Positions 1-64,000 of a stretch of 64,000 nucleotides of DNA are shown in pieces. Below the pieces are notes generated by a model. It saw nothing but the letters and a program-made list of their open reading frames with translations, was not told the origin of the DNA and searched no databases. Numbering within the stretch: position 1 is the first letter of the stretch; each line of letters starts with the position of its first letter. The translations under genes and the position numbers were made by a program. Source of the stretch: Lachnospiraceae bacterium (GTDB lineage: Bacteria; Bacillota; Clostridia; Lachnospirales; Lachnospiraceae); NCBI GenBank assembly GCA_029067205.1, contig JAIEEY010000080.1, positions 1 to 64,000 of the forward strand, in the 5' to 3' direction.

Positions 1-346
1 GTCATTAATGAGGACTTCTGATGTTACTCCATCTGACATTTAGGGGACAGTATTATGTACTATTGTATCAAGATACAATGCTCCTGTTCAGCTTAACTTA
101 ATGACATTGGTTCAACCTTGCCGAACTGTAACACATCAAACCATACGACTATCGTCATGCCAGCAAATTTCGACATGCGGTATCTTCAAGCAGGCTCTCG
201 TACAGTCCTGGAGAAAGTTACGAAAAAACGAAAAAACAGATGGCCGGATCCGAAAGAACTTCTCGGAGCGGCCATCTGAACACATATATTGAAAACCTGC
301 TTGCTTTACACCCATCTGTATATTTTTGAACAGTTCTGATAATCCA

Positions 347-2335
347 TTACCTATATTTATTTCCAACAAAGAGCTGCACTTCATAAGGCCGCAGCAATTC
401 TTCCTTCTCTCCCTCGAGAAGTGTGTACATGCCATGCAGATGATAAACCTGCTCGTCGTTTGTGTGGTTGATGACAAACAGCCATACCTTGTCGCCACTC
501 TCGCGCGTCATCATCTCCACGCCGTCCGCCGCCGTGCCGAGCGTCGCGACCTCACAGACACCGGTCATATAGATCATGATGTCCTCCATAAGCTCCTCGC
601 CCGGTTCCGTTCCCACATACCACGCAATACCGCTTCCATATTTGTTCTCAGTGATCGCCGGCGTCTGCCTGTAAAAGCCCTTTGAGTATTCCGCAATCTG
701 GCTTGCCCCATTAAGCTCTATGATATCACACCATTTTTCAACTTCATATTCCTTCTTGCCGTAAAGCACACCGCCCGTAGTCTCCAACAGACAGTCATAC
801 TCCGGCACCTCTATGCCGCACAATTCGCCAAGCCTTCCCGGAAGCTCCCTGTCTGTCATGCAGAGATTCGTTGCATCTTTTACCCCAGTGCGCATGGTCA
901 GTACCAGATGTCCGCCGTTTGCCACATAATCCATATAGTGCTGCTCCAGATCCGGTGTCATCAGATATTGGAGCGGCGCTATCACAAGCTTATACTTTGA
1001 CAAATCGTCCGTGTCCTGAACGAAATCCACGGGAATTTTCTTGTCATACAAAGCCTTATAATACTTCTGAAGCTGTTCAACATAGCGTAGCTGCGGGTGG
1101 TTTGGCTGGATATCCAACGCATAATTCTGCCGGAAATTATGGACAATGGCAACTTCAGGATTTGGCATCGTTCCCTCGAAATCATCCATATATTTTGCAA
1201 AGGTCTGTATCAGCTTCTTAGCCTCATTATAGATTCTGCCCGGTCTGCCGCTGTGTCCTAAGATTCCGTGCCAGTACTGTTCCGTACCCATCGCACACGT
1301 TCTCCACCGGAAAAAGACAATGGCATCAGCGCCATGTGCCACCGACTGCATTGCCCACGCCGACATCTGTCCCGGTTCCAGCGCCCTGCCCATGATTTCC
1401 CAGCCTGCCATACCCGACTGCTGCTCCATCACCCAGAACGGCTTTTTCTTGTAGCCGCGTATCACATCATGACAGGCGGCAAGCTCATTGTCCGGCTGGT
1501 GCGGCTGTTTCTGCCAGTGTCCCGCCGGATATATATCGTTGGACACAAAATCCATCAATCCAGCCAGGTCATAATAGTCAACTTTGTTGTCAAAGCACAT
1601 AAAATTGTGTGTGATAAAGTGATTCGGACAGTATTTCCTGATAATCTCCGCCTGCCAGTCCGCAAAATTTACAATCAGATCCGAGCAGTAGCATTTCCAG
1701 TCAAGCATCGCCGAAGGATTCTCGCCAACCGCCGTGATCAGCGGCGTTCCAACTTGCTCAAAACGGTTGTACCCCTGGCTCCAGAATGCAGTTCCCCAGG
1801 CGTCATTTAATGCTTCGATCGTGCCATATTTTCTGCCCAGCCATTTCTGAAACAGTCGCCTGCAGGAGTTGCACATACACAAGTCGCCATGGGAATTTCC
1901 AAGTTCATTGTCGATCTGCCACCCGATCACGCCAGGATTTTTTGCAAACCTTTTAGAAAAAGCTGTCACAAATCTTCTGATATGCACGCGATAGTTCGGA
2001 TTGGACTGGCAGTCGTGATGCCGCCCGCCAAAGTGCCTGCGCCTGCCCTGTCTGTCAATCGGCTGTATCTCAGGATTCTTCTCAATGATCCACGCCGGAG
2101 GTGCCGCGGTGGGTGTGCCGAGTATCGACTTGATCCCATAGCTGTCAAGGAGCGCCACCGCTTCTTCGAGCCACTCAAAATGAAACTCTCCCTCCACAGG
2201 CTCCATTTTAAACCACGAAAATTCCGCCATGCGAACAACCTGTACACCCATTTCTTTCATCAGTTTTGCATCCGTCTCCCAGCGCTCCCGCGGCCAGTGT
2301 TCTGGATAATAGTCCACACCAAAATGTATTCCCAT
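347..2335 (-). CDS. beta-galactosidase, GH42 family
   Basis: N-terminus MGIHFGVDYYPEHWPRERWETDAKLMKEMGVQVVRMAEFSW and GWQIDNELG are GH42-like. Start moved to 2335 because GGAGGT lies just upstream of that ATG. Confidence 0.93.
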   Translation of the reverse strand: MGIHFGVDYYPEHWPRERWETDAKLMKEMGVQVVRMAEFSWFKMEPVEGEFHFEWLEEAVALLDSYGIKSILGTPTAAPPAWIIEKNPEIQPIDRQGRRRHFGGRHHDCQSNPNYRVHIRRFVTAFSKRFAKNPGVIGWQIDNELGNSHGDLCMCNSCRRLFQKWLGRKYGTIEALNDAWGTAFWSQGYNRFEQVGTPLITAVGENPSAMLDWKCYCSDLIVNFADWQAEIIRKYCPNHFITHNFMCFDNKVDYYDLAGLMDFVSNDIYPAGHWQKQPHQPDNELAACHDVIRGYKKKPFWVMEQQSGMAGWEIMGRALEPGQMSAWAMQSVAHGADAIVFFRWRTCAMGTEQYWHGILGHSGRPGRIYNEAKKLIQTFAKYMDDFEGTMPNPEVAIVHNFRQNYALDIQPNHPQLRYVEQLQKYYKALYDKKIPVDFVQDTDDLSKYKLVIAPLQYLMTPDLEQHYMDYVANGGHLVLTMRTGVKDATNLCMTDRELPGRLGELCGIEVPEYDCLLETTGGVLYGKKEYEVEKWCDIIELNGASQIAEYSKGFYRQTPAITENKYGSGIAWYVGTEPGEELMEDIMIYMTGVCEVATLGTAADGVEMMTRESGDKVWLFVINHTNDEQVYHLHGMYTLLEGEKEELLRPYEVQLFVGNKYR

Positions 2336-2465
2336 ACCTAATACCTCCACACCTATTCATCTCATTCTGTCATCCAGACTGCTGCCTCCATTATAAGGAA
2401 CAGTTCCTTACAGGCATTAAAGAACCGATTCTAATCCATGCAAAATCACTTTATGATGAATACGC

Positions 2466-2777
2466 CTATGTTGGATAACCGAACCCAAATAATTTAATAA
2501 ATTCATTCCACCCTATAATGCCAATTCCCGCCGCAAAAAATCCGGCAAATGCCAGAAACGGCAGCCACACGAATGCTCTCTTTTGGTAATAGCCCTTTTT
2601 ACACAGCGAGATTGTCACAGGCAGAATTGCAAGAAGCCATAGCAGAAGCTCTAACACTCCGAAAAGTGCATAAATATCAGCTTCATCCCCCAGTTCATAT
2701 GCATATCCCTTACCATGCCCAGTGAAATCCATGTATATGCAGCCAATCCAAAGCGGTGAAGAAAGACTTACAAGCAT
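2466..2777 (-). CDS. small integral membrane protein, hypothetical
   Basis: 103-aa ORF with about three hydrophobic segments and no strong competing ORF. Confidence 0.55.
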   Translation of the reverse strand: MLVSLSSPLWIGCIYMDFTGHGKGYAYELGDEADIYALFGVLELLLWLLAILPVTISLCKKGYYQKRAFVWLPFLAFAGFFAAGIGIIGWNEFIKLFGFGYPT

Positions 2778-2822
2778 AAACCATATTACGAAATAACGGT
2801 TTTTATCTTTTTCATACTTTTA

Positions 2823-3521
2823 TTACAATCTCACAACCAGATTCTCTACAAGCTTCGCACAGTGCGCTGCGGCTGCGCGCTCAAACTCCGGATAATCCAT
2901 ATGTGCGCTTCCGTCCGCCTTGTCCGAGATCGCGCGGAGCACCACATAAGGAATTTTGTTCAAAAAGGCCGCGTGCGCGATCGCAGCGCCCTCCATTTCT
3001 GCGCAGGAGCCGTCAAACTGCCTGATCAGCCTGTCCTTTACCACGCCGTCTGATATAAACTGGTCCCCGCTGACCACACGCCCCTCGTAAACCCCAATCT
3101 CTGGATTTACTTCCCTGCAGACTGCAATCGCCTCCTCGGCAAGCTTTCTGTCCGCCTTGAAAAACGAGGTCTCCATCTGCGGAATGATACCCGGCTCATA
3201 GCCAAGTGCACTGACATCCATGTCATGTTCACAAGCATCTGTGGAAACGACAATGTCTCCGATATTGATCTCTGCGCGCAGTGAACCGGCAACACCTGTA
3301 TTGATCACCGCATCCACGCCAAACACATCTGCCAGAATCTGTACACAGATGCCAGCATTAACCTTTCCGATACCGCACTGTACGATGACTGCATCCTTTC
3401 CGTTCAAGATGCCCTCATGGAATTTCATGCCGGCTTTTTCGACGACATTCTTCACCTCCATTTTTGACTTTAACTCTGCAACCTCAAGCTCCATTGCCCC
3501 GATAATACCTACTTTGTTCAT
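2823..3521 (-). CDS. mtnN: 5'-methylthioadenosine/S-adenosylhomocysteine nucleosidase
   Basis: MNKVGIIGAMELEVAELK, VIVQCGIGKVNAGICVQ, NTGVAGSL, AEMEGAAIAHAAFLNKIPYVVLRAISDKAD are MTA/SAH nucleosidase signatures. Confidence 0.95.
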   Translation of the reverse strand: MNKVGIIGAMELEVAELKSKMEVKNVVEKAGMKFHEGILNGKDAVIVQCGIGKVNAGICVQILADVFGVDAVINTGVAGSLRAEINIGDIVVSTDACEHDMDVSALGYEPGIIPQMETSFFKADRKLAEEAIAVCREVNPEIGVYEGRVVSGDQFISDGVVKDRLIRQFDGSCAEMEGAAIAHAAFLNKIPYVVLRAISDKADGSAHMDYPEFERAAAAHCAKLVENLVVRL

Positions 3522-3665
3522 TTGTTTTATTTTCCTTTCTAAAATATTCTTTTATCCAAACACATTTAGGAACTGCTGTTTTCCGTTTTTCTCTTCCTGG
3601 ATAAAATAATGTCATACTGACCATACATTTTCTGCACTTCATTTTCCAATATATGGGTTCTTACA

Positions 3666-4517
3666 TCAGTAATTTGTTATCAAAATTTCCTGTGTTAAAT
3701 TATTGCCGTTTCTTGTATGATAATTACAATTGTCATAGTTAAAATTTATTTTATGCATATGATATTTCCTGGATTTTCGCCAACTCAAAAGGATATCATT
3801 CTTTTCACCTTTGTGGTGTGACACATTGGATAAAGCAAATCTGATTCCCTTTTCTGATAACATGTCAAGAATTTCATACAGGTCTTTCTCATCCTGTTCG
3901 CCCCACCCTTTAAAACCTCTTTTCCCATCATTGTAACTGCCACATGTAAGCAGATATGGCGGATCTGCATACAGAAAATCCCCTGTTTTCATTAAACTAT
4001 AATCGAACTCCCTAAAATCACACGACATATATCGAATCTGTTCTATGCTCCCTTGAAGTTTTATCAAATTCTCCCGCATCACGTCATTAAAAGAACTTCT
4101 GGCTTTTCCGAAAGGATTGTTATATTCATGAGCTGTATTGAACCGAAACTGATAGTTAAAACTAAAGCACATTAGTACATATAAATCTATCGGATTTTTG
4201 GTCCTGTTATAGTATTCTCTAAAGCGTTCGTATGCTTCTTTATTTTCCTTGGTCAGTTTCCATTCGTTGATCGTCCGGTCAATCTGTTTAATCGCCTGCG
4301 CTATTCCCAACTGTTGAAATTCCTTATAGATATCTATCACAAAGAAATTGATGTCATTTGCAATGTGTTCCCGTGCCTTTGTATTAAAAGTAACATCACA
4401 GCCACCGCAAAAAATGTCTACCATCAAGTCTACATTCCGTGGAAACCATTTCTGTATCTGCCCCATGATACGATACTTATTTCCTATATAATTCATTGGT
4501 GCCTTTATGTACTGCAT
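3666..4517 (-). CDS. D12-class (Dam-type) N6-adenine DNA methyltransferase
   Basis: MNYIGNKYRIMGQI (SAM-binding N-terminus), IFCGGCDVTFN, and the DPPY catalytic motif in FLYADPPYLLTCGSYN. Confidence 0.88.
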   Translation of the reverse strand: MQYIKAPMNYIGNKYRIMGQIQKWFPRNVDLMVDIFCGGCDVTFNTKAREHIANDINFFVIDIYKEFQQLGIAQAIKQIDRTINEWKLTKENKEAYERFREYYNRTKNPIDLYVLMCFSFNYQFRFNTAHEYNNPFGKARSSFNDVMRENLIKLQGSIEQIRYMSCDFREFDYSLMKTGDFLYADPPYLLTCGSYNDGKRGFKGWGEQDEKDLYEILDMLSEKGIRFALSNVSHHKGEKNDILLSWRKSRKYHMHKINFNYDNCNYHTRNGNNLTQEILITNY

Positions 4518-4544
4518 GCGTTCCTCCTGAGAAAGCTGTTCTTT

Positions 4545-5276
4545 TCAAAATGGCAGCTCATCATCTTCCCACATAGACTCGTCCTCATCATCACCGCCCA
4601 GCCAAAAATCTTTCAGAATTTTTTCATATGCCTTAATTGCCTCATCAATACGCTTCTTCTCCTTTTTCTTTCCCGCTACTTGATAATAAGTCGACGCCGC
4701 TGTAAATAAAATAGCATTTTCCTCTGTACATTCTGTATCCCTGCTGATATGCTGTTTAATCAGTATCTCAGCTGTTTTCATATCATGCCGAGCAAGGCCC
4801 GCATACACGCTTGCTGTAACCGCTAATATGTTATCCGGCTCGTCATCCAGCCATTGCCTGCAAAATGTTGCTGCCTCGTCATTTCTCTTAAGGGCGCCTA
4901 AGACAGAAACCTTTCTGAATCTTATGTCTGATGGCGAGTCATCCTCCCAGCAAAACATCTCCAAAAGCGCATCGCACACTTCCAGCAGCTGCTCATATTC
5001 ATGATTCATATCAAGCTTGTCCAGATAATCATCCACCCAGTCCTGCACCTCATATTCAAAATCAGTGATATCATCCACTTTATACAATTCTAATTTTCCA
5101 TTTGGCTGTTCATGTTTCATATCATCGACAAGCTCCTTAAAAAGCTCATATGCGTGATTCCAGCATTCCTGGTCTTTTTCCATACCTATCATAGTATTAA
5201 AACATTTCAATGTCAGTTGATCAAATCGTTTCCATTTCTTATTATTCATTTGCATTACCATTCCTAGTTTACACAT
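4545..5276 (-). CDS. TPR-like repeat protein, hypothetical
   Basis: 243-aa acidic helical ORF with repeat-like CDALLEMFCWED / CRQWLDDEPDNILA segments. Confidence 0.6.
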   Translation of the reverse strand: MCKLGMVMQMNNKKWKRFDQLTLKCFNTMIGMEKDQECWNHAYELFKELVDDMKHEQPNGKLELYKVDDITDFEYEVQDWVDDYLDKLDMNHEYEQLLEVCDALLEMFCWEDDSPSDIRFRKVSVLGALKRNDEAATFCRQWLDDEPDNILAVTASVYAGLARHDMKTAEILIKQHISRDTECTEENAILFTAASTYYQVAGKKKEKKRIDEAIKAYEKILKDFWLGGDDEDESMWEDDELPF

Positions 5277-5284
5277 AATTCATA

Positions 5285-6178
5285 TCATCCAAGTATCCTG
5301 TCAAAAAATCTGCACTCATCATCATTACAAATCTTTGCTTCTTCTAATCGCTGATTCAAATGGAATACATGCCCCATATACTCATCCCCGACATTTCCGT
5401 ATAACTTATACTCGCAGATAATCCCTTTTTCCTTCAATAGTTCATACATCGGCTTCGCCTGGTTCTTAAGGAAGTCATATTCGGAAGTCATGACATATGT
5501 CGGCGGAAAATCAGCATTGATATACTTTATGACATTTATGCGCTCCATCGTCATATCCTTATCCTCGGATAATGCCTTGTCTATATATGCCAGAAACGGT
5601 TCATCTGCTCCGCCTCCCATACGTTCTTTCATATCATAACAACCGCAGTTGAATGCCACAGCCTTTACAGTGATCTTATCAAATGGTATCTGCATCGAAA
5701 ACAGCTTCCGATACGTACTGTTGCTCAACAGCGTCAAATACTGGCTTGCCAGTTGTGCACCCGCGGAATCACCAGTGACGCAGATCTTGTCAAGGTCAAT
5801 ATTGTATGCCCCAGCATTTTCCGACACCCATGTAAATGCCGTATTGACATCTTCCAAAGCCGCTGGAAACGGATTCTCCGGTGACAAACGATAAGAAAAA
5901 TTGACAACCGTAAATCCTCTCTGTGCCAGATCCATACAGTAATGCTGGTATACATCCTTGTCTCCATAAGTCCATCCGCCGCCATGGATATCAATGATCG
6001 TCTTCTGCGGTGATGTGACATCTTTTTTATGGTATATGTCAAGAAGGTTGTACTTACCATACTTTCCATATGTGATATCATCATATCGTTTGATGTTGTC
6101 CGGCGTAGTCAATCCTGCATCCCTTTTCTGATCAGTTGCGCCAAAATCTCTTCTCAGTTTTTCTGCATCAAATTCCAT
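5285..6178 (-). CDS. alpha/beta hydrolase (esterase/lipase, HSL-like)
   Basis: IDIHGGGWTYGDK (HGGG) and CVTGDSAGAQLA (GDSAG). Start moved to 6178 based on the AAGGAAGGG ribosome-binding site. Confidence 0.88.
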   Translation of the reverse strand: MEFDAEKLRRDFGATDQKRDAGLTTPDNIKRYDDITYGKYGKYNLLDIYHKKDVTSPQKTIIDIHGGGWTYGDKDVYQHYCMDLAQRGFTVVNFSYRLSPENPFPAALEDVNTAFTWVSENAGAYNIDLDKICVTGDSAGAQLASQYLTLLSNSTYRKLFSMQIPFDKITVKAVAFNCGCYDMKERMGGGADEPFLAYIDKALSEDKDMTMERINVIKYINADFPPTYVMTSEYDFLKNQAKPMYELLKEKGIICEYKLYGNVGDEYMGHVFHLNQRLEEAKICNDDECRFFDRILG

Positions 6179-6283
6179 TTTATTCCCTTCCTTTCCTTTC
6201 ATTTATATTCTTATCATAACACAAAAAACTATCGCGGTAAATTTATTTCAATAACAGAATGGGACCAAGAACTTACCAGCCAC

Positions 6284-6321
6284 ATGAACAGATAGCTCCA
6301 ATGCTTTTATATCTGTTCATG
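6284..6321. other. perfect 12-bp hairpin in intergenic region
   Basis: catgaacagata ... tatctgttcatg, no T-tract on either side, so not called as a terminator. Confidence 0.55.
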
Positions 6322-6326
6322 GGACT

Positions 6327-6995
6327 CTAAATTCTATTTAAAAGATCCATCGGATTATCAATTTGTTCGAAGTCTGCTTTTCTGCCACATGGCTGGGTAG
6401 TCCCTTCCCGAAGATACCAGACTGCCTGAACAGCGTCCATTCCGAGTTCTCTTGCTGCTTCCAATTCATGACTGCCTCCATCTCCGACGTATAAGCACTC
6501 GTGCGCTTCGACACCCAGCTGATTCATGCATCTTTTATAGATCTCCGCATCAGGTTTCTGTATCCCCTGTTCATATGACAGGCATACTGCATCAAAATAT
6601 GGAAACAATACACTTTTCCTGATTACCTGTGTTTCTTCCGAAAAGCAGTTGCTGATCAGCCCCACTTTCAATCTCTTTTCCTTTAAACTGCGCAGCAGCA
6701 GAATAATATCTGTGTGCAAATGTTGGAAGCATTCTTCCTTTATCTGAATACGCTTTTGGACAATCTTCTGAAATAATTCTTCCGAGTAACATTCATTTTC
6801 CCGCAAAATGGCTTCGATCACTTCCTCCAGCGTCAATTTCCCTATCGTTCTGTCCTGTTCCGTCGAATCCCACAGCTCCCGGAATTTACTTTCTGGTATT
6901 CCTGCATCAGCCGCTATTTGTTTTCCAAAGTACAGCGGGCTTTGATAATGTGTGATGAGCGTTTCGTACATATCAAAAACAACTGCTTTTATCAT
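6327..6995 (-). CDS. HAD superfamily hydrolase
   Basis: MIKAVVFDMYETLI (DxD-like motif I), GLISNCFSEE, YVGDGGSHELEAARELGMDAV. GGAGGAG RBS precedes the ATG at 6995. Confidence 0.88.
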   Translation of the reverse strand: MIKAVVFDMYETLITHYQSPLYFGKQIAADAGIPESKFRELWDSTEQDRTIGKLTLEEVIEAILRENECYSEELFQKIVQKRIQIKEECFQHLHTDIILLLRSLKEKRLKVGLISNCFSEETQVIRKSVLFPYFDAVCLSYEQGIQKPDAEIYKRCMNQLGVEAHECLYVGDGGSHELEAARELGMDAVQAVWYLREGTTQPCGRKADFEQIDNPMDLLNRI

Positions 6996-7049
6996 TGACT
7001 TGTCTCCTCCGATTCCAAATTTTTCCACAATACCTATGAGTAATCCTTC

Positions 7050-7667
7050 CTAAATCTTTTGCGCAACAATTTTATTCGATGCATGTAAATGTTTGGGGAC
7101 TCCGGGGTGTTCATCTTCAAATATGTATGACTTAAATTGCAAGATTTCCCAATCGCCGTAAAGTTCCCTGATCTCTTCATCCTTAGCCAGACCAATCGCA
7201 AACGGCGCGATATCCTCTGATGCTGGTACAGTGTCCGTAAAGATCTGCATGATATGTATTCCACCTGTGTTGGTATGCACTTTTGCTCTGTTTATAAAAT
7301 CTTTCCAATCCCTTCTTGGCACAAAATGCAAGGTTCCAAAAGACATGACCAGATCGTATTTTTGTTCGAACTGATACGTTGTCAGATCGGCTGTGAAAGC
7401 ATTCAATTGTATCCCTTCTATTTTGCATCTTTTCTGCAGTTTTGCGATTCCATGCTCTGACAGGTCAAAAGCATCTACATTGCGATATCCCTGTTTTGCC
7501 AAATACAACACATTTTGACCCTCACCGCATCCTGCTTCGATTATGTGCGCCTGCTTACTGAGTAAATACTCAAATTCCCTGATCGTTTTGTTTGGTTCCA
7601 CGGAAAACGCAACAGCACTCTCATCCTGATAGGCCAATTCCCAAAAGGGTGTCAAATTGTTATCCAT
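7050..7667 (-). CDS. class I SAM-dependent methyltransferase
   Basis: HIIEAGCGEGQNVLYLAKQGYRNVDAFDLSEHGI motif I/II. GGGGAGG RBS before the ATG at 7667. Confidence 0.85.
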   Translation of the reverse strand: MDNNLTPFWELAYQDESAVAFSVEPNKTIREFEYLLSKQAHIIEAGCGEGQNVLYLAKQGYRNVDAFDLSEHGIAKLQKRCKIEGIQLNAFTADLTTYQFEQKYDLVMSFGTLHFVPRRDWKDFINRAKVHTNTGGIHIMQIFTDTVPASEDIAPFAIGLAKDEEIRELYGDWEILQFKSYIFEDEHPGVPKHLHASNKIVAQKI

Positions 7668-7969
7668 ATAACAGTCCTCCCCAATCATGTAAAAATTTTA
7701 TTAACATTACATTTTGCCGTATTATACCCAAATTACTTGTGCAATCACGGTAAAGGAATGCCCATTCGGGCAAGTATAATGTCTGGCGTCATTATACCAT
7801 ATTTTTGAATATAGTCAATTTCCTATAGAACACTGTTTTACTGTGAAAAATGATTGTAAACGATCAGAAAGAATGAATCACATTATTTAATAGACTTGTG
7901 CGTTTGCTTGTGGTAAAATATTTGCATTGGACAATTTTGCAAAATATCATTAATAAGGAGAAAATTGAT

Positions 7970-8719
7970 ATGACACAGGGATTTTTGGAACAAGAGTCGA
8001 TCAATGCAAACAAACGAAAACGAAAATTATTTTTATCTTTGTTTTTATTCTTTATCTGTATGATTGGATTTCTGTATTTTGCGACAAGGGACTCCATAGA
8101 TTTAAACAATCCAAGGGATCATCAATTGGTTGTCCTGTTTTGCATTATCATAGGACTCATGCTGTTTTGCACGACAGCCGGGCTGCTGCTGTCAATTCTT
8201 CCGGCGAAAAATGGCAAAAACCTGCTCCTTCCATTTGAGGAAAATACCAAAGAGGCAGTGGCTGCCCTGATCGATCAGGAAGTCGCAGAAGGAAAGATTG
8301 TGTATGAAGGCTATATGAATCATAATACAATCAAGCCGTATCCTGAACGGATTATCCTACTCCCAACCCATTTACTGCTGATTGGCGAAATGGGCAGAGT
8401 GACGGCAATTCCATGTGATAAGATTCTCTGGCTCTGTGCCCAGACTGGTTATAAAGGCGGTCCCTTTTATGTACGCATTCTTGTATTCACCGAAAAGAAT
8501 ATCTTTGATTTTGACGGAAATGACATTGAACATACAAAAGAAATCGCCAATGATCTCTATCAATACATACCAAATGTTTTCCATAAATATGATCCTCAGG
8601 AACTTTCTTACTCACTTGAAAAACTCTTTCGTGAAAATCATGATGGATTTATGGAATATTATAAGGAAGCAAAAGAAAACATGCAGAACACAACAAACAG
8701 GAATCCTATTGAAAAGTAA
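7970..8719 (+). CDS. membrane protein, hypothetical (two TM helices plus soluble domain)
   Basis: ORF with two hydrophobic helices near the N-terminus. AAGGAG RBS precedes the ATG at 7970. Confidence 0.65.
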   Translation: MTQGFLEQESINANKRKRKLFLSLFLFFICMIGFLYFATRDSIDLNNPRDHQLVVLFCIIIGLMLFCTTAGLLLSILPAKNGKNLLLPFEENTKEAVAALIDQEVAEGKIVYEGYMNHNTIKPYPERIILLPTHLLLIGEMGRVTAIPCDKILWLCAQTGYKGGPFYVRILVFTEKNIFDFDGNDIEHTKEIANDLYQYIPNVFHKYDPQELSYSLEKLFRENHDGFMEYYKEAKENMQNTTNRNPIEK

Positions 8720-8734
8720 GAAAGGTATTGCAAA

Positions 8735-9544
8735 ATGAATACAGCCAATATAACAGATCTATTTTTAGAGAATCTGAAAGCAGATTCAAACGAATATAAG
8801 CATCTTGAAACCGATGGATTTAACATGACCGAAAAGAAAAATGCAATCCGTTCCCTTATGAATATCCGTATGCCGAAAATGATCTCAAAGGAACTTACGA
8901 AGATACAGGACGATTATCTGCAGAACGAGCTTGCCAAAAAAGGTGTCGTATCGTTGGAAGATATTCCAACCATAGAAGGACATTCCAAGATATCACTATG
9001 GCAGGGAGATATCACAAGGTTAAAAGTGGGTGCGATCGTCAATGCCGCCAATTCGCAGATGCTTGGGTGTTTTGTGCCTTGCCACAGATGTATTGACAAT
9101 GCCATTCACAGTGCAGCAGGTATGCAGCTCAGAGACGAGTGCAGCCATATCATGAATGAGCGGCGCATCCTGTATGGCAGAAACTATGAGGAGCCAACAG
9201 GTACAGCTACCCTGACAAAATCCTACAATCTTCCCTGCGATTATGTAATTCATACCGTTGGACCGATTGTTTATGACCAGTTGAATGATGCATTGTGTCA
9301 AGACTTGCAAAACTGTTATGAGAATGTTCTGAAATGCTGTATGGAAAACAACATCAAATCAGTCGCTTTCTGCTGTATTTCAACAGGAGAATTTCATTTT
9401 CCCAATGATAAGGCTGCACAAATCGCTTTCGAGACTGTAACCGCGTTTTTGAAAACATATGGTGATTCGATGGAACGAATTATATTTAACGTGTTTAAGG
9501 ACACCGACCGCGAAATATATGAAACGCTTTTGGACCATGCCTAA
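8735..9544 (+). CDS. macrodomain ADP-ribosyl hydrolase, zinc-containing (SirTM-associated type)
   Basis: LWQGDITRLKVGAIVNAANSQMLGCFVPCHRCIDNAIHSAAGMQLRDEC and VIHTVGPIV. The Cys/His-rich insertion after NAANSQMLG is typical of Zn-macrodomains. Confidence 0.88.
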   Translation: MNTANITDLFLENLKADSNEYKHLETDGFNMTEKKNAIRSLMNIRMPKMISKELTKIQDDYLQNELAKKGVVSLEDIPTIEGHSKISLWQGDITRLKVGAIVNAANSQMLGCFVPCHRCIDNAIHSAAGMQLRDECSHIMNERRILYGRNYEEPTGTATLTKSYNLPCDYVIHTVGPIVYDQLNDALCQDLQNCYENVLKCCMENNIKSVAFCCISTGEFHFPNDKAAQIAFETVTAFLKTYGDSMERIIFNVFKDTDREIYETLLDHA

Positions 9545-9846
9545 GCTGTGCGATCCATGCAATCGACCTGATCAAAATCTACTGCCTTTCCATATTTGCG
9601 CAGTACGCTCTTTGCGCGCGTTCCAAACCTGTCACATAAATACATTTTTCGAAGTTGTATTTCTCCTCGTATGAATGCTTAACAGGGGAATTTAGTTCCC
9701 GACTGATTGGTACATAGATACCATATAAGTGCATTATAGCACAATGCATTTACGAATAGGATGATTCTTTTGTCTTTAAAAGTTTGATTGCGGTCATTGG
9801 CTGCGATATGTTATAATCAACCCAGAACTAGCGTGGGAGGATTGTC

Positions 9847-11661
9847 ATGTTTTCATATACTGTTAAAAACACTTCAAATAAATTACAGAACCATCTGGTG
9901 ATGCTCATTGTCGGCATCACTTTTGGTATCGGAATCATATTCAGTGCCGTGTTCACTTCCCTTTACCGCGGATATCTGGAAAACTCTCTCGCCGCTGCTA
10001 CTGGCACCAACATGAAGTTTTTGACGGACTCCATTGACCACAATCTGGACTCAGTAAACCAGCTAATCCGCTGGTCACAGGTAAACACAACCATTAGTAA
10101 TTACGTCGAGGTCAAAAATAATCAAAGATACGGAATCCTCTCTGTAAACGCGCAGGAGCGTCTGACAGAGGAGCTGCAGAATAATCCGGCATTCGACATG
10201 ATACACCGTGTCGTGATCGGAAATGCCAACGGACGCTTCATTCAATATGTCCCTGCCACATACTCAACCACGATCAATCTCGGTGCCGCTATACCGGAGC
10301 TTCCTTATTTTGATGCGCTGATTGCCGACTCCTCCAAACAGTTTTCCACAGGACTGATCACGGATCCTTTTTATCCTGCATCTGACAAAACGGTTTTTCC
10401 AGTTATCCGCCCCATCTATGCAAAATTCCGCTCAAACAATGTGGGGTGGATTTTCATAGAACTCACGGAAAATATTTTCACAGAACCACTACAGTATTAC
10501 AGTCATGCAGCAGATTCGGGAATTTATCTGATCCTGGGTGAGCATACTTATGATTTGTCTGACGGCAGTATGACAGAATCCGACTTCACCTACACAATAA
10601 ACCGCAATCTGTCCACTGCTGCCACCGACGAACAGAGTTACATTTATTATGTCACAACCTTTCCTGAAAATCAGGAATCCATCTTGATCAAACGCTGCCT
10701 GTCGCAGGACGGCTGCTATCTGATCCAGACTTTGTCACAGCAGGAATTAAAAAAACAGAACCAGATGCTGGTGAGCATATGGATCGTGATCCTGGTGATC
10801 ATGTTTATCATCGCCGTATCCCTGAGCTATCTGCTGCATTTCATCATCGGAATACCGATACGGAAAATGCGTTTTCAGTTATCGCAGATTTCTGACGGTA
10901 ATTTTGCCTCTAACAAGGAAATCGAGTGGAATAATGAGCTTGGCGATATAGGACGCGGCATCAATTCCCTCGCCGGAAATATCGAGCATCTGATTGAAAA
11001 ACGCATTGCCGATGAAAAGGAAAAAAAGGACCTTGAATATAAGATGCTGCAGAATCAGATCAACCCGCATTTCCTGTACAATACTTTAAACTCCATCAAG
11101 TGGATGGCATCCATACAGGGCGCAACAGGAATTGCGGACATGACCACTTCCCTGTCAAGGCTGCTCAAAAGTATTTCAAAAGGCACAAAGCTTTTGATTC
11201 CGCTCTCCGAAGAAATTGCCCTTGTGACAGATTATTTCAATATACAGAACTATCGGTATGGCGGTACGATTCTATTTGAGGTATGCTGTGACGATGAGAC
11301 ACTTCTCGACACACCGATCATCAAATTCACACTACAGCCGATTGTCGAAAATGCAATTTTTCACGGTCTGGAACCCAAAGGCGGAAGCGGAACGATCCGC
11401 ATCACCGTTCAGCCCCAAAATGACGCAAGTGTCAGAAATATTGAGATCATCGTGTGGGACAACGGTGTTGGAATGACTCCTGAAAAAATAGAGAACCTTT
11501 TGACTTCAAATGATGGCTCCACAGCTGAATTTTTCCGCGAAGTCGGTGTCTCCAATGTCCACAAGCGCCTTCAGTACGAGTTCGGTGATGCCTACGGTAT
11601 CCACATCGAGAGTGTACTTGGCGAATATACCGAAATGCACATTGCAATACCTGCTTTATAA
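9847..11661 (+). CDS. YesM-type sensor histidine kinase
   Basis: Two TM helices, HAMP region, MLQNQINPHFLYNTLNSIKWMA (His_kinase family) and HATPase motif VWDNGVGM. Confidence 0.93.
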   Translation: MFSYTVKNTSNKLQNHLVMLIVGITFGIGIIFSAVFTSLYRGYLENSLAAATGTNMKFLTDSIDHNLDSVNQLIRWSQVNTTISNYVEVKNNQRYGILSVNAQERLTEELQNNPAFDMIHRVVIGNANGRFIQYVPATYSTTINLGAAIPELPYFDALIADSSKQFSTGLITDPFYPASDKTVFPVIRPIYAKFRSNNVGWIFIELTENIFTEPLQYYSHAADSGIYLILGEHTYDLSDGSMTESDFTYTINRNLSTAATDEQSYIYYVTTFPENQESILIKRCLSQDGCYLIQTLSQQELKKQNQMLVSIWIVILVIMFIIAVSLSYLLHFIIGIPIRKMRFQLSQISDGNFASNKEIEWNNELGDIGRGINSLAGNIEHLIEKRIADEKEKKDLEYKMLQNQINPHFLYNTLNSIKWMASIQGATGIADMTTSLSRLLKSISKGTKLLIPLSEEIALVTDYFNIQNYRYGGTILFEVCCDDETLLDTPIIKFTLQPIVENAIFHGLEPKGGSGTIRITVQPQNDASVRNIEIIVWDNGVGMTPEKIENLLTSNDGSTAEFFREVGVSNVHKRLQYEFGDAYGIHIESVLGEYTEMHIAIPAL

Positions 11662-11692
11662 GGAATTAGAGAAGAAGGGGTAAGGATTATTT

Positions 11693-13300
11693 ATGTATAA
11701 ACTTCTAATTATTGATGATGAGCCGTTAGTCCTCGCTGGTATCCGTTCCATGGTGCGCTGGGAGGACCTTCAGATCGAAATCTGTGGTGCTGCCTCCAAC
11801 GGAAGCCAGGGCTGGGATATCATGATGCGGGAAATGCCGGATATCATTCTGACTGACATCAAGATGCCTGTCATGTCTGGTCTGGAACTCTTAAAAAAGA
11901 CGCGCGACTTCTATCAGAACAACAATTATCCGGTGTTTGTGCTGCTGACAAGCTATGAGGACTTTCATATGGCAAAAGAGGCGATCACCTACCATGCTGT
12001 AGATTATCTGATAAAACTTGAACTGACCGCGGACTCTCTTAAGAAATGCATACAGCGAATCACGGAAACACTCGACAAAAACGGCGGCACCGCAGAGCAC
12101 AGACCACCTGACTTGTCCTTAAAGGAAATCCAGTCATTAAAAGACAAGTTTTTTATCCGCCTGCTCCACAACCTGTATGACTCCGAACAGCAATTTGAAA
12201 TACTGCGTCATGACCTGAACATCCCGTTTGAATCCGCTTGTTATCAGTGCTGCTATTTTGAGTTGAACAACGCCGATGCCGACAAGATGTCCATTGAGAA
12301 ACAGGTTGCTCTGTACACGGCTTCCTATCAGCTTCTGCAGGATATTGCCAGCAAATATATCCGTGCTTATTTTGTCAATCTCGACAAAAAACATGGCGCT
12401 GTTATTATCCTGCTTGACGACACGCCGACCGACGGCACCGACCTGATACAGATTATAAAGCAGACTGGAAATTCCTTGTATAACTATTACAAGACACGCC
12501 TGAAATGCGGCATTGGAATTAAGGTAAATACACCGCTCTCTCTGTCAGACTCCTATCAGACAGCAAGAGCGTCCTTCTCAAACATTATAGATAATGACAG
12601 CGCTGTACTCGTTGCTGACACAAGTGTCATAACTTCCGAGACACCCAATATATTTAATATCTCTATCTTCAAGGAAGATTTAAACTGCGCCTTTTCCGAA
12701 TATGACAGCGCACTGCTCACCGATGTACTCACGCAGATGGCTGAACTTTTGGAGGAGAATCCTGACCACTATATCCAGTCCCTTGATGCTGCCTGTAATG
12801 TACTGTTTCTATCCATATCGCTGCTTCCTGACGGCGAGGAAGTTGTGTCATCCTTATTTACGGATTATAACGATGGCTACCGCTCGATTTACCACATGAA
12901 CACCACCGAACAGGTTGCGCAGTGGCTGCGGATTTTCTGCAAACGGCTTAGCAGCTATTTTGAGGAACAGAAAAAACGCCACCGACATCATGTAGTGGAA
13001 AATGTAAAGAAATATATTGCGTCGCATCTGTCAGACAAACTCACGCTGAATGAAGTGGCTGCAATTTATGGCATCTCACCGAACTATCTCAGTACACTTT
13101 TTAAGAAATATAATGACTGTGGCTTTTCGGAATACATCACGGAATGCAAGATCGCACAGGCAAAAAAAATGATGAATGAAGGGAATCAGAAAATATATGA
13201 GATTGCCGATACGCTTGGTTTTGAAAGTGCCTTTTATTTCAGTAAGGTATTTAAGAAACTAGAGGGAATCTCGCCGTCTGAGTACATTAACAAAATATAG
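11693..13300 (+). CDS. YesN-type response regulator, AraC family
   Basis: MYKLLIIDDEPLVLAGIRSMV receiver, DIILTDIKMP phospho-acceptor, C-terminal AraC HTH (ISPNYLSTLFKKYNDCGFSEYI). Confidence 0.94.
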   Translation: MYKLLIIDDEPLVLAGIRSMVRWEDLQIEICGAASNGSQGWDIMMREMPDIILTDIKMPVMSGLELLKKTRDFYQNNNYPVFVLLTSYEDFHMAKEAITYHAVDYLIKLELTADSLKKCIQRITETLDKNGGTAEHRPPDLSLKEIQSLKDKFFIRLLHNLYDSEQQFEILRHDLNIPFESACYQCCYFELNNADADKMSIEKQVALYTASYQLLQDIASKYIRAYFVNLDKKHGAVIILLDDTPTDGTDLIQIIKQTGNSLYNYYKTRLKCGIGIKVNTPLSLSDSYQTARASFSNIIDNDSAVLVADTSVITSETPNIFNISIFKEDLNCAFSEYDSALLTDVLTQMAELLEENPDHYIQSLDAACNVLFLSISLLPDGEEVVSSLFTDYNDGYRSIYHMNTTEQVAQWLRIFCKRLSSYFEEQKKRHRHHVVENVKKYIASHLSDKLTLNEVAAIYGISPNYLSTLFKKYNDCGFSEYITECKIAQAKKMMNEGNQKIYEIADTLGFESAFYFSKVFKKLEGISPSEYINKI

Positions 13301-13384
13301 TCATTGTAAGAATTGTTGCAAATCAAATAAACTGAGCATAGGAATTTTTTGTGACTATGCATACCTGAAAGGAGTTGTAATTCT

Positions 13385-15823
13385 ATGGAAACAATCACTG
13401 ACACGCTGACGATACCACTTAACGATGCGCGCTTTTATCTGGGTGATTCCCCCGATGCATGGCAGGCATGGTTTCAGGACGATGCATGGGAGTCCGTATC
13501 ACTTCCCCACGACTGGTCTGTCCATATGCCCTTCTCAAAAGAGTATTCCAGCGGAACCGGATATCTCGCAGGCGGCATCGGCTGGTATCGCATCCATATT
13601 ACCCCCGATGAAGCGTGGAAAGGAAAACATATCCGAATCCACTTTGACAGTGTTTACAAAAACAGCCGCGTCTGGTGCAATTCCACTTACCTCGGCGAGC
13701 GTCCAAACGGATATATCTCTTTTGGATATGATGTGTCTGACTGTTTCCGTTTTGATACCGACAATATCATCAGCGTGTATGTTGACAGGCGTGAGCTGTC
13801 TGACTCGCGCTGGTTTACAGGCTCTGGCATCACAGGCAGGGTTACACTGACCATATCAGAAAATATTTATCCCGTTGACAACGGCATCTTTTTCCATTCA
13901 CCGAAAGTTGACGATAACAGCGCCAACTATGAAATTGTCAGCGAACTGGTAAACGCAACAGACAAGAACAGCCTGATTACAGTCACAAACGTAATCTTTG
14001 ACGATGAGGGAAAACTGGTAGGCGAATCCGTGTCTCAGACAACCATCATGGCACATGCCGCCATGATGGTTACAAATACTGGAACCATACAGGAACCTAA
14101 ACTCTGGTCCCCCGAAAGCCCGAACCTGTACACTGTCAAAACATATATTTCCTACCAAAAATCATATCAGGTTCACGAGATGAAGGTCGGTATCCGAAGT
14201 TTTCGTTTTCACCCTGACAGGGGCTTTTTCCTCAACGGAAATCCTTACAAGTTTAAGGGCGTCTGTCTGCACCACGATGCAGGCTGCCTTGGCGCTGCTG
14301 TTCCCTATGAAGTATGGTACCGCAGACTCATAAAGCTCAAAAAAATGGGCTGCAATGCAATCCGCATGAGCCACAATCCCCATATGCCTGAGCTGTATAC
14401 ACTGTGCGATATCCTTGGATTTTTCGTTATGGATGAGGCATTTGACGAATGGGAAGGTCCGAAAAATAAATGGTGGCAGGGGCACAATGTATATCCTCCA
14501 AAGCACCAGGGATACTATACCAATTTTCCTGTATGGCACGAGCGTGATCTCACAGATATGATTCTGCGCGACCGCAATCACCCAAGCGTTATTCTGTGGA
14601 GTATTGGAAACGAGATTGATTATCCCAACGATCCTTACTGCCATCCAAGCTTTGTGTCTATGGCAGGCAACTGCGTTACCGGAAACAATGATGCCAACAA
14701 ACCAGAGGCAGAGCGCATGTACAATCCAGCACGCCCTAATGCCGAGCGGCTTGCTGTGTTGGCAGGACAACTATGCGGTATTGTAAAGAAAGCGGACGCC
14801 ACACACCCTGTAACCCTTGCCGCCGCTTTCCCGGAACTCTCCGCAAAACTTGGCTTTATCGATGCAATTGACGTTGTTGGATACAATTACAGAGAAAATC
14901 TGTATGCAGAGCATCATCTTGCCTTTCCCGACAAACCATTTCTCGGAAGTGAAAACGGACACCTTCTCAAGAACTGGCGTGCAGTGGCAGACAATGACTA
15001 TATTTCTGGACAGTTTTTGTGGACAGGCATTGATTACCTCGGCGAAGCGCACGGCTGGCCAATCCATGGTTCTGGTGCAGGGCTGCTCACACTTGCAGGA
15101 TTTGAAAAACCAGGATACTACCGCAGGCAGAGTTTCTGGGCAGACGAGCCCATGATACACCTGACCACTGTGCGAAAAAATGACAGCTGTGTCACTTCCT
15201 GGGGAGAAGCTGCAGACGATGCATACGCATGTGAATTTGCTGCGTCAAGCGAAAACTGGAATTACTGCACTGGAGAACTGATAACTGTCAAATGTTACAC
15301 GAATTTAAAATCCGTCGAACTGTTCCTTAACAATAAAAGTCAGGGCACTTATGAGAAGGAGGAGGATAAGGACTGCATTATCACAACTGTCAAATATGAG
15401 CCGGGAACTCTGATGGCAAAAGGCTCCGAAAATGACATAAATGTCAGTCACAGTCTGTACACGACCATGGCAGCATGCCAGATGAATATACAAGAATATA
15501 AGCTCAATGAAGAAGCGAGGGATATCATTACCAGTACAGTTGGATACCGCAACCCTGTACATCAGCTTGAAGTTACTATGCTTGATGGAAACAACCAACG
15601 CGTATACCATGATTCCACATTGCTCACTGTGACTGTCGAAAATGGAACACTGCTAGGTCTTGAAAATGGCGACCTTGCTGATGTGACAGAGTACGCTGCA
15701 AATTACCGCAGAGCGTATAGAGGACAACTCATTATTTATGTTGCTGATAACGAGACTCCCTCCACGCCTTTGACAGTGACCGTTCGCGGTGATATGATTC
15801 GAACGGGAGTTATCACACTATAA
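13385..15823 (+). CDS. beta-galactosidase, GH2 family
   Basis: SLPHDWSVHMPFSKEYSSGTGYLAGGIGWYR, DRNHPSVILWSIGNEID acid/base motif, SENGHLLK nucleophile region. Confidence 0.95.
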   Translation: METITDTLTIPLNDARFYLGDSPDAWQAWFQDDAWESVSLPHDWSVHMPFSKEYSSGTGYLAGGIGWYRIHITPDEAWKGKHIRIHFDSVYKNSRVWCNSTYLGERPNGYISFGYDVSDCFRFDTDNIISVYVDRRELSDSRWFTGSGITGRVTLTISENIYPVDNGIFFHSPKVDDNSANYEIVSELVNATDKNSLITVTNVIFDDEGKLVGESVSQTTIMAHAAMMVTNTGTIQEPKLWSPESPNLYTVKTYISYQKSYQVHEMKVGIRSFRFHPDRGFFLNGNPYKFKGVCLHHDAGCLGAAVPYEVWYRRLIKLKKMGCNAIRMSHNPHMPELYTLCDILGFFVMDEAFDEWEGPKNKWWQGHNVYPPKHQGYYTNFPVWHERDLTDMILRDRNHPSVILWSIGNEIDYPNDPYCHPSFVSMAGNCVTGNNDANKPEAERMYNPARPNAERLAVLAGQLCGIVKKADATHPVTLAAAFPELSAKLGFIDAIDVVGYNYRENLYAEHHLAFPDKPFLGSENGHLLKNWRAVADNDYISGQFLWTGIDYLGEAHGWPIHGSGAGLLTLAGFEKPGYYRRQSFWADEPMIHLTTVRKNDSCVTSWGEAADDAYACEFAASSENWNYCTGELITVKCYTNLKSVELFLNNKSQGTYEKEEDKDCIITTVKYEPGTLMAKGSENDINVSHSLYTTMAACQMNIQEYKLNEEARDIITSTVGYRNPVHQLEVTMLDGNNQRVYHDSTLLTVTVENGTLLGLENGDLADVTEYAANYRRAYRGQLIIYVADNETPSTPLTVTVRGDMIRTGVITL

Positions 15824-15829
15824 ATCAAA

Positions 15830-15869
15830 ACCGAGCCGGAGAATACTTTTCTCCGACTCGGTCTTTTTT
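15830..15869. terminator. bidirectional rho-independent terminator between convergent GH2 and GH35 genes
   Basis: accgagccggagaa-tactt-ttctccgactcggt followed by ctttttt, with A-tract on the other side. Confidence 0.85.
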
Positions 15870-15898
15870 ATAAATGCAGCTATGCACAATTTATTGTT

Positions 15899-17716
15899 CT
15901 ATCCGATATCTGGCTCGTCCTTTAATTCTATGACTCCTGTTGCCTTCCCCTCTGTCTCAAATACAATAATCTCATTTTTCCCAGACTTTAAAAGTGGCGC
16001 TGGTATATATAAACGTTTCTGCGGTCCGATCTCCCAATACCTTCCGAGATTGAATCCATTCAGGAACACACAGCCCTTTCCCCAGCCGTCAAGATACAGA
16101 AACGTATCGCCTGCCTCATCCACCTCAAATACAAATTTATAAAATGTTGGAAGCCCTTCCGTACAGTCCTTATCAAAATCAAGCTTGTCCGTATTGTCAA
16201 GCGGAAGCGGATACATGGTCCAATTGTAGTGTATATGTCCATTGATCTGCACGCAGTCCTGTATTCCCTTCCTCTGACGCTCCATCATCGGGCCAAAATT
16301 CACGCGCCCCATATTTTCCATGAGAATGTCAAGCGGTGCATTTTCCGCAAAAGTGATTGGCTCGTTTTGGGGTTCTGCTGCTTCCTTAGCAGCTGGCGCA
16401 TTCGCATCCTCCGCCTCTTTCACCTTTCCGGCAATCACATCATACTCATAGGCAAGCTCCTTGTCATACAGGTTTACGACACGCTTGTTGTCAGCAAAAA
16501 TGTTTGCGCGGTCATTCGCCCCCCACAGACGGATGCGCTCGATATTCTGCTCATGCTTTAATGTCGAGCGGTAGAGAATATAACCGTAATTTTGTCCACA
16601 TTTTTCCATGCAGATCGGGAAATGATCCACAATCGGTGTTGACAGATTCTCAAGATTCTGAATCAGACCTGTTTGTGACACAACTGTCAGTTTTCCGTAT
16701 GCCTTTTTCCTGATCTCTGTCGTGAACTCCACCTTCGGAATCCGGGCATATTTGCTGATCACTTTCTGAAATTTGTAATATTTCTCGGTAAAGTCACCCG
16801 CCTCTGTAAGCAGCGCATCATAGTCATACGAAGTCACATCCGGTGTCAGCGCATCATAGTAATTCGAGCCGTTCATAAATCCGAAGTTTGTTCCGCCCTC
16901 AAACATATAGATATTGACATGCCCCATGTTCAACATATCGTCCAGATCCTGTGGGCTCTCTGGATTTCCGTGCATATGACCGCCATTTCCCCAGTGGTCA
17001 AACCATCCAACCCAGAACTCCGCACACATCAGCGGACCGCCCTTTGCATAAGGTGACAGCACTGCAAAACGCTCCTTGGTGCGCGAACCAAAATTCCCAG
17101 TAGGGTGAATTCCATCAAGACATCCACACGAGAGTGCTTCCGCAATTGGACCATCTGATGTAATGAGCGGTACTGTCACACCCCGTTCCAGCATCATATC
17201 ACGTATCCTCTCCATATAATGGGTATCATCTCCATAATACCCATACTCATTCTCAACCTGCATCAGAATCACCGGACCACCTTCTGTAATCTGAAATGGT
17301 GATATTAATGGAAAAAGTCTGTCATAATACTCTCTGACGTGCTTTATAAACGACTCATGACATGCGCGAAGACGCATCCCATCCTCCTGCAGAAGCCATG
17401 CTGGAAGTCCGCCAAACTCCCACTCCGCACAGATATAGGGTGATGGTCTGAGTATCACATATAATCCAAGTTCCTGCGCAGTTTTTACAAACTTTACAAG
17501 ATCATTTCTGCCGCTAAAATCAAATACTCCCTTTTGGGGTTCATGGACATTCCATGCAATATAAGTCTCTACCGTATTGCAGCCCATCGCTTTCAGCTTT
17601 TCCAGTCTGTCACGCCAATACTCCGGCACTACGCGAAAATAATGGATGCTTCCAGATATGATCTGAAACGGCTTTCCGTCTAAATAAAAATTGTCCTTAA
17701 TCTCAAATCGTCCCAT
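15899..17716 (-). CDS. beta-galactosidase, GH35 family
   Basis: FYLDGKPFQIISGSIHYFRVVPEYWRDRLEKLKAMGCNTVETYIAWNVHEP, GGPVILMQVENEYG, MCAEFWVGWFDHWG. Confidence 0.95.
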   Translation of the reverse strand: MGRFEIKDNFYLDGKPFQIISGSIHYFRVVPEYWRDRLEKLKAMGCNTVETYIAWNVHEPQKGVFDFSGRNDLVKFVKTAQELGLYVILRPSPYICAEWEFGGLPAWLLQEDGMRLRACHESFIKHVREYYDRLFPLISPFQITEGGPVILMQVENEYGYYGDDTHYMERIRDMMLERGVTVPLITSDGPIAEALSCGCLDGIHPTGNFGSRTKERFAVLSPYAKGGPLMCAEFWVGWFDHWGNGGHMHGNPESPQDLDDMLNMGHVNIYMFEGGTNFGFMNGSNYYDALTPDVTSYDYDALLTEAGDFTEKYYKFQKVISKYARIPKVEFTTEIRKKAYGKLTVVSQTGLIQNLENLSTPIVDHFPICMEKCGQNYGYILYRSTLKHEQNIERIRLWGANDRANIFADNKRVVNLYDKELAYEYDVIAGKVKEAEDANAPAAKEAAEPQNEPITFAENAPLDILMENMGRVNFGPMMERQRKGIQDCVQINGHIHYNWTMYPLPLDNTDKLDFDKDCTEGLPTFYKFVFEVDEAGDTFLYLDGWGKGCVFLNGFNLGRYWEIGPQKRLYIPAPLLKSGKNEIIVFETEGKATGVIELKDEPDIG

Positions 17717-17825
17717 ACATCTACCCCACATTCACAAACTACATTGGTTTCTTTTTTACGAACTAAATATTATCACTTTCTCAAATAATAATCAATTCTA
17801 TTATACGCATTCATGTATAATAATA

Positions 17826-17851
17826 GAGGGTATGACAGTAGTCATACCCTC
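17826..17851 (-). terminator. terminator-like hairpin downstream of ABC importer operon
   Basis: gagggtatgac-agta-gtcataccctc perfect 11-bp stem just after the solute-binding-protein stop. Confidence 0.55.
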
Positions 17852-17880
17852 CTAAGCTGCTAAACCGTCTCTGCAGATTC

Positions 17881-19572
17881 CTATTTATAAAGCTCGTCAA
17901 ACTGTCTCTGTAATTCTGCTGTAACTTCGTCGATACCTGCTGACTTCAATGCTGACTGGTACTCTGCAACGATATCCTCTGCTGTTCCGGAATACTTACC
18001 AAATGCAATCTGCTTCATGTAGTTCGTGGTAATCTCATTGATATTGGAGATCTGTGAACGAATATTGTCAACTTCTGCTACGAACTGACCATACGGATAT
18101 TCAATCTTGATCTTGTCGTACTCATCATACAGCGCGTTGATCTTATCCCAGTCGCGTGTAGCATCGGGAATCTCAAGGTCATCATTACGTCCCCACCAGT
18201 AATTTGTTGTGCCGTTGATGTTATCTGTATCCTGATTGTAGCCTTCTGGTGTTGTTCTCAATCCATCTGCTGTGATCTCATAAGATACACCCTCAATACC
18301 ATAGCAGAACAGCTTATAGCAGTCTGGGTCATTTCTCAGTAAGTCATATACCATCAATGCTCTCTCCGGATTCTTGCTGCCTGCAGAAACCGCCATTGCA
18401 CCATGAGTGATAGAAAGTGCAGTCACGTTTCCTGTCTCCTGACCAAAGTAGAAGAAGCCGGTCTCTGCATTTGGGTCATCATCATAAATCGTATTTGCCG
18501 GCGTGTGGCTTACCAGGTCAGTCCATGTCTGTGTATGGTGCTGCTCTGCTGCAACCTTGCCAATTCTGTAGTCATCACGGTTTGTTGAAGAAGTATTATT
18601 CAAAACGTCTGTCTGCCAAACACCAATCTCATCCCACTCCTTCATCATCTTTGCAAATTCTACAAGAGAATCTGTATCTGTCGCAAACGGAGAATATACA
18701 GTATAGAGATCACCTCTTGTGCCTCCCCACATAGCAGCGGAGTTGATACCGTCAATAGGTACATAATCAGAATGAGAAGCAATCCAGCCGCCTGCCATCT
18801 GTGCATACTGTGTACCATCGGAATCCCATGGAGTGATATCTGGATAAGTTTCTTTTACATATCTAAAGTAAGTTGTCATATCTTCCCAGCTCTGTACGCC
18901 GTTGGAAAGACCTGCTGCCTTAGCCCAGTCAAGACGATAGATAAAGCCATGGTTCGTCCACTGCGCATAATTATCCTCCGGAATCAGATAAATCTCTCCG
19001 TCATACTTGCATAGCTCCCAATTGGAAGCTGGAACGCTCGCCCAAGTCTTAGGGGCATAAGTTTTCAACATATCCTCTGACAGCTCTAAGAATGCGCCAT
19101 TCTTGGAATTTGGCCATGCATCCAGCCAGTCAGAAGCCGTTCCGACAAGATCCACTGTACCATCCATCTGTGCCAGTGTCAGATTGTAGTTAGACAGATA
19201 ATCTGTCCAGCTGATAAAGTAGGTCTGCAGCTCTGCGTTGCACTTCTCTGTCAGAATCTTGTTCAGCTCTGTCATCATTTGATCATACTTTTCCTTAGTT
19301 CCGGTCGGTGTCTCACCGGTTGTCATGTATGTAATGACAACATGCTCTGATGTGTCCACATTTGCCCATGGATCATCAGACGAAGCCGCTGCATCACCGC
19401 CAGAAGCGTTATCCGTTGACGCATTGTTATTGGATGCGGATGAATCTGCCGTTGCCGATGTGTCATTTGCATCTGAGCCGGAATTTGAGTCTGAATTACC
19501 ACCGCCGCAGCCTGTTGTAAGCCCAGCGATCATAGTGGTTGTCAATAGTAATGCCAATACTTTCTTTTTCAT
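17881..19572 (-). CDS. extracellular solute-binding lipoprotein of carbohydrate ABC importer (LplA-like)
   Basis: Signal peptide with lipobox LTTGCGGG, low-complexity linker, family-1 solute-binding protein features. Confidence 0.9.
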   Translation of the reverse strand: MKKKVLALLLTTTMIAGLTTGCGGGNSDSNSGSDANDTSATADSSASNNNASTDNASGGDAAASSDDPWANVDTSEHVVITYMTTGETPTGTKEKYDQMMTELNKILTEKCNAELQTYFISWTDYLSNYNLTLAQMDGTVDLVGTASDWLDAWPNSKNGAFLELSEDMLKTYAPKTWASVPASNWELCKYDGEIYLIPEDNYAQWTNHGFIYRLDWAKAAGLSNGVQSWEDMTTYFRYVKETYPDITPWDSDGTQYAQMAGGWIASHSDYVPIDGINSAAMWGGTRGDLYTVYSPFATDTDSLVEFAKMMKEWDEIGVWQTDVLNNTSSTNRDDYRIGKVAAEQHHTQTWTDLVSHTPANTIYDDDPNAETGFFYFGQETGNVTALSITHGAMAVSAGSKNPERALMVYDLLRNDPDCYKLFCYGIEGVSYEITADGLRTTPEGYNQDTDNINGTTNYWWGRNDDLEIPDATRDWDKINALYDEYDKIKIEYPYGQFVAEVDNIRSQISNINEITTNYMKQIAFGKYSGTAEDIVAEYQSALKSAGIDEVTAELQRQFDELYK

Positions 19573-19633
19573 TTTTTGTCCTCCTATTATCTTTTATTTG
19601 CTTATCCCCGCTCCCTGCGGAGCTATCGCCCTT

Positions 19634-20560
19634 TTAACCTTTAACAGCACCAACAGTGATACCGCTGATGAAATATTTCTGTACAAACGGATACAGCAAA
19701 ACGATCGGCCCTGTTGCGAGCACAGCGTTTGCCATCTTAACGCTCTCCTGCGGGATATCTGCCAGATTGATAAACTGACCTGCAACAGAATTCTTCAGCG
19801 CGTCCGTCTTGTTTACGATCTCATACAATGTAAACTGCAATGGTTTCACTGCCACCCTTGAACTTAAGAACAGTGATGACTGATACCACTCATTCCAGTA
19901 CCCTAATGCGAGAAACAGACCGATTGTCGCAAGTGCTGGCTTTAACATCGGCAAAATCAATGACACGAAAATCTTCATATCACCTGCACCGTCGATTTTG
20001 CCCGACTCTGTAATCTCATGCGGGATTGATTTGACGAAATTCTTCATCAATATAATCAGCCATGGTGACATCAACAGAGGCAGGAGAACTGCCAGATAGC
20101 TGTCCTTTAAATGATAGGTCTGTGTCATCAACAAGTAGTACGGCGCAAGTCCTGCCTGGAATAAACTTGTAAAGTAAATGAAGAATGATATCGCATTCCG
20201 GAATGGGAAATCCTTTCTCTGCAACGCATATCCAGTCATTGAGATGATAGATAACCCAACCAGTGTCCCGACTACCGTCAGGAGAATCGTCACCAGATAG
20301 GATAACCAGATTCCGCCACTCTTTGTGACCATGTTATATGCCGTCAAAGTAATGTCCTTTGGCAGGAACTGCACACCTTCCGCCCTGATCACGGATTCGC
20401 TGGTGAAGGATGTGCTGACGATAATGATAAATGGTACAATACAACAGATGGAATAGAGTGTCAGGAACACATATCCAAATCCTCTGATAATTTTATCCGA
20501 AGTACCAAGTCTCACCTTGGCGCCTGACTCTATAAGGTCTTTATCTTCTTTTCTTGCCAT
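19634..20560 (-). CDS. carbohydrate ABC transporter permease (LplC/YtcP-like)
   Basis: Six TM helices, ESGKIDGAGDMKIFVSLILPMLKPALATIGLF (EAA motif). Confidence 0.92.
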   Translation of the reverse strand: MARKEDKDLIESGAKVRLGTSDKIIRGFGYVFLTLYSICCIVPFIIIVSTSFTSESVIRAEGVQFLPKDITLTAYNMVTKSGGIWLSYLVTILLTVVGTLVGLSIISMTGYALQRKDFPFRNAISFFIYFTSLFQAGLAPYYLLMTQTYHLKDSYLAVLLPLLMSPWLIILMKNFVKSIPHEITESGKIDGAGDMKIFVSLILPMLKPALATIGLFLALGYWNEWYQSSLFLSSRVAVKPLQFTLYEIVNKTDALKNSVAGQFINLADIPQESVKMANAVLATGPIVLLYPFVQKYFISGITVGAVKG

Positions 20561-20575
20561 GTTGATCCTCCTCTC

Positions 20576-21532
20576 CTAGAACAGTGAATAATCTGGTTCT
20601 ATTTTCTTTACGATAAAATTCACAGTCATAACAATGATAAATCCGATCACAGACTGGTACAGACCAACTGCTGATGCCGTAGAGAAATTAAAGTCTGTCA
20701 TCGTCGCACGATATACATATGTCTCAATGATATCTGTCGAATTGTAAAGAATTGGATTCGTGCCTACAATATTGTAGAACAGTCCGAAGTTACCTTTTAC
20801 GATACCGCCGAGCGCAAACAGAAGCAGGATAACGATTGTAGGCTTGAGGCTGGGAAGGATTATGTAGCGGATTCTCTGGAATCCGTTTGCACCGTCTACT
20901 TTCGCAGCTTCCATCATTTCACCATCAATCCCCATGATCGCTGCAAAATATACAACGGAATTGTATCCAGTCTGCTGCCACAGATATACGATGATCATGA
21001 TTGGCGGCCAGACATTCGGATTCGAGTATGGCTGCCACCGCTCCATGCCAAGGCTCGTCAGAATACCATTTACAAAACCTGTGTCGTAATTGAGCAGGTT
21101 AAATACCAGAATACCTACCAAAACCTGTGAGATGAAATACGGCAGAAACATGATCGTCTGGGAAATCTTCTTGAACCATTTACTGCGCATTTCGTTCAAA
21201 AGAATTGCCACAAATACTGCCAGGAAATTGCCAAGTATGATAAATGCCAGATTGTACAGGATCGTATTCTTGGTCAGACTTAGCAGTTTTCCTGATGTGG
21301 CAAGAAACTTGAAGTTATCCAGTCCGATAAACTTACTTCCAAAAATTCCATCCCTGTAGTTGTACTTAACAAATGCAACCCAGATACCAGGCATCGGCGC
21401 ATAGCTGAATGCCAGGAAAAACAGAACAGCAGGAAGACACATCAGAAGCAGAACTCTGTACTTCTTTACTTTCTGAAAAAAGGTGAGGCTTGCATTGTAA
21501 TTACTCTTCACCTTGGTTTTTGTTTTCCCCAT
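20576..21532 (-). CDS. carbohydrate ABC transporter permease (LplB-like)
   Basis: EAAKVDGANGFQRIRYIILPSLKPTIVILLLF EAA motif. Start moved to 21532, where GGAGG precedes ATGGGGAAAACAAAAACC. Confidence 0.92.
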   Translation of the reverse strand: MGKTKTKVKSNYNASLTFFQKVKKYRVLLLMCLPAVLFFLAFSYAPMPGIWVAFVKYNYRDGIFGSKFIGLDNFKFLATSGKLLSLTKNTILYNLAFIILGNFLAVFVAILLNEMRSKWFKKISQTIMFLPYFISQVLVGILVFNLLNYDTGFVNGILTSLGMERWQPYSNPNVWPPIMIIVYLWQQTGYNSVVYFAAIMGIDGEMMEAAKVDGANGFQRIRYIILPSLKPTIVILLLFALGGIVKGNFGLFYNIVGTNPILYNSTDIIETYVYRATMTDFNFSTASAVGLYQSVIGFIIVMTVNFIVKKIEPDYSLF

Positions 21533-21561
21533 AGTATTACCTCCCTCGTTTATAAATTGAC

Positions 21562-21580
21562 TACTCGAAACCGATTTCAT
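21562..21580. promoter_or_regulatory. candidate LacI-family operator upstream of ABC importer operon
   Basis: gaaaccgatttc (21567-21578) is a 10/12 palindrome centred on CG. Confidence 0.5.
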
Positions 21581-21721
21581 ATTTAAATAATATTACTTAT
21601 GTTGTTGAAAGTCAATATGTTTTTATGCATTAAAAGGCATGTTCTATAGTTCTCACATTGTTATGAGCTCGTTTTTGTGCATATTGTATATAATGACTAT
21701 TGGTCATTTATTTTTATGATA

Positions 21722-21769
21722 CAAAAAAAGAGCGAAAATAAGACTTTCCATCTTATTTGCACTCTTTGT
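21722..21769 (-). terminator. rho-independent terminator of LacI-family gene
   Basis: Minus strand reads aaagagtgcaaataag-atggaaagt-cttattttcgctctttttttgt; near-perfect stem plus T-tract. Confidence 0.8.
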
Positions 21770-21799
21770 CATGAAATCGCATTCATTTTGTGTCCTGCC

Positions 21800-22864
21800 T
21801 CAAACTATTGGTGCTGGTCCGCTGCTCTCGCGTATGACAAGACTTGGCATCACCATGCGCAGCGCGTCTTTTTTTCTTCCCTCGATTAGAGCAATCGAAG
21901 TATCAATCAGCTTTTTTCCATACTCCTCATAATTATAGTCGATACTTGTGAGTCTCGGCATCGCCATCTCAGTTATATATGTATTGTCATAGCTTACAAC
22001 AGACATATCCCGCGGTATGCGTACTCCATGTTCATTCAGGCATTTCATAACTCCCATCGCCGTAAAATCATTGACAGCGATCACAGCTGTCATATCTGTT
22101 CGTTTTGCCAGTATTTCATTCATCTGCCTGTATCCTGTCTCAAAATCGTAACTGCCCCCGTCATCCATGACCAGATCAGGATCATATGGTATCTTGTTTT
22201 CCTTGAGAATCTGCTTATACATCTGTGATTTTTCAAAGGTGGCCAGCACATCCTGTCTGCCACCAACCAGGGCAATTTTGCGATGCCCTAATGCCAACAG
22301 ATGTTCCATCAGCAGTTCCATAGCTTTCATGCTGTCAATGCGGACTACATGACACCGGGTACCATCTAGTTTTCCTGTCACAATGACAGGTATTGTGGAC
22401 ATGATATCATTGATAAGCTCAACATACTCGATACTGGATGCCAGATCATCTACCCTGCCGCCAAGCTGTATGATCGCGTCAACCTTCTGTTCCTGAAGCT
22501 TCCCCAAAAGCTCCACTTCATTTTCTGTCTTTCCCAATGAATTATAGAGTACAACCGTATATCCTGCTTCTCTTGCCGCCTGTTCACAAGCGACAAAAAG
22601 GGCGGCATAATACGGATTTCTGATATCTGCAGCCAACACTCCAATTGTTTGCGTTCTGGTATCGGCGAGTCCTTTCGCCAATACGTTTGGCTTAAAATTA
22701 TACTTTGCGATCAACGCCTCCACTTTTTCCCGTTTTTCAGGACGTACTCTCGCTTTCCTAGTGAGTACTCTCGACACGGTCGCCGGAGATACGCCCGCCT
22801 CTTTCGCTATATCGTATATTGTTATCGCCTTGCTTTCACTGCCTTTTTGCATGGCACATAACAC
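21800..22864 (-). CDS. LacI family transcriptional regulator
   Basis: ITIYDIAKEAGVSPATVSRVLTRKARVRPEKREKV HTH and periplasmic-binding-like effector domain. The ATG at 22852 is an alternative start. Confidence 0.95.
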   Translation of the reverse strand: MLCAMQKGSESKAITIYDIAKEAGVSPATVSRVLTRKARVRPEKREKVEALIAKYNFKPNVLAKGLADTRTQTIGVLAADIRNPYYAALFVACEQAAREAGYTVVLYNSLGKTENEVELLGKLQEQKVDAIIQLGGRVDDLASSIEYVELINDIMSTIPVIVTGKLDGTRCHVVRIDSMKAMELLMEHLLALGHRKIALVGGRQDVLATFEKSQMYKQILKENKIPYDPDLVMDDGGSYDFETGYRQMNEILAKRTDMTAVIAVNDFTAMGVMKCLNEHGVRIPRDMSVVSYDNTYITEMAMPRLTSIDYNYEEYGKKLIDTSIALIEGRKKDALRMVMPSLVIRESSGPAPIV

Positions 22865-23017
22865 CTCCTTAGTAATTCCCCTCTACAATAACTATTCAGT
22901 CTCTTCATAATCAGTGGCTTCAAACCTATGAAATTTTTTCTAAATAGTTATCTCTATCACCTTAATACGAGTATACACTTTATCTTTTTTCACTGTCAAC
23001 CGATTTCATGGAAATAC

Positions 23018-24151
23018 CTACACACCCCTTGGCATAAAGATTTCCCTTCCCAGCTCCACCAGAATCAAAAGCGTCACTGGTCCCAGAATGACACCGCCAA
23101 TACCATAGTATATTACACCTGCATATACAGAGATCAGTATTGCTACCGGTGAGAATTTCAGACCATTCCCCAGTAGCCGCGGCTCCAAAAATTCCCGTAT
23201 TATTACACACATAAAATACGTAAGAATGATGATCACTCCACTGCCAATATTCCCTTTTAGGAATTCCATCACCCCGATCGGAATGAGCACAATCCCTGTC
23301 CCGATGAACGGAAGAAAATCCATAAATCCGGCAAGAATTCCATAAAACCAGCCTTCCGTTGTTCCCCCAAGATACAGACCGATTGTCGCAGTAATACTAA
23401 TGCATATGAGTATGATAGTCTGTGTCTTCAGATATGTCTTGATCATGTTTCCAAGCTTTTTTCCAATGCGCAGAATAATGGACAGAATATGGTCAATCGC
23501 TGGCTCTATCGCTGCAAGGTTCAGCAGTCCCTGCTGCCAGCTTTCAATTTCCCTCGCAAACAGGACAACACAAATAAAACTTACCACAACAAAAGTCCCT
23601 ACACGCCCCGCCACAGACAGATAGCGAAGACTCCCCGTCAGCAATCCATCGCCAGACCTTGTAAGACATTCCCCAAGCTCTGCAACTCTCTCTGATATCC
23701 AAAGTTCAACAGTCCCCCGCTGTAATTGAAAAAAATCCTCAATTTCCGCACTGAGACCTGCAATCAGTTGTGTGATATTGTCTGTCCAGAAGTCTGCGTT
23801 TTGCACAAGCATCCTTGCCTTGCTGATCAGAAATGTGCCAAGCCCTACAATAATTAATGCGACAATTAAAATAATGCCAAACAAAATCCCTCCAGCCATA
23901 AATCCTTTTTGCCCAGACCTGCTTCTGTTTTTGTCATTTCCCCTTGTTCCATTGTTTTCTGTCTCCACAATCCCCGTACCACTAGTCCTCTCCCGCCGCT
24001 GACAAAACCTCTGTAATGGCACCACGATCAAGAATGCTATTAGCAGCGGAAGAAAATATGGAAGAAGATACTTTAAAGCCAACAAAACTGACACTGATGT
24101 CAGAATGTATAGTACAACTCGCTGATAGTCACTTCTCGCTAAAAATTCCAT
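23018..24151 (-). CDS. AI-2E family / sporulation YtvI-like integral membrane protein
   Basis: Multiple TM helices, GILAGFMDFLPFIGTGIVLIPIGVMEFL and YGIGGVILGPVTLLILVELGREIF typical of YtvI/AI-2E proteins. Start at 24151 preceded by GGGGG. Confidence 0.85.
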   Translation of the reverse strand: MEFLARSDYQRVVLYILTSVSVLLALKYLLPYFLPLLIAFLIVVPLQRFCQRRERTSGTGIVETENNGTRGNDKNRSRSGQKGFMAGGILFGIILIVALIIVGLGTFLISKARMLVQNADFWTDNITQLIAGLSAEIEDFFQLQRGTVELWISERVAELGECLTRSGDGLLTGSLRYLSVAGRVGTFVVVSFICVVLFAREIESWQQGLLNLAAIEPAIDHILSIILRIGKKLGNMIKTYLKTQTIILICISITATIGLYLGGTTEGWFYGILAGFMDFLPFIGTGIVLIPIGVMEFLKGNIGSGVIIILTYFMCVIIREFLEPRLLGNGLKFSPVAILISVYAGVIYYGIGGVILGPVTLLILVELGREIFMPRGV

Positions 24152-24461
24152 ATTTCCCCCCGCTTTTTGTCGAGTACTCTCCAGAATACCAAAGCTTCTG
24201 GCACCACTCAATGTATATGACCAACATGAAAACTATAAGTTATTTCATGTTTTAATCTATATTTCCTTCCTTTCATATTATCCATACTCCGTTCGTTTTT
24301 ATACAACGCAAACCGATTATGAACCGATTTTCTTGCAATTTTTTCACAAAATTCCACATCAGATTGGCTTGTGCGAATCGCTCTAATATCTAAAACAAAA
24401 AACGCATACAAATTTTTGTATATTATATTGACTTGCGAAAAGCAGTTTGTTTTAATGCAGC

Positions 24462-24618
24462 GTTACTGTTCACACCCCTACTGTGTTTTGCATATTTATA
24501 CGTTTTTTCGGTGTGAACAGCAACATTTATGCATATAATATGCTAAAGGGAAAAAGCTAAAGCTTTTAGCATTTTGGCGCTCGATTCCCACTACTTTAAT
24601 GGGGAAGTGAACAGTAAC
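24462..24618. repeat. three copies of a GTGAACAG(T/C)AAC motif (one inverted, two direct)
   Basis: gttactgttcacacc at 24462-24476, ggtgtgaacagcaac at 24510-24524, gtgaacagtaac at 24607-24618. Confidence 0.7.
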
Positions 24619-24708
24619 GATGCAGCAGCAGGCATATATTCATCTATCGATACGCTATGGCAAAATGATATAATCTGTGTTACTATACTATTAAGTGGAG
24701 TTTTGTAA

Positions 24709-25145
24709 ATGGGTGTAAAAGACATTACAGAGAATATACTGGCTGATTATAATGATGTGTTTTCCGGCATTATAAACGATGTACTGTTTGACGGAGAGCA
24801 AGTCTTTTCCGAAAGTGAGCTTGAAAACATCAAAGATAACAGCCAGAACAAATTTAACAACAAGATTCACGAATAGGAGCGCGATGTATCCAAACACTGG
24901 ACTCAGCCCAAAAGCCTGTATGAATGTGGATATTCCAGAAAAACTGAAACCCTATGTGAATGACTATAAGATCAATCTTGTAGAGGTTGCTTTTGTGGAC
25001 GACAAACTGGACAATTTCCACAGCGATTTCCGTATCATCGCTGAATATTTTGTTAATACACGTAAGAATGCGGACTATATACCAAGTCCTCAGGAAATCT
25101 TACGTGTAGATGAATTTCTGAAATTACTACAGTTCCTTACTATAA
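24709..25145 (+). pseudogene. decayed Rpn-family (recombination-promoting nuclease / putative transposase) gene
   Basis: MGVKDITENILADYNDVFSGIINDVLFDGEQVFSESELEN...KIHE[TAG]ERDVSKHW then, in another frame, DIPEKLKPYVNDYKINLVEVAF...FRIIAEYFVNTRKNADYIPSPQEILRVDEFLKLLQFLT. Confidence 0.7.
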
Positions 25146-25952
25146 TGAAACCTGCTCGCCCCCTTTGACCTCCACAAAGCATTCGTCATCGATACACAGC
25201 CACAGGCTTTGCACGCATGGATTGTATACAAAAGAACCATCCGCCGCAAACTGTGCCATCTTCACCACGTCCATATAATCAACAACCTGTATGTTCGTCG
25301 CATACCAGATGTCATCCTGTCCGCCAGCCATCCTGCAGAAATCCTCAATCACATTCCAGTTATCGTTTCTTGCAAACTCATAGCTGTGTCCCCACACATA
25401 CATCAGATACAGATATTGCTTTTTCTTCAATTCCACAAACTGCTTCCCCAGCCCTAACAGGTTATGGTCATGATGGCAGGTTGCCTTCCACTGCAGAAAA
25501 TTCTCTGGAAGTGCAAAGCTGTCTGAATCACCGACAATCCTGCCATAACGAATTCCGAGCCCCGGGAGCAGGTCACAGATTTCCCTCGAATAAGAACCGT
25601 TCGGATAAGCCAGACCGCGCACCGGATACCCCATGATTTCCTCCAGCTTTTTCCTGTCCTCAATAATCTCCTGTGCCACGCTTGTGAGCGGGCAGCGCTC
25701 AATCGTGGGGTGTGATACCGTGTGGCATGCCACTTCATGCCCTTTGTAGAGCTCCCTGTACTCCGCCTGCGGTATTCGCACCGGATCACCTTCTAAACCA
25801 CTGTTTACATTAAAAGTCGCCTTGATGCCATATTTGTTAAATATCTCCACAAGGCGCCTGTCCTCATGCTTCCCATCATCATAGCTCATCGTCAGCGCCT
25901 TGTGTTTTCCGCCCGGATAACATGCATAAATCTTCTTAATGTTTGTCTTCAT
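25140..25952 (-). CDS. polysaccharide deacetylase family protein
   Basis: KALTMSYDDGKHEDRRLVEIFNKYGIKATFNVNSG, EVACHTVSHPTIERC, VRGLAYPNGSYS NodB-homology motifs. Confidence 0.88.
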   Translation of the reverse strand: MKTNIKKIYACYPGGKHKALTMSYDDGKHEDRRLVEIFNKYGIKATFNVNSGLEGDPVRIPQAEYRELYKGHEVACHTVSHPTIERCPLTSVAQEIIEDRKKLEEIMGYPVRGLAYPNGSYSREICDLLPGLGIRYGRIVGDSDSFALPENFLQWKATCHHDHNLLGLGKQFVELKKKQYLYLMYVWGHSYEFARNDNWNVIEDFCRMAGGQDDIWYATNIQVVDYMDVVKMAQFAADGSFVYNPCVQSLWLCIDDECFVEVKGGEQVSL

Positions 25953-25986
25953 TTGTCTTCCACACCTTTCTCAATAATTCAACTAT

Positions 25987-26394
25987 CTATTTCATCCTCT
26001 CCGCCTTGATGTTCTTCTCAAAATGTGCCACCAGTCTCCTCCCTTCCTCCTCGTCAGCCTCCTCGAGCGCGCTGATAAATTCCTCCAGCGGTCCTCTCGT
26101 CTCCTTGTCCGCCATAGCAAGGGAATGTTTCAGACTTGCAGCATAATCCTCAATGCACTCGCTGAACTCAAAAGAAACACTGTCGTCAGGAAGCATTGTT
26201 ATATTGAGTGTATATGCAACATTTGTCCACACTACTTTCTGTGTCATGGCACACAGCTCCTTTGCTTTTTTCAGGAAATACATTCCTGCCTCTGTTCTGT
26301 CGAGGACATCGTCCAAGGTAATCCCGAAGAAATCAAAATCCTCCTGTGTGGCAATACACTCCACCTTCAAATCTGCCTTCTTATGATATTCCAT
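25987..26394 (-). CDS. hypothetical protein, MecA N-terminal-like
   Basis: KVECIATQEDFDFFGITLDDVLDRTEAGMYFLKKAKEL resembles the N-terminal domain of MecA-type adaptors. RBS ATAGGAGGA precedes the ATG at 26394. Confidence 0.5.
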   Translation of the reverse strand: MEYHKKADLKVECIATQEDFDFFGITLDDVLDRTEAGMYFLKKAKELCAMTQKVVWTNVAYTLNITMLPDDSVSFEFSECIEDYAASLKHSLAMADKETRGPLEEFISALEEADEEEGRRLVAHFEKNIKAERMK

Positions 26395-26478
26395 CTGCCC
26401 TATCCTCCTATAGGAAAAGGACGCTGAATTGTGACAGCGTCCCATGTTTCCATCATGACAAGAGTTCTATTTTCATCT

Positions 26479-26865
26479 CTATTCCTCGTCCTCCACGAAG
26501 TCTGTATGGAACATCAGTAAAAATTCAGCTCCATTCTTGATCGTGAGTTTCATCACCACACCCTTGCCATCCACTGATATTTTCGAGTTTACCTTATTCA
26601 CAGTGTCAAGATTAAGCTGAACCGTTGTAAACATGTCATCGCTCATGAGGCACATAACTCTGCCTGCGACCCTTGCCTCAGAACAAATCACTGACAGCGA
26701 CATATTAAGCCCGGTTCCGTCCGTCACGTCCTCGATCGTTGATAGTGCAATCGGTATATTTTTGACATCCAATAATACTGAAATCAGGCTATCAGCGTCA
26801 TTGACGAGAAGCAGACGATTGCGCATAACCTCCAGATAGCTCGTCCAATTCTGCATTCCATCCAT
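26479..26865 (-). CDS. hypothetical protein
   Basis: ORF in the same orientation as its neighbours with AAAGGAGG upstream of ATG 26865. Confidence 0.6.
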   Translation of the reverse strand: MDGMQNWTSYLEVMRNRLLLVNDADSLISVLLDVKNIPIALSTIEDVTDGTGLNMSLSVICSEARVAGRVMCLMSDDMFTTVQLNLDTVNKVNSKISVDGKGVVMKLTIKNGAEFLLMFHTDFVEDEE

Positions 26866-26983
26866 ACTCTGGCCTCCTTTGTATAGGAACTGCAAGTTCT
26901 TGCAAAATACAAGGCCTTTGTCTATATTTTATATTATACTTTCTCTATAAAAATGTGTCAACTCCCAATCTGTGTACTTTTTG

Positions 26984-27661
26984 TCAGAAAATTTTAGTGA
27001 ATTTGTCATAATTTAATGAAAAATTCATCTCTTTTCCCGTACCTGGATTCGTCAGCCGGATTTCATATGCCAAAAGCGCCGTGCTGTTGACCGCAGAATC
27101 TCTCGACAGATCCTTTGACGCCGCAGAGCCATATTTGAAATCACCCAGTAGCGGATAACCCGCATGCGCCATCTGCACTCTGATCTGATGATGTCTTCCA
27201 GTATACAGCTCAATTTCCAGAAGCGAAACAACATCATTGTGCTGCAAAACCCGCCAATGGAGCGATGCTTCTTTAGCACCTTTTGTCTCCTTTGGCACGA
27301 CCTTGGATAAATTGGTCCGTCCGTCCTTCAGCAGATAATCTGTCAGATCACCCTCTGGTGTCTGTGGAACCCCTGCGACAAGTGCCACATATTTTTTGGT
27401 CAAAATTCCTCTTAGCAGCTCGTCACCAAGTTTCTTGGCTGTTCCTCCATCTTTTGCAAAAACCAGGAGCCCTTCCACTGGCTGATCAAGCCTGTGTACC
27501 ACGCCAATATAGGTGTCTTCACCCTTTCTCTTCCGGTAATTTTTTAATTCGGACACAAGATCTGCCTGACCGACTCTCGCTGTTTCTGTCGCGATCCCTG
27601 CCGGTTTATGCACCACCAACAGAACATTGTCCTCATACACTATCATTTTGTCCATCTTCAC
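26984..27661 (-). CDS. RluA-family pseudouridine synthase
   Basis: VVHRLDQPVEGLLVFAKDG (HRLD motif), TGRHHQIRVQMAHAGYPLLGDFKYG. Confidence 0.93.
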   Translation of the reverse strand: MKMDKMIVYEDNVLLVVHKPAGIATETARVGQADLVSELKNYRKRKGEDTYIGVVHRLDQPVEGLLVFAKDGGTAKKLGDELLRGILTKKYVALVAGVPQTPEGDLTDYLLKDGRTNLSKVVPKETKGAKEASLHWRVLQHNDVVSLLEIELYTGRHHQIRVQMAHAGYPLLGDFKYGSAASKDLSRDSAVNSTALLAYEIRLTNPGTGKEMNFSLNYDKFTKIF

Positions 27662-27706
27662 ACATTCCTATTCGGATGTAAAATTTTGTAATATTATCGT
27701 TTTTTG

Positions 27707-28396
27707 TCAGAGTTTAAAACGGTATCCAACGCCCCAGATTGTCTCGATATACTGTGGCTTTGAGGTGTCTGTCTCGATTTTTTCGCGGATTTTCTTGATA
27801 TGCACTGTCACAGTGGCGATATCCCCGATGGAATCCATATCCCATATTTCCCTGAAAATTTCTTCCTTTGTAAATACATGGTTTGGATTCTCCGCAAGGA
27901 AAGTCAGAAGGTCAAACTCTTTCGTCGTAAAGTTTTTCTCCACACCGTCCACAAACACGCGCCTTGCAGTCTTATCGATGCGGATCCCCCGGATCTCCAC
28001 GATGTCGTTCTCCTTGGTATGGCTGCCCACCAGACGGTTATACCGCGCCATATGTGCCTTCACGCGCGCCACAAGCTCACTCGGACTGAAGGGCTTGGTC
28101 AGATAATCGTCAGCACCCAGACCCAAACCGCGGATCTTATCAATGTCATCCTTCTTGGCTGACACCATGAGAATCGGAACATCCTTATCCTCGCGGATGC
28201 GCTTACAGATCTCAAACCCGTCAATCCCCGGAAGCATCAGGTCAAGTATGATCAGGTCAAAATCCTCCGCTAACGCTGTCGCAAGCCCTGTATCACCGCT
28301 GTTTTCAATCTTCACCTCAAAATCGTTCAGCTCCAGATAATCCTTTTCAAGTTCCGCAATTGCTTCCTCGTCCTCTACTATCAATATTCTGCTCAT
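27707..28396 (-). CDS. OmpR-family response regulator
   Basis: MSRILIVEDEEAIAELEKDYL, DLIILDLMLPG, C-terminal winged helix ...TVTVHIKKIREKIE...IETIWGVGYRFKL. Confidence 0.95.
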   Translation of the reverse strand: MSRILIVEDEEAIAELEKDYLELNDFEVKIENSGDTGLATALAEDFDLIILDLMLPGIDGFEICKRIREDKDVPILMVSAKKDDIDKIRGLGLGADDYLTKPFSPSELVARVKAHMARYNRLVGSHTKENDIVEIRGIRIDKTARRVFVDGVEKNFTTKEFDLLTFLAENPNHVFTKEEIFREIWDMDSIGDIATVTVHIKKIREKIETDTSKPQYIETIWGVGYRFKL

Positions 28397-28423
28397 ACGC
28401 TCTATCCTTTCCTTAATTATTCT

Positions 28424-29572
28424 CTATATTACGACTTCATCCGTTTTCTCTGTGTACTTGCGCAGTACAAAATGCATGCAGGTTCCCTCGCCTTCCTTGC
28501 TGGTCGCCCACACATAACCGCCATGATCCTCAATAATCTTCTTCACAATACTCAGTCCGATACCGCTTCCGCCCTGAAGGGAATTTCTGGATGCATCTGT
28601 TCTGTAAAAACGCTCAAAAATATTGCCGATGTCCTTCGGTGCAATCCCTTTTCCGTTATCTTCAATCTCAATCTTGACTGACTCGCCCTCATCCAAGAGC
28701 CTGATATCGATCTCGCCATTTTCATGTCCCATATATTTGACACTATTGCTGATGATATTGTTAATCACTTTTTTGAGCTGCTCTGGATCCGCCACAACGC
28801 AGATATCCGCTGCTACAAGGTTGGTAAAATTCAAATGGATATTCTTCGCCTCAAGATCCAACCCAACTTCCTCAACACAGTCCGAAAAATAGTCCGATAC
28901 GTTCAGAATATTAAAATGATATGGAATTTTGTTGGAGTCAATCCCGGAATAAGTCGTCAATTCATTGATGAGTCTGTCCATATCGTTTGCCTTATTGTAG
29001 ATGGTTTTGATGTACTTATCCATTTTTTCCGGTGTGTTCGCCACACCGTCCATAATTCCCTCAACATAGCCCTTGATCGAGGTGATCGGCGTCTTGAGAT
29101 CATGGGAGATATTGCTCACAAGCTCCTTGGACTTCTTTTCATTCTGTGCCTTCTCCTCCTCGTTTTCTTTTAACTGGAGACGCATCTGCTCATAATTCTC
29201 AAAAAGCATTCCGATCTCATCCTCTCGCCCACCGTTCATATGGTAGTCGAAATCGCCTATAGATATATGCTGCATCGCCACGCTCAGCTCCTTAAGCGGC
29301 TTGTACACATCCTTATTGAGCCATGCTGTGATGATAGCGCTTGTGAGGATCAGTATGATGACCATAGCTGTCAGCATATGCTTTAACAGCCGCCTGTTGA
29401 CCATGGCACCAACCATGATATCCTTCTTGCTCAGCTCATGGAGCATATCAATATTTTCATAATATCCATACCCCATGAAGACCATTACCCCACATACTAA
29501 CGGCACCAATATGATTGCCAGAAAAAGTATCATCATTTTTGTCTTCAGTTTGATATGTGCTCTTCTATTCAT
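28424..29572 (-). CDS. HAMP-domain sensor histidine kinase
   Basis: Two TM helices, LVSNISHDLKTPITSIKGYVEGIMDG H-box, NNIISNSVKY N-box, GSGIGLSIVKKI. Confidence 0.95.
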   Translation of the reverse strand: MNRRAHIKLKTKMMILFLAIILVPLVCGVMVFMGYGYYENIDMLHELSKKDIMVGAMVNRRLLKHMLTAMVIILILTSAIITAWLNKDVYKPLKELSVAMQHISIGDFDYHMNGGREDEIGMLFENYEQMRLQLKENEEEKAQNEKKSKELVSNISHDLKTPITSIKGYVEGIMDGVANTPEKMDKYIKTIYNKANDMDRLINELTTYSGIDSNKIPYHFNILNVSDYFSDCVEEVGLDLEAKNIHLNFTNLVAADICVVADPEQLKKVINNIISNSVKYMGHENGEIDIRLLDEGESVKIEIEDNGKGIAPKDIGNIFERFYRTDASRNSLQGGSGIGLSIVKKIIEDHGGYVWATSKEGEGTCMHFVLRKYTEKTDEVVI

Positions 29573-29782
29573 ATGATCCTATCGTCTCCATTCCAGAAGC
29601 AGATTTATAATAGTTCAGCCTTGCCGATCTGTTACATAAATTTTGCAGGTAGTTCAATATTTATTTGTGTGCATAAAAAAGATGCGGCTGTGTAATCATA
29701 AAATTAGTATAGCATATCCGCCTTGAAAATATAGTGGTTTGGTTATTTCTTAATTTTTTTTTAATCAGAACAAAATAGGATA

Positions 29783-29828
29783 TTGACATTTAAAATAAGA
29801 CAAATTATAATAACAGTAATCATTACTG
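29783..29828 (+). promoter_or_regulatory. sigma-A promoter with overlapping 7-1-7 Fur/PerR-type operator
   Basis: TTGACA (29783-29788), 17-nt spacer, TATAAT (29806-29811), CAGTAATCATTACTG (29814-29828) perfect 7-1-7 palindrome. Confidence 0.8.
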
Positions 29829-29887
29829 ATATCTTATCTAATGATTTAAAAGTTCCTGACGTGTTCTCAAAGAAAGGCAGGGGTTAT

Positions 29888-30286
29888 ATGACCATGAAAT
29901 ACAGCCGCCAGAGGGCAGCTATCCTCTCCTTCCTACAATCCCGCAGGGATCACCCAACTGCAGAACTAGTCTATTCCCGTGTTAAGGAGGAGTTTCCAAA
30001 TATCAGTCTTGGCACCGTATACCGCAATCTGAATCAGCTTGTTGAGGCCGGCTTGATCGCAAAGCATAGTTTTGGGATTCTTGGTATTGACCATTATGAC
30101 TACAATACCAGTCCACACTATCATTTTGTGTGCAGCTGCTGCAATGCAGTCATAGATCTGACAATGGAGCACAGCGATTTTTCATCGATTGATTCAGAGG
30201 CAGCCAAGAACTTTGATGGACTGATACAAGGGCACAGGCTTTACTTCTGCGGCATCTGTAAAAAATGTCTTGACCAGAAATCATAA
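29888..30286 (+). CDS. Fur family regulator (PerR-like)
   Basis: KYSRQRAAILSFLQSRRDHPTAELVYSRVKEEFPNISLGTVYRNLNQLVEAGLI HTH plus CSCC...CGICKKC zinc cysteines. Start at ATG 29888. Confidence 0.92.
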   Translation: MTMKYSRQRAAILSFLQSRRDHPTAELVYSRVKEEFPNISLGTVYRNLNQLVEAGLIAKHSFGILGIDHYDYNTSPHYHFVCSCCNAVIDLTMEHSDFSSIDSEAAKNFDGLIQGHRLYFCGICKKCLDQKS

Positions 30287-30391
30287 TGCCATGATCATTG
30301 GTCAGGAAAAATCAATCTGGCTGTAAGGAAAACGGACAATCATAATAAGAAAGACTGTTTTCCTAAGTGATATAAAAAGGAGGATTTTAAA

Positions 30392-30931
30392 ATGAAATTT
30401 GTATGTAGTGTATGCGGTTATGTTTACGAGGGAGACAGTGCCCCCGCTGAATGTCCACAGTGCCACGCACCTGCTGACAAGTTCAAGGCTCAGGAAGGCG
30501 AGAGAAGCTGGGCTGCAGAGCATGTGGTAGGCGTTGCTAAGGGTGTCAGCGAAGATATCATGGCGGACTTAAGAGCAAACTTCAACGGCGAGTGTACAGA
30601 GGTTGGTATGTATCTTGCCATGGCAAGAGTTGCATTCAGAGAGGGCTATCCTGAAATCGGTATGTACTGGGAGAAGGCTGCTTGGGAAGAGGCTGAGCAT
30701 GCTGCTAAGTTCGCAGAGCTCTTAGGCGAAGTTGTGACAGATTCTACCAAGAAAAATCTTGAGATGCGCGTGGAAGCCGAGAACGGCGCTACTGCTGGTA
30801 AGTTCGACCTTGCAAAGCGTGCCAAGGCAGCTGACCTTGACGCAATCCATGACACCGTTCATGAGATGGCAAAAGATGAGGCTAGGCATGGTAAGGCATT
30901 CGAGGGACTTCTCAAGAGATACTTTGGCTAA
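30392..30931 (+). CDS. reverse rubrerythrin (N-terminal rubredoxin-like domain)
   Basis: [29 protein letters not shown] followed by a four-helix ferritin-like domain with E..EVGMY / EEAEHA / DEARHG. Confidence 0.94.
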
Positions 30932-30944
30932 GGCAAACGCCTCG

Positions 30945-30980
30945 GCGTTTGAAGGACTTCTTAAGAGATATTTTAGCTAA
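30945..30980 (+). pseudogene. fossil C-terminal tail of a second rubrerythrin gene
   Basis: gcgtttgaaggacttcttaagagatattttagctaa encodes [11 protein letters not shown]; the intact gene's end encodes [11 protein letters not shown]. Confidence 0.75.
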
Positions 30981-31071
30981 AATTTTAGAGGGGGATTGGG
31001 CCTGAGAGCAAAATCCCCTGACCAAATATATGTTTTTAGATTATAATTAATAGAAAAGGAGACGAACAATT

Positions 31072-31245
31072 ATGCGTAAATATTTTTGTAACCCTTGTGG
31101 ATATACATATGATCCTGAGAAAGGTGATCCGGAACATGGCATTGCTCCCGGTACAGCATTTGAGGATCTTCCTGATGACTGGTGCTGCCCTCTGTGCGGC
31201 GTGACTAAGGATATGTTCCAGCCCTGCATTGACAACTACAACTAA
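31072..31245 (+). CDS. rubredoxin (57 aa, absent from supplied ORF track)
   Basis: [57 protein letters not shown]; CxxCG...CPLCG iron ligands; AAAAGGAG RBS. Confidence 0.95.
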
Positions 31246-31271
31246 AATCAGACAGCGGATTTAAGTTCAAA

Positions 31272-31350
31272 ATCGAGTAGGGAATGCCCTTCTCCTCTAC
31301 TCGCGCGCCGGGCGCAGTAAGCACATAATTTCCTTACTGCGCCCGTGCGC
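31272..31350. repeat. dispersed two-hairpin repeat, copy A
   Basis: Stem 1 gagtag...ctactc, stem 2 gggcgcagtaag (31310-31321) / cttactgcgccc (31333-31344). Shared with copies at 37.75-37.95 kb. Confidence 0.75.
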
Positions 31351-31352
31351 AT

Positions 31353-31384
31353 AAAAAATGCAAGCCATCTGGCTTGCATTTTTT
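31353..31384. terminator. bidirectional rho-independent terminator
   Basis: aaaaaatgcaagcc-atct-ggcttgcatttttt, 14-bp perfect stem between convergent genes. Confidence 0.9.
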
Positions 31385-31412
31385 ATTTTGAAATTTAAAA
31401 TATGAAATTTTA

Positions 31413-33047
31413 TCAACTGATCACTGCCCTGTGCCTCAACAGATAACTTCCATCTGTCCGTAAAACTGCTTCCACGCGCATGCTGCATGCATTCTTATGC
31501 TTTTCCACGAGATAGCGGTCGATGTATCCCTCCTGGCAGTCGCCCCGGTCATAAGCCTTATAGATATTGTCCCAGAGTTTCTTGTCTGTGATGATCAGGT
31601 CAAATGTTATGACTTCGTCATCCCTGTCGATCATCGCATCAAAACATTCATTAAAGTAATCATTGATGTCGTCAATATAATTCTGATCTCCTCCGCCGCG
31701 CACTGTCATCACTGTGATCGAATCGGTATTCGTCGCTGTGTCTGGTGTTGTAGTTGTGCTGTTCGACGGTGTTGTGGTTGTAGTCGTGGTGGTTGTGGTT
31801 GTAGTCGTGGTGGTTGTACTCGTCGACGGTGTCGTTGTGCTCGCTGGCGGCGTCACGGACGGATTGACTTCCAGACCGCTGTAGCGGTTGCCGTTGCACG
31901 CTGGAAGATAGATCGCCAAATCCCGTCTCACATGGTTTGATGCATAATCAGCATCCGAGCAGTTAAAATAGTCATACGTGTTCGGATTGGTATCATCCCA
32001 TGTGCTGTCCACATTGTAGTAGCCGTCACTGAGCTTTACAATATTCCACGCATGATTCTCTCCGGCATAGCCTGTCACATAATAACATGGAATATCAAGC
32101 TGCTGCAATACATACTGCAGTGCCCTCGCGTAACCGGCACACACAGTCCTTCCATACACAAGTGCACTATACGCACTCTGGTTCATCGGCGCATTTGCGT
32201 CATATTTCACTCCGCTGATGAGTGTATCATGTGCAATTCGTTCCTTATCATAATCTGTATATCTTCCGTAAGTCTCATCTGTGATCCGCTTTGCCGCTGC
32301 CTCAAACGCGGCTTTTGATGAATCAAGATTGTTTGCTGTCACATTGAACACCAGCGTAATGTCAGCAACGCTTCCCTTCGGCGTATACTGATACTTGTAT
32401 GCTGTATCAACCCAGAACAATTCCGGATGATCATTTACCACCGACGTAAATGCATTTTTCAGATCATTTGCCGTAATGTCCTCCACTGGCGCAAAATGTT
32501 TATTCTGCGCGTTGGCATTGGCATAAATCTGTCTGTAAACTGCTCTCTGTGTCTCATTTATAATTGAATAATACGGATAAATATCACTGTCAAACGTCAG
32601 GCTGCTGCCTGTCTCGCCCTTGCTGAGCTCCTTTGCGATCTCGTCCGCCTTAGTCTGCGAAATCTCCGTGCCGGTTGCTTTGACCGGTATATAACCACTC
32701 AGACCAGCAACCTTTCCGGGAACACTTAACTTGCTTTCTGCATTCCCATCTGTGTCTGCACCATCCACAGTCCTCGCATTGCCTGCTGGTGTCGTGTCAC
32801 TTGTCAGCATGTTCCCTTCCGGTGTTTGTATATTTTCCGCTGCTGGCAGCGTTCCAACTGTCACAGTCGTATTCACTGCAAGCATCTCATTGACATGATT
32901 GGCAGTCTGTGCTTCTCCTGCCTCCGCTTTTAAATCGGCACCCATTCTGACCGCCAGTTCCGGATTGTAGTGGCAGATCGCAATAAAAAGAAGTATAAGC
33001 GCCAACAAGCCACCAAATCCGTACAGCACCTTCTCTACTATACGCAT
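31413..33047 (-). CDS. transglutaminase-like domain protein with poly-Thr linker
   Basis: GRTVCAGYARALQYVLQQLDIPCYYVTGYAGENHAWNIVKLSDGYYNVDSTWDDT (Cys-His-Asp triad). N-terminal TM helix. Confidence 0.85.
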   Translation of the reverse strand: MRIVEKVLYGFGGLLALILLFIAICHYNPELAVRMGADLKAEAGEAQTANHVNEMLAVNTTVTVGTLPAAENIQTPEGNMLTSDTTPAGNARTVDGADTDGNAESKLSVPGKVAGLSGYIPVKATGTEISQTKADEIAKELSKGETGSSLTFDSDIYPYYSIINETQRAVYRQIYANANAQNKHFAPVEDITANDLKNAFTSVVNDHPELFWVDTAYKYQYTPKGSVADITLVFNVTANNLDSSKAAFEAAAKRITDETYGRYTDYDKERIAHDTLISGVKYDANAPMNQSAYSALVYGRTVCAGYARALQYVLQQLDIPCYYVTGYAGENHAWNIVKLSDGYYNVDSTWDDTNPNTYDYFNCSDADYASNHVRRDLAIYLPACNGNRYSGLEVNPSVTPPASTTTPSTSTTTTTTTTTTTTTTTTPSNSTTTTPDTATNTDSITVMTVRGGGDQNYIDDINDYFNECFDAMIDRDDEVITFDLIITDKKLWDNIYKAYDRGDCQEGYIDRYLVEKHKNACSMRVEAVLRTDGSYLLRHRAVIS

Positions 33048-33242
33048 ATCAGTTTCCTCCTTGATTGATTCTTATACTCCCCCATGAGCCTCATCCTCCT
33101 ATGGAACTGCTAATAGATAACCTACCATCTTGGTATCGCTTTACAGTTCTTAACATCCCTGTTAATCATATATTTACTTTATTATAAAACGTTACTATAT
33201 ATTTGTCAAATTGTATTCTTCACCCAAAATGCGGAAACCACT

Positions 33243-35762
33243 TTATTTTTTTCTCAGGTATGTCATAAACATGTTTCCGTTCTGCCGGAACATATTTGTG
33301 GCATCATTCATTCCCACTTTGTAGACAGAACCTGTCTCTGGATTCATCACCACAACATTCAACTCATTAAATCCGATCACAAGCATTGCGCTGTCATCTT
33401 CAAGGGAAACGAGAACAGGAATGTCCTGGTTGACATAGTACAATATTGCGTCTAAACTCACACCCCTCAAGTCAAGTACCATCGCAGCATTGATATTTTC
33501 CTCCAAAATCTGCCTCACCGTCTTCCCCCTGTCGAGCATTGGCTGTACATTCTTGATACTCCCGCAAAATTCCAAAATTGTCTCCAGACATACCGCCAAA
33601 TCCGAGCTGCCTTCGCTCCGCTGACTGCCCGTGATTGCCATAATCTGATTCCGTGTACTCCTGGTCGTCCGCTTCCATATATAATCGCCATTCTGATTGA
33701 CCACGGTTCCGCTGATGCTATAGGCAAGATTGATCGCCTCCGCCTCATGTGTAAAAGTACCATCAATCCCATAGCGTCCATATACGTAGTATCTGCTCAC
33801 AGGATTCTCAACATCTACGACAAGCTCCCTGGATCCCTCAAACAGTACTTGAAGTGGCTTTGTGTTTTTGGGCTTTTTGGTTTCCATCGCATTTTTGAGG
33901 ACAAGCTGGACAATCTTTTCATAGGTTTGTGTCACGACCAGTTCAGAGGAATTGTAGCCGCTCTGCTCCACCAGATTATTGACAATCTGGTCATCTGTGG
34001 TAGCGGCGTAGCTGCCATCCTCCTGCTTGACCACGCGTGTCAATGTGATCAGGTTTTCCTCGACCGACGCATCTGTGACATAGATATTCTCCCGGTCGTA
34101 AGTCTTTAAAATTTTTCCGTTTTCATCCTGAATGTAGACCATATTCATCGGAAAAGTCACAGAACCGGAAAAATCCATCTGAATATCCTCATACCGCGCC
34201 ACTCCGTAAATCAGATCCTCCTCGATAAACCCAAGCGGCAGGATCCTGCCATCACCCGATGTCTCAATTTCCTGCGTTTCCCCAGTGTTGAGATCCATCA
34301 GGATCAATTTCGTACAATCATATGCATCCGCGGAATTCTGCCACACGAGCATCTTGTTCGTGTCCGATACCTGAAAGCTTCCCTGCTGCAGATTCTGGGC
34401 AATTTCTTCACACGTCCGATCCATCAGATTGATTGCAAGAATCGAACCGTCCAGATAAATATAAAAAACGCCATTCCTGTTAATATAAGACAGCTGCTCC
34501 ATATCTGTTTTCAACGTCGCATATGCCTTATTGTATGATATGAATATGAGTTCTTCAACCGTATTGAGCATTCCGTTGTACTCACATACCTGCACACCTA
34601 TGCTCCCCTCATGCATGCCGCGGTTCATGTATCCATAAACCATAAAACGGACATTCTCCGTCTCATCCACATTCAGGATCTTGATGTCGTGATTGTCATA
34701 ATTGCTTCTGGCATCGTCTTCGTCATAAAAGCTGAAAAGATACGCCATCTTTTTGTCAGCCGCATGATAACAGAAAAGCTGGTTCTCGTTGACAAACGCC
34801 AGGTTGGAACCGCCATCGCTCTCCATCATCTGCACTGCACTGTCCCTGATGCCTAGCATGATCTTATTGCTGCCGTACACATCCGCTTCTGGGTCAAAAA
34901 TCTGGTTCATACTGCGCTCATAGTCAAGCAGATACGTTCTGTCTGGTGTATATCGTATCCGAAAAAATTCGACCACATTATACTCATCCCGCTTCTTTCC
35001 TTCAATCGTCTGCACTCTGTAACTCATGCGAATCGAGGCTGTCTGAGTCTCAATCTCACTGATGATGATCTGCGGTTCAGAGATCTGACTGACATTTAAG
35101 TCCGCCCATGTGACCTGATTCAAACTGCAGTGAATGTCTACGTGGCTGAGTATCGTATTGTCCCCCCGCGTATTTGACTCCATATACATCGCCAGGTCTT
35201 TTGCCTGTTCCTTGTCAAATGTCTTGTCGTGAAATTCCTTTACAAAGCTTAATTTCTCATTCGCATGATATTCCTCACCGTCTATAATACGCGTATAATA
35301 CCGCACGGTATCGTTTCCGACCTTGAGCATCAATATCCAATTGTACTCAACCCCTGGTTCGATCAAATCCTTTATCGTGACATTCGCCTGTATGCTGTCA
35401 CCCTTATCACTGTAATCGCTGACCTTCGTTCTCTCAACCAAACGTGTACCATCAATGCTTCTTACCTCAAAGGAGATTTCATTGATCTCATTCCCATACT
35501 TGTCCACTACAAAACTAAGTGTTCGCCCCTCCCCGAGCGGCGTGATCGTATCCCGGAAAAAACTCCCGTCCATCTCCTGTTTCAGCCCATGCAGATAATT
35601 GTATGCAATCCCGCGCGTCGTGATATGCACCAGCGGGAGGGACGCCTGCGCCATACTGGTCGTCAATTCCTCATTTCCTTTATTATAAATACCGCTGCTC
35701 ACAAAGAGAGTGATGATAAAAACCACAATGCAGGCAGCCAGTTTGCCGATAACTTTCTTCAT
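33243..35762 (-). CDS. large secreted/membrane-anchored protein with C39-like C-terminus
   Basis: N-terminal TM (MKKVIGKLAACIVVFIITLFVSSGIY), beta-rich centre, C-terminal DIPVLVSLEDDSAMLVIGFNELNVVVMNPETGSVYKVGMNDATNMF. ATG 35762 chosen. Confidence 0.6.
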   Translation of the reverse strand: MKKVIGKLAACIVVFIITLFVSSGIYNKGNEELTTSMAQASLPLVHITTRGIAYNYLHGLKQEMDGSFFRDTITPLGEGRTLSFVVDKYGNEINEISFEVRSIDGTRLVERTKVSDYSDKGDSIQANVTIKDLIEPGVEYNWILMLKVGNDTVRYYTRIIDGEEYHANEKLSFVKEFHDKTFDKEQAKDLAMYMESNTRGDNTILSHVDIHCSLNQVTWADLNVSQISEPQIIISEIETQTASIRMSYRVQTIEGKKRDEYNVVEFFRIRYTPDRTYLLDYERSMNQIFDPEADVYGSNKIMLGIRDSAVQMMESDGGSNLAFVNENQLFCYHAADKKMAYLFSFYDEDDARSNYDNHDIKILNVDETENVRFMVYGYMNRGMHEGSIGVQVCEYNGMLNTVEELIFISYNKAYATLKTDMEQLSYINRNGVFYIYLDGSILAINLMDRTCEEIAQNLQQGSFQVSDTNKMLVWQNSADAYDCTKLILMDLNTGETQEIETSGDGRILPLGFIEEDLIYGVARYEDIQMDFSGSVTFPMNMVYIQDENGKILKTYDRENIYVTDASVEENLITLTRVVKQEDGSYAATTDDQIVNNLVEQSGYNSSELVVTQTYEKIVQLVLKNAMETKKPKNTKPLQVLFEGSRELVVDVENPVSRYYVYGRYGIDGTFTHEAEAINLAYSISGTVVNQNGDYIWKRTTRSTRNQIMAITGSQRSEGSSDLAVCLETILEFCGSIKNVQPMLDRGKTVRQILEENINAAMVLDLRGVSLDAILYYVNQDIPVLVSLEDDSAMLVIGFNELNVVVMNPETGSVYKVGMNDATNMFRQNGNMFMTYLRKK

Positions 35763-35779
35763 AACAACAACTCCATCTA

Positions 35780-36961
35780 TCAATTCTCTCTCAGCAATTT
35801 CTGAAGTGTTGGGTTGACGTGCAGAAATTCCTCCATCTGAATCAACTCCTCATGCTGTTTCGCTCCCGCATGGTATTTCATGTGATTTTTCTTCACCGCC
35901 CGTATCAGTATGTTCTTGGGCGTGTGCTCCATATCGATAAATTCCAGTATCTGTGTGTCATATCCACATTCCTCGAGCAGATCTGCCCTGAGAGCATCTG
36001 TCATCAGTGCCGCCATTCGCTCCCTGATCAGCCCATATTTTAACACGGGATTCAGCGCGTCACACAATATCTGCCTGTTCAGCTCATGCTGGCAGCATGG
36101 AACGGACAAAATCACACGCGCATTCCACTTCACCGCCTTTGCAAGCGCGTGATCCGTCGCTGTGTCGCAGGCGTGCAATGTCACAACCATATCGACGTTC
36201 TCCGTATCATTTTCATACGATCCAATATCCCCTACCTGGAATTTTAACCCATCATACCCAAATTTATCCGCAAGTGCCTGACAATTCTCGATCACATCTT
36301 TTTTGAGATCCAGTCCAATGACACAAATGTCATATTGGTTCATGACTCTCAGATAATAATATAGTGCAAATGTCAGATAGGATTTCCCACAGCCAAAGTC
36401 GATGATCTGTAACGGGCGCCCCTCCCTTGGAAGCGCTGGCAGAATATCACGCACAAATTCCAGATACCTGTTGATCTGCCGGAATTTGTCATACTTTGCC
36501 TTGACGACTTTGCCTTCCGCCGTCTGTACGCCAAGCTCCACGAGAAACGGCACCGGCTTGTCCTGTGGCAGAATATACTGCTTTTGCCGGTTGTGTGATA
36601 AGTCAATCTCCTGCTCCTGTGGCGCTTTGGATTTCTCCCTGATCGTCGTCTTTCCCTTTTTGCTCACAAGGATAACCACTTTGTGACGCGCTGTCTCCAG
36701 TTCCAGCTGGCGGAAATCTGCGGTCATCGCACTGACCAGAAAATCCACGAGCGCATCAGGGCAAAGATTTTGATGGTATGCCCTGGTTCCCACAAACTGC
36801 TCCGCCTGGTATAAAAGCTCCTCCTTTTTGAGCACAGGCCGTATGCGAAGCTTCTGTATTTTTTCCCGGTCGCGGGGATTGCTCGCCGTTGCGTTTAAGA
36901 TCGTTTCTTTATTCTCTATATAATTTGTTAATAACTGCCTTAATTCATCCATAAAATTCAT
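35780..36961 (-). CDS. SAM-dependent methyltransferase
   Basis: LQIIDFGCGKSYLTFALYYYL motif I, VVTLHACDTATDHALA, ILSVPCCQHELN. Confidence 0.85.
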   Translation of the reverse strand: MNFMDELRQLLTNYIENKETILNATASNPRDREKIQKLRIRPVLKKEELLYQAEQFVGTRAYHQNLCPDALVDFLVSAMTADFRQLELETARHKVVILVSKKGKTTIREKSKAPQEQEIDLSHNRQKQYILPQDKPVPFLVELGVQTAEGKVVKAKYDKFRQINRYLEFVRDILPALPREGRPLQIIDFGCGKSYLTFALYYYLRVMNQYDICVIGLDLKKDVIENCQALADKFGYDGLKFQVGDIGSYENDTENVDMVVTLHACDTATDHALAKAVKWNARVILSVPCCQHELNRQILCDALNPVLKYGLIRERMAALMTDALRADLLEECGYDTQILEFIDMEHTPKNILIRAVKKNHMKYHAGAKQHEELIQMEEFLHVNPTLQKLLREN

Positions 36962-37034
36962 TGTAACATGAAATATAAGGTATTAAAAGTCTTTAAAATA
37001 TTAAAATTAAATATTAACTTCGTATAAGCCTTTG

Positions 37035-37703
37035 TCACATTGGCTCCCCAATGCCCTCTAAAATCGTTTTCAACCTGTCATAAGACGCTTCACTTGCAGC
37101 ACCATATAACATCTCAAAGTCATCATCTCCACATTCCATAACAGAAACCATATTATCACGTTCACTTTGATAAAGCGTAACTTTCATGCCGCCAATCCAG
37201 CTGGTTAATTCATATGGAAATTTCGTGAGCCTGTTCTTAATGAACTCTACTTCTTCTTTTGTCAGCCAGTAGAACTCCTCCGAACTGTATTCAAAGCCAG
37301 AAACCGCCTCATATGCAAGTGCTGCCATCAAAAACGCGCTCGTTGACGGTGCGCAGAGAATCCAATTTTCATTATCTTCCGTGCAATAAACCGGCGGATC
37401 CGGCAGACTCAGATCTTCTCTGCGGATTCCGGCATGACAGACACTCTGGTTCTCGTCCAGTAAAATCAAATATTGTGTCTGCTGCAGACATTCCCCCATG
37501 CCATAATCCTCCGGCAGTATCCAGAAATCCTGATTTACATCATGAAATGCCTCTGTCCGCCCTGCAGCCCTGTAATACTCTTCCAATATTTTCGGCAATG
37601 TACCAAATCTGTGATAGAGCAGTTCGATATCCGCATCCGTATATCCCTGCAGAACATCCACATGATAAAGCGGTTTGATCCGTTCCAAAAACTCTGTCAT
37701 CAT
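37035..37703 (-). CDS. SMI1/KNR4 (SUKH)-like protein
   Basis: GTLPKILEEYYRAAGRTEAFHDVNQDFWILPEDYG pattern resembles SUKH folds; moderate certainty. Confidence 0.5.
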   Translation of the reverse strand: MMTEFLERIKPLYHVDVLQGYTDADIELLYHRFGTLPKILEEYYRAAGRTEAFHDVNQDFWILPEDYGMGECLQQTQYLILLDENQSVCHAGIRREDLSLPDPPVYCTEDNENWILCAPSTSAFLMAALAYEAVSGFEYSSEEFYWLTKEEVEFIKNRLTKFPYELTSWIGGMKVTLYQSERDNMVSVMECGDDDFEMLYGAASEASYDRLKTILEGIGEPM

Positions 37704-37754
37704 ATTCTTATCTCTCCTTGTTTTTTATCCATCAAGTAGTGGTATGCATTTCTC

Positions 37755-37846
37755 TGGGTGCCCGTGTGTAATCGAGCAGGGGACGCTCTTCTCCCCCTGT
37801 TCGCGCGCTGGGCACCTGTCAGTTTTGCTGACATATTTCCTCGGGG
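37755..37846. repeat. dispersed two-hairpin repeat, copy B
   Basis: tgggtgcccgtgtgtaatcgagcaggggacgctcttctccccctgttcgcgcgctgggcacc...ggtgccc. Confidence 0.75.
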
Positions 37847-37947
37847 TGCCCCTGTGTAATTGAGCAGGAGACGCTCTTCTCCCCTGCTCGCCGCGCGGGG
37901 CGCAGTTATGCGTAAGCACATAATTTCCTTACCGCGCCCCTGTGCAT
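37846..37947. repeat. dispersed two-hairpin repeat, copy C
   Basis: cccctgtgtaattgagcaggagacgctcttctcccctgctcgccgcgcggggcgcag...taagcacataatttccttaccgcgcccctgtgcataaaaa, shares long blocks with copies A and B. Confidence 0.75.
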
Positions 37948-37948
37948 A

Positions 37949-37991
37949 AAAAACAGCCCCACCAAACCCTGTCGGTTCCTGTGGGACTGTC
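37949..37991 (-). terminator. rho-independent terminator of pgi
   Basis: Minus strand agacagtcccac...gtggggctgtttttt: 10-bp stem with one mismatch plus T-tract. Confidence 0.75.
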
Positions 37992-38001
37992 TAATCAAAC
38001 T

Positions 38002-39348
38002 CTATAATCTCTTCAACAGTTCCTCTCTTGCCGCCTCATATCCAGGCTTTCCAAGCAGTGCGAACATGTTCTTCTTGTAGCTCTCCACGCCAGGCTGGTT
38101 AAACGGATTAACGCCGAGTAAATATCCGCTCAGACCACACGCAAACTCAAAGAAATAGAACAACTCGCCAAGATAGAACTCGCTGACCTCCGGCATATTG
38201 ACCATAAGGTTTGGAACCTGTCCGTCTGTATGTGCCAGCACGGTACCGTTCATTGCACTCTTATTGACAAAATCAACAGTCTTACCAGCAAGATAGTTCA
38301 ATCCGTCAAGGTCTACTGGCTCTGTGCCGATGGTGATCTCTTCCTTTGCTTTCTCGATATTGAGAACCGTCTCAAACATCACCCTTGCACCGTCCTGGAT
38401 AAACTGTCCCATGGAATGAAGGTCTGTCGTCAGGTCAACGCTTGCAGGGAACAATCCCTTCTGATCTTTGCCCTCTGACTCGCCAAAAAGCTGTTTCCAC
38501 CACTCTGATACATAGTGTGCACTCGGCTCATAGTTGCAGAGAATCTCAACGGCTTTTCCCTTTCTCAGCAAGATATTTCTGACTGCCGCATACTTCATGG
38601 CGTCATTTTCCTCGAACGGAAGCTCCAGTGCGCTCTTTCTTCCGCTTGCAGCGCCTTCCATCAGCTTGTCGATATCCGCACCGCTCACTGCGATCGGAAG
38701 CAGACCTACTGCTGTCAATACAGAGAAACGTCCTCCCACATCATCGGGAACAACAAAGGTCTCATAGCCTTCCTCTGTGGCAAGATTCTTCAAAGACCCC
38801 TTTGCTTTGTCCGTCGTCGCGTAGATTCGCCTGGCAGCGCCCTCCTTGCCGTATTTCTTCTCCATCATTTCCTTAAATACACGGAATGCAATTGCCGGCT
38901 CTGTCGTCGTGCCTGACTTGCTGATCATGTTGATGGAGAAATCCCTGTCACCAATCACATCTATCAGATGTTTTATATACGTAGAACTGATTGAATTTCC
39001 AACAAAATAAATCTCAGGTGTCTTTCTGATGCTCTTGTCCACCATGTTGTAAAAACCATGACGCAGGAACTCAATCGCTGCCCTTGCACCCAGATAAGAA
39101 CCGCCGATACCAATTACCAGCAATACCTCACTGTCGCCCTGAATCTTCTTTGCCGCCTCTTTGATCCGCGCAAATTCTTCCTTGTCATAGTCTACCGGCA
39201 GATCAATCCACCCCAGAAAGTCATTGCCTGCACCGGTCTTGTTTACAAGTACCTCCTTCGCGTCAAGCGTGAGTTTCTTCATGTACTCAACCTCATGATC
39301 ATTGATAAACTGTGCTGCCTTTGAATAATCAAACGTTACCTTGCTCAT
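38002..39348 (-). CDS. pgi: glucose-6-phosphate isomerase
   Basis: [78 protein letters not shown]. Confidence 0.97.
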
Positions 39349-39577
39349 TTGCATTCTCCTTTACAATCATTGTCACTATGTCTTTATCCCGCCATTTCTA
39401 AGATAATTATTCCCACTCCACACAGGCTGTACGGAACAATCATCCGTGAACACAAAATCAGCCAGCTTCGACTGCTGTTTGAATCATAAACTGATTTCGT
39501 GCCTGAAATGCCCTATGAGTCCTATTCTAACAAAATTTCCCAAATAAATCAATTGCAACGCAAAAGTTATCTGAAAA

Positions 39578-40315
39578 TTATACCCGGTTCCCGATGATCG
39601 TGCGGAGAATCTCTTCCAGCTCATGTGCCTCTTCCTGCGAAAAGATTGGAGCCTTCTTTTCCACACTTTCTTCAACATCAAAGTCCAGCTTAGGCTCCTC
39701 CTGATGAGACTCCTCCTCCGCGGCCTTGATCTCCGACTTGCTGCGCTTCTCCGCCTTGGCATTTTTCTCCTGTGCAAGCTCCCACAAAAGCTTTTCCTTC
39801 TCCACTATGCCATGTTCGAGCCGCTGCGCCACCGTATTCTCCAGATAATCCGTAAGGTTTGTCTTTAACATTCTCCTGCGCCCCGGCATGTCCACGATGG
39901 ACATTGCGCTCAGATACAGATAAATGCCAAAAAGGCTGATAATGTAATACGGGAGCAGATCGACAAACCGATGTCCCTCAACAATACCGCTGAACACACC
40001 GAATCCCGCGACGAAAACGCCAGCCAGCATCAGCTGCCCCGATAAATGCTTCATAAAATTGATGCTCATACCCAACACACGGATACGGTTGATATACTTA
40101 TCCACAAATACAGAAATATTCGCCACACCGCCGTTGAGCTTGTAGCAGTTGATAAAACGTTCCTTACATTGCTTGAGCAGTTTGTTGTCCGTCCCTGAAA
40201 GCGTGTCCGCCTGCTGAATCATTCTTTGGTATATCACGCCGATTGCCACCTGATACAAGATACCAATCGCCATAAAGACAAGTGTCAGTAACATGGTTGT
40301 TGTTTCCTTTGTCAT
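39578..40315 (-). CDS. conserved membrane protein, hypothetical
   Basis: Three hydrophobic segments with charged C-terminal tail; ORF track plus start at MTKETTTMLL. Confidence 0.6.
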   Translation of the reverse strand: MTKETTTMLLTLVFMAIGILYQVAIGVIYQRMIQQADTLSGTDNKLLKQCKERFINCYKLNGGVANISVFVDKYINRIRVLGMSINFMKHLSGQLMLAGVFVAGFGVFSGIVEGHRFVDLLPYYIISLFGIYLYLSAMSIVDMPGRRRMLKTNLTDYLENTVAQRLEHGIVEKEKLLWELAQEKNAKAEKRSKSEIKAAEEESHQEEPKLDFDVEESVEKKAPIFSQEEAHELEEILRTIIGNRV

Positions 40316-40493
40316 GATGCTATCTACCTCTTTTCGTTTCGTTAATTCATATAACGTTTCTTGTGTTTTAAGTATAATCATTTCCAGACTTTACCACAAG
40401 ACGTTTCAGGGCAGAATCGTTCGACAAATTCATACAAAATCTGTTCTATATTTCGTGAAATTGTCTTTGTTTTGCGGAAACTGACAGGTTTCA

Positions 40494-41492
40494 TCACTGA
40501 CAGTTCCTAGCCTGATATTGTGAACAACGTTGTAACAAAATTACCTTTGCCAGCGCCTTTGCATTCCCCATCTCCGTCCAGAATACATGATCCGAAGCGC
40601 CATAGAGCTCGCGGTTTGCCTCGTTATCGCCCAAAACCATCTTTTTTCCCATGGCACTGTATATATACGCTTTTCCAGGAATGGTTCTTTTTGCCTTGTC
40701 AATCCTACTGTTAAAGTGTCCCGCAAGACATAAATCCGCATTTGCGATGTACTCCGCCAGCTCTTCTTGGCCAAGCCAGTCTATATATTCTACATTATCC
40801 TGAATAGGTATTCTGTACTTTTTGGACACCGGCCCTATAACCTGAAAAAAGATATCCTTTTCATCTTTTAATAGTTCAATTGCCTCCAATACAACATCTA
40901 CTCCCTGTAATGGTAAGATGCTTCCAAAATACAATACCACAAACTTGTCAGCTAAGTCAATTCTTTTGTGCTGCGTCCGTGGATAAAATATTGTCTTATC
41001 CGCTTCCAAATAGACTGTTTTGAATTTATTCCTGTCTCCGTGAAACTCACGGATAAAATATTGCGCGTCCGCCTTCGTGTCCGTGATGATATAATCAGCC
41101 TTCTTTATCACATAATCATCAATCCAGTGGCATATTCCTGCAATTGGATTATAAACAGAAAATATCTTCCGATCGTTTACCAGTGTATCATATACAGAGA
41201 TAAAAAAGTCGATAATGAGTTCCTTATCTTTATATTTCAGAAAAAATGGTGCGGCAAGCTGCGGCGCAAATCCCAAAAAAACGACATCAAAATTCCTGCC
41301 CGAAACCATCAGCTTCCACCATACCTCAAAAATTCTCGCAATATAACTTCTTTTATCCGAATAGATTACTTTTAACCAGGCTGCGTTTTGCTTCAGAAAA
41401 TTTAACTCCTGTACATTTCGTATGTAATCAATATTCTTCGTTGTCACAAAGAGAACTCTCTTTTTCCTGATCCTATACCCTAACTGCAACAT
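40494..41492 (-). CDS. glycosyltransferase (GT4-like)
   Basis: KFVVLYFGSILPLQGVDVVLEAIELLKD, NADLCLAGHFN, KRTIPGKAYIYSAMGKKMVLGDNEANREL. Confidence 0.82.
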   Translation of the reverse strand: MLQLGYRIRKKRVLFVTTKNIDYIRNVQELNFLKQNAAWLKVIYSDKRSYIARIFEVWWKLMVSGRNFDVVFLGFAPQLAAPFFLKYKDKELIIDFFISVYDTLVNDRKIFSVYNPIAGICHWIDDYVIKKADYIITDTKADAQYFIREFHGDRNKFKTVYLEADKTIFYPRTQHKRIDLADKFVVLYFGSILPLQGVDVVLEAIELLKDEKDIFFQVIGPVSKKYRIPIQDNVEYIDWLGQEELAEYIANADLCLAGHFNSRIDKAKRTIPGKAYIYSAMGKKMVLGDNEANRELYGASDHVFWTEMGNAKALAKVILLQRCSQYQARNCQ

Positions 41493-42577
41493 TTCCCATC
41501 TCCTGAAATCTGACCTTTTAAAGATCTCAGCGTCTCCCATGCAGCATGAAGGAGATACATCCCCCACCCCGACGAAAGCCACCCTGTCAATGCCACGACT
41601 TTAAGCTTCCACTCCAGATCAGTCAGTCTGACTGTGTGAAAAGCAGTATAATATGGCTCACTCTCTATCACATGTTTTACATAGGCAGCCTTTTCCTTTA
41701 ATCTTCTCTTATTTTCCCTGTTAAAAAAACACAGGCGGCAGCAGATACTAAACGATTTTATCATCCGGCACATCATTGCCCCCTGTAGTATATCTGTATC
41801 TTCACCGTTCCACAATTCCAGCGAAAAGAGATAATTCCATACCACCTTGTCCTGCGAAACGCGGTCAGGTTTATAGGTGTTGGTGATCGAATCCGTCACG
41901 AAACGTCGGTAATGGTATGGTTTTATCTTTCTGCATGCCACTTTTCGTGCTGCTCCCAGCACTTCAAAATTAAATACCATGTCATCCAACACTTTAAGAC
42001 GTTCGCAAAACAGCAGATGGTTTGCTGTCAGGAAATCCCTGCGGTACACTTTGTCCCACGGCGCGCCCATCGGATCATTTTTTGTCTTTCTCCAAAAAGG
42101 TGCATAAAGAATACCCGCCTGCAGCCTTCTTATCCTTTCCGTGTTTGTCAAATCTTCATCTTCCGAAAAATGCACCCACTCTTTCTGCTTATGCCCCACA
42201 TTCTGATAGGCCTCCATAAAGAGCACATCGACATCAGTATGCTTCTGAACAACCTCGCATATACCACGGACTCCGCCCTTCTCCAGCCAGTCATCCGAGT
42301 CCACAAAATACAGCCATTTCCCATGCGCATTGTGAATGCCAGTATTCCTTGCCGCTGCCACCCCTGCATTTTGCTTGTGTATCACATTCACACATTGATA
42401 TTTTCGTGCAAATTCGTCTGCAATCCTTCCTGACTGATCTGTCGAACCATCATCCACCACAAGAACCTCAATCAATTCCAGCGTCTTAGCATTCCCAGTC
42501 AGTATGCTTTTCAGGCATTTTGTTATATATTTCTCAACATTGTAAACAGGAATAATGATTGATAACAGCTTATCCAT
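41480..42577 (-). CDS. GT2 glycosyltransferase
   Basis: LLSIIIPVYNVEKYITKCLKSI, VLVVDDGSTDQSGRIADEFA, AAARNTGI, YFVDSDDWLE. Confidence 0.93.
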   Translation of the reverse strand: MDKLLSIIIPVYNVEKYITKCLKSILTGNAKTLELIEVLVVDDGSTDQSGRIADEFARKYQCVNVIHKQNAGVAAARNTGIHNAHGKWLYFVDSDDWLEKGGVRGICEVVQKHTDVDVLFMEAYQNVGHKQKEWVHFSEDEDLTNTERIRRLQAGILYAPFWRKTKNDPMGAPWDKVYRRDFLTANHLLFCERLKVLDDMVFNFEVLGAARKVACRKIKPYHYRRFVTDSITNTYKPDRVSQDKVVWNYLFSLELWNGEDTDILQGAMMCRMIKSFSICCRLCFFNRENKRRLKEKAAYVKHVIESEPYYTAFHTVRLTDLEWKLKVVALTGWLSSGWGMYLLHAAWETLRSLKGQISGDGKCCS

Positions 42578-44222
42578 CTAAATAACTCCCTTCCCTTCTG
42601 TCCATAAATGGCAGCAGCACATAAAATGGAAACGCCATCGCAATCACGAATCCATAGCGGAATGCAAATGCAATCGGAGTTGCCACCAAAAGACTTACAA
42701 ATAGCAGCCACAGCGGCACTGTAATAACTACATACTGATACAATTTTCTATATAAAAGCCATAATGTAACAGCAAACAGCAGCCAATACGCTGTCCCCAT
42801 ACTTAAATATCCGTATGTAAAACGATTACAGTAATAGACAACAATCAGCTGTCTAAGCGATTCGGGAAGAGGACTATTCTGGTACAAACCAAGCGTATTT
42901 TCCCATATTTTCTTACTGTAATACTGCTCTTTATTTCTCGTCTCAATTCCCCATATGCCATAAGTACCTAAAAGATATGCCTCTGCACAAACTCTAGGAT
43001 TTTTCAGTAAAAGCTGTCCCCATATCCTTATAAACTGCCCCTTCGTCTGGTTGAGATACTCTCTGTCAAACTGTTCATTCCATTTCAGGGTATCGCTGCA
43101 CCCAGGCGAGTAATTTTGCCATTCTTCTTCTGGAAGAAGCCTATACAAATACTGTGCTTCATCCTCCTCCAACGGTTTGCCTTTCACAACTACCGCTGCT
43201 GTCTGTTGCAGGGGAATCCCCACACGTTCCTGAAACAATGGTTCATTTCCTGCAGGAGTTATCAGACTACGAACCAAAAGCCATAACACAACAACTCCGC
43301 CAAACAGAATCAATATCTGTTTGATGTGCTTTTTATAAAATAGACAAAGCGTTAGAGACAGCCCCAATACAATCATTATCCCATTATTCCGAAAACTGAT
43401 TATGCCAAATAGCCATAATGACATTTGTAGCAGATCAGATTTCGAATCCAGCAATGTTCCGTTTCCAGAAGCCAACTTAAACAGCAATAATAACAGTGCA
43501 AACAGGCAGAACGAAAAAGGCGTATCCTTAATGGCGGACACCGCATAAGTTGGAAATAGCGGCGCTATTCCAAAATAAACTGTCAACGTGCAGCACAACC
43601 ACCTCGCCGCTCCTCTCTGCCGCAGCATCGTAACTGCTTTTGCAAGTACAAAGGCCATTCCTGTCATCTGAACCAGCGATAGAAGTGCTAGTCCTAAATT
43701 GGGATTATGCAGAAAGCACCCAGCACGATAGAATGCATACAGGTACATATTGTATAAAATCGGGTGTTGATTGCTTAATTTCAGGGGATCTTCAATAATA
43801 TATATTGTGTCATTCATTGCCGTTCCCGGATAGAACGCAAGAAAAAACACAAACCACATTACAAAAATACAGGCATAAGTCTTTCTAAAAAATCCTTTTG
43901 TATTTCCATTATTTGTCAATATATATTTTGCAGAGAGCGCTCTTAATTTCGGGACTGCTTTCTCTATAAAACATTTCAGCAAAATATAGGTTACTGCATT
44001 GAGCACTGCAAACAGCAAAATATCCCACCAACATAAACGCCGCATGTATACTTCCTGCCAGCTGTCCCTAACTTCTCTCGAACCTTGTATCTTACAGACA
44101 AGAAAAATATTGGTTGATGAATAAATGCTAAACAGCACTAAAAATATTGTTCTTCTCTTTTCTTCCATAATCTCCCCATAGTAATGAAACAGAGTACACA
44201 AGCAAAAAATCAATTGGCACAA
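42570..44222 (-). CDS. DUF6020-like polytopic membrane protein
   Basis: FYPGTAMNDTIYIIEDPLKLSNQHPILYNMYLYAFYRAGCF and GIPLQQTAAVV; about 12 TM helices. N-terminus may lie in the overlapping ORF 44128..44370. Confidence 0.75.
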   Translation of the reverse strand: MCQLIFCLCTLFHYYGEIMEEKRRTIFLVLFSIYSSTNIFLVCKIQGSREVRDSWQEVYMRRLCWWDILLFAVLNAVTYILLKCFIEKAVPKLRALSAKYILTNNGNTKGFFRKTYACIFVMWFVFFLAFYPGTAMNDTIYIIEDPLKLSNQHPILYNMYLYAFYRAGCFLHNPNLGLALLSLVQMTGMAFVLAKAVTMLRQRGAARWLCCTLTVYFGIAPLFPTYAVSAIKDTPFSFCLFALLLLLFKLASGNGTLLDSKSDLLQMSLWLFGIISFRNNGIMIVLGLSLTLCLFYKKHIKQILILFGGVVVLWLLVRSLITPAGNEPLFQERVGIPLQQTAAVVVKGKPLEEDEAQYLYRLLPEEEWQNYSPGCSDTLKWNEQFDREYLNQTKGQFIRIWGQLLLKNPRVCAEAYLLGTYGIWGIETRNKEQYYSKKIWENTLGLYQNSPLPESLRQLIVVYYCNRFTYGYLSMGTAYWLLFAVTLWLLYRKLYQYVVITVPLWLLFVSLLVATPIAFAFRYGFVIAMAFPFYVLLPFMDRREGSYLDG

Positions 44223-44504
44223 AATTGCTGAAAAACATCGATTCCATGAACAAATAACTACTAAGCCCTAGCAGTAACACAAGCTTCCATGCTTCATTGT
44301 CTTTCCATGCCCTAACTGCCCTGTCAGTCACCGCTTTCAGTGAAGAATAAACCACTTCTTGCCCTTGCATTGGTTATACTTTATGATATTGCCCTCAACT
44401 ACCTCCACACGCCCGCCAGCGATCTGTCCATTTCCCCAGTGAAAAAACATTTAATATAGTCCATCTGTATTTTTTATCAACAACGTTCTTTGCAGAGTCA
44501 TCCA

Positions 44505-45233
44505 TTAATTCCCCATAAATTTCAAATAGTGCTCTAGTACTGTATTCGTATCCCCTAATTCTCTCATTTCACCATCGTGGAGCCACATCACTTTATCGCA
44601 CATCTCCTTTAGCGTCCCTATGCTATGTGATACAATAATCACAGTCCGATTGTTGTCATTAATGAGCTGCTTCATTTTTTTAAGACTCTTTTTCCTGAAT
44701 TGTTCATCACCAACACTTAAAACCTCATCCACCAGCATAATGTCATTTTCCAGCATTGCCGTGATCGAGAAAGCAAGCTTGGAATGCATTCCACTAGAAT
44801 ATGTCCTGACAGGTCGGTCAATAAATTCGCTGATCTCCGCAAAATCAATAATTTCCTGTGATTTATCCTCAATCTCCTTCTCCGAAAATCCCAACAGCAT
44901 ACCAGATAAGATAATATTCTCTCTTCCAGTCAGATTCTCCTTAAACCCAACGCCAAGTGCCATAAGCGAAACCGAATGCCCTTTTAGATCAATAGATCCC
45001 TTGTTGGGGGAAAACACACCTGCAATGGAACGCAGCAGGGTTGATTTTCCGCTTCCATTTTTGCCGATGATACCAAGAATCCCCCCTTCTTCCACTGTAA
45101 ATGAAACATTCTTAACTGCTTCAAACACTTCATTACGTGCCTTCCTTTGAAAAAATGTTTTTCGCACGGATATGTTGTTTAATATTCTATAATGAATGCT
45201 GACATTCCTTACATCAATTGCAATATCTGCCAT
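44505..45233 (-). CDS. polysaccharide ABC transporter ATP-binding protein (Wzt/TagH-like)
   Basis: GIIGKNGSGKSTLLRSIAGVFSPNKG Walker A, YSSGMHSKLAFSI, IMLVDEVLSVGDEQF. Confidence 0.94.
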   Translation of the reverse strand: MADIAIDVRNVSIHYRILNNISVRKTFFQRKARNEVFEAVKNVSFTVEEGGILGIIGKNGSGKSTLLRSIAGVFSPNKGSIDLKGHSVSLMALGVGFKENLTGRENIILSGMLLGFSEKEIEDKSQEIIDFAEISEFIDRPVRTYSSGMHSKLAFSITAMLENDIMLVDEVLSVGDEQFRKKSLKKMKQLINDNNRTVIIVSHSIGTLKEMCDKVMWLHDGEMRELGDTNTVLEHYLKFMGN

Positions 45234-45254
45234 GTTTGTCCACCTCTCCGCTCC

Positions 45255-46352
45255 TTATATAATCTTTACATAGGCGTTTTCATTGCTGTATATCGTAAAT
45301 GCCCCAAGCGCTATCAGTATAACAGATATCCCACCCCACAAGACCAGTATTCCCACTAACGGCGCTGTCTCATACAGCATCACATCCCTCATGGCGGATA
45401 TGAGAAATGCCACAGGGTTCAATTTGGCAAGCAGATCGCCAAACGGTTCTGGAATGCGCTTCGCCAAATCATAAAATGTACCTGTAAAATACATCAGCAT
45501 GCTCAGCATAATCCCCGTAATATACCCCAAATCACTGACATACACACCATAATGCATCATGATTGTCCCTACCCCAAATGTAAATAGGAACAAGACAAGA
45601 ATTATTGGTACCACATACAATATACACCAAGTCACAGGAACTCTGAAAACCAACATCATCACAAGCACCACCCCAAATGATACCATCATCTTAAATCCAT
45701 TTACAAACATTTTGGACAATAGCAGTATGTACTTGGGCATATAGATCTTAGTCACAATTTCTTTGTTGGCTCTTACGGTATCTACACTTCCCGATATACT
45801 TCTTGAAAAAAATCCCCACATTGTGATTCCGATAAATATAAAAATAGGAAAATACTGCTCTGATGCATGAAATACAATTCCAAAAATCAGTGTATAGATC
45901 AGCATCATGCAAAACGGCTCAATCAGCCACCACAACCAGTCCAGATACGAGTTTGACACTTCCGAACGCAGATCGGCCTTCGCCGCGCGCACTGCATAGG
46001 GAAAATATTTTTTGATATCCTTGATAAATCGTATAGAGTATCTTTTCATACCTTCAAATGTAATCATTTCCTCCGCAAGAAGGCACACCGGGAAAGGTAT
46101 GAGAAATCCACACACGACACCAGCACTGATGTACTTGATCTTATAAGTTATTGTCATATCTACAAATTGAATTTTCTTTACACCACGCAGGTATGAAATG
46201 ACGAGAGATAATAAATTAATGATGACAAAATATACCACATAAAATATGACTTTTCTTTTTCCTGTCATCTCTCCATGTCGCAAGTAACTATGAATAACCA
46301 ACGCAAAAAGCGGTGGTATGCAAAACATTGCAGTTCCTATCAATATGTCCAT
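45255..46352 (-). CDS. polysaccharide ABC transporter permease (Wzm/TagG-like)
   Basis: ABC-2 permease with LWWLIEPFCMMLIYTLIFGIVF and MMHYGVYVSDLGYITGIMLSMLMYFTGTFYD. Confidence 0.92.
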   Translation of the reverse strand: MDILIGTAMFCIPPLFALVIHSYLRHGEMTGKRKVIFYVVYFVIINLLSLVISYLRGVKKIQFVDMTITYKIKYISAGVVCGFLIPFPVCLLAEEMITFEGMKRYSIRFIKDIKKYFPYAVRAAKADLRSEVSNSYLDWLWWLIEPFCMMLIYTLIFGIVFHASEQYFPIFIFIGITMWGFFSRSISGSVDTVRANKEIVTKIYMPKYILLLSKMFVNGFKMMVSFGVVLVMMLVFRVPVTWCILYVVPIILVLFLFTFGVGTIMMHYGVYVSDLGYITGIMLSMLMYFTGTFYDLAKRIPEPFGDLLAKLNPVAFLISAMRDVMLYETAPLVGILVLWGGISVILIALGAFTIYSNENAYVKII

Positions 46353-46709
46353 AAATAACTCCCTTACTATTTTTCAAAAATCCATTTATCGCTTTTATTA
46401 TACCACTTTTCAGTATAATCCCCAAATCTCCTTTATCGGTATGGTCAAAGTATATCATATCGAAAACACTCTTGCAATTCTTCTTGGTTTATTATACAAT
46501 ATAAGCGTACATTTATTTGGATTTGCACACAGAATCGGCACTACACTGCAAAACCTCAATCAAAAAGTAAAACGCAACACTTTAACAAAAGAGGAGACGG
46601 AACTAAAATATAGAGAGGTATCAGCATAGTCAGTGAATGCTGCCCCATAGGAATACGCGAATACGATGCATATAACCACATACAATAACCATGAAAGGAA
46701 GTGTTATAT

Positions 46710-47258
46710 ATGGCACAAGCACAAGTCTACACTGAAGACGATTATTATAATCTTCCGGAAGATGTTCGGGCAGAACTGATTGATGGGCAGTTTTATAATA
46801 TCTCCGCACCAAGCCGGATGCATCAGACAATACTCATGGAGCTTTCCGGAACAATCCGGGAATACCTTAAGTCGAAAGGCGGTTCCTGCCGTGTCTACCC
46901 TGCTCCGTTCGCTGTCAAGCTGTTCAAAAAACAGGAAACCATAGTAGAGCCTGACATAAGCGTCATATGCGATAAAGACAAACTCACAGACCGGGGATGC
47001 ACGGGTGCCCCAGACTGGATTGTAGAAATTGTTTCTCCATCAAACCCTGGGCATGATTATATACACAAACTGAACCTATACGCTGATGCTGGCGTTAGGG
47101 AATACTGGATTGTGGATCCACGCACGGAAAGAATAATCGTTTATTATTTGGAGCAGTCTGATTTCCAGATGGAAACTTACACTTTTCAGGACAATATCAA
47201 AGTCAACATTTATGATAATCTATATATTGATTTCTCAGAACTGAATTTAAGTATCTGA
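46710..47258 (+). CDS. Uma2 family (DUF820) PD-(D/E)XK-type endonuclease
   Basis: YTEDDYYNLPEDVRAELIDGQFYNISAPSRMHQTILMEL, EPDISVICD, DWIVEIVSPSNPGHDYIHKLNLYADAGVREYWIVDP. ATG 46710 preceded by AAAGGAAG. Confidence 0.9.
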   Translation: MAQAQVYTEDDYYNLPEDVRAELIDGQFYNISAPSRMHQTILMELSGTIREYLKSKGGSCRVYPAPFAVKLFKKQETIVEPDISVICDKDKLTDRGCTGAPDWIVEIVSPSNPGHDYIHKLNLYADAGVREYWIVDPRTERIIVYYLEQSDFQMETYTFQDNIKVNIYDNLYIDFSELNLSI

Positions 47259-47397
47259 CATATTTATTAAAAGTTTATACCGGCGTATCTTCCCTTGGCA
47301 CCATTGATTGAGGAATTTGCGAACCATATGGAACGTGGGGAGGATATTCATATGGGCATTTCCAAGGAACCAGTATACAGTGTTTTTTGAAAATTCC

Positions 47398-47811
47398 TCA
47401 TGAAAGGGCCCATTTGGGTTTGTTCCTTCTTCCTTTCGATAAAAAATATAATATTACACATCCACATGTCGCTAATATTTTTACAGGAATTATGTCTATC
47501 TCCAAATCATAAGACTTTAACACATTCAGTGCCGTATTAAGATTTTTAAATTCAGTACTGGTAAAAGGCATTCCATGATATCGAATAACATAATAATTTA
47601 TTAATCCTATCATTGTCCATACTATCTCTGACACTACCATAGTAATCCACAAACGATTAAGCAAAAGATAAAGAACCAAATTAATGATCACTATCACGCA
47701 TATATTTAGAATATTACACGTCGCATTTATGAGATGTATTTCTTTTGTCAAATTACAGCTAATATCTAACTGATACCACTCTAAAACAGAAACCATTAAT
47801 ACATATACCAA
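47398..47811 (-). pseudogene. truncated LTA-synthase-like / sulfatase-family membrane protein (N-terminal part only)
   Basis: TM helices followed by GLINYYVIRYHGMPFTSTEFKNLNTALNVLKSYD, then stop with no sulfatase domain. Confidence 0.5.
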
Positions 47812-47829
47812 TTTCTTAATGGCGTTTTC

Positions 47830-48957
47830 CTAATTTTCGTTTTGCATTTTTTCCCTTTCTATTCCATAATATTGCATACAAATAACTGACATACATTTCT
47901 GATTAATCAAACCGACAATCCTATCTACAATCTTTCTAAATCTGAGTATTGACTCCAGCCACTCGCACACCATAGCTACGCCCAAAGAAATAAGCAACAA
48001 TATTGCGAAAGAGACAAAACAATTGCGATTATAAACAAACTCCCTCAAATATACCCACTGGATAAAAGAATGTGTCAGAAACATAAAATACGAATGCTTT
48101 CCCAAAAAGTAAAGGATATTTCCTGCAAGTGGCAGATTAATAATGTATCTCACAGAAAATATAAGTACCACCAAAGGGAAAAATGCCCAGCATAGCTCCC
48201 AGTACTTTCCATAGGGAAGATATGTATATAGTCTATATCCGATCCATAGACTTATAACTCCTGTCATAAATAAACCAAATTTCCCTTTTAAGTTAATACA
48301 AATATTTACAATGTTGTAATGGACTGCGATCATTCCTATCTGAAATGCGCACAAAAAACTATATGGATTTGTCCCGCCTAAAAAATCAAGTTTAAACAGT
48401 CGAAACATCACACCTGTAGCCGCAAAAATTATCCATAGATGCTTCTTGTGTCTGACTAAAAAAGGTGTCAAAACAATATAAATGACAGCCGCTCCCATAT
48501 ACCACCATGGCCCTATCATTGCCGGACTACCAAAAATACTTGCCAGACCACAAAAATCCAAAATAACATTCATACAGCCATCAAATATATTCGTTCCAAA
48601 GTACACTTTTATCGGCCTCTGATCAATCAGCATCGTAGCGAAAAATATTACGATATAAATAAACCACTAATCAGTCAGCAATTTTCTTACCCTACTTTTT
48701 ATCCAATCAAACTCTTCTTTATCCGTTCCTGAATAATCCAAGTATAAACCATATCCCGAAACAATCACATACAATGAAACACATATCTTGCATACCTTTG
48801 CCAGATTTACAATGTTATACTCTGGAAATGGGAAAAATGAAACATTTAACCCTGCCTCCCTAACCGTCTCCATATTCAAATAGAGATGATGCCAGAACAT
48901 CATCAATATCGCGATTCCCTTTACGGCTGTTGCCTGTCTTTTTGCGAACTGGCGCAT
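47830..48957 (-). pseudogene. acyltransferase (acyltransferase-3 family) interrupted by one in-frame amber codon
   Basis: ORFs 48667..48957 and 47830..48633 share one frame and read ...RVRKLLTD[TAG]WFIYIVIFFATMLIDQRPIKVYFG... across the TAG at 48667-48669. Confidence 0.85.
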
Positions 48958-48988
48958 ATTCTATGCCTCCTATAACATGTTTCATCAT

Positions 48989-51198
48989 TCAATATCTATT
49001 GCATATTTCCTTATATTCTTCATAGTCTCTCTGATTATAAAAATAATTTCTTTCGTACTTTTCAAGCTCGAAATACGGAAATATCTCCTCTGCCAAAGCC
49101 TTTCTTACAAGATTCCTTGTATCTTCGGAACTTACTGTATTATAATTAAATAAGCATTCTCTCAAAAGTATATTTATAAAACTCTTTTCAAAACATGAAT
49201 ATATATTTTTTTCTATTAATTGCTTTTTTAACTCTTTAAGCGCTTTAAAAAATTCTAATGGAGCAGTGTTTTTCTGCCCCTGTGTGCTTGCTTCATTATT
49301 GAAACGGTATGTCACAAGCGGTTCATTTCGAACACATGTCATTCGTTCCGCCAAAGCACATGCAGTTCTTACAAATAACACATCATTTGCATTTTTTATA
49401 TTCTGAAACCTTAATTGATTCCGCTTGATAAATTTCTGTTCAAATAATTTAGACCATGGACAGCCGGTTGTAATTTGAAATATTTTCTCGTTGATATCCA
49501 TTGCAGAAAAAACTTTTCCAGGTATCTCATTTTCACAGAGCACCCAGTCCATATGCTCTTTTTTCCCATTTGTCACATCCTCTCTATCCGCACCAAACAA
49601 ACATATTTGTGCCTTTTTATTTTTTGCATGATAGTATGCTAAATCACATAATTTAGGACTAAAGTAATCATCTGCATCTAAAAACAGTAAGTACTCCCCT
49701 TTTGCATACATCATCCCGTTATTCCTTGCGCTGCTCGCACCTTGATTCTCCTGGTTAATCACTTTAATCCTATTATCCCTTTGCTGATATTCCTTTAAAA
49801 TTTCCAAACTATTGTCTGTTGAACCATCATTTACACATATAATTTCAATGTTTTTCAGTGTCTGACAAAGCAGAGAATCCATGCATGCATTGATATACTT
49901 ACTGGCATTATATACTGGAATAATTACACTAACGCAGACTTTATTTCGCGAAATTATCATATTCACCCGATAGAATATATATGGTATTCCTTCCATTTTT
50001 TTGATCAGGAATTCCCCTAAATGATATATTCTTCTTGGTATATATGTTACTGATAACCCTAATTTGGCGTGTTTCAATTCTAGTTGACAAATGCATGTTT
50101 ACAAATTGCCATGGAAAGCTTTTAAATACGACAAAATAGGACGCATCTGTTTCTGTAATTTGTCAACTAATCATTGTGGATTTTGAAACACGCCCCTAAT
50201 TTATATGATATACTATTTTTCAACCGCTCATTTTCTTCTTGAAGCACACGCTCTTCTTCCTGAACTCTTTTCTGTGTTTCATACACCCACAAAATAAAGC
50301 CTATAATATGTTGTACAGGATAGCCCTCTAAAACTTCAAAAATATCATAGTATCCAATCTTCTCATTCATTGCATTCATCGCCGTTGTCTGTAGACTTGA
50401 CAAAAACTGTTCTATAACAATCATTTCATGCTTACTAAACTGACGTTTTGCCAGCATATCAACAATTTCTGTTATACAAATATAATATCCATATGCACTT
50501 TTAATTGGCTGTTTTGTTGTCATAACAGATCCTTCTCGTACACGACGCATGTAATAAGCTTTTTTCTTATACATGACCCTATGAGAACAGGTAATCACCT
50601 GAAAAGAAAATAAATTATCTTCATGAATAATCCCATTGTAAAATATAATATTATTACATTTTAGTACATCACTCTTAATTAACTGTAGCCATGGGGATAC
50701 CTTAAAATCGTCATTAATCAACATCTGGTAAAATAATTCCATTCCATCATATGTATCAGGATAATCTTCTTTTCTTACATAATAGGATTCATATTCAATA
50801 TTATCATTTTTTACTTCTTCTGTCTCAAAAAAGGCAATCGCATCAAAATATATACAATCCAAATTGTTCTCCATAGCTTGCGAGTATAAATTCTCCAAAG
50901 TTTCGGGCATTATATAATCATCGCTGTCAAGAAAGTATATATACTCTCCCTTTGTTTCTTCTAAGCCAGCATTTCTAGCAGACGATGCACCTCCGTTCAT
51001 TTTATTAATAATGTTGATTCTTTTATCCTCTGATGCCATTGTCTCTACTATTTGCATAGAAATGTCCGAGCATCCATCATTTACACATATAATTTCTATC
51101 TCTTTAAGAGTCTGCTTTTGAACAGATTCAACACATTCTGCAATATATTTTTCTACATTATATATTGGTATTATCACAGAAACTTTCACTTCACCCAT
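48989..51198 (-). pseudogene. tandem GT2-GT2 glycosyltransferase gene split by a MITE-like insertion
   Basis: ORFs 50167..51198 and 48989..50077 both carry GT2 motifs. Removing 50066-50194 plus one 8-bp duplication rejoins them in frame as ...SISYKLGLSVTYIPRRIYHL.... Confidence 0.85.
50066..50194. mobile_element. 129-bp MITE-like element with 12-bp TIRs and 8-bp target-site duplication
   Basis: TIRs ggcgtgtttcaa (50066-50077) / ttgaaacacgcc (50183-50194); TSD cctaattt at 50058-50065 and 50195-50202; subterminal pair tagttgacaaat / atttgtcaacta. Confidence 0.92.
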
Positions 51199-51251
51199 AC
51201 GAATTCTCCTTCATAAACTCCCCAGAAGACACATTCAAATTTTTGCATTTG

Positions 51252-53018
51252 CTATTGCCGTTGTTCTTTAATAAATATCTGACAATAAAAGCAGTACCAC
51301 CCAACTAATAACGGCATGCATGCCATTAACGGAATCGTATATCTTATATATCCATTTACAGGAGATGCAATGCATACTAATATGTTCATAAACGGCGCTA
51401 CATACATTAAGATACCCTTTACCCTTTTTCTATATATCATGTAAGCCGCTAATACTAGTAAAAGCCATGTATATGTTGCCGGATTCATTAGTTGCGACAA
51501 TATGGGAAAGTTAAGCCACAACTCCGTATATGCTATTAGCACATCCCGAACCTCTCTGGGAAATAAATAATGTAGATAAAGATCTCCCCTTGCTATGGAT
51601 CCCTGTTGGATACCAAAATAATATTATTGGCCCATACTACTCCTAAACGGATAATAATACCTATAGCATCCTTCCAATGTTGCCTCAACATATATATGGA
51701 TGCTTTTTGAACATAGAATACCATGCCTTAAAGTATTCTTTTAGACCTTCTGTATTATACCTATATTGATTTTTAACAGCATCTGATATTTCCGGATTAT
51801 ATATAGCAGCAATTTGATCAATCGGCAGTATAGCATCTACCGCAGCTTTCTCTTCTTCTGTTATATCCTCTGACGCATATAAAAGATATCTTGCTGTTTG
51901 TTGAAAAGGAATAGATAACATTTCCTTTTCCGAACCTTTTACAACTCCCAAACGTTCTGGCAAAGCTACATCCGTAATAAACTATCCCAAAAAAACTTAT
52001 ACACAAAAGTAATATCCCAAACACTTCACGTTTTTCTCTTATCCACACCACAAGACATAGACATTGTGGCAAAACCAGATATATTCCATTCTTTCTGGTT
52101 ATACAAACAAGCAGGGATGAAAAAAACAAAATCATAAAGTCTTTTATCCTTAGTGGTTGTTTATTGCCTGCCTTAATACAGCAGTCGATATATACTACCA
52201 TAAAGAACGCAACAAAGCTGATGCCTATGATCATAAAAACAGAAAAAACTGCTGCCAGACCTCCAATAACAAAACTTTTTATCTCATAAATCAAATACCA
52301 TTGTTTCTTATAAAAGTATATTAATGCTATACTTACTACCAACTTATCTATTCCAATACCATTACATTCCCTCTGTAATGTGCTAATAAAGGAGGAGCCT
52401 TCATTGATTTGTCCATTTACTGATATTGCTATCCCAGTCAACATACCAGCAAGTATTGGACACACTTTAATATATCGTTTATAACCTTTCAGCCACAAAA
52501 AATAGGCGCCAAATATAGCGGTAATAATAGCTATTAACAATAGGCGTTCTCTTTGTTCTTCATTATTTCTAATCACCACTATACTATCTATCCTTATATA
52601 CCCTTTTCCTGAATAGTATAATCTTACTTCAAAATCGTCTATATTTTGTGTTACCCTGATTGAAGTTTTCTGAACGTTCTTTCCCCTGCTTAATGCAATT
52701 GACTTGTCCGCATTGACATGCTCTCCTTCTGCATAAATCTCCATTGAATGATTCCAGTCTGATTCATATTCAACAGCAACCGTGTAGCTTCCTTTCCTCA
52801 GCCTTTCATATGAGCCACGTAAAAATATTGTGTCATCCGCAACTCCACTGTTTTCATCAATATACCATATTCCGTCCTTCTGCTGCACAACAGCATTACC
52901 ACCATCCATATGATTAATAATCTCTCTTTGACTATATACTTGAACGTAAAAGCCCCAACCCACAAATAAATATAAATATTTGTAAAAAAACAATAATACC
53001 CATAGCCTTTGTTTTCAT
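51252..53018 (-). pseudogene. DUF6020-like membrane protein gene with several frameshifts and a nonsense codon
   Basis: Pieces in different frames: MKTKAMGIIVFLQIFIFICG..., YVQVYSQREIINHMDGG..., ALPERLGVVKGSEKEMLSIPFQQTARYLL..., KHPYIYVEATLEGCYRYYYPF..., NPATYTWLLLVLAAYMIY...ASPVNGYIRYTIPL. Confidence 0.8.
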
Positions 53019-53046
53019 GAAATTCTTCTCCTATTTTCATGATTAA

Positions 53047-53208
53047 TCTTTTATCACGTATATCATACGTCCTATGATTTCTGCTGAAGTGTCTGTCGTT
53101 CTATCATTTACATAAATTATTTCTATGCATATCTGTGTCTGATTCCAAGCAGTTTTAAGACACGCTTCACTATATTTTAATATTACATATTGGGATTATT
53201 AGAGAAAG
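53047..53208 (-). pseudogene. fossil GT2 N-terminal fragment
   Basis: Minus strand reads SLIIPICNIKI then, after a frameshift, YSEACLKTAWNQTQICIEIIYVNDRTTDTSAEII, aligning to GT2 VSIIIPIYN...IEIICVNDGSTDNS. Confidence 0.75.
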
Positions 53209-53214
53209 CCTTGG

Positions 53215-54177
53215 CTAAATAGGTAAATGTATCTGATCCCCGATTACTCTATCCCCAAACGGTGTCCATTTTGACGGTATGCCTGATGCCGGCGTAAATG
53301 TCATCTCTCCAAATTTTATATTCCCATCATCTAAGCAATAAAAATCTACTCTGACTAAAATGAATCCCTGACATAGTATTCTTACCGCATTCAACATATC
53401 CGCAAACCTCTCTGGACATTGCACCTCTTCATCCAATGTATATACCTCTTTCCAAAAATTACATCTTTCCCATCTAAGATTATAAAATGCACTTTTCCCA
53501 TCTGAACAACGGCATTGGATATACATAGGCTCCCCATCAAAGCACCAAAATCTATAATCAATCTTTTCATTTAGTCCTTCAATATATTCTTCCGCTATTA
53601 TTAATGGCTTTATATTTTTATAATGCAATTCAAAAGATATATCCGAATAGTCTGTCGCTAACCATCTAAGAAATTTATTCCTTATTTCATGATACTTCAT
53701 TTCCTGCTTGTTCGTAACAATGACATTCATGCCTGAACCATGATTCGTTTTTAGAATAAATTTGTCAGGAAGCTCCTCAAAATTAATTTCGTCAAACGTT
53801 TCCCACACTCCAAGCAATGGTATAAGAAAGTTTTTACCTAACTTTTCTTCGATATATTTTTTCACTTGATATTTGTCTGCCAATAGTGTTTTTTTCTCGC
53901 TGTTATCATACAGTTTAATCCATTGTATTTTCTCAGAACACGTTTTAGGAGCTTTTAAATCTAATTTACTTCCAGTTTTAAGCAAAAACCACTTCTTAAT
54001 GGCATCCTCATATCCATTTTCTAGCATGACTCTATGAATATAGCTGTCACTCTGCATAGCTTTTATTTCTTCTTTTACACTGTATAGTTCTTTTTCCAAT
54101 TCTATTAATCTTGCCTCCACCAGATCAAATTTTTTAAACAATCTCTTAATGATTGGCACCTTTCGCAATGGATTCAT
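53215..54177 (-). CDS. TupA-like ATP-grasp family protein
   Basis: APKTCSEKIQWIKLYDNSEKKTLLADKYQVKKYIEEKLG, FILKTNHGSGMNVIV, FGEMTFTPASGIPSKWTPFGDRVIGD. Confidence 0.9.
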   Translation of the reverse strand: MNPLRKVPIIKRLFKKFDLVEARLIELEKELYSVKEEIKAMQSDSYIHRVMLENGYEDAIKKWFLLKTGSKLDLKAPKTCSEKIQWIKLYDNSEKKTLLADKYQVKKYIEEKLGKNFLIPLLGVWETFDEINFEELPDKFILKTNHGSGMNVIVTNKQEMKYHEIRNKFLRWLATDYSDISFELHYKNIKPLIIAEEYIEGLNEKIDYRFWCFDGEPMYIQCRCSDGKSAFYNLRWERCNFWKEVYTLDEEVQCPERFADMLNAVRILCQGFILVRVDFYCLDDGNIKFGEMTFTPASGIPSKWTPFGDRVIGDQIHLPI

Positions 54178-54248
54178 ATTCTTTCCCCCAGTTATTCATT
54201 TACAAAACTTCTAAACCACCTTTTCTTTATCGACGTAACTCCCTTTTT

Positions 54249-56366
54249 CTATCTTCCTAATAATTTTTTAGGTAAATATACTACAGCGCTTCCGATCTTC
54301 CACGATTTTGAATCTTTAATTAAGTCAATTTCTTGTCTAAGCTGCAATTCTTTTTGATTCGCAGATAAATGTGCATAGAAGTCCATCGGACTTGTAATTA
54401 GTTCTTGTATTGCATCCCACTCTTCATCCTCAAATACTTCCTCAGGTAATTCTCCTTTCTCGTAGGATGTCTCAAATTCCTTGTGAAATCTTTTTATAAA
54501 TTCTAGTCGTTCCTCTCTTAATGTTTTATTAAAAGTAAAAATATAATTATAATATTTACTAAATTGATAATATCCTATATACTGCTCTTTAAATTTTGGA
54601 TGCCTTTCGAGAAAATCATATATATACTGACTCTCCTCACACATACAATACACCTTTGAACTATCAAAAACAGATGAATTAGGGTTGTCCCCTCTCTTTT
54701 GATAAAATGCTTTGTCCAAAAAATATACACGCTCAGCAAAACAAAATGTCTGAAACCAAAAACCATTATCCTGATATGATGCTCCTGGTGTTTCATTATG
54801 GCGAATACAATTCTTATTTATATACAGACGTTTATAAATTCCGGTCCATGTATTTAACGTAAATTTGAATATAATAGGAAATTCTCTAGGTGATATTACA
54901 TGGTTATATAATTTGACATTTGCTTTCGCTACTTGATTATATATCACCTTCCTCTTTCCATTTACATCCATAAAACGATTAAAGTCTGCTTTAATAAAGT
55001 CCAGATCTTCCTTAACCGCAATTTTATAAAGAGTTTCATACATATCACGCTCTACATAATCATCCGGTTCTACGATTCCGATATAATCTCCTGTTGCAAC
55101 ATCCAACCCACGATTCATTGCCCTCCCATATCCACCATTAGGACCATCTAGTATAACAATCCTTTTGTCCTCTGTCGCAAACTTCTCTACAATTTTCAAT
55201 GAATTATCTGTCGAACCATCGTTGATACAAATGATCTCAATATCTTCTAGAGTCTGATTCACTACACTATTGAGGCATTCAATAAGATAGCCTTCCACAT
55301 TATATATAGGTATCAATATTGATACTTTAGGCATTATGCTTTTATTCATCTGCCTTATTTGATATGGCATTTCTTTATATCTGGTCTGCATGCCATTCAA
55401 TATTCGATACTCTTCGGAGGAAATCATCTTAATCTGCTTATATTTTTTATACTCCTCCTGATTCCAAAAATATTTTTTCTTTTTATCGGAAATTCCTAAT
55501 TCCATAAAAATCTCATTTTTTAATTTCTCATATAGTGCTTCAAACGCCGGCATTTTTAATGTTTCCAGATTCCAAAGCGAAAAATGCAATGCATAATTTA
55601 TATAACTTCTCTCTACTTCTTTATAGATATCCATATTAATCAATTCTTCTCTTAAGGCACGTAAAGCCTGATAAAAGCAATCCCATGAACTTTCACGTGT
55701 GGAAGACACCGAACTGTTTAATCCAACTCTTTTATGAACTAACGTTCTGCGCAAAATAGAAATTTTTTCCGCTTTTACAAGCGCCGTAAATGTAAAAAAC
55801 ATATCATTTGTATTTCTAAGTTCTTGAAACACTAATCGATTCTCTAAAACAAACTCTCTCCGAAACAATTTATCCCATGTCCATCCTATAAATACCCTAA
55901 AAATATTTCCTTGTATATCCTTATAATTAAAAGGTTCAAAATCCTGCAACTGATTGCGCAATATTGAGCAGTGATACGGCTGTCTATGCTTGATGTCTTC
56001 CTTAAATCTATCCATCTTAAAAACACAAATATCCACTTCATCCCGCTTTGCTTTCACATACGCTGATTTCAGCATATCCAGCTCAAAGACATCATCTGCA
56101 TCCAAAATAGAAAGATATTCCCCTGTTGCATACTGAATCCCAAAGTTTCTCGCCGCTCCCGCTCCAGAATTTTCTTGTGACAATACCAAAATTCTCGAAT
56201 CCATTGCTGCATACTTATCCAAAATCAGGCGAGATTTGTCCGTCGATCCATCATCCACACAAATAATTTCTATTTCTTTTAGTGTCTGACAGACTAAACA
56301 ATCTAAGGCTTCTCCTAAATATTTTTCTGCATTGTATACTGGCATAACCACAGATACCTTAATCAT
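54249..56366 (-). CDS. tandem two-domain GT2 glycosyltransferase
   Basis: Two complete GT2 signatures: VSVVMPVYNAEKYL...VDDGSTDKS near the N-terminus and VSILIPIYNVEGYL...INDGSTDNS near residue 350. Confidence 0.93.
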   Translation of the reverse strand: MIKVSVVMPVYNAEKYLGEALDCLVCQTLKEIEIICVDDGSTDKSRLILDKYAAMDSRILVLSQENSGAGAARNFGIQYATGEYLSILDADDVFELDMLKSAYVKAKRDEVDICVFKMDRFKEDIKHRQPYHCSILRNQLQDFEPFNYKDIQGNIFRVFIGWTWDKLFRREFVLENRLVFQELRNTNDMFFTFTALVKAEKISILRRTLVHKRVGLNSSVSSTRESSWDCFYQALRALREELINMDIYKEVERSYINYALHFSLWNLETLKMPAFEALYEKLKNEIFMELGISDKKKKYFWNQEEYKKYKQIKMISSEEYRILNGMQTRYKEMPYQIRQMNKSIMPKVSILIPIYNVEGYLIECLNSVVNQTLEDIEIICINDGSTDNSLKIVEKFATEDKRIVILDGPNGGYGRAMNRGLDVATGDYIGIVEPDDYVERDMYETLYKIAVKEDLDFIKADFNRFMDVNGKRKVIYNQVAKANVKLYNHVISPREFPIIFKFTLNTWTGIYKRLYINKNCIRHNETPGASYQDNGFWFQTFCFAERVYFLDKAFYQKRGDNPNSSVFDSSKVYCMCEESQYIYDFLERHPKFKEQYIGYYQFSKYYNYIFTFNKTLREERLEFIKRFHKEFETSYEKGELPEEVFEDEEWDAIQELITSPMDFYAHLSANQKELQLRQEIDLIKDSKSWKIGSAVVYLPKKLLGR

Positions 56367-56379
56367 ATATTTCCCCCAT

Positions 56380-56451
56380 CTATCTACTCAATATCCTTTT
56401 AGGAAGATATTCTATAGCACTTCCTACTCTCCCTCTAAACAGCTTTATTTG
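56380..56451 (-). pseudogene. orphan GT2 C-terminal tail
   Basis: Minus strand encodes QIKLFRGRVGSAIEYLPKRILSR*, similar to SKSWKIGSAVVYLPKKLLGR* at the end of 54249..56366. Confidence 0.65.
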
Positions 56452-56528
56452 CTCCCTAAAATAACCGGATATTCTTTTGGAGAAATTACACAAATATATA
56501 AATTATCATTAAAAGCAAAATTCATTTC

Positions 56529-56807
56529 ACAACCTCCACGTTTTCATTCTATCCCATATTTCAAAATATTCTTTCCAAAACGCCTCTGATGTCAATCTGC
56601 TTAAATTATTTTGATACTCTGCTTCACAGTAAGATGATTCTTCTTATAATTTTTCATAGTATACTTTTTAAAAATATGACAGTTCTTTTCAATATCATAT
56701 ATAGCGATCCCTTTGGAACGATATATTAAATTCGGGCAAACCATTATATCCTCTGTGGCATCATTGGGTAATACAATATTCTGCAGTTTTACTGCCCTTT
56801 TCTTCAT
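56529..56807 (-). pseudogene. remnant of another glycosyltransferase-like gene (possibly GlfT2-type)
   Basis: MKKRAVKLQNIVLPNDATEDIMVCPNLIYRSKGIAIYDIEKNCHIFKKYT in one frame, then EYQNNLSRLTSEAFWKEYFEIWDRMKTWRL* in another. Confidence 0.4.
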
Positions 56808-56851
56808 AACCTTCTCCCCTCAAAACCTTGTTCAATATATCTTCTCATGCC

Positions 56852-57883
56852 TTATATCATGCTATCACAGATTTCCGATCTCTTGTGCTCAATACACTTT
56901 CTAACCTTTCTTGGAATATATGTAAGCATTCTCCCACTTCGATAAGAATAAGATTTTTTTATTCTGTTGATTTCCTCATCTTTCTTTTTTATAATTCGCC
57001 GAAATCCCTCTATCAACATTTGCCGCACAGCGTCAAAATCCCTATTCTTCTCTGCAATCGCTTCATATTTTTTTGTTATCGCGTTTTCCAGTTCGAACTG
57101 ATTTAATATTCTCCCTTTATATTCTTCTGTCATCCTTCTGATTGTCAGTCTTTTCAAATTCTCCAATTGATGTTCCTTTGACCACATCAAATTTTGCTCT
57201 AATCCGCACAAAAGATCAAATGTCCTAACTTGATCCCACTCTATTGTCTTGTGATTAATTCTATAACAATATGTTACATCTGTCATAGCATAAAATTGTT
57301 TCGCCAATGTCATAGCCTGTACCATGAAAGGCGGATCCTCATAATGTATTAAGTTTGAAAACCCTATTTTATGTTTCAAAAGAAACCCTCTGTTATAAAT
57401 AAATCTAGTATATCCATAATCATACTGGTACTCTCTATAATCAATAACTTGACTACCGCGAAAAATGTACCCACTATAAATACCTTCGTATGTTGTATTT
57501 ATCCTTCCATTTACATCAAAATCACTAAAACAGCCTCCTGCAATATTTACCCCATACTTAATCGCTGCCTCATACATCTTTTCCAGAACTCTATTCTCCG
57601 GATATCGGTCATCTGCATCCATAAATGCCACAAACTCTCCACGAGCCTCCTTAATCGCTGTGTTTCTAGCAACGGCAACACCTTGATGATTCAAATTAAA
57701 AATCCGAAGTCTTGAATCCTTTTCTGCCCATGACATTAACTTCTGATAAGACCTGTCCGTAGAGCCATCGTTTACACATAGAATTTCTATTTCCCGCAAC
57801 GTTTGACTAACAACACTTTCAAGACATTCATCTAAATATGCATCCATATTATAAACAGGAATGATAATTGATATCTTAATCAT
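56852..57883 (-). CDS. GT2 glycosyltransferase
   Basis: ISIIIPVYNMDAYLDECLESVV, ILCVNDGSTDRSYQKL, AVARNTAIKEARGEFVAFMDADDRYPE. Confidence 0.95.
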   Translation of the reverse strand: MIKISIIIPVYNMDAYLDECLESVVSQTLREIEILCVNDGSTDRSYQKLMSWAEKDSRLRIFNLNHQGVAVARNTAIKEARGEFVAFMDADDRYPENRVLEKMYEAAIKYGVNIAGGCFSDFDVNGRINTTYEGIYSGYIFRGSQVIDYREYQYDYGYTRFIYNRGFLLKHKIGFSNLIHYEDPPFMVQAMTLAKQFYAMTDVTYCYRINHKTIEWDQVRTFDLLCGLEQNLMWSKEHQLENLKRLTIRRMTEEYKGRILNQFELENAITKKYEAIAEKNRDFDAVRQMLIEGFRRIIKKKDEEINRIKKSYSYRSGRMLTYIPRKVRKCIEHKRSEICDSMI

Positions 57884-59328
57884 ACATTCTCCCTCTTAAA
57901 ACCTGATCTTAACTTCATCTTGGTATACCATCCCAGATTTCCCTTTCCAGTATACCGCAAAAGCAGGCAGACCGTTCTCCAATACCCCATATTTCTATCA
58001 AGCTGCACACGCGCCATTTTAATATACTCTTTTCGATATGGCTTTTCTATTTTAGACAATGCATAACCATGTGTCTGTATTTTCACCACCTGCAATAAAT
58101 CTTGTAACCATTTATCCTTATATTTATCCACATAATTATCCAAATGCTCAAAAATGGCAAAATGTACATACAACCTATCGTCCGTACAGCTCACATCCTG
58201 GCCTTTCCTTCCAAGCCGATAATAATACAAATACTCTGGCACACAGGCCGCGCTCCCTGCTGCTAAAACATACTCCATGCGAAAAGGCAGATCATCATAC
58301 CGCTTTAAATCCTCGTGAAAGCGAATTTGATGTGTATCCAACACTGACTTTTTATACAGACATCTCCAGATAGCTATTCGGGTATTTATACATAGACTCT
58401 GCACCTTATCTTCCCTATAAGTTCCCCCCAGATAGGGAGCCGCAAGACAATCATTTAATACCGGCTGGCTTTCCTGTGTATCCTCGTAGTATTCCTTATA
58501 CCCGCAATATGTCAAGTCATAGTTTCCCATGAGTGCTCTTCGCAACAGCTTATAAAACATACTTTTTTCTATAAAATCATCGGAATCCACAAAACCGACG
58601 TAGCGTCCTCTCGCTGTTTCTATCCCTTTGTTTCTCGCTGATGCACATCCCCCATTCTCCTTATCAACCAATATGACACGCTCGTCACTTTTAGAGTATT
58701 CCCGTATCAAAGAAGCAGATTCATCCGTACTGCCATCATTGACAAAAAGAAATTCAATATAAGGCGCCTTCCATGCTATTAAGGACTCTATGCAACGAGG
58801 CAAATACGGCACCACGTTATACACAGGGATGACAACAGATAGTTCAATATCCGATTTCCCCTTTTCCCAGTCTAATATTTCACACGACGCATTGCCTAAC
58901 GCTATTTCCTCTGGCGGTATACCCTTATCCTGTTCAATATATATCCCTCTGGACCGGCTGCGAAAGCGCTCCCATACACCAAAGTAATCTTCATCCCTTT
59001 TCATCCGCCCCACCACATAGGGGATTAGCATATCTTTGCAGGAAACCACCAACTCTCTGCATCCATAATCAAAAAAAACGATATCAAACTTTCTATCATG
59101 TTCTGAGAGTACACGTGCTTCCTCCAATGTACAATTCATTATTTTATGGGAATACTCCGACACTTCCTCCATCTCTATATATGGCTTTAGAGCTACATGA
59201 TATACCGCCTGAATTTTCTTTGTATCTAATAAATACTTTGCCAACTCCACAAATTCCTGCGAGGTGGAAAGAAACAATGCTCTATTAAAAGACTGCATTT
59301 TTGAAATATAACTTTTAATCTGCTGCAT
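57880..59328 (-). CDS. GT2 glycosyltransferase with N-terminal extension
   Basis: LSVVIPVYNVVPYLPRCIESLI, FLFVNDGSTDESASLI, SARNKGIETARGRYVGFVDSDDFIE. ATGA overlap with the downstream GT2. Confidence 0.93.
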   Translation of the reverse strand: MQQIKSYISKMQSFNRALFLSTSQEFVELAKYLLDTKKIQAVYHVALKPYIEMEEVSEYSHKIMNCTLEEARVLSEHDRKFDIVFFDYGCRELVVSCKDMLIPYVVGRMKRDEDYFGVWERFRSRSRGIYIEQDKGIPPEEIALGNASCEILDWEKGKSDIELSVVIPVYNVVPYLPRCIESLIAWKAPYIEFLFVNDGSTDESASLIREYSKSDERVILVDKENGGCASARNKGIETARGRYVGFVDSDDFIEKSMFYKLLRRALMGNYDLTYCGYKEYYEDTQESQPVLNDCLAAPYLGGTYREDKVQSLCINTRIAIWRCLYKKSVLDTHQIRFHEDLKRYDDLPFRMEYVLAAGSAACVPEYLYYYRLGRKGQDVSCTDDRLYVHFAIFEHLDNYVDKYKDKWLQDLLQVVKIQTHGYALSKIEKPYRKEYIKMARVQLDRNMGYWRTVCLLLRYTGKGNLGWYTKMKLRSGFKRENV

Positions 59329-59340
59329 TTTTCCCCTCCA

Positions 59341-60423
59341 TCAAGCAACTCTTTTTTTCACTTTTAGCAATTTTTTTATCAACTTCTCTGCTAAGTTCTG
59401 GTACAGATAATCATAAAATATCGGAATAAAGATTCGATGTCGTATTGCTGTCAGAAACAGACCATATTGTCTTGCATCTGCTTTTGTAAAGCCTTTCTTG
59501 CTTTCTTTTCGCAATATATGCACATATTTTCTAGGTATCCTTATAAATACTTTATGTATTTCTTTTACAAGTAACTGTTTGATTTCCATGTTTGCCATAC
59601 GGATAGACCAGATGGAAAACCTTACCATAACACGCATCACTGGAAAGATAAGTGCATCCTTTCCCTTCACAAAATCCAGCAGCTCATCAAATACTGCTAA
59701 AATATCCAGCCTGTCCTTTCCATGTGAGGCGGTAATCTGTCCTTTTGTTCCTATCCTGTAATAAAAGCCGACGCTTCTTATTCCCATACAATACTCACAC
59801 TGTGAAAGTAGATAAAAATGAGGATAGACATCTTCCCATTTTATTTTTTCTCGAAAGCGAAAATCAATTTTTCTGACAAACTCCATTTTCAAAAGCTTTC
59901 TACTCTGACTTACTTCAAATTGATATATTCTCCTATCTGTCTGTGGATTGATAATATATCCATCTTCCGGAAAAACCTCTTGGAACAAAGCTTCATCGTA
60001 CCATGCACTGATAACCTTGCTTCCTTCATGGTATATCTGCGGCAATACCATTATTATTTCTGCCCGTTGATTTTTCTTATCCTCTAATTGCTGATTAATT
60101 CTCTCAACATATTCCGGCATCAACCAGTCATCACTATCCAAGAAGGATACATACTCTGTTTTGACCATATCCATTCCCCGATTTCTTGCTCCACCAAGTC
60201 CTCGATTCTCTTGAGAAATATATGTAATTTTATCAGGGTACTTCTTGCTATAAGTCAAACAGATCTCATCTGTATTATCCGTAGATCCATCATTCACTAT
60301 AACGATGAAATATCTATCATCCGTTTGATTTAAAATGCTGTCTATTGTTCTTTGTATCGTATCCGCCACATTATATGCAGGTACAACAAACGTAATTTTT
60401 TCTGTTATTTTCATACAACACAC
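59341..60423 (-). CDS. GT2 glycosyltransferase
   Basis: ITFVVPAYNVADTIQRTIDSIL, VIVNDGSTDNTDEICL, GGARNRGMDMVKTEYVSFLDSDDWLMP. Confidence 0.94.
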   Translation of the reverse strand: MCCMKITEKITFVVPAYNVADTIQRTIDSILNQTDDRYFIVIVNDGSTDNTDEICLTYSKKYPDKITYISQENRGLGGARNRGMDMVKTEYVSFLDSDDWLMPEYVERINQQLEDKKNQRAEIIMVLPQIYHEGSKVISAWYDEALFQEVFPEDGYIINPQTDRRIYQFEVSQSRKLLKMEFVRKIDFRFREKIKWEDVYPHFYLLSQCEYCMGIRSVGFYYRIGTKGQITASHGKDRLDILAVFDELLDFVKGKDALIFPVMRVMVRFSIWSIRMANMEIKQLLVKEIHKVFIRIPRKYVHILRKESKKGFTKADARQYGLFLTAIRHRIFIPIFYDYLYQNLAEKLIKKLLKVKKRVA

Positions 60424-60701
60424 AATCCTTTATAAAAGACTATTAAATCCCGATATAAAGTTATTCTGTTTTTAGCAATTCATACTTTACATCAGGATTC
60501 CTTATCTTTTTAGTACAATTTTATCTTTAATTATCGTTTCGGTTCCCGCTTACCGCACTTTCATATATTTTCTCCTCGCTACAATGCTGCGTCACTCCCC
60601 GCCCTGTCACAATTATCCTGTGACGTTCCACAAACATAAAGTATACAACTTTTAAGGTTTTCTATAAGAAACACGCCAACCATGTTTTTACGGTTTTCAT
60701 T

Positions 60702-61685
60702 TCATAATCCGCATTTCTGAGCGAAGTCCCGATTTTCTTTCGCTATCGCCTCATACTCCATCCTTCTTACATGATACTGCGTATCAGCCAATATTCGCCT
60801 GTTAGATGCCATCAAATCAGAAACAAGCCCGATCATAAATGTCAGAAATCCTATAATAATCAGTGTACAGGCCAGTATCAGCGACTGCACATGACCAGTC
60901 CCGCCCTGAGTGAACAGACAGTATATAAACCGTAATCCTATCCCCAGACCAATCACAGTAGGAAGTATACTGATGTACGTAAATGCCTTTAACGGCTGAT
61001 ACATCATATATGCCCTGAGTATAATGACAATTGACTTTTTGACATACGACCACACACCATTAATAAGTCTGGATGGTCTCAATTGAGGATTGGTATGCAC
61101 TGGGACACTTGTAATCGCAATCTTTTCGCGCCCCGCCTGCACAATTGTTTCCAATGTATAGGTGTAATCATTGACCACGTTGATGCGCATTGCCGTATCA
61201 CGGGTCATCGCCCGGAACCCGCTTGGTGCATCAGGTATATCTGTGTTTGATGCGCGTCTCACTGCCCAGCTGCCCAGATGCTGCAGTTTCTTCTTCATAT
61301 AAGAAAAATGTTCTGTCTCATCAATTGGTCTGGCACCTACTACCATATCTGCCCTGCCATCCAGTATCGGCTGTATCAACGCCTGTATGTCTTCCGCACA
61401 ATACTGGTTGTCCGCATCCGTATTCACAATAATGTCCGCCCCATTTCTGAGGCACCCGTCAAGACCAGCCATAAAGCCTCTTGCCAAACCTTTATTCTGG
61501 CTGAAATTTACAATGTGGTGTACCCCCCACTTCCTTGCCACTTCAACCGTAGCATCACAGCTGCCATCATTGATAATCAGATACTCGATCTCATCAATCC
61601 CCTCAAGATATTCTGGCAGGTCATTCAATGCTGCCTCAAGTGTGTCTGCCTCATTGTAACAAGGTATCTGTATAATGAGTTTCAT
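60702..61685 (-). CDS. GT2 polyprenyl-phosphate glycosyltransferase-like
   Basis: LIIQIPCYNEADTLEAALNDLP, YLIINDGSCDATVEVARKWG, INVDADNQY-type motif (VNTDADNQYCAED), two C-terminal TM helices. Confidence 0.93.
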   Translation of the reverse strand: MKLIIQIPCYNEADTLEAALNDLPEYLEGIDEIEYLIINDGSCDATVEVARKWGVHHIVNFSQNKGLARGFMAGLDGCLRNGADIIVNTDADNQYCAEDIQALIQPILDGRADMVVGARPIDETEHFSYMKKKLQHLGSWAVRRASNTDIPDAPSGFRAMTRDTAMRINVVNDYTYTLETIVQAGREKIAITSVPVHTNPQLRPSRLINGVWSYVKKSIVIILRAYMMYQPLKAFTYISILPTVIGLGIGLRFIYCLFTQGGTGHVQSLILACTLIIIGFLTFMIGLVSDLMASNRRILADTQYHVRRMEYEAIAKENRDFAQKCGL

Positions 61686-61687
61686 TG

Positions 61688-62236
61688 CTATTTCTTATTC
61701 CCTTTATTTCTCAGTGTTGATATGATTCCTACTGCAAAGATAGCGATCACCAATACTGCAATCACAACTCCCCATTTTTTTTCGGCTTTGGCCTGCTCTT
61801 TTGCATCCTCTGCCTCCTGATAAGCCAACCGGCCTTCTTCCTTCATCGTTTTAAATTCTTCATCAAGCGCACTCACATTTCCAACAATTCCAGATGCAGT
61901 TTCGTTCTCTGTTGTTCCTTGATGCTCCGACACAGCTGGCGCGCTTTGACTGCCAATAAGCCCCAGAAAAGAAATCTCCACATAACCTGCATTTTCCTGA
62001 TATGCAACCTTGCACCAGCCATCTTTCGCATCTTCTTTGACAATAACTGTTGTTCCACCTGGAAGGGAAGCGGTCACTTCCGAAGCCGTATCCGGCTGCT
62101 CATGCAGCTCCACATCGCTGTTTAGCTGAAATATCTTATTTATCTTTATATCCTCAGCGTCCGATGCGCATACTGTCATACCCATTACAAGCAGCATGAC
62201 AAGAACGCCTAATATTCTCCCCAATTGTTTTTTCAT
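61688..62236 (-). CDS. SH3-domain-containing secreted/membrane protein
   Basis: Signal peptide, NSDVELHEQPDTASEVTASLPGGTTVIVKEDAKDGWCKVAYQENAGYVEISFLG (SH3b), C-terminal TM helix. Confidence 0.85.
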   Translation of the reverse strand: MKKQLGRILGVLVMLLVMGMTVCASDAEDIKINKIFQLNSDVELHEQPDTASEVTASLPGGTTVIVKEDAKDGWCKVAYQENAGYVEISFLGLIGSQSAPAVSEHQGTTENETASGIVGNVSALDEEFKTMKEEGRLAYQEAEDAKEQAKAEKKWGVVIAVLVIAIFAVGIISTLRNKGNKK

Positions 62237-62325
62237 ATTGATACCCCCTTGTGTGCTTCAGCACGCATACCAATCAATAGTTTGAAAGTGACCTTCTTTC
62301 AAACTAATCTCCTATCAATTATCCC

Positions 62326-64000
62326 CTATTCATTATCATTATAATACAGTATAAAATGCCCATTTTTGTATTGACTGTCAAATTTTTCTTCTAATGACTG
62401 TACTTGACCGCTGCGATAATCAAGAAGCAGCAAATCCGCTTCACTTTGAGTGTCCAAATCATAATTTGCCTTAACAATATTTATCTTAGTATCCCGCATC
62501 ATAAACTGCAGAATACCAATATTTCCATAATCCTCCCCACCCCGTACTGTAATAAACGTGTCTGTTATTTTCTGGGTTAATCTCCTGTATTTTCTGCGCG
62601 ACAGCAATATCCCGGAAACACCAGCGCCTGGAAGCATCGATATACATTGTTGACAGTCGTATCCCAATCACAATCTGTACTGCCACGAGCAACATCAGAA
62701 AAATCTCTCTGCCTTTCTGTCTGCCAATCCACCATATTCCCATGCAGACTATGACAGTCAGCACTGTACCCACAGAATATGCCTGCCAATAAAACAAAAC
62801 CGGCTCAAAACTTTCAAAATCATAGAGCCAGCTTATTCCACATATTGTATTCCCAAAAAAGGCTGTCTGGCCATTTTCACGCAGGCTGACAGTAACCAGC
62901 CATGTCATGACTGCCTCCAAGGCAAGCATTACAGCGATGCTACATACTGTCTTTTTTGCTGACACTTCTATTTCACTTAACGCTTTTATTCCCATAACCA
63001 TGAGAATGGGCATCACATATTCCTGATAACGCCCATATGTAAGTGCATCTACACGCCCCGGATGTATTGTATATATTGCACTAATCATTACTGCAGCCAA
63101 TGTCGAAAGCAGTACAAACAGTGAGAAATACTCTTTTTTTATCGCCATTTTAACAGTATATATGATTCCAAAATATGCAATACCAAAACTTGCCAGACCA
63201 AGATATAAAAATTTTCCTGAAATGCTTATGATCAGATTTTTAAATCCCTCTTTTGAAAAAATATACCCTATTTTTTCAAACTGACCCGCATAGTCATTTG
63301 CATTTTTAAGCGCACTCGCAGCATCCCCATAAACCATGCCTGTCCAATACTTCTTTACAAGAACCCCCACTGTAAATATGACTGCCACACCTACCATCAG
63401 TACCAGCGTATATTTTACTCTTTTCCCGCCATTTTTTATACTATATACAAACAGCACTATGATCCCTGATGCCAAGACACCAATCGCCCGCATATGTACA
63501 AAATACATGTACAGCATTACCACAAGCGCAGACACCAAAAACTGTTTTTTATCTGTTGTAAAGTATTTCATCAACAATAAACACAGAATGATATACAGCA
63601 TAACAAGCAATACTTCCGCAAAAGTAGTCCCGGCATAAAAAAGCCACGTGGGGTAAAACACTGCCGCTGCCACATGAAACGAAGTCACATTTTTCTGCAT
63701 TTTATGCAAGACCAAAAAACAGACTGCAAGCAGCGCGAAATTCACAGACAGTGCCGCACGATAAGCAATAACTGCATCTTTAAATATCAAAAAAACAGGG
63801 AATAGAATGAGACTGTACCCGTAAGAATAATAAGAGCTTAATGAAGCAATATCCGACCAGTCATATCCGGCAAGTCTGGCCGCATAAGACCAATAGCCAA
63901 ACTCATCGGCCGGAAAATAGAATCCATAGCTCTTACTTATGTCATGGCATGCAATGCAAAAGAGCAGTAGTACAAACATTATACTGTATCTTTTTTCCAC
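62326..64000 (-). pseudogene. polytopic membrane protein (GT-C-like) with probable 1-nt frameshift near 62540; may continue beyond window
   Basis: ORFs 62486..64000 and 62326..62667 overlap; merged reading ...NRHVYYSTGGGEDYGNIGILQFMMRDTKINIVKANYD... requires one indel in acggggtgggga. Confidence 0.65.

Follow-up and report, generated by a model that had tools for sequence, protein, structure and literature searches.

The 64,000-nucleotide stretch of Lachnospiraceae DNA analysed here (the window; from genome G000) contains a 129-bp non-coding sequence that is best explained as a MITE, a short non-autonomous DNA transposon with recognition ends only, which was mobilised in trans and inserted into a single tandem GT2-GT2 glycosyltransferase gene, splitting it in two (probability about 0.96). 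Evidence for this was provided by multiple copies of the element with distinct target duplications, by an empty site in a relative and by a larger element with shared ends. Two apparent GT2 genes in the annotation are thereby corrected to one broken gene. The MITE family to which the element belongs is new, although its kind is known; the event, while real, is ordinary and leaves general views unchanged, and it documents in this lineage a recently active, gene-breaking family that was not found described before. Features of the locus are listed in Table 1.

Table 1. Positions in the window of the MITE, its repeats and target duplications, and the two parts of the interrupted gene.
Feature	Position	Strand	Remarks
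MITE (non-autonomous transposable element), non-coding	50066..50194	.	129 bp; 7 full copies in G000, diverged copies in G002, G005, G022 and G423
Left terminal inverted repeat GGCGTGTTTCAA	50066..50077	+	Read in window sequence
Right terminal inverted repeat, + strand TTGAAACACGCC	50183..50194	-	Read in window sequence
8-bp target duplication CCTAATTT, left copy	50058..50065	.	Window sequence and comparison of copies
8-bp target duplication CCTAATTT, right copy	50195..50202	.	Single copy in the G013 empty site
Inner (subterminal) repeat TAGTTGACAAAT, left	50081..50092	+	Window sequence
Inner (subterminal) repeat, right, + strand ATTTGTCAACTA	50158..50169	-	Window sequence
N-terminal part of interrupted GT2-GT2 glycosyltransferase gene (PF00535 domain 1)	50203..51198	-	Apparent C-terminus ACFKIHND read from the element
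C-terminal part of the same GT2-GT2 gene (PF00535 domain 2)	48989..50065	-	Apparent TTG start (MKHA) in the terminal inverted repeat

The terminal inverted repeats (TIRs) match over 12 of 12 bp, as do the members of the inner inverted pair, and both pairs and the 8-bp duplication were found where the initial annotation had placed them. At the MITE spacing, the TIR pair occurred once in the window versus 0 times in 100 shuffles, and the TIR 12-mer occurred 32 times in the whole G000 genome versus 0 for the reversed control. At the window copy alone a 9-bp reading of the duplication (CCCTAATTT) is also possible, since each duplicate follows a C; the length of 8 bp was set by the other copies. 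The absence of coding capacity claimed for the element agrees with the ORF list, which holds no ORF of its own of at least 80 aa. A single strand of the element gives a strong fold (RNA z -4.8), since inverted repeats must fold; no terminator was found in the 129 bp, promoter-like sites were just slightly above chance, and an Rfam search returned nothing real. Several features that define a MITE were present: short length (about 50-500 bp) without a transposase gene, TIRs, a target duplication, multiple interspersed copies and an empty site in a relative.

The G000 assembly (5.64 Mb, 504 contigs; fragmented, with 8.7% contamination) holds 7 full copies of the MITE, six of them 100% identical and one 98%, together with 5 fragments at contig ends; recent spread is therefore implied by the six identical full copies. 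Additional copies with different duplications, which the initial annotation had proposed to look for, were thus found in the same genome: six full copies are each flanked by their own perfect 8-bp duplication (CCTAATTT, GAATTTTG, AGATTTTT, CTCCTTTT, GAATTTCC and CCACTTTC), no two of them alike. A further two duplications can be matched across contig breaks (C159/C43, CAAAAAAC; C437/C309, TAATTTAC), which fits insertions broken up by assembly and gives a total of 8 insertion sites with perfect, mutually different 8-bp duplications (6 within contigs, 2 across breaks). The seventh full copy, on C437, has unlike flanks in its own contig (TAATTTAC / TAAATTGG), and because its left octamer recurs at the right side of the C309 fragment it fits a chimeric join or recombination. 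Target duplications are 76% AT versus 58% for the window and contain a central A/T run, and these runs are longer than in random 8-mers from the window (0 of 10,000 samples). Some other copies have reading frames abutting both sides, for example those on C481 and C280; by our own reading of the sequence, rather than from a database result, the former frames appear transporter-like and the latter helicase-like, of HsdR type.

Diverged copies were found in three genomes of the same genus (G005, 88%; G002, 86%; G022, 79%) and in a second genus of the same family (G423:C79, 129 bp, with TTTCCCTT on both sides), with a mean column identity of 90% in the alignment of diverged copies. Perfect duplications are also present in G005, G022 and G423, and one diverged copy, G002:C118, is without one. 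Plasmid and phage records gave no match to the MITE sequence, viral contigs gave none to its right-end pattern, and the TIR sequence was not found in the literature searched except in one unrelated zebrafish paper. A 389-bp copy on G022:C7 (L111:2878-3266) was considered as a longer parent and rejected, as it is a MITE carrying a nested insertion of ~280 bp (AGTACAACGAA...TTCGTTGTACT) in a CTAG site; its outer duplication, GATTTTTA, is still perfect. Elsewhere in G022 (C34; L113:2904-3061), a 158-bp element has the identical 12-bp TIR and otherwise different sequence, and is flanked by CTAG, not by an 8-bp duplication.

Joining the flanks of the insertion restores, as had been proposed, a frame of 2073 nt with a single terminal stop, which reads through SYKLGLSVTYIP and has a product of 690 aa; the insertion adds 137 bp and results in a frame shift and stops. 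The apparent C-terminus of one ORF and the apparent start of the other are both read partly from the element, in keeping with their description as insertion artefacts. An empty site with an intact GT2-GT2 ORF of ~690 aa, which it had been suggested to seek in another strain, was identified when the joined product was searched against the genus: G013:C54:29711-31771 is a single open frame encoding 699 aa, with 69% identity across residues 1-687. Global alignment of the joined product with this protein is ungapped across the residues on either side of the junction (NSISYKLGLSVTYIP / NSISYRLGLSITYIP), and at the DNA level the window flanks align to G013 with a mere 7-base overlap in the target, the 129 bp having no counterpart (joined window flanks, TATAAATTAGGGTT, versus TATAGATTAGGGTT in G013). 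If the 129 bp were instead an ordinary, conserved intergenic spacer and the two GT2 genes were separate, each ORF would be expected to have its own GT2 domain, as each does; against this, identical copies lie at unrelated sites, the orthologue in G013 lacks the element and forms one frame, and the downstream start codon lies inside a TIR. The spacer reading is refuted by the G013 empty site and the copies elsewhere, and its probability is negligible. On these same two grounds, the two GT2 ORFs are read as halves of one broken gene, which was most likely inactivated; gene disruption is the simplest effect of the element. Two neighbouring genes are also split: an acyltransferase gene (PF01757) is in two ORFs (window 47830-48957, minus strand), and the gene for a DUF6020 protein occupies three ORFs that differ in frame (51252-52993, minus strand); the polysaccharide locus may be decaying as a whole, or these may be sequence errors.

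A second repeat in G000 is marked by the same 12-bp TIR and is represented by 5 left ends, 1 variant left end and 7 right ends. Nearly all of these reach a contig end after ~70-77 bp of repeat sequence, the pattern that collapse of a multi-copy element would give, and the interior is absent from the assembly; one left/right pair (C138/C272) has the common duplication AAAATTTA. The right end resembles that of the MITE, with the TIR followed by AGTTGACA at positions 27-34, and this core of the right inner repeat has an equal offset from the tip in the MITE, the larger element and a transposase relic in G002. At the left end only the TIR is in common with the MITE, which is therefore not a simple internal deletion of the larger element. 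The full-length insertion sequence (IS) with the same ends anticipated by the initial annotation is thus matched in part, by this larger repeat, which shares the TIR and has a right end like that of the MITE; the interior of the repeat is unassembled, and the parent family is for that reason unproven. Searches with the larger-element ends gave only chance-like, mostly low-complexity matches in roughly 400 genomes of the family and roughly 390 relatives. Nothing was found in viral contigs, plasmids and phages. At one left end (L053; G000:C37:3654), only the first 25 bp match, and a different sequence rich in hairpins (CTACCGGCTAAAGCCGGTAG) follows, which may be a further insertion.

The source of the transposase was weighed among three families. 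The best candidate, at about even odds, is an uncatalogued DDE-type family outside the listed IS families, of which a relic is found on G002:C10; such a driver would refine the explanation given above. G002 carries a correctly oriented end, GGCGTGTTTCAAA, accompanied by AGTTGACA exactly at positions 27-34. This end is 140 bp downstream of the stop codon of a transposase-like C-terminus, which is 51% identical over 74 aa to WP_012167171.1, an intact 491-aa homologue on Acaryochloris marina plasmid pREC1. Homologues of the relic protein are transposase-like proteins repeated on Acaryochloris plasmids, and the Acaryochloris elements have the end GGCTTTGTTCAGAAAT in three copies and probably GGCATGGTTTAAAAAC on pREC1. 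The pREC1 protein falls in no Pfam or NCBIfam family, with just sub-threshold IS256 and ISL3 matches, and contains stretches that we read as putative DDE motifs (GVDASSTYCYLL, DAAKGLRAGQ...GDVFHI and SSLVENLNSRLR). On the other side, the relic has lost its other end and target duplication, single 13-mer TIR matches arise by chance in this genus, and no transposase of this type was found in G000, an absence that the unassembled interior of the larger element would lead one to expect, although this is unproven. It is a tentative suggestion, at somewhat less than an even chance, that the MITE and its larger partner form an IS family, found in both this bacterial lineage and cyanobacteria, that has an uncatalogued DDE-type transposase, GGC...TTTCA-like ends and AT-rich target sites duplicated over 8 bp; the MITE ends are a handle by which the uncatalogued transposase family could be pinned down. 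On A. marina pREC4 (L167:1942-3417), an in-frame stop divides a transposase-like gene, which is annotated as two hypothetical proteins; the pREC1 homologue (L172) is whole at 491 aa and belongs to no Pfam or NCBIfam family. An IS701-like transposase on G022:C7 (L112:2001-3494; DDE_5, with NF049999 below cut-off) was rejected as parent, as it apparently has its own ends (ATACTTGAGAGTT / AACTCTCAAGTAT) and adjoins a MITE remnant of which the right half is kept and the left half is gone.

The initial annotation, otherwise borne out, had tentatively named ISL3, and an ISL3-family driver would fit the 8-bp duplication, which is not ISL3-specific, and the GG tips. An ISL3-type element in G010, of the same genus, likewise has 8-bp duplications, and the uncatalogued transposase itself has a weak PF01610 match (E 0.033). 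The TIR of the G010 element (GGTTCTTTCTGAACTT) differs from that of the MITE, however, and PF01610 was detected in just 2 of the 38 genomes of the genus (G010 and G023); no PF01610 transposase, with the MITE TIR or otherwise, was found in the MITE-bearing genomes of the genus (G000, G002, G005 and G022), and this family is an unlikely source. An IS6 (IS26/IS257)-type transposase was also considered, as IS6 elements have 8-bp duplications and GG tips with internal cTGTt and caaa, and two MITEs are on record for the family (PMC7986276). GGCGTGTTTCAAA contains TGTT and CAAA, but the only transposase that was detected next to an end of this type does not match IS6 and no IS6-like transposase was linked to the MITE ends, so that an IS6 driver is doubtful.

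In the favoured explanation, insertion of a MITE moved in trans, a transposase most likely supplied by the larger G000 element with the same ends would bind the MITE ends and insert the MITE at a staggered 8-bp cut in an AT-rich target, within the tandem GT2-GT2 gene of a surface-polysaccharide type locus. Gap repair would then create the 8-bp duplication, and the added length would shift the frame and bring in stops, leaving the former 690-codon gene as two ORFs, most likely inactive. We infer mobilisation in trans because no complete autonomous element or transposase with the MITE ends was found in G000.

Among known systems, the Acaryochloris plasmid transposase (WP_012167171.1) has a homologous relic beside the same end type in G002, with 37-51% identity over the compared C-terminal stretches; its host is distant and its TIR is partly alike. 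ISL3-family and IS6-family ISs share with the MITE the duplication length and GG tips described above; the ISL3-type TIR differs in sequence and no ISL3 transposase was found in the MITE-bearing genomes of the genus, and no IS6-like transposase was linked to the MITE ends. The 129-bp element differs from prokaryotic MITEs, as defined in PMC10969869, in that its sequence matched no plasmid or phage record and its driver is a candidate only. Like Chunjie in Geobacter, QMITE1/2 in Coxiella and MITEAba12 in Acinetobacter, it is shorter than 500 bp, has TIRs, a target duplication and no coding capacity, and combines an AT-rich target with interspersed copies and a foldable transcript.
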